From SAR116 cluster bacterium (GTDB taxonomy: Bacteria > Pseudomonadota > Alphaproteobacteria > Puniceispirillales > UBA1172), in contig NZIT01000079.1 in assembly GCA_002691725.1 (NCBI GenBank), positions 12,415 through 23,855 on the forward strand: DNA of 11,441 nucleotides, given 5' to 3'. This document shows, piece by piece, positions 1-11,441 of the stretch (positions within the stretch are counted from its first letter, which is position 1; each line of letters starts with the position of its first letter). The notes under the pieces are model-generated. The model did not search any database and had not been told where the DNA came from. It was given only the letters and a program-made list of their open reading frames with translations. The translations under genes were made by a program, and so were the position numbers.

Positions 1-9
1 CTTGTATTT

Positions 10-15
10 TACAAT
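10..15 (+). promoter_or_regulatory. possible -10 box upstream of spuC
   Basis: TACAAT at this position differs from the consensus TATAAT at one base and lies about 20 nt before the first ATG. It sits inside a small inverted repeat, TTGTA-ttt-TACAA (2-14), which could also be an operator half-site pair. The matching -35 box would lie outside the window, so this rests on a single hexamer in an A/T-rich leader. Confidence 0.25.
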
Positions 16-35
16 AACTTAATGTCCAATAGCAT

Positions 36-1439
36 ATGGGAAAAAAGATGGAAACTCAGCATTTAAATCCGTTTAATGATCCTCTTGTCGCCAGTGATGT
101 TGCGCATCATCTGCATCCATTTACGGATTACGCGCAAATGCGGCAAGAAGGCACGCGGATTATTACCCATGCGAAAGGCCATTATATTTATGACAGCGAT
201 GGCAATAAAATATTGGACGCGATGGCAGGTCTTTGGTGTGTGAATGCGGGTTATGGCCGCCAAGAGCTGATTAATGCGGCGACCGAACAGCTCAACAAAC
301 TGCCCTATTACAACACATTTTTCAAAACCAGTAATTTGCCAGCGGCGGAATTATCTCAGCGGCTGATGGATATAGCCCCCGATGGCATTAGCCATGTCTT
401 TTATGCTAATTCAGGCTCTGAAGCCAATGATACGATTGTCCGCATGATCAGGCATTACTGGGCCCTCGAAGGCAAGCCACAGAAACAAAAAATTATCAGC
501 CGCGAATATGGCTATCACGGCAGCACTATGGTCTCAGCCAGTATGGGCGGGATGAGCGGTATGCATGATCAAGCCTGCCGTCTGCCTGATTTTGAGCATA
601 TCAAGCCGCCTTATGGCTTTCTTTATCAGGGCAATATGGATGAGGATACCTTTGCCGAAGTCTCCGCAGGTTGGCTCGAAGATAAAATACAAGAGCTAGG
701 GGCAGATCAAGTTGCCGCATTTATTGCCGAACCGATCCAGGGCGCTGGCGGCGTGATTATCCCGCCGAAAGGCTATTTTGACCGTATTCAAGCGATTTGC
801 CGCCGCCATGATATTCTTTTTGTTGCTGATGAGGTTATCACCGGTTACGGCCGCACAGGGGAATGGTTTGCTAGCCAAACGATGAACCTAAAGCCTGATC
901 TGATGGCAACAGCGAAAGGCCTGACCTCAGGCTATCAGCCGATGTCGGCGGTTCTGGTTGGGGAAAGAGTGGCAGAAAAGCTGATCTCTGATGGCGGTGA
1001 GTTTTATCATGGCTTCACCTATTCAGGGCATCCAGTGGCGGCGGCAGTCGCGCTGGCTAACCTCAAACTGATTGAGGATGAGGGGCTGATTGAAAGGGTC
1101 AAAAATGATACAGGCCCTTATCTGGCCAAAGCAATACAGACGCTGGCTGATCATCCGATGGTCGGTGAAGCCAGAAGTTTCGGTCTGTTAGGAGCAATTG
1201 AGTTGGTGGAAAATAAAGCCGGGCCTGACGATAAAGGGCCTCGGCATTTTGCCAAGCAAGGTCATGCGGCGGTTGTTGTTCGTGATCATGCGATTAGCAT
1301 GGGCATGATGATTAGAGCGGTGCGTGATGGGATGATCTTATCACCGCCATTAACCTATCAGCGGGCGGATATTGATGAAACGCTGGCAATCTTGCGAAAA
1401 GCTCTTGATGCGGCAATGGATACTCTAAACCTCTCCTGA
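36..1439 (+). CDS. spuC: putrescine--pyruvate aminotransferase (class III, PLP-dependent)
   Basis: Class III aminotransferase predicted to move the amino group of putrescine (or a similar terminal diamine) to pyruvate, giving 4-aminobutanal and alanine in the cytoplasm. Visible landmarks: the phosphate-binding SGS at residues 126-128, the EPIQGAGG loop (E232), the DEVITGYGRTGEW motif with the pyridine-nitrogen Asp at D265, and the Schiff-base lysine K294 in TAKGLTSGY. HGFTYSGHP is also present. The N-terminal stretch from PFTDY through DAMAGLWCVN resembles Pseudomonas SpuC closely from memory. Full length (467 aa). A second ATG at 48 is an alternative start: TGGGA ends 6 nt before it, while the ATG at 36 has no clear ribosome-binding site. 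The next gene, an agmatinase that produces putrescine, supports the substrate. Relatives use beta-alanine or other omega-amines, so exact specificity is inferred. Confidence 0.9.
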   Translation: MGKKMETQHLNPFNDPLVASDVAHHLHPFTDYAQMRQEGTRIITHAKGHYIYDSDGNKILDAMAGLWCVNAGYGRQELINAATEQLNKLPYYNTFFKTSNLPAAELSQRLMDIAPDGISHVFYANSGSEANDTIVRMIRHYWALEGKPQKQKIISREYGYHGSTMVSASMGGMSGMHDQACRLPDFEHIKPPYGFLYQGNMDEDTFAEVSAGWLEDKIQELGADQVAAFIAEPIQGAGGVIIPPKGYFDRIQAICRRHDILFVADEVITGYGRTGEWFASQTMNLKPDLMATAKGLTSGYQPMSAVLVGERVAEKLISDGGEFYHGFTYSGHPVAAAVALANLKLIEDEGLIERVKNDTGPYLAKAIQTLADHPMVGEARSFGLLGAIELVENKAGPDDKGPRHFAKQGHAAVVVRDHAISMGMMIRAVRDGMILSPPLTYQRADIDETLAILRKALDAAMDTLNLS

Positions 1440-1480
1440 GTGGGAGCCTCTGATAAATCAACACGCTAAATCGTAATTTT

Positions 1481-1485
1481 GGGGG
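1481..1485 (+). promoter_or_regulatory. ribosome-binding site that sets the speB start
   Basis: A run of five G followed by AAA lies 5 nt before the ATG at 1491. An in-frame TTG at 1479 would place this G run inside the coding region and has no site of its own, so translation most likely begins at 1491. Confidence 0.6.
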
Positions 1486-1490
1486 AAAGC

Positions 1491-2462
1491 ATGGATTATG
1501 TCGATTCTGATCAGGCGTTTCTAAAGCAAAATATCAAAGGCACTAAACATGAGATGACTTATGCCGGCGCGTTAAGTTTTTTGCGCCGAAAATATAGTCG
1601 TGATCTTAAAGATGTGGATATCACAATTAGCGGTATTCCATTTGATGGGGCGGTGACGAACCGTCCGGGAACCCGCTTTGGCCCACGCGCTATTCGGGCG
1701 GCGTCAACGGAATTGGCTAGTCTGACTGCCTTTCCATTTGGCTTTGATCCCTTTGATACACTGGCTGTTGTTGATTATGGTGATTGCGCGCTTGATCCGC
1801 ATGACCCAAAAACGATCCCTGAGACGATCACAAATCATGCGCGAGGCATTATCGCGGCTGGCTCAAAAATGCTAACCTTTGGCGGGGATCATTTTGTGGC
1901 TTTGCCGCTTATTCGGGCGCATGCTGAAAAATATGGGCCGGTCGCATTGGTGCAATTTGATGCTCATTGCGATACTTGGGATGATGGCGGCTCAACGCTA
2001 AATCATGGTTCTATGTTCCTGCATGGCTATCAAGAAGGCGCTATTGATCCATCGCGGTCTATTCAGGTTGGTTTGCGGACATGGAACCAATCTGATCATG
2101 GGTTTGAGATTTTGACGAGCCCGTGGGTGCATCGCAATGGCATTGCGGCAACACTCGATGCGATCATGGAAAGGGTCGGTGATCATCCGGCTTATATTAG
2201 TTTTGATATTGATTGCCTTGATCCGGCTTTTGCTCCGGGGACGGGAACCCCTGTTCCGGGCGGGCTGGCGTCATGGCAAGCGCTTGAGCTGATCCGCGGT
2301 TTAACTCCATTGAATATGATTGGCATGGATTTGGTTGAGGTATCGCCAGCCTATGATCATGCGGATATCACCGCGATGGCGGCGGCAAATATTGCCCATG
2401 ATTGGCTTTGTGTGATGGCGGCAAAGGCTGGCGCCAAGGAAAATATTGTTGGCAAAGTATAA
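1491..2462 (+). CDS. speB: agmatinase (ureohydrolase family)
   Basis: Predicted dimanganese ureohydrolase splitting agmatine into putrescine and urea. Numbered from the ATG at 1491 (323 aa), the metal-ligand motifs are all present: GGDH (H134), DAHCD (D157, H159, D161), and DIDCLDP (D239, D241) followed by the PGTGTPVPGGL loop. The later signature MDLVEVSPAYDHADIT is intact. GGDHFVALPLIRAHA, with Phe where many relatives have Ser, matches what I recall of E. coli SpeB and favours agmatinase over guanidinobutyrase or arginase. It follows spuC by 51 nt on the same strand, so agmatine to putrescine to aminobutanal is encoded in two adjacent genes. Its stop lies 16 nt from the stop of the convergent sulfatase gene, with no obvious terminator between them. 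Activity on another guanidino compound cannot be excluded. Confidence 0.92.
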   Translation: MDYVDSDQAFLKQNIKGTKHEMTYAGALSFLRRKYSRDLKDVDITISGIPFDGAVTNRPGTRFGPRAIRAASTELASLTAFPFGFDPFDTLAVVDYGDCALDPHDPKTIPETITNHARGIIAAGSKMLTFGGDHFVALPLIRAHAEKYGPVALVQFDAHCDTWDDGGSTLNHGSMFLHGYQEGAIDPSRSIQVGLRTWNQSDHGFEILTSPWVHRNGIAATLDAIMERVGDHPAYISFDIDCLDPAFAPGTGTPVPGGLASWQALELIRGLTPLNMIGMDLVEVSPAYDHADITAMAAANIAHDWLCVMAAKAGAKENIVGKV

Positions 2463-2478
2463 TCCGGCTTTGCGGTGA

Positions 2479-3882
2479 TCACAGCTCTGGGATTGGCGTT
2501 GCGTTGAACTGAAAGCTGTTAATGCAGGCATCAACGCCGCCCATTTGCGCGATTTTCTGCTTTTGATCGCTGAGCGCTAATTGTGAGACTTTTTCAGGAT
2601 CGCAAATATCCCAAAGATGCGATTTTCCTTGCGCCAGGATATGCGCATATGCAGGATTATCGGACAGGTCATGGCGCTCATCAGGATCATTGCCAAGATC
2701 AAATAGCAATGGCGACATGCCAGCATACCAGATCAGTTTCCATTGCGCCCATGCCACCATAAATGACCCTGTTGTTGAGCCGCCATCGTGATACTCACTA
2801 AAACATGGCCGCGTGAGATCATCACTGTCTGCTTGGGCAAGCTGCACAAGATCAATGCCTGGCCATTCAGGCGGTTTTGTGATGCCAGCGACCTTAAGAA
2901 TAGTGGCTGGAATATCAAGTAAATGGACGCCGCTATCGCTGATTTTGGCTTGTGGGATATCCTGCCCTGATATGATCATAGGTATCCCTGCGGAGGCTTC
3001 AAACATAAACTGCTTTGTCCATAACCCGTGATCACCAAGCAACTCACCATGATCAGATGTATAAATAATCAGCGTATCGTCGCGCAAACCGGCGGCATCA
3101 ATGGCGGCTAGAATACGGCCAATGCAAGCATCCATAAAACTGGTTAAGCCGTAATATGACGCGATAGCTTGCTGGGCGCGCTTAGCGTCAAAATGATCAT
3201 GATAGTTAAAAAACCCTGCCATATTCTGAACTTCGGCATGATCATGCGTGAAGGGTTCTGGCACAGGCATCTGATCAGGATCATACATACGATAATATTC
3301 ATCTGGCGCAATAAGCGGATAATGCGGGCTGACTAAAGATATAAATCCGGCAAAAGGCGCATCATGCCGCGCTGGTTCAGCTAGCCATGTTTCGGCGGCG
3401 GATGTGATGCTAAGGTCATAATTGGTGTAACTGCTCTCGCCACTGCCAACCTCAGTTGCTAGTTCTGCGGCGCCTTGATAGTCAGGTAATTCATCACGGA
3501 CTAATCCAACTAGCCAGCCTTTTCCATGAACATGCATAGGCTTAATTTCTTTGCTAAAGCCGTGATCCACGCCAGCCTGAAAATGCAGTTTGCCAATTGA
3601 TGTCGTGTCATATCCTTGGCTGCGAAGCATATGCATCCAGCTGATCTGCTGACCATCATAGGGGGTCGCGCTATCCCAATAGCGGTTCTGGTGAACATAA
3701 GTTCCGGTCGCCAGTGCCGCCCTTGTTGGCACACACATGGGTGAGGCGGTATAGCCGCGTTTGAACAACGTGCCGTCATTCGCCAGCTGATCGAGATGCG
3801 GTGTTTTGACAATATCATGCCCCATGCAGCCCATGGCATCGCGGCGATGCTCATCCGATATGATGACAATAATATTTTTCAT
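2479..3882 (-). CDS. cytoplasmic sulfatase / phosphonate-monoester-hydrolase-like enzyme
   Basis: Alkaline-phosphatase-superfamily sulfatase, 467 aa, substrate unknown. The formylglycine motif C-V-P-T-R is at C50-R54, so the enzyme is the Cys type and needs a formylglycine-generating enzyme encoded elsewhere. Metal-site motifs are visible: ISDEHRRD near the N-terminus (D10, E11), GKLHF in the middle, and TSDHGELLGDHGLWTK with the downstream Asp-His pair. The family C-terminal segment (LFDLGNDPDERHDL) is present. The protein starts directly at the first beta strand with no signal peptide, unlike exported polysaccharide sulfatases and like cytoplasmic choline-sulfatase or phosphonate monoester hydrolase. 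It is the last gene of the leftward set and probably once followed aguB directly; an HNH cassette now separates them. No good ribosome-binding site precedes the ATG. Confidence 0.88.
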   Translation of the reverse strand: MKNIIVIISDEHRRDAMGCMGHDIVKTPHLDQLANDGTLFKRGYTASPMCVPTRAALATGTYVHQNRYWDSATPYDGQQISWMHMLRSQGYDTTSIGKLHFQAGVDHGFSKEIKPMHVHGKGWLVGLVRDELPDYQGAAELATEVGSGESSYTNYDLSITSAAETWLAEPARHDAPFAGFISLVSPHYPLIAPDEYYRMYDPDQMPVPEPFTHDHAEVQNMAGFFNYHDHFDAKRAQQAIASYYGLTSFMDACIGRILAAIDAAGLRDDTLIIYTSDHGELLGDHGLWTKQFMFEASAGIPMIISGQDIPQAKISDSGVHLLDIPATILKVAGITKPPEWPGIDLVQLAQADSDDLTRPCFSEYHDGGSTTGSFMVAWAQWKLIWYAGMSPLLFDLGNDPDERHDLSDNPAYAHILAQGKSHLWDICDPEKVSQLALSDQKQKIAQMGGVDACINSFQFNATPIPEL

Positions 3883-3907
3883 GATATTAATTTACGACTC
3901 AGATTTA

Positions 3908-3933
3908 GCACCCAAGTTTAGCACCCAAGTTTA
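3908..3933. repeat. 13-bp tandem duplication
   Basis: GCACCCAAGTTTA occurs twice head to tail (3908-3920 and 3921-3933). The right flank repeat has the unit once, with A for the first G (at 5058). It is therefore a local change made after the long repeat formed, consistent with replication slippage in non-coding DNA. Confidence 0.93.
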
Positions 3934-4032
3934 AGATAGGGACATTATGTCCTGATATTTCTCTGGCCGTCTATCTCTAAATAATCCCCAGCTTGCGCGT
4001 TCCGCCCCGCTTGGCATCAATATCAATATCGC
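3931..4032 (-). pseudogene. remnant of the aguB 3' end
   Basis: Read leftward, this repeats the last ~32 codons of aguB up to the equivalent TAA. One inserted base shifts the frame after the DIDIDA-like residues and leads to a premature TAG, so it no longer encodes the conserved RASWGLFRDRRPEKYQ tail. No start codon or upstream gene body is attached. It is a displaced fragment left when the HNH cassette entered, and the working 3' end is now supplied by the right-hand repeat. Confidence 0.88.
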
Positions 4033-4149
4033 AACATGGTTTCAGGACTGCGGTTTTCCCATAAATACAATTTTTCTTGTACTGGAGCATATTTTTAATT
4101 GCAGCGTCAAATCCTCTTTGCTTATGTTCAATATGTAGAAAATATTTTT

Positions 4150-4155
4150 GAGGAA
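4150..4155 (+). promoter_or_regulatory. ribosome-binding site for the HNH gene
   Basis: GAGGAA lies 6 nt before the ATG at 4162. It selects this start over an in-frame TTG at 4099, which has no such site and would add 21 unconvincing residues. The leader before it is A/T-rich, but no convincing -35/-10 pair stands out. Confidence 0.65.
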
Positions 4156-4161
4156 TTTGCT

Positions 4162-4461
4162 ATGGCTTATGGTGTCTTTATGCATAAGCATGATTCCATA
4201 TATGATGATATTCCTTCAAAGCAATATCGGTTTCCTAAACAGTATAAGTCGCGTGCTGATAAGTTCGTCAATGATTGGATTGCGTATTTAGAGCCCTCAC
4301 GTATGCGTGATACGCGAGGATACTTTGCCATTGCCAAGGTGCAGCGCATTATTCCTGAGCCAAATCAGCCTGATTTTTATCTCGCCCTTATCGAACCTGG
4401 CAGCTATCTTGATTTTGGCAAGTATGTACAGTTCAAAGAAGACGGTCATTACCTCGAATGA
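4162..4461 (+). CDS. N-terminal half of split HNH endonuclease
   Basis: A 99-residue product ending at the TGA of codon 100. It starts MAYGVFMHKHDSIYDD and contains DWIAYLEPSRMRDTRGYFAIAKVQRI, then YLALIEPGSYLDF. The alternating hydrophobic pattern with G-Y-F-A-I-A-K-V suggests a small beta-barrel of PUA/EVE-like type, which in other HNH restriction enzymes reads modified bases. That fold is my inference from pattern only. No catalytic motif lies in this half. It has a good ribosome-binding site (GAGGAA), so a truncated protein may be made. It should be read with the next entry as one original gene. Confidence 0.55.
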   Translation: MAYGVFMHKHDSIYDDIPSKQYRFPKQYKSRADKFVNDWIAYLEPSRMRDTRGYFAIAKVQRIIPEPNQPDFYLALIEPGSYLDFGKYVQFKEDGHYLE

Positions 4462-4464
4462 GGA

Positions 4465-5052
4465 TTGCTAAATGAAAAAGGAAAATTATCAGGACGCGCG
4501 CAAGCTGCCATACGTCCAATGTCATCAGAAGATTTTGAACGCATTATCTCGCGTGGCTTAGAAGCAGATATCTTGCCACCAGAGAACCCGGATATGCCGG
4601 CTGGATTTGCCGAAGACCCCGCACCTTTTTATGACGATCCATCCAGAGAAATGATTACAAGTTGGACGACAAGAGCGGCGCGTGACCGAAACTTTCGTAA
4701 AATAGTCCTCACCGCGTATAAAGAAACCTGCGCCATCACAGGGATTAGGCTTATTAATGGTGGCGGCAGAGCAGAGGCACAAGCCGCCCATATCAAACCT
4801 GTTGAACATGATGGCCCTGATATCGTTAGTAATGGCATTGCCCTTACGGGTACAGCGCACTGGATGTTTGATAGAGGATTAATAAGTTTATCAGATAATC
4901 TAGACATTTTAATATCTAGGCAGGCCAATGATTATGACACGATCAAATCTATGATCAATTCGTCAGGTCAATTGATTAAGCCCGACCGCATTGTCCATTA
5001 TCCGCATCCAGAATTTATCGCTTGGCATCGTGATAATTGTTATAAACATTAG
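4465..5052 (+). CDS. C-terminal half of split HNH endonuclease (HNH_2-type domain)
   Basis: A 195-residue open frame holding the nuclease core. ETCAITG is followed by AEAQAAHIKPVEHDGPDI, then NGIAL and TAHWMFDRGLISLSDNLDILIS, the layout of HNH_2-type domains with His-Asn-His at H210, N224 and H233 in full-gene numbering. The only early start is TTG at 4465, 3 nt after the preceding TGA, and no ribosome-binding site of its own is obvious. Translation would depend on readthrough or coupled restart. The stop TAG (5050-5052) overlaps the first two bases of the right flank repeat. The domain itself looks undamaged, which suggests the TGA is recent. Confidence 0.55.
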   Translation: MLNEKGKLSGRAQAAIRPMSSEDFERIISRGLEADILPPENPDMPAGFAEDPAPFYDDPSREMITSWTTRAARDRNFRKIVLTAYKETCAITGIRLINGGGRAEAQAAHIKPVEHDGPDIVSNGIALTGTAHWMFDRGLISLSDNLDILISRQANDYDTIKSMINSSGQLIKPDRIVHYPHPEFIAWHRDNCYKH

Positions 5053-5168
5053 ATTTAACACCCAAGTTTAAGATAAGGACATTATGTCCTGATATTTCTC
5101 TGGCCGTCTATCTCTAAATAATCCCCAGCTTGCGCGTTCCGCCCGCATGGCATCAATATCAATATCGC
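5051..5168. repeat. right copy of long direct repeat (aguB tail)
   Basis: This 118-bp copy matches 3901-4032. It contributes the last ~32 codons and stop of the intact aguB gene and about 17 bp beyond it. Because it keeps the aguB frame, while the left copy has a frameshift and a tandem duplication, selection has acted on this copy only. Confidence 0.95.
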
Positions 5169-5922
5169 TGGCCGCAATCTGATTAACGCCGTCATGACAT
5201 TCGGCTATTAATGCGCCAGTATGATCAGCGATAAATGACTGGCCATAAAATGACATATTGATGGCGCCAATCTTCTCATTGCCAATTCGGTTACTCGCCG
5301 CCAGAGTGACCATATTGGCGGCGGCATGGCCTTGCATCACGCGCTGCCAATGGCCGCTTGAATCAAGTGATGGATCACCCGGCTCGGAGCCAATAGCCGT
5401 CGGATAAAGCAAAATATCAGCGCCTTTAAGCGCCATGATACGGGCGGCTTCTGGAAACCATTGATCCCAGCAAATCGCCACACCGATCCGGCCAAATGCC
5501 GTATCCCAGACGCGAAAGCCCAAATCGCCGGGATTAAAATAAAACTTTTCTTCATAGCCAGGTCCTTGCGGTAAATGGGTTTTTCGGTAAAGCCCCATAT
5601 CGCTTCCATCAGCGTCGATCATCATTACGGAATTGAAATAGGCGTTATTGCTTTTCTCAAAAAAACTGATGGGTAGGACAACACCACATTCTTTTGCAAG
5701 CACCCTAAATCTTGGCAAAAATGGATGGCTATCGACCTCATGAGCATACGAGAAATAGTCTTTTTTCTGCTCAGGGCAAAAATACACCGTCGCGAATAAT
5801 TCTTGAAGCAAAACTATATGCGCGCCTTGATCTGCTGCCTGCCGAACGAGCGCCTCAGCCTGATTGATATTATCCTCAACATTCCAGCCACACGGCATTT
5901 GTGTGATAGCAAGTCGGGTCAT
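5068..5922 (-). CDS. aguB: N-carbamoylputrescine amidase
   Basis: Nitrilase-superfamily hydrolase predicted to convert N-carbamoylputrescine to putrescine, ammonia and CO2. Numbered from the ATG at 5922 (284 aa), the catalytic triad is E41 (LLQELF), K114 (YRKTH) and C151 (AICWDQWFPEAAR). The segments GPGYEEKFYFNPGD, YPTAIGSEP and SGHWQRVMQGHAAANM, and the tail RASWGLFRDRRPEKY, are typical of AguB from bacteria and plants. An upstream in-frame TTG at 5940 is less likely, because GGAG lies 7 nt before the ATG at 5922 and MTRLAITQM fits the family N-terminus. No agmatine deiminase (AguA), the usual source of its substrate, is in the window. Its last ~32 codons are part of a long repeat created by the neighbouring HNH insertion. 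Confidence 0.92.
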   Translation of the reverse strand: MTRLAITQMPCGWNVEDNINQAEALVRQAADQGAHIVLLQELFATVYFCPEQKKDYFSYAHEVDSHPFLPRFRVLAKECGVVLPISFFEKSNNAYFNSVMMIDADGSDMGLYRKTHLPQGPGYEEKFYFNPGDLGFRVWDTAFGRIGVAICWDQWFPEAARIMALKGADILLYPTAIGSEPGDPSLDSSGHWQRVMQGHAAANMVTLAASNRIGNEKIGAINMSFYGQSFIADHTGALIAECHDGVNQIAASDIDIDAMRAERASWGLFRDRRPEKYQDIMSLS

Positions 5923-5923
5923 T

Positions 5924-6955
5924 TTAGCGCTCCAATCCAATAAGGAAATTAACCGTGTTTATGCCGATATCCTTGACCGCATAGCCGCCTTCCATGACCG
6001 TCAGCGTCGGCAGATCAAGAGCATTGATGCGCGCCCCCATATCAAAATAATCATCGCTCTTTAGTTTGAAAAAACTAATGGGATCATTCTCATAAGTATC
6101 TGCACCAAATGACACGATCAAACTATCCGGAGCATAGGCGCGGATGGATGCAATCGCCTGATCCAACGCCTCAACCCAAGCCGCATAAGGGGTGTTTGGC
6201 GGCATCGGATAATTGATATTATAACCTTCGCCTTGCCCATAGCCAGTTTCATCAGCATAGCCCAGAAAATGAGGAAAGGCATCAACAGGGTCGCCATGAA
6301 GCGATAAAAACATCACATCATCACGATCATAGAAAATCGCTTGCGTGCCATTACCATGATGGAAATCAACATCAAGAATAGCAACTTTATAAGCGCCGTT
6401 TTGACGCATATATTGAGCCGCTACCGCCGCATTATTGATAAAGCAATAGCCGCCATATTGATCGCGTGACGCATGATGACCGGGCGGCCGACAAAGCGAA
6501 AACATATGATGCGCTTTGCCCGATGCAATATGATCAGCGCCCGTCAGCGCGACTTGCGCGGATGCATGGACGGCCTCAACCGTGCCTTTGGCGATTGAGG
6601 TTTCGCTAGACAGCGCGTAATAGCCAATCTTGCCATCAATAAATGCTGGGATATGCGGTGCTGGCATGGATCGTGATGGCCAGACGGTGGGGATAGGCTC
6701 ACCCTTCATACCTGACGCCTGCCACTCATCCCAAGCCGTATCCAGAAACGCCAGATAGCCCGCATCATGCACTTGGTTGATGATATCATTGCCATAATTA
6801 TTGGGGGCTTTGATACTGCCAACAGGTCTTTCTTTTAAGGCTTCCAGGATAAAATCCATACGTTCAGGACACTCAAATGGAGGCACCAACTCACCCCCAT
6901 AAAGCTCAGTTTTCGCCGCCCGTAAGCGATGATCCTCGGTATAAATAATATCCAT
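5924..6955 (-). CDS. aphA: acetylpolyamine amidohydrolase (HDAC fold)
   Basis: Zinc-dependent deacetylase predicted to remove acetyl groups from acetylputrescine and longer acetylpolyamines, releasing free polyamine. At 343 aa it matches the length of the Mycoplana ramosa enzyme, and many stretches agree with it from memory: KTELYGGELVPPFE with the polyamine-selective E17, FSLCRPPGHHA (H160, H161), GGYCFINNAAVAAQ, ILDVDFHHGNGTQ, HGDPVDAFPHFLGY and DPISFFKL. Zinc ligands are D197, H199 and D291; the catalytic tyrosine is Y325 in EGGY. E17 separates it from histone-type and acetoin-type family members. The start ATG lies 3 nt after the stop of the flavoenzyme gene, with AAGG inside that gene's end, and its own stop is 1 nt from the aguB start. 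Its role is probably to feed acetylated polyamines into the putrescine pool made by speB and aguB. Confidence 0.93.
   Translation of the reverse strand: MDIIYTEDHRLRAAKTELYGGELVPPFECPERMDFILEALKERPVGSIKAPNNYGNDIINQVHDAGYLAFLDTAWDEWQASGMKGEPIPTVWPSRSMPAPHIPAFIDGKIGYYALSSETSIAKGTVEAVHASAQVALTGADHIASGKAHHMFSLCRPPGHHASRDQYGGYCFINNAAVAAQYMRQNGAYKVAILDVDFHHGNGTQAIFYDRDDVMFLSLHGDPVDAFPHFLGYADETGYGQGEGYNINYPMPPNTPYAAWVEALDQAIASIRAYAPDSLIVSFGADTYENDPISFFKLKSDDYFDMGARINALDLPTLTVMEGGYAVKDIGINTVNFLIGLER
5930..5933 (-). promoter_or_regulatory. ribosome-binding site of aguB inside the end of aphA
   Basis: GGAG lies within the last codons of the acetylpolyamine amidohydrolase gene. That gene's TAA (5924-5926) is separated from the aguB ATG by a single base. 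This fixes the aguB start at 5922 and indicates translational coupling of the two genes. Confidence 0.65.
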
Positions 6956-6958
6956 GAT

Positions 6959-9073
6959 TTATGCCTTTCTTATGCTCGAAATTGGCGTTGGGTCTAGCCT
7001 CGCAACCTCACGCCGGAAAGCAGGCTCATCCCCTGCCGCCTGTTCATCCATATCCATAGCATAGGCATGACCAGCATAGGTTGCCCACGCGATTGGGGCA
7101 GGAGCAGCAGCATCTCCAATGATCTTGATTGAGGAAATGCCTGCGCCTTGCCATTCATCTTGTCTTTGCTTCAGCTCTTGCCATAATCCGTCATTGCCGT
7201 CTCTGGCGGTCACCATCAGCACGGCATCGGCGGCAACAGACTTGATCTGGCCTGAATAGACGCATGAGACATCAACATGATCACGCGCGACAGAGGCGAT
7301 TTTATGAGTCGTTATAATCTCAACCCCCATATCCAAAAGCCCCTTTTGGATAAACTCTTGCTCAAGCGTGTTTACCGTCCATTCTGACACCATAGTGACT
7401 GGCGTGACCAGCGTTACCGTACAGCCATTTTGGCGCAGTTTTTCCGCCAATACCCCGCCCATATAATAATGATCATCATCATAAATGACGACATGCCCTG
7501 ATGGCATCTGTCCTGACATAATATCATCAGGGGTGAAGACCGGCATATCGGCATCAATGGCCACGGGGATCAGCACAAATCGTGCTGTTCCATCGCGCCG
7601 CCACTGCGCGCCTGTTGCTATGCAGACATGCTCAAAGCCAAATCCTAACACATCATCGGCGGTCAGGTGGCTTTCGCGATAGATCGACACATTGGCCATA
7701 GGTTCAATCTGGCCAAGCCGATAATCCATGACGCGCCCCCATGCCGATAGGTTAGGCAGCAATCGTTCCTTCGCCACCCTGCCGCCAAGATCAGATGATG
7801 CCTCCGCCACCGCCACATCATAGCCGCGTCCGCCAAGCATTCGCGCTGCCTCCAGTCCAGCAGGGCCAGAGCCAACAATCAAAACAGACTGGCTCGTGCC
7901 TTTCGTGGGCATATGTTCAGGATGCCAGCCTTTGCGCCATTCTTCCATGAAGCTTGGGTTCTGCGTACAGCGCGAGATCGACATGGTCATATCGCCTGTC
8001 ACGCAGATATTACAGCCAATACATTCTCGAATATCTTCAAAGCGATTTTCAGCAACTTTCTTGGGCAGAAATGGATCAGCAATCGATGGCCGTGCCGCAC
8101 CAATGAAATCAATCAGGCCTGATTTGATCTGTCTGACCATGGTATCGGGTGAGGTGAAGCGGCCAACCCCGACCACTGGCCGAGATGTTAAATCCTTAAT
8201 GCCGCTAATCAAGGCTTCTTGCGCGGCTTCGTCTTTGAAGCGTGAGGTAGCTGAACAATCTTCCCATGTGCCATGCGCCAAATCCCAGAGATCAGGCAAA
8301 TCACTATGCATGTCTATACATTCGCGCATTTCACTATTTGAAAAGCTCAACTCATCAAAGGCTTCATCGAGCGATAAGCGAATGGTAATGCCCATTGTAT
8401 CACCGACAGCATCACGGATATCTTCCACCAATTCTTTCATGAAGCGACTGCGGTTTTCCAGACTGCCGCCATATTCATCATCGCGCTTATTGGTTGTCCG
8501 TGACAGGAAATGCTGAATAACGCCAAAGCCATGCGCCCCATAAAGACAGATGAGATCAAAGCCGCAGGCCTTTGACCGTTTGGCGGCATTTACATACCAT
8601 CGGCGGACATCACGAATATCATCTTTATCCATGGCTCTGGCATTCACCGGATCAGAGGTAAAGGTCAGGATAGGGCCAGCGGTTGGCGCTAACGGCACCT
8701 CTTTGGTATAGAGATTAGGGCCGTTAATGCCTGAATAGGTAAGCTCAATCCCGGCAAGCGCATCATGGCTATGGATAGCATCTGCCATTTTTGCCAGCAT
8801 CGGCATGTCTTTATCATCCCATAGCCGCAATTCGATAAATGGTGAGATTTCGCTTGTCTGGTGTATTTCTACCTGTTCGGTAAAGACAACGCCCCAGCCG
8901 CCTTCTGCCTTAACGCGGCGCATTTCAGCAACGGCTGACGGATCACGATAGCCGCCACCGTTACAATGCGGCACTTGGTAAAATCGGTTTTTAGCCGTAA
9001 CAGGGCCAATGGCTAAAGGCTCAAACAAGATATCATATCGGCTTTTCTGTTTGGATGTTGGATCAAGTGGCAT
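6959..9073 (-). CDS. TMADH-like FMN/[4Fe-4S] amine dehydrogenase or demethylase
   Basis: About 704 aa, with an Old-Yellow-Enzyme barrel followed by a dinucleotide-binding module, as in trimethylamine and dimethylglycine dehydrogenases. Numbered from the ATG at 9073, Tyr178 and His181 in CLYGAHGF and Asp272 in GTWED match the TMADH catalytic Tyr/His/Asp. Cluster cysteines are C351, C354, C357 and C369 (spacing 2, 2, 11). GSGPAG at 402-407 begins the nucleotide-binding fold, and GDAAAP lies near the C-terminus. TEQVEI has Gln67 where TMADH has the cation-binding Tyr60 in TEYCSI, and the cluster loop lacks the TMADH Trp after the third Cys. Oxidation of trimethylamine itself is therefore doubtful; another N-methylated or secondary amine is more likely. 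The preceding amidase gene overlaps its regulatory site. Confidence 0.88.
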   Translation of the reverse strand: MPLDPTSKQKSRYDILFEPLAIGPVTAKNRFYQVPHCNGGGYRDPSAVAEMRRVKAEGGWGVVFTEQVEIHQTSEISPFIELRLWDDKDMPMLAKMADAIHSHDALAGIELTYSGINGPNLYTKEVPLAPTAGPILTFTSDPVNARAMDKDDIRDVRRWYVNAAKRSKACGFDLICLYGAHGFGVIQHFLSRTTNKRDDEYGGSLENRSRFMKELVEDIRDAVGDTMGITIRLSLDEAFDELSFSNSEMRECIDMHSDLPDLWDLAHGTWEDCSATSRFKDEAAQEALISGIKDLTSRPVVGVGRFTSPDTMVRQIKSGLIDFIGAARPSIADPFLPKKVAENRFEDIRECIGCNICVTGDMTMSISRCTQNPSFMEEWRKGWHPEHMPTKGTSQSVLIVGSGPAGLEAARMLGGRGYDVAVAEASSDLGGRVAKERLLPNLSAWGRVMDYRLGQIEPMANVSIYRESHLTADDVLGFGFEHVCIATGAQWRRDGTARFVLIPVAIDADMPVFTPDDIMSGQMPSGHVVIYDDDHYYMGGVLAEKLRQNGCTVTLVTPVTMVSEWTVNTLEQEFIQKGLLDMGVEIITTHKIASVARDHVDVSCVYSGQIKSVAADAVLMVTARDGNDGLWQELKQRQDEWQGAGISSIKIIGDAAAPAPIAWATYAGHAYAMDMDEQAAGDEPAFRREVARLDPTPISSIRKA

Positions 9074-9075
9074 CA

Positions 9076-10521
9076 CTATTCCTCCATATTTAATAGTACA
9101 TGATCACAGGCATTTAAGTGATCAATCCACGGTTGATTTTGCTCCAGGCTTCGGGCAACGCGCATGGGCGTTGCGTCATCAAAGCGCCGCCCAATGAGCT
9201 GAATTGCTGTTGGCAGTCCAGATGCGGTTAAGCCGCTAGGCACACTCAGCGCCGGACATTGACCAATAGAATTAAACAAGCAGGTCATATCCAGCGCATG
9301 TAGCTTACCATCAGCATCGGTGCTTGTGTAATCAAGTTCTTTGTCTTGATAGGGCGGCGCGGGCAAGGCCATGGTCGGGCAAGCCAGCATATCATGATCA
9401 GCTATCGCCGCTATAAAGGCATGCCATTGAGTCGTTCGCACCTCATCAAGGCGGCGATAAGCAACCGCGCTTAGGCTTAATCCTCTATCCACAAGCTCAA
9501 GAAAATCAGGGTCCATCGCCTCTCGATATTCGGGCAGCAGATCTTCTGCGGCGGCGGCCAGATAAACGCACCAGTAATCATACCACGCATCAACCATCTC
9601 GGCCGTAAAGGCAATCTCAACAGGGGTGATAATGGCGCCAGCCTTGGCTAGCGTATCAAGGCTTTTGGCAAAATTGGCAGCAACGTCAGCATCAACATGA
9701 AAGCATCCCAGATCAACACTTGCCGCAATCCGTAAGCCGCTAATATTGCTATTCATATCATGGCTTATGTTATCAAGGGGAATTGGCGCTATCTGGCTCA
9801 TGATATCGGCATCATCAGCGCCTTCAACGCAAGACATGAATAGCGTCATATCGTCGACGGTGCGGGCGAGTGGGCCGAAATGAGAGATGGTATCAAATAC
9901 AGATGACAGAATATCCATGGGGATACGGCCATGGCTAGGCTTGAGGCCAAGAACACCGCAAAACGCCGCTGGAATTCGAACTGACCCGCCCATATCCGTG
10001 CCTTCGGCCAGCGGGACACAGCCAGTCGCAACCGCAACTCCAGACCCGCCAGATGAGCCGCCTGATGTTCGGGATGGATCAAATGGGTTTAGCGTATGAC
10101 CAAATAGAGGTGAGCGGGTAAAACTGGAATGAGCAAATTCAGGCGTGGTTGTGCGGGCAACAATAATCGCGCCAGCATCAAGCAATCGCTGAACAATAAC
10201 GGGCTGCCTGTCTGCGATGTGATGCTCTAGCGCCGCCGACCCACGGGTTGTGCGCTTGCCCTTAATTGGGGTGAACTCTTTAATGGCAACGGGGATGCCT
10301 TCCATTGGCCGCATGGGCAGACCATCTGCTTGCCGTTCAGCTACTATCTGGGCGGCGGCCATGGCATCGGAATGATAAATATCGGTGAAAGGGTTAAGCT
10401 TTTGCTGAACCTCATCACATCTGGCCAGGCAGTGTTCCATGATTTGACATGGATCAAATCTGCCGCTTGCGATACCGTCTCTAATCTCAATCCCTGATAA
10501 ATGATGATAGGATTTTTGCAT
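9076..10521 (-). CDS. amidase-signature family hydrolase
   Basis: Ser-cisSer-Lys amidase of unknown substrate. Numbered from the ATG at 10521 (481 aa), the triad is K81 (GIPVAIKEF), S156 (SGGSSGGSG) and S180 (TDMGGSVRIPA). The spacings of 75 and 24 residues are the same as in fatty acid amide hydrolase. The C-terminal PTAIQLIGRRFDD segment is family-typical. An upstream ATG at 10557 would add MWPLLPPLIVSN, but it lies in the loop of a terminator-like hairpin, and the family homology begins after the later Met. Neither ATG has a clear ribosome-binding site. Its position between a polyamine-type binding protein and an amine dehydrogenase suggests it hydrolyses an amide-linked amine, but nothing in the sequence names the substrate. 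A GatA role is unlikely because no gatB or gatC is adjacent. Confidence 0.88.
   Translation of the reverse strand: MQKSYHHLSGIEIRDGIASGRFDPCQIMEHCLARCDEVQQKLNPFTDIYHSDAMAAAQIVAERQADGLPMRPMEGIPVAIKEFTPIKGKRTTRGSAALEHHIADRQPVIVQRLLDAGAIIVARTTTPEFAHSSFTRSPLFGHTLNPFDPSRTSGGSSGGSGVAVATGCVPLAEGTDMGGSVRIPAAFCGVLGLKPSHGRIPMDILSSVFDTISHFGPLARTVDDMTLFMSCVEGADDADIMSQIAPIPLDNISHDMNSNISGLRIAASVDLGCFHVDADVAANFAKSLDTLAKAGAIITPVEIAFTAEMVDAWYDYWCVYLAAAAEDLLPEYREAMDPDFLELVDRGLSLSAVAYRRLDEVRTTQWHAFIAAIADHDMLACPTMALPAPPYQDKELDYTSTDADGKLHALDMTCLFNSIGQCPALSVPSGLTASGLPTAIQLIGRRFDDATPMRVARSLEQNQPWIDHLNACDHVLLNMEE
9080..9085 (-). promoter_or_regulatory. strong ribosome-binding site deciding the flavoenzyme start
   Basis: GGAGGA formed by the last codons of the amidase gene (ATG-GAG-GAA-TAG) lies 6 nt before the ATG at 9073. 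A GTG at 9076, which overlaps the amidase stop by one base, is only 3 nt from it and so is less likely. The arrangement implies translational coupling. Confidence 0.7.
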
Positions 10522-10548
10522 GTTTGATACGATCAAGGGGGGCAAAAG

Positions 10549-10574
10549 CGGCCACATCTGATGCGACGTGGCCG
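10549..10574 (-). terminator. hairpin between binding-protein and amidase genes, probable partial terminator
   Basis: Read leftward, CGGCCAC (10574-10568) pairs perfectly with GTGGCCG (10555-10549) around a 12-nt loop. CTTTTG follows, giving a four-U tail. It starts 8 nt after the stop of the solute-binding protein gene. The short U run suggests leaky termination, as is common after binding-protein genes that need higher expression than the rest of their operon. Confidence 0.5.
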
Positions 10575-10582
10575 GCTTATGA

Positions 10583-11441
10583 TTATTTTTTCAGCTGTGT
10601 CCAGATCGCATCATAAAGCGCTTGGGTTTCTGGTGAACAGACTTCAACAAATGTTCCGGCAGGAGCATCTGCTGGTGGGTTGTTTTCTGGTGAAGTCACT
10701 AGCTCAGCGTCAAGAAACTCCTCCACGCCTTTAACGCCAGCCGTATAACGTGCGTAATTGGTGACGGTGGCAGCATTTTCCGGCTCAAGCAAGAAATCCA
10801 TAAATTTCAATGCCGCATCACGGTTTGGCGCATCTTTCAACAGAACAACACTATCTGCCCAAACAAGATAACCTTCTTTTGGATAGGAATACTCAAGCGA
10901 TGCCCGTTCAGCTCTGGCTTTAGCACCAAATCCATTCCAGATCATACCGGCGGCGACATCACCAGATGCCAAAACATCCTTGGCGCCATCTGAATTGAAT
11001 GATGCCCAGTTTACCTTTGCGTCCTGAAGCATAGCACTCAGCTTTTTAAGCTCGCTTCTGTCGTTGCTGCATTGCGGAATACCCATATAGAGTGAAGCAA
11101 AAGCCAGCGTTTCCCCTGCGGTATCCAGAATATTAATCTTGCCCTTTAATTCAGCAGGCGGATTGAAGATGATATCAGCGGTTCTGATGTCCCCTGAATA
11201 GACTTCACGGTCAACCATGAAACTGGTTGAACCCCACTGATAAGGAACGGAGTTCTGGCGACCCATATCAAAGCTGACATTCAGCCACTGGTCTTGAATA
11301 TTACTAAAGTTGCTTAGCTCAGATGGCGTAAAGGTATCAAGCATCCCCTCATCACGCATGATATTGACCATATAATCACCTGGTACAGCAACATCATAAT
11401 TGCCCATGCCTGTGGCTTTAAGGTTGGCGAGCAAGGCTTCG
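10583..11441 (-). CDS. spermidine/putrescine-type ABC transporter substrate-binding protein (5' end outside window)
   Basis: Periplasmic binding protein of the PotD/PotF family, cut at its N-terminus by the window edge. The frame is open to 11441, so the signal peptide and first ~50-70 residues are missing. Segments shared with PotD include NYDVAVPGDYMVNIMRDEGM, VPYQWGSTSFM, WASFNSD, GMIWNG and YPKEGYLVWADS. The tryptophans at 10937-10939 and 10859-10861 and the aspartate at 10853-10855 correspond to PotD residues that hold the polyamine amines (W229, W255, D257 by my alignment). ILDTAGET may supply the other acidic contacts. Family and amine specificity are well supported; whether it binds putrescine, spermidine or another cationic amine is not. 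No permease or ATPase gene is in the window, so these probably lie to the right. Confidence 0.88.
   Translation of the reverse strand, partial: EALLANLKATGMGNYDVAVPGDYMVNIMRDEGMLDTFTPSELSNFSNIQDQWLNVSFDMGRQNSVPYQWGSTSFMVDREVYSGDIRTADIIFNPPAELKGKINILDTAGETLAFASLYMGIPQCSNDRSELKKLSAMLQDAKVNWASFNSDGAKDVLASGDVAAGMIWNGFGAKARAERASLEYSYPKEGYLVWADSVVLLKDAPNRDAALKFMDFLLEPENAATVTNYARYTAGVKGVEEFLDAELVTSPENNPPADAPAGTFVEVCSPETQALYDAIWTQLKK

Follow-up and report, generated by a model that had tools for sequence, protein, structure and literature searches.

A solitary EVE-HNH nuclease gene between aguB and a sulfatase gene in a SAR116 cluster bacterium: probable insertion with long target duplication

Introduction

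Long target duplication accompanying restriction-modification genes in Helicobacter pylori was reportedly described by Nobusato et al. in 2000 (Gene 259:99) and by Furuta et al. in 2010 (NAR 38:2428). As far as the available text of one later account goes, insertion with long target duplication was discovered through the comparison of two H. pylori genomes and is often linked to restriction-modification genes (PMC1643837), and the pattern published for such genes, in the parts of the three accounts considered here, has the same form as the insertion that we describe below (PMC1643837, PMC3031569, PMC3874152). The likeness extends to the restriction-type cargo, the direct duplication of roughly 100 bp of target, the empty site that a close relative shows and the lack of a link to any known mobile element. 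In contrast to the H. pylori cases, as far as those accounts describe them, our locus carries a lone nuclease without a methyltransferase, its host is a marine alphaproteobacterium, and the nuclease family itself seems to repeat the pattern. Within the literature covered, outside which most subscription journals lie, we found no report in which long target duplication is linked to a modification-dependent nuclease that stands alone.

The closest described relative of the cargo, judging from the accessible part of its description, is VcaM4I (6yex; PMC7897488), which likewise joins an EVE-like N-terminal domain to a C-terminal HNH domain in one chain. The resemblance lies in this layout: sequence identity is low, the whole-chain superposition is weak (rmsd 12.7 over 185 residues), and our gene, the activity of which is a prediction, is interrupted.

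Results

The window, by which we mean the whole analyzed stretch of 11,441 nucleotides, lies inside a 32-kb contig (C26) of a draft genome (G000; 2.12 Mb in 124 contigs, 88% complete). Two intact genes on the minus strand, a sulfatase gene (2479..3882; Pfam Sulfatase, E 9.4e-47) and the aguB-type carbon-nitrogen hydrolase gene that served as insertion target (5068..5940; CN_hydrolase, E 5.8e-52), are separated by an inserted segment of 1,018 bp (4033..5050, plus strand) that has a repeat copy at either end. The aguB-side copy (5051..5168, minus strand) comprises the last 98 coding bases of aguB, the stop codon and 17 bp of spacer, while the displaced copy (3901..4032, minus strand) adjoins the sulfatase gene. 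Aligned in direct orientation, the two copies are set apart by three substitutions, by an indel of 1 bp and by a 13-bp unit that the displaced copy has in addition, and both these counts and the repeat coordinates had been given correctly in the initial annotation of this DNA. The alignment scores 163 bits (96.6% over 116 columns), while the best of 952 sham window pairs reaches 60.5 bits. A three-way alignment with the single copy of a sister genome (L006) shows that the aguB-side copy is identical to it across the aguB coding part and that the coding-part differences of the sulfatase-side copy are two substitutions and a frameshifting 1-bp insertion, in agreement with the earlier description of the repeat as the end of aguB plus its spacer, intact beside aguB and frameshifted beside the sulfatase gene. 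The working aguB copy has thus been kept and the displaced copy is drifting. In the spacer part, the two copies of the window are one substitution and one 13-bp unit apart. The aguB-sulfatase spacer as a whole is a series of 13-bp units in degenerate form; L006 has about five of them (2374-2447) and the displaced copy of the window three (3892-3926).

The insert is poorer in G+C than the rest of the window (0.422, or 42%, vs 0.494). It holds no terminal inverted repeat above the level of shuffled sequence (the best 14-mer match, 9, was reached by 273 of 300 shuffles) and, as had been noted before, no recombinase is encoded among its frames, those antisense to the nuclease gene set aside; a Pfam search of both halves of its gene returned HNH_2 alone and no transposase. 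An insertion sequence or transposon was rejected on these two grounds.

The single gene of the insert (4162..5052, plus strand, counted from the conserved start at 4162, with an alternative TTG start possible at 4099) takes the last two bases of its stop codon (5050-5052) from the first two of the repeat. The initial annotation was right that the segment holds only a nuclease gene, and it missed that this gene is not intact: comparison with a nearly identical intact allele on record (P0002, on a contig of 1,255 bp) places an in-frame TGA at 4459..4461 (plus strand), from which the frame is open up to 5052, while relatives have a single frame of about 299 codons. The TGA falls within an EVE-like region of the PUA superfamily (4162..4563, plus strand; residues 22-155 in the structure model of the intact allele), which is followed by an HNH_2 domain (4729..4890, plus strand; Pfam PF13391 on residues 211-264 of the intact allele). 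As read from domain matches and the model, the architecture is EVE-HNH, as in the modification-dependent enzyme VcaM4I; an EVE-type PUA-superfamily domain was recognized, and the HNH domain is supported by HNH_2 and by sequence matches to TagI and 6yex. Since the structure was modeled with moderate confidence (mean pLDDT 62.6, with residues 156-245 below 50), the HNH assignment rests on sequence. By this architecture the cargo is classed as a restriction-type gene, for which modification-dependent cleavage is predicted only; a match to an NCBIfam model of a phosphorothioated-DNA restriction endonuclease stays below its cut-off (101 vs 180 bits). The insert contains no cognate methyltransferase and has room for the nuclease gene alone, and we therefore do not file it as a restriction-modification system. 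Interruptions occur elsewhere in the family: among 83 nuclease loci (the 80 top-ranked of 460 genome matches together with three viral contigs), we read the seven short frames and found that in-frame stops or frameshifts disrupt all seven genes (L058, L070, L075, L079, L083, L100 and L112), some of which come from isolate genomes.

We then compared the aguB-sulfatase junction among relatives. In L006 (genome G006 of the same genus, with matching blocks 94.8% and 94.9% identical to the window), aguB is followed by one repeat copy and the sulfatase gene, with no insert, and in L007 (G007) and L010 (G009) aguB also directly adjoins the sulfatase gene. An empty site with one repeat copy, which had been proposed as a check, is thus present in L006, albeit with a gap between the genes of 74 bp, consisting of degenerate 13-bp units, in L006 and of 21 bp in L007 instead of the roughly 35 bp expected. 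In L008 and L009, aguB stands beside an arginase-family gene instead, and G011, the last of the six other genomes of the genus, gave no close aguB match. The nuclease gene is absent from all six of these genomes and present in 2 of 12 genomes of the family, the second being G005, and in 2 of 136 of the order, while the 129-bp leader of the insert (4033-4161) occurs in the window's genome alone among the 12. Because L006 retains the empty site with a single repeat copy, the insertion of the nuclease segment between aguB and the sulfatase gene is established, which is the part common to the two readings offered initially, long target duplication and site-specific entry at the 3' end of a gene. 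As to its age, the displaced copy has collected two substitutions over the roughly 100 bp that were once coding, and the sulfatase genes of the window and L006 differ at 28 of 468 third codon positions; from this comparison, we infer that the insertion is not older than, and perhaps near, the split from the sister genome G006.

Given this anatomy, we asked how often members of the nuclease family are flanked by direct repeats. The collection comprised 180 loci (the 83 described above, 20 and 76 further ones, and the window), of which 169 are distinct. Flanks of 300 bp or more on each side were available for 165 of the distinct loci; direct repeats of at least 40 bits within 500 bp on both sides were counted, with sham windows as control. 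Such repeats flank 4 of the 165 loci (the window with 163 bits, L139 with 76, L201 with 57.5 and L070 with 55.9), compared to 1 of 952 sham windows (one-sided Fisher p 0.002). With the window dropped, since it prompted the test, the count is 3 of 164 (p 0.011), and with L139 and L070 additionally merged as one event it is 2 of 163 (p 0.058); the single sham hit (L226, 60.5 bits) scores higher than both L201 and L070. The excess over the sham windows is modest, suggestive rather than strong, and the anatomy of the individual cases weighs more.

A second event with the same anatomy and with empty sites of its own lies between a tRNA-Phe gene and an alpha/beta-hydrolase gene, where the nuclease is inserted in L139, L147 and L070, while in L148 and L149 the tRNA-Phe directly adjoins the hydrolase gene. 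In L139, a stretch of 63 bp (90% identical), consisting of 11 nt from the 3' end of the tRNA and the spacer next to it, is found on both sides of the nuclease; L070 has the same insertion, with copies of 98 bp (69%) that extend to the start of the hydrolase gene. The tRNA-Phe end of L070 has taken up yet another insertion, about 1 kb long (4744-5900), which parts a 3' fragment from the whole tRNA-Phe. A probable third case is L134 (3240-5353), in which an intact sirtuin gene is separated by about 2.0 kb from a second copy of its own 3' end (101 bp, 88%). The intervening segment contains the nuclease and a pair of genes, the first Gp49-like, which we take to be a RelE/HigB-like toxin of a toxin-antitoxin pair, and the second without a Pfam match. 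The other six genomes of that genus each have one copy of the sirtuin end within the 2.4-3.8 kb examined, followed by sequence that varies; in one locus of the genus (L163), the second gene of the pair comes directly after the sirtuin, and a clean empty site was found in none of the six. L201, with a 137-bp repeat (67%) over the start of a gene that by eye resembles tetR, is probably a further duplication, and L223 (41 bp, 85%) is a possible one whose score of 38.9 bits is near the control range. The suggestion that the same HNH gene might have duplicated flanks at other loci thus holds for the tRNA-Phe/hydrolase gap and probably for the sirtuin end, but most of the collected loci show no flanking repeat.

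Extending the repeat search over all available flanks also returned inverted repeats of up to 88 bits (L117), so that matches from this wide search prove little by themselves. Three of its direct repeats were discarded: that of L084/L138, read by eye as the tail of a second nuclease remnant and not a target duplication; that of L038, which marks the two ends of a tRNA-Arg island; and that of L116, in a stretch that is also repeated in inverted orientation. In L084 (the same as L138), this remnant is situated about 2.2 kb upstream of the nuclease and comprises the tail of the decayed copy along with the spacer downstream of it. Direct repeats were further seen in L037, L089, L105 and L186. A repeat of 15 bp at the tRNA-Ser of L109 is borderline with respect to chance, since one of the 934 sham windows has a repeat of that length.

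The genomic neighborhoods of the family also point to tRNA genes. In 9 of 179 collected loci, a tRNA gene lies within 220 bp of the nuclease, while 1.4 would be expected (Poisson p 2e-5), a limit that was picked after the list had been seen, the next distance being 890 bp. Eight of the nine have the tRNA 3' end towards the nuclease gene, at a distance of at most 190 bp (Arg in L137, L126 and L128; Ser in L109, L143 and L093; Phe in L139; Gln in L240); by eye, no integrase is evident in the frames near the first seven of these (L137, L126, L128, L109, L143, L093 and L139). In roseobacters, by comparison, integrase elements do carry the nuclease family. Of the 21 roseobacter loci examined, 19 have a tRNA-Arg-like end at a fixed distance of 3,150 bp before the nuclease stop; in one of these, L038, a Phage_integrase gene stands between this end and the nuclease, the whole tRNA-Arg(CCT) follows 3.9 kb beyond the nuclease, and a 47-bp repeat marks both ends of the resulting island of about 7 kb. 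The islands of L038 and its relatives share with the window the nuclease family and the direct repeats at the ends, but they have an integrase gene and use a tRNA. Both are missing from the window insert, whose repeat exceeds theirs in length and duplicates host spacer. Members of the family were further found in 49 of 72,556 plasmid records, most of them from rhizobia, on three viral contigs, and in none of 50,697 phage records; the family is present in 24 of 385 genomes of a class sample and 71 of 394 of one family sample.

Discussion

Direct repeats of the order of 100 bp (118 and 132 bp), a relative with the empty site, a restriction-type cargo and the lack of any linked mobile element of a known kind together make it probable, in our view, that a foreign single-gene EVE-HNH segment was inserted and that about 118 bp of the target were directly duplicated in the event. 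The duplicate contains the 3' end of aguB and the spacer, and for this reason aguB stayed intact; the decay of the displaced repeat copy and of the nuclease gene came later.

The main rival is a reduced integrative element, in which the repeats would be the attachment sites of a tyrosine-integrase element whose integrase acted in trans or was deleted. Such an element would fit the position of the repeat over the end of aguB, which is still intact, the nine loci near a tRNA with eight 3' ends towards the nuclease, the additional insertion in the tRNA-Phe end of L070, the Phage_integrase gene on the tRNA-Arg(CCT) island of L038, and the variable sequence after the sirtuin within the genus of L134. 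We nevertheless consider it unlikely, if worth keeping in mind. The window insert brings no integrase of its own, and the 118-bp repeat includes the spacer of 13-bp units that is common to L006 and not to L007, so that an incoming attachment site would have to come from a near-identical donor genome. Moreover, the repeat of L139 shares just 11 nt with the tRNA, at its 3' end, and otherwise lies outside it, and in L139 and L070 the duplicated stretch runs from the 3' tip of the tRNA across the spacer and towards the following gene or into its start. For these reasons, a copying of the target fits better than site-specific entry at the end of a gene. Ordinary homology could alternatively have integrated, by a single crossover, a circle bearing the nuclease gene and an aguB end, which yields exactly this arrangement of flanking direct repeats, and such circles might arise when a previous insertion of this type loops out. 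Yet this would move an existing nuclease-aguB join between near-identical genomes and leave the origin of the join unexplained, and no circle was seen; we regard it as very improbable.

Two further explanations were rejected. That unrelated contigs were joined at a short repeat during assembly is a concern with a draft genome in 124 contigs and 88% complete, but it is hardly credible here: the repeat copies differ, the displaced one is drifting, the window lies within a contig of 32 kb, and the contig with the intact allele, at 1,255 bp, has about the length of the insert plus two repeats (1,254-1,268 bp). Still less credible is an ancestral insert that the relatives lost by recombination between the repeats. 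Loss of this kind would restore a single-copy site, but separate losses would be needed in L006, L007 and L010, and the gene is absent from all six other genomes of the genus.

Returning to the duplication of the target at insertion, end joining and template switching are the usual models for how such duplications form. The route that we favor, tentatively and at somewhat less than even confidence, would begin with a break at the target site, whose repair would capture an incoming DNA fragment bearing the nuclease gene. The exposed flank would then be copied again, either by the filling in of long single-stranded ends or by a template switch in replication, and the insertions that survive would be those whose duplication left both neighbors working. 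It is tempting to speculate that the EVE-HNH family is itself a one-gene mobile unit, whose nuclease makes offset cuts in targets such as tRNA tips and gene ends, with repair giving duplications of about 60-140 bp. We consider this improbable; if true, one protein would be both a defense enzyme and the agent of its own spread.

The window is a variant of the insertion-with-long-target-duplication pattern, in which the cargo and the host differ. How small restriction genes spread without a transposase has been unsettled since the Helicobacter description, and several features come together in the present case: the sister genome shows the empty site, the insert holds just one gene, the decay of the displaced copy sets a bound on the age of the event, and relatives of the nuclease seemingly repeat the pattern. 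With the family so widely distributed, cultured rhizobia or roseobacters would allow a test of the mechanism. The target gene was kept working by the duplication, which suggests why insertions of this kind survive at the ends of genes.
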